Origin: Candidatus Lithacetigena glycinireducens
GTDB lineage: Bacteria; Coprothermobacterota; HKB111
NCBI GenBank assembly: GCA_018725485.1
Contig: QLUP01000055.1
Span: forward strand, 1-6,806
Direction: 5' to 3'
Length of the DNA stretch: 6,806 bases
Shown piece after piece: positions 1-6,806 of this stretch. The position numbers and the translations under genes are program-made. Below the pieces are notes generated by a model. That model saw only the letters and a program-made list of their open reading frames with translations, searched no databases and was not told the origin of the DNA. The number at the start of each line of letters is the position of its first letter. The first letter of the stretch is position 1.

Positions 1-116
1 TCGTTGCTATAATTGATCACCAAACTTGCCCCGCTCTCAGCAAGTCTGGCGGAAATATCATATCCCAATGCTGTATCTCCATTTATAATTAATGCTACAT
101 TGCCTTTCAATTCCAT
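1..116 (-). CDS. FabG-like short-chain dehydrogenase/reductase, N-terminal fragment (runs off window)
   Basis: Only the first 38 codons are in the window. The protein begins MELKGNVALIINGDTALG and continues into ISARLAESGASLVINYS, which is the first beta-alpha-beta unit of a classical SDR Rossmann fold (compare FabG starts of the type MxLxGKVALVTGASRGIGRAIA). The ATG has a clear ribosome binding site, AGAGGA at 128-123, six bases upstream, and begins ten bases after the stop of the preceding ketoreductase, so it belongs to the same operon. The cofactor loop is odd: the usual TGxxxGxG reads INGDTALG, keeping only the last glycine in its normal place. This suggests altered or lost NAD(P)H binding, perhaps a structural partner of the ketoreductase upstream. 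The catalytic Ser-Tyr-Lys region lies outside the window, so activity cannot be judged. SDR membership is fairly secure; the role is unknown. Confidence 0.75.
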   Translation of the reverse strand, partial: MELKGNVALIINGDTALGYDISARLAESGASLVINYSN

Positions 117-122
117 TTTATA

Positions 123-128
123 TCCTCT
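123..128 (-). promoter_or_regulatory. Ribosome binding site of the second SDR gene
   Basis: Read on the minus strand, AGAGGA lies six bases before the ATG at 116. It overlaps the TAG stop of the upstream ketoreductase (129-127), which favours translational coupling. It is the main support for treating 116 as a true start even though only 38 codons follow in the window. Confidence 0.6.
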
Positions 129-885
129 AAATTTGATGCGTGAAGAGCCCCCCTGTTACATATATAACCTCTCCTGTAATGAAATCGGAGAGATCCGAAG
201 AAAGGAAGAGTGCAGCATTTGCAACATCTATTCCTTTGCCGATGCGACCTAATGGAGTAAACTTTGCTGTCTCCGTTATGAATTTTTTTGAGGCTTGAAG
301 CGACAATCCACCTTCAACAATCTGGGGAGCTACAGCATTTACCTGTATACCAAACGGGGCTAATTCTCTTGCAATACTTTTTGTTAGGGCTATCAATGCG
401 CCCTTTGACGCACCGTAGTTGGTTCTCAATTCCTGGCCTATCAATCCTGTAACGGAAGCGATGTTTACGATTTTCCCTGATTTCTGCGCCGCCATCTGCT
501 TTCTAACTGCCTTGCAGACATAGAACGGTCCGTTCAGGTTTACATCTATCACATCTCTCCAATCAGAATCTGAAAGAAATTGAATTGCATTATCCTTTGC
601 GATTCCAGCACTGTTTATAACGATATCTATTCTGCCAAATTTATCAATAACCTCTTTGACCATCCGTTCAACTTCTGAATATTTTGTTATATCCACTTGC
701 AGCAAGATGCTTTTAGAACCATTCTGCGCTACACTCTTAGATACTTTTTGAGCAATTTCCCTATTTTTAAAGTAATGGATACCAATCGAAGCACCCTGTT
801 CACCAAATAATAAAGCTATCGAACTTCCTATAGCGCCTGAAGCGCCTATTATTATGGTTATCTTGTCTTTCAATAAGTCTTTCAT
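127..885 (-). CDS. fabG: 3-oxoacyl-ACP reductase, FabG-type SDR
   Basis: Classical short-chain dehydrogenase of 252 residues, the usual FabG length. It should reduce 3-ketoacyl-ACP to 3-hydroxyacyl-ACP with NADPH in the cytoplasm. Visible motifs are the cofactor loop IIGASGAIG (residues 12-20), D65 in the VDI motif, NSAG (91-94, a variant of NNAG), N116 in DVNLNG, S144 in NIASVTG, and Y157/K161 in NYGASKG, so the N-S-Y-K tetrad is intact. The PG motif after the active site (NAVAPG in most FabG) reads NAVAPQ, a minor change. The start is uncertain: the ATG at 885 gives the family-typical N-terminus; an in-frame ATG at 897 sits one base after the TGA of the preceding gene (TGAGATG) and would suit coupling; a TTG at 906 is less likely. 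It is followed after ten bases by a second SDR. It is secure as an SDR; use as this pathway's ketoreductase is inferred from context. Confidence 0.9.
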   Translation of the reverse strand: MKDLLKDKITIIIGASGAIGSSIALLFGEQGASIGIHYFKNREIAQKVSKSVAQNGSKSILLQVDITKYSEVERMVKEVIDKFGRIDIVINSAGIAKDNAIQFLSDSDWRDVIDVNLNGPFYVCKAVRKQMAAQKSGKIVNIASVTGLIGQELRTNYGASKGALIALTKSIARELAPFGIQVNAVAPQIVEGGLSLQASKKFITETAKFTPLGRIGKGIDVANAALFLSSDLSDFITGEVIYVTGGLFTHQI

Positions 886-898
886 AATCTGTACCATC

Positions 899-1945
899 TC
901 AGACAACTATCTTGGAAATAATTACAACGATGCTTCCATCAAAACCTATATTTATAAGTGCAATGTTATGAGGTTTCTTCTCGATTTTAGCCTCAAAAAG
1001 AATATAATTCATGAGATCAAAAGCGCCACTGGCTCCGACAAAATTACCACACCTTTCAACGAAAGAATATGCTGGTTTATTGTCATATCCCAAAATTGAT
1101 CTTAACTCTACAGGCTCCAACGTATTATTCAAAATGAAACCATCCAAATCATCCATTGTTATTCCAGATTCTTTTAAGGCGATAAAAACACCTCTCCGTA
1201 TCGCAGCAGCCAATGCATCAACCGATTTATTTGCCCCTGCATTCAAAATGGAAGTGCCTATTATCTCAGCATAAATATTTGCTCCTCGTATTTCAGCGTG
1301 AGCCAGGGATTCTAACACTAATATCCCTGCCCCTTCTGTTAATGACATCTTTCTGAAAAAGTAATCAGAAAAATCAAACCACAAATAAGAAGCTGGTGAA
1401 AAAGTTTCTACACCTCCGCTAAGAATAACTTCTGCCTTGCCTCGTTTTATAAGTTCAAAGGAATAAGCTGCAGCATCAGCAGAAGAAACATTGCCTGAGT
1501 TTATTGTACTATGAAAACCTTTAAGTCCGAATACCAACGCTATCTGACCACTGGCAGCATTAGAGACCGTATTTCTGTATATGAGTGGATTTACTAATCT
1601 AGGGCCTTTCTTGATGAGTGTTTCTATGAACTTAGAACTTGATTCTGTGCAACCAAAAGCACTTCCTATAATGACACCTATGTTTTCGCTATCCTCTGCT
1701 GATAACAAAATTGAAGCATCCTCCAGCGCCAGTTTTGCCCCAAGAACAGCATACTTTGATATTCTGTCCATCCCTCTTGTATTAGCATTTTCTCTTGTTC
1801 CGCAGAATGAAGAAAAGTCAAACTCTTTAAGCTCTCTTTTACATTTTGTGAAATCTTGGCTGTTCAGCATTTTTGATAACGAATCCTTACCTATGCAGAA
1901 AGGAGCGGCTGGGCCAAGTCCTGTTATAACAACGCGGTTTTCCAT
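899..1945 (-). CDS. Catalytically degenerate beta-ketoacyl synthase homologue (KS-beta/chain-length-factor-like), short form
   Basis: Thiolase-fold KAS homologue of 348 residues, against about 400-410 for FabF. The start MENRVVITGLG is typical of the family and has AAAGGA (1959-1954) eight bases upstream. None of the catalytic residues is present: the nucleophile motif reads NSGNVSS with N152 where Cys belongs, the first His site is in ILNNTLEP (about N273), the second reads CGNFVGASG (N301 for His), and the conserved Lys before it is absent. The C-terminal NSFGFGGTN loop is reduced to NIGFDGS, the CRPFDxxRxG loop before EGAG is deleted, and the IPPTINYE segment is missing. The fold core survives (GVIIGSAFG at 90-98, SNAASGQIA, SGGVE, TEGAGILVLES). 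It directly follows an intact KAS with a 12-base gap, as KS-beta follows KS-alpha in type II polyketide operons. It is probably a non-condensing partner that shapes chain length or the active site; this is inference. It shares NPLxxxxTVSNAxAS and SGNxS motifs with the other dead KAS at 5418-6653. Confidence 0.85.
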   Translation of the reverse strand: MENRVVITGLGPAAPFCIGKDSLSKMLNSQDFTKCKRELKEFDFSSFCGTRENANTRGMDRISKYAVLGAKLALEDASILLSAEDSENIGVIIGSAFGCTESSSKFIETLIKKGPRLVNPLIYRNTVSNAASGQIALVFGLKGFHSTINSGNVSSADAAAYSFELIKRGKAEVILSGGVETFSPASYLWFDFSDYFFRKMSLTEGAGILVLESLAHAEIRGANIYAEIIGTSILNAGANKSVDALAAAIRRGVFIALKESGITMDDLDGFILNNTLEPVELRSILGYDNKPAYSFVERCGNFVGASGAFDLMNYILFEAKIEKKPHNIALINIGFDGSIVVIISKIVV

Positions 1946-1957
1946 GATTTTAATCCT

Positions 1958-3160
1958 TTAAAACCTCCTTACTATTACGGCTCCATTACTGCCTGCAAAA
2001 CCAGGGGATGTTGACATTACAGTATTAAGATAAGCATCCCTTGCAAAATTAGGCACAATATCGAGATCACATTCTGGGTCAGGGGTCTCATAATTTATCG
2101 TGGGAGGAATAAAATTATCTCTAATTGCCAGCAAACAAGCTATCAATTCAATGACTCCTGCTGCTCCAAGTGTATGTCCGGTAATTGGTTTTATGGAACT
2201 TATTGGCAACTTATAGGCATAATCACCGAATGTTAGTTTGATTGCGTTGCATTCCATTACATCATTATCCGGAGTTCCGGTGCCGTGGACATTTATATAA
2301 TCAATATCCTCTGGTCTTATTCCGGCATCTTTCAATGCAAATCTCATTGCCCTTGAAAGCCCTGCTCCACTTCTATCAGGTTTAGTGGCATGAAAGGCAT
2401 CGTTGCTCAAACCATAGCCAACTACTTCCCCGTATATCCTGGCATCTCTTTTTAATGCATGTTCCATTGATTCAAGGACAAGGATGCCAGCGCCCTCACC
2501 TAATACAAGTCCACTTCTATTTTTATCAAAGGGACGGCATTTATCTCTGGCTATTGACCTGAGGGAATAAAAGCCACTGAATGTAAAGATTGTTACTATG
2601 TCTGCAGCGCCTGCTATCATCAAATCTGCCTTCCCGTATCTTATAAGATCTATTGCATATCCGATAGCATTTGCTCCGGAGGCACAGGCGATGGAAACTG
2701 TTGAAATGGGTCCCCTTAAATCATATTGCTGTTTAATATTTTCCACGATCCGGTGAAATAAAAACTCTTTAACAAGGCGAGGCGTAATCTTATCCCATTC
2801 ATTATTTTCATAAAAATAGAGTAAATTTTCAAGAGAGCCTATACCCCCACAGTTAGTGCCAATGACCGCCCCGGCTTTTTCCTTTTCGATTTCCATCCCC
2901 TCTAACATGGCATCTTTTATTGCTTGATTTACTGCTTCCAGCGCAAAAAGTGAGACTCTATCAAATGGGCTGAAGTCTTTGCATGAAAAATTATCTATAA
3001 TTCCCGCCTCTTGAAAAGCAAATTGTGAAACATCAAAGGTTGTAATCTTTTTTATCCCGGATATCCCATTTTTCAAAGCCACAGAAAAGGCATTAATATC
3101 TCGGGCAACAGATGTGAGCAACCCAATCCCGGTTATGACAACTCGATTCCTACGCATCAT
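1958..3160 (-). CDS. Beta-ketoacyl-ACP synthase, FabF-type, intact triad (KS-alpha-like)
   Basis: Condensing enzyme of 400 residues, close to FabF length. It should perform decarboxylative Claisen condensation of an acyl chain with malonyl-ACP. Counting from the ATG at 3160, C159 lies in VSIACASG, H292 in NVHGTGTP, K324 in SSIKPITGH and H329 in the same motif, giving the full Cys-His-His triad plus the structural Lys. CRPFDKNRSG (208-217) and LGEGAGILVLE are also present. The C-terminal glycine loop reads SPGFAGSNG rather than NSFGFGGTN, a moderate departure. The ATG at 3160 overlaps the TGA of the upstream flavoenzyme in an ATGA arrangement (3160-3157), so coupled translation is likely; an in-frame ATG three residues earlier (3169) and another at 3157 are alternatives. 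Its run [17 protein letters not shown] matches the truncated KAS at the right edge, so the two are paralogues. The dead KAS that follows is a plausible heterodimer partner. Confidence 0.93.
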   Translation of the reverse strand: MMRRNRVVITGIGLLTSVARDINAFSVALKNGISGIKKITTFDVSQFAFQEAGIIDNFSCKDFSPFDRVSLFALEAVNQAIKDAMLEGMEIEKEKAGAVIGTNCGGIGSLENLLYFYENNEWDKITPRLVKEFLFHRIVENIKQQYDLRGPISTVSIACASGANAIGYAIDLIRYGKADLMIAGAADIVTIFTFSGFYSLRSIARDKCRPFDKNRSGLVLGEGAGILVLESMEHALKRDARIYGEVVGYGLSNDAFHATKPDRSGAGLSRAMRFALKDAGIRPEDIDYINVHGTGTPDNDVMECNAIKLTFGDYAYKLPISSIKPITGHTLGAAGVIELIACLLAIRDNFIPPTINYETPDPECDLDIVPNFARDAYLNTVMSTSPGFAGSNGAVIVRRF

Positions 3161-4659
3161 GTTCCACATTCATTGCGCAGATATTCATTTGCGATTTTAC
3201 TAGTCATAAAACCTGATATCATGGAGGCTGTCACACCCCCGCCAGGGACAGTCCAGTGACCTGTTAAAAAAAGCCCTTTAAAAGGAGTTTTGGGTTGAAG
3301 TCTTTTCATGCCGAATTGTGCCGGTGTATGCGACCATCCATAGCATGCACCTTTATAATTTAAAGCATATTTTTCGAGCGTTAACGGCGTGAGAAATGAT
3401 TTATGAACAATATTGGCAGAAACCTTTGGTATCAATCGTTCTAACTCACATATCATCTTTTCAGAAATAATATTACCTTCATCTGTCCAATTTCTATTGC
3501 AATCATAAGACGGTAATGTTATCAGATTAATTACATGTTTACCTTCCGGAGCCAATGAGGGATCGCTCAATGTCGGTATGTGCGCAATACAAAAACCACT
3601 CACATTGCCATTTATCATTCTTTGAACTTCAAATGTCAGTTCATCAGGATCCGCTGCAGGAAGGAGCAATGTCATATGAGAAAGGGGTAAATTATCAATA
3701 TCCAAATCAAGGCCAAGATTTACCACAAAGGCAGAAGTCGAGGACCTAAACAATCTCAATTTCTCAAGGTAATTATCTTGTAAATTTTTTTCGCCGATAA
3801 GGGAGAAAAATGTTTGATGTGCATCAATATTGGAAACTACACATGATGTTGAAATAACACTGCCATCTGAAAGTTCAATCCCGGTCACCATTCCTTTATC
3901 AATGGTAATCTTATTGACCCTTTCCCCTGCAATTAATGTTCCCCCTGAGTGGCAAAAAACTTTTGAAACTGCATCAGGCAATCTCTGTATACCGCCTATT
4001 GGCAAATACCCGCCTTCCTTAAAAAATGTCATTATCACATTTGAGATATAAAGGGCCGAAACCATGTCGGCAGTCATTCCTCCAAAAGTAATTGCTATAG
4101 ATGAGAGGATGAATTTTAGTCTTTTATTTGATATAAATTCATCGAGGAGTTCTCTATATGTTTTGTTGCCATATTTTCTTAGATGATTGCCCGATAGAAA
4201 CTGAAGACCGCTAATAAAACTGTCAGGCATAATGTATAAGTCTTTATAAATACCATCCATTGTTTGAAAAAGTCCTTTAATTCCCTCTTTATCCGACGGG
4301 AACATTACCGTTAAATTTTCTATCACTTCTATTAATTCTGAAGATATTTCAATAACTTCATCATCAATGCCGTGGAGTGTGAGGTATTTTTTTATTCTTA
4401 TAAATTCCAGACCTTTTTCTGCCCCGATTTCCTTGAGGATTTTATATATCTTCCCACCTTCACTACATCCAAGCAGTATCGATACTAAATCAAAAGTAAA
4501 CCCCTCCTTTTTAAAAGAATGACAATAACCGCCTACAAAGGGATTTTTCTCAACAATTAAAACTTTTACCCCATCTTTAGCGAGCAAGGCGCCGCAAGTA
4601 AGACCGGCTACCCCGGACCCAGTAATTATTACCTCATAATCACTATCTTTGGACTTCAA
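3157..4659 (-). CDS. FAD-dependent oxidoreductase, phytoene desaturase/CrtI-CrtISO-like
   Basis: Flavoprotein of 500 residues, typical of phytoene desaturase-like proteins (COG1233). The N-terminal Rossmann unit has VIITGSGVAGLTCGALLAKDG (GxGxxG at 14-19), E37 for the FAD ribose in LIVEKN, then the VGGYCHSF and GFTFD motifs typical of CrtI/CrtISO/RetSat relatives. The C-terminal FAD motif is GLFLTGHWTVPGGGVTASM at about 462-480. No signal peptide is visible. Known members desaturate, isomerise or saturate polyene chains; the substrate here is unknown, but its place between FabZ and a KAS suggests it acts on an acyl-ACP or acyl polyene rather than a carotenoid. The start is a TTG: AGGAGG lies eight bases before it, inside the end of the dehydratase gene, which it overlaps by 17 bases. 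No ATG or GTG start lies nearby in frame before the cofactor motif. The stop overlaps the next gene by four bases (ATGA). Family assignment is strong; the reaction is not known. Confidence 0.9.
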   Translation of the reverse strand: MKSKDSDYEVIITGSGVAGLTCGALLAKDGVKVLIVEKNPFVGGYCHSFKKEGFTFDLVSILLGCSEGGKIYKILKEIGAEKGLEFIRIKKYLTLHGIDDEVIEISSELIEVIENLTVMFPSDKEGIKGLFQTMDGIYKDLYIMPDSFISGLQFLSGNHLRKYGNKTYRELLDEFISNKRLKFILSSIAITFGGMTADMVSALYISNVIMTFFKEGGYLPIGGIQRLPDAVSKVFCHSGGTLIAGERVNKITIDKGMVTGIELSDGSVISTSCVVSNIDAHQTFFSLIGEKNLQDNYLEKLRLFRSSTSAFVVNLGLDLDIDNLPLSHMTLLLPAADPDELTFEVQRMINGNVSGFCIAHIPTLSDPSLAPEGKHVINLITLPSYDCNRNWTDEGNIISEKMICELERLIPKVSANIVHKSFLTPLTLEKYALNYKGACYGWSHTPAQFGMKRLQPKTPFKGLFLTGHWTVPGGGVTASMISGFMTSKIANEYLRNECGT

Positions 4660-5104
4660 CCTTACTGCCTCCTATCGTTAATTCCCCCAAGGCTACAATC
4701 TCATTATTTGCTTTCACTTCTCCTTTGATTCTGACAAACTCTCCAAATCTCTTTAAAATCATGACTTCAATTAACATTGTGTCTCCAGGGACAACAGGCT
4801 TTTTAAATTTCACTTTTTCCACGGTTAGGAGGTATTTCGGTTTCTTTAGAGTTCCAGCATCATTGTTTCCCGTTTGAGAGAAGGATAAAACAATTGCTGC
4901 AACCTGAGCTATGCACTCAATTATTAATACTCCCGGCATGATTGGTTCTTGCGGGAAATGTCCCTGAAAGAAGGATTCATTATAAGTTACACACTTAACA
5001 CCTACCCCTCCTTTACCTTCCTCTATTTCAAGCATTTTATCTACCAGCAAGATCGGGAATCTATGAGGTATTAGTTCTTTTATTTCTTTTATCCCTAATA
5101 TCAT
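4643..5104 (-). CDS. fabZ: 3-hydroxyacyl-ACP dehydratase, FabZ-type
   Basis: Hot-dog-fold dehydratase of 153 residues, the normal FabZ length. It should convert 3-hydroxyacyl-ACP to trans-2-enoyl-ACP. The signature is intact: IKELIPHRFPILLVDKML at 8-25, FFQGHFPQEPIMPGV with H49, and LIIECIAQ with E63. These match the known FabZ catalytic pair in both spacing and numbering. The later strands (KFKKPVVPGD, VRIKGEVKANNEIVALGEL) also fit. The ATG at 5104 has AAAGGGA (5118-5112) seven bases upstream. It lies 12 bases after the probable true end of the ACP gene (5117) and overlaps the flavoenzyme start by 17 bases. Together with the ketoreductase and no enoyl reductase in the window, it implies that double bonds can be left in the product. 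FabA-like isomerase activity cannot be excluded, but the sequence reads as FabZ. Confidence 0.95.
   Translation of the reverse strand: MILGIKEIKELIPHRFPILLVDKMLEIEEGKGGVGVKCVTYNESFFQGHFPQEPIMPGVLIIECIAQVAAIVLSFSQTGNNDAGTLKKPKYLLTVEKVKFKKPVVPGDTMLIEVMILKRFGEFVRIKGEVKANNEIVALGELTIGGSKVEVQR
4668..4673 (-). promoter_or_regulatory. Strong ribosome binding site fixing the TTG start of the flavoenzyme
   Basis: Read on the minus strand, a full AGGAGG lies eight bases upstream of TTG at 4659, within codons near the end of the dehydratase gene. It is the best Shine-Dalgarno match noted in the window and supports the non-ATG start. A strong site paired with a weak start codon may help balance expression against the neighbouring genes; that last point is inference. 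Confidence 0.65.
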
Positions 5105-5116
5105 TACCTTTTCCCT

Positions 5117-5399
5117 TTAAACTTTTAAACCTTCTTTTTCTACTAAGAGTTCTTTTATGAATTTAGCCAATGTATCGACCGAGTAAAAATTTTCCCTTAT
5201 GCCTTTTGGTCTCCTCTATCACGATCCCGAACTCTTCTTCTATTCCAACGACGAGCTCTAAAGATTCTACAGAGTCCAGCCCCAGACCTTCGCCGAAAAG
5301 CGGTTCATCGTCTTTTATCTCTTCAGGCGATACTTTCAATTCAAGCCTTCTTACCATCATTCTCTTGAGTCTCTTTTTTATCTCATTTTCTTCGAGCAT
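5117..5399 (-). CDS. Acyl carrier protein, with an apparent frameshift near residue 70
   Basis: Small acidic carrier that holds the growing acyl chain on phosphopantetheine. The ATG at 5399 has AAGGGAG (5412-5406) six bases upstream. The modified Ser is S43 in GLGLDSVESLELV, a DSV variant of the usual DSL, followed by the helix GIEEEFGIVI (52-61). Read in a single frame, the protein stops at 5163 after 78 residues with an untypical tail, FLLGRYIG. Reading one base further along from the run GGGAAAATTTTT (5196-5185) gives FYSVDTLAKFIKELLVEKEG and ends at TAA 5119-5117, which is exactly the last-helix sequence expected for an ACP (compare xxTVxDLVxYI). The repaired protein would have 93 residues and end 12 bases before the dehydratase, in line with the operon's spacing. 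The uninterrupted ORF covers only 5163-5399. One extra base in a homopolymer is the simplest cause: a sequencing error or a recent mutation. Confidence 0.88.
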
Positions 5400-5417
5400 C
5401 TTTTTCTCCCTTTTGAA

Positions 5418-6653
5418 TTAGTTTTCATATCTTTTCAGAAGAATAGAACTATTATTCACGCTAAAAGAACTTGAATTTACAAGGGCATAGCGTATTTCTT
5501 TATTGATTGGATGATTGGGAACATAATTTAAATCACAAAAAAGATCGGGATTTTCGTAGTTGATCGTGGGTGGTATTGTCCCTTCATTCAGAGTATAAAT
5601 GGTGCTGATGGCATTGAACACCCCACTGGATCCATATGTTTCACCTATCATTGATTTAATGCTGCTTGCAGGAATATGGTATGCCCGTGTTCCGAATAGG
5701 TCTTTTATTGCTTTTGATTCTGCTGCATCCAACTCCTTGCTTGAGTTTGCCGTTGAGACTATATATTCTATTTCATCTTTATTCAAACCCGCCTCTTTTA
5801 TAGCCTCCATCATTGCAAATGCAATACTACGTTCTTTAGAATGAGGGCTTGCTTTAAGCGAATCATAACTTGCGCCATCTCCTACTATTTCTGCCAGTAT
5901 CTTCGCATCCCTTTTTATCGCATGTTCTATGGTTTCAATAACAATTAATCCTACTCCTTCTCCGCAGATAATGCCATTTCTTTTTTTGTCAAAAGGTCTG
6001 CAGATTTCTTCTCCCCCATCTTTTGGAGAAAGGTGTCTAAGATGCATAAATGCCTCATGGATTAGTTTAAAATGCGTATCTACTCCTCCAGCAATGGCGA
6101 TGTCAATATAACCCTTCTTTAGATTCAGAATAGCTACTGAAATAGCCAATCCACCAGAAGCATTGCCAGAGGTTATGACATAGCTTGGTCCTTTTATTCC
6201 GTATTTTATGCTGATTTCACTTGCAGGGGCATTGGAGACCGTTTGCTGGAACAGCAGCGGGTTTGTAAGAGTAGTCCCCTTTTCCAGTAAAACAGAATAA
6301 AATTTCTCAGTGCACTCCAGAGCACAATGGCCGCTTCCAATAAATATGCCAATTTTGTGAGGCGATACCCTGTCAAGTTTCAGCCCTGCATCTTTTATTG
6401 CCATATCTGCTGCAATAAGCGTAAATTGAGAACTCTTTGACGCCCTGCAGAATCTGAATGAATCGTCATAATCCTCAGGCCTGTAGTCAGGCACCATTGC
6501 AGCCTTTTTTGATTTTAGATCGGTAACATCAAAGCATGTTATTTCTTTGATGCAGGACTTGCCTGTTTTCAGTCCATTCCAGAAGCAATCTTTCCCTATA
6601 CCAAAAGGTGATATGATGCCAATTCCTGTTACTACAATGCCTTTAGTTGACAT
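5418..6653 (-). CDS. Catalytically degenerate beta-ketoacyl synthase homologue (KS-beta/chain-length-factor-like), full length
   Basis: KAS-fold protein of 411 residues beginning [18 protein letters not shown]. The fold is complete: GIFIGSG (102-108), [15 protein letters not shown] (131-145), [10 protein letters not shown] (218-227), [10 protein letters not shown] and IPPTINYE. Catalysis looks lost: the nucleophile motif is ITSGNASGG with N164 for Cys, the first His site is in IVSTANSS (T301 by gapless alignment with the intact KAS at 1958-3160), and the second is SSIKSMIGE with E338 for His, while K333 remains. The C-terminal NSFGFGGTN loop is NSSSFSVNN. The ATG at 6653 lies inside the end of the preceding KAS gene (11-base overlap), as in coupled KS-alpha/KS-beta pairs. 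The in-frame TTG at 6695 would add 14 residues overlapping that gene and is not preferred. It is probably a heterodimer partner of the preceding KAS, perhaps governing chain length; that is inference. An ACP follows after 18 bases. Confidence 0.9.
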
Positions 6654-6806
6654 ATTTCTTAAATAATAATGCTGCGTTGTTCCCACCAAAACCAAAGGAG
6701 TTTGACAAAACTACATTCAAACTCTTTTTTTTGCTTGCATTCGGGACATAATCAAGGTCACATTCAGGGTCAGGAGTCTCATAATTAATTGTAGGAGGAA
6801 TAAAAT
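6643..6806 (-). CDS. Beta-ketoacyl-ACP synthase, C-terminal fragment (5' part outside window)
   Basis: Fifty-three codons plus TAA (6645-6643) are visible. The segment opens [18 protein letters not shown] and ends with [19 protein letters not shown]. These are the last strands of a FabF-type condensing enzyme, including the glycine-rich NSFGFGG loop that borders the active site. This loop is better preserved here than in any other KAS of the window, which suggests an active enzyme, but the Cys and His residues lie outside and were not seen. The opening 18 residues match the intact KAS at 1958-3160 exactly, although the codons differ at many third positions, so the two are diverged paralogues rather than a recent copy. 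The stop lies 11 bases inside the next gene, implying tight coupling with the dead KAS that follows. Confidence 0.9.

Follow-up and report, generated by a model that had tools for sequence, protein, structure and literature searches.

The window, i.e., the whole analysed stretch of 6,806 nucleotides from Candidatus Lithacetigena glycinireducens, was identical to the entire contig C156 (cut at both ends) and carried on its minus strand an ACP gene in which one net extra base separated the C-terminal helix from the frame of the carrier serine. As a member of the PF00550 family, this DNA is either broken or misread, and the lesion, whether real or artefactual, is an ordinary one-base change in an ordinary ACP gene; its cause is almost certainly either an error in the sequence or an ordinary mutation of very recent date, not a new mechanism.

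Frames of the ACP gene and its relatives

The frame-0 ORF (5163 to 5399, minus strand) started with the ATG at 5399 and was closed by an in-frame stop at 5165-5163 after 78 residues, its C-terminal end being KRHKGKFLLGRYIG. The 78-aa product contained the phosphopantetheine site LGLDS with the carrier serine in its DS motif and matched PF00550 at 36.4 bits (cut-off 20.8), and it covered this profile only up to position 51 of 67, the C-terminal helix (helix IV) being absent. The absent helix, FYSVDTLAKFIKELLVEKEGLKV, was encoded downstream in the +1 frame: this frame was stop-free from about 5218 to its own stop at 5119-5117 and was translated as ...GIRENFYSVDTLAKFIKELLVEKEGLKV, while its remainder (5117 to 5185, minus strand), YSVDTLAKFIKELLVEKEGLKV plus stop TAA, made up the ACP C-terminal helix together with the junction F. 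On balance the gene had one base too many, since 93 codons plus stop would occupy 282 bases and 283 were found. The original prediction had described a one-base ACP frameshift with its coordinates and peptide, and a shifted frame stopping at 5117, 12 bases before the dehydratase gene; the latter was confirmed by translation (the FabZ-like ATG was located at 5104), and the former was borne out by frame translation together with the profile scores below.

Relatives were gathered with tail-free queries (the first 63 ACP residues) from 386 genomes, with matches at E <= 1e-9 in 25 genomes including the source, and the set also took in matches obtained with the 78-residue frame-0 product as query. 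L199 and L200, in which a long insert precedes the tail, were left out of the 24 aligned relatives, as were the second-copy ACPs L190 and L011, the tails of all four not being alignable gap-free. All 24 aligned relatives encoded the tail in one single frame with no internal stop, and they displayed the C-terminal motif F-x-S-[VI]-x-x-L-A-x-[YFL]-[IV] or one close to it. With the profile of the collected relatives, frame 0 alone scored 87.9 bits, the off-frame tail alone 12.5 bits, and the read-through product 106.2 bits; moreover, the off-frame tail lay in exact register, the distance from the carrier serine to F being 28 residues, equal to that in L183-L185. No closer copy turned up in the phyla of G055 and G042, and nothing in the plasmid collection.

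To map the lesion, a single base was skipped at every position in turn and each resulting product was scored with the profile: between about 5214 and 5185 the scores stayed on a plateau, no more than 3.5 bits below the best, and they peaked at 5199-5194. The likeliest interval of the lesion was thus 5185 to 5214 (minus strand), which contained AAAA, GGG, AAAA, and TTTTT runs. The switch had previously been assigned to GGGAAAATTTTT (5196-5185); this site was located inside the plateau, as was the upstream AAAA run, and so precise a placement was not supported.

Origin of the extra base

The affected locus is best explained as an ordinary ACP gene, belonging to a type II polyketide/fatty-acid-like operon, that carries one net extra base at the loop preceding helix IV. 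Two origins would account for nearly all of the likelihood: (i) an indel error in the assembled sequence, or a consensus fault from a strain mixture, which might take about half of it; and (ii) a very recent frameshift mutation acquired by one lineage, which might take somewhat under half; recoding or other readings would share the small remainder. The source genome was an 83%-complete draft (1.24 Mb, 204 contigs). Apart from the ACP gene, all complete genes of the window were open. The off-frame ACP codons scored as coding under the codon usage of the source genome (log-odds +7.2 bits over 22 codons only); this preference being kept, no decay of the off-frame tail was visible.

A lesion survey was applied to 60 stretches of the source genome (632 kb) and 59 stretches of the same-genus genome G001 (801 kb; 93% complete), and orthologous DNA was obtained for 246 coding queries over 251 kb. 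No one-base coding indels were found among the 246 compared genes, and thus the assembly was not riddled with one-base errors; one other true frame-breaking lesion was recognized, in the pyruvate kinase gene. The raw split-alignment candidates between the two genomes turned out on inspection to be mostly intergenic or antisense effects, pyruvate kinase alone standing, and the remaining flags were taken for stretches lying immediately before start codons. A net loss of 10 bases close to the segment IDDGRVMLKV split the pyruvate kinase gene (L104, contig C183 of the source genome G000, 3804-5212), which was intact in G001 (L163, 2-700). Whatever their cause, a few frame-breaking lesions would be expected in each genome, and so the ACP lesion needs no special explanation. 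Neither the operon DNA nor the window's ACP had a copy in G001, and therefore the lesion could not be dated from that genome.

Programmed or leaky +1 frameshifting, either ribosomal at TTT-T or through RNA polymerase slippage at A4/T5, would yield a full-length ACP from the gene as it stands; it was unsupported and considered very improbable. The tail is retained, and TTT TTA at 5190-5185 would let the P-site Phe tRNA re-pair after a +1 slip, but several observations argue against such a slip: (i) the aligned relatives were all single-frame, which speaks against any conserved recoding of the ACP; (ii) the A-site codon TTA was the commonest Leu codon in the source genome (36.5 per thousand), so that the putative slip offered no hungry codon; (iii) the profile optimum for the frame switch lay upstream of the T run, though by only about 1.5 bits; and (iv) neither a prfB-like signal (SD plus stop) nor a rare A-site codon was seen in the sequence around the shift, so that both marks of a programmed +1 frameshift (conservation in orthologues, and such a signal or codon) were missing. 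As for RNA polymerase, the longest runs in the lesion interval were T5 and A4, under the homopolymer of at least 7 T reported to be needed for slippage of the E. coli enzyme (PMC6260861). A narrower version, in which the organism has a real, fixed extra base and regularly makes full-length ACP by lineage-specific +1 recoding near TTT-TTA, appeared slightly more improbable still. The original prediction had already placed a very recent lesion or a read error ahead of +1 slippage, and this ranking was favoured by the tests.

Frame-0 product and off-frame tail

If the lesion is real, ribosomes would make a 78-residue product with the carrier serine and without helix IV, probably folding poorly. 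AlphaFold2 was run with the same relatives as alignment input for both products: the read-through product had a mean pLDDT of 88.5 and a last helix at residues 74-91, while the frame-0 product had a mean pLDDT of 77.5 with about 60 over its last 18 residues (blocks 59-60). As these models suggest, the frame-0 product would not be a proper ACP. It is very unlikely to be a natural, functional short ACP variant, as might be proposed from the open ORF and the kept carrier serine: it had 35 residues from this serine to its end versus 44-50 in the 22 of 24 relatives that were measurable, the conserved tail was out of frame yet in exact register, and the predicted fold became less confident toward its end. 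The original prediction had named orthologues naturally ending near FLLGRYIG as evidence that would overturn it, and none of the aligned relatives ended in this way.

Although the off-frame tail was short (22 residues), it ranked first with a tail-only profile among 23,846 six-frame peptides of at least 15 aa from 632 kb of the source genome (E 2.5e-5; runner-up 0.44), at the sole expected place and spacing, and a chance resemblance, with a vanishingly small probability, is excluded on these sequence comparisons.

Operon, genome context, and known systems

The minus strand of the window displayed the following order: the end portion (6804-6643) of a ketosynthase-like gene truncated at the contig border; an intact ketosynthase-like gene of chain-length-factor type (5418 to 6695) without the active-site Cys (SGNASGG), upstream of the ACP gene; the ACP gene; an intact FabZ-like 3-hydroxyacyl-ACP dehydratase gene (4643 to 5104); a CrtI/carotenoid-isomerase-like FAD oxidoreductase gene (3157-4659); a ketosynthase-like gene with the catalytic Cys kept (ACASG; 1958-3169); a ketosynthase-like gene (899-1945) without it (SGNVSS) and with no Pfam C-terminal ketosynthase match; and an SDR reductase gene. 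This one contig thus harbored four ketosynthase-like genes within 899-6804: one with the catalytic Cys, two without it, and one cut by the contig end. The presence of a CrtI-like gene inside a KS-ACP-DH-KR operon recalls ladderane/polyunsaturated hydrocarbon clusters (PMC2649909). The same ACP-dehydratase order was found in L184 and L185, and in both the ACP stop overlapped the dehydratase start by 4 nt; this is close to the 12-base gap left by the off-frame stop, unlike the 58 bases left by the frame-0 stop, which favours the off-frame end.

The searched 4600-6800 part had no DNA match in G001, where the ketosynthase (5418-6653) was matched at 35% identity only, and thus the operon looks accessory or acquired. 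Misbinning of C156 was not supported by its GC content (0.390 versus a median of 0.388), but its tetranucleotide distance was rather high (rank 48 of 58), as expected of an accessory or acquired operon. The genome held two other stand-alone ACP genes, in C122 (beside fabF) and C129; the original claim of only one visible ACP accordingly held for the contig and not for the genome, and, given these two genes, the pathway need not stop even if the lesion is real. The anticipated failure of the operon was not established. The ends of C156 were linked to no other contig (end words absent from the 59 other stretches; right-end word in C156 only), and so the operon may include ACP genes beyond the one in view. 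Caution is needed, as annotation would call the ACP truncated and the operon defective, while the simplest reading is one stray base in a draft sequence; a real lesion would mean that an uncharacterised polyketide-like operon has only recently had its carrier knocked out.

The best family match of the window's ACP was NCBIfam PRK09184, yet at 48 bits, under the cut-off of 70. Three groups of known systems were compared: (i) stand-alone ACPs of type II PKS/aryl-polyene-like operons (L007 and L183-L185) had LGLDS in common with the window's ACP and 37-64% identity over the N-terminal 63 residues, several of them likewise adjoined KS/CLF, FabZ-like dehydratase, and SDR genes, and they ended in the same C-terminal motif, but this motif was in a shifted frame in the window, whose gene was split by one net base; (ii) the FASII-type clusters of anammox bacteria and Desulfotalea (PMC2649909), which combine divergent FabF paralogues with CrtI-like oxidoreductases and were compared by description, likewise contained an ACP and phytoene-desaturase-like FAD proteins besides several FabF-like paralogues, of which some had altered active sites, while, unlike them, the 6.8-kb contig had no radical SAM gene; and (iii) single-base indel lesions or errors of draft genomes and recent pseudogenes were alike in one net base, intact off-frame coding, and intact neighbours.
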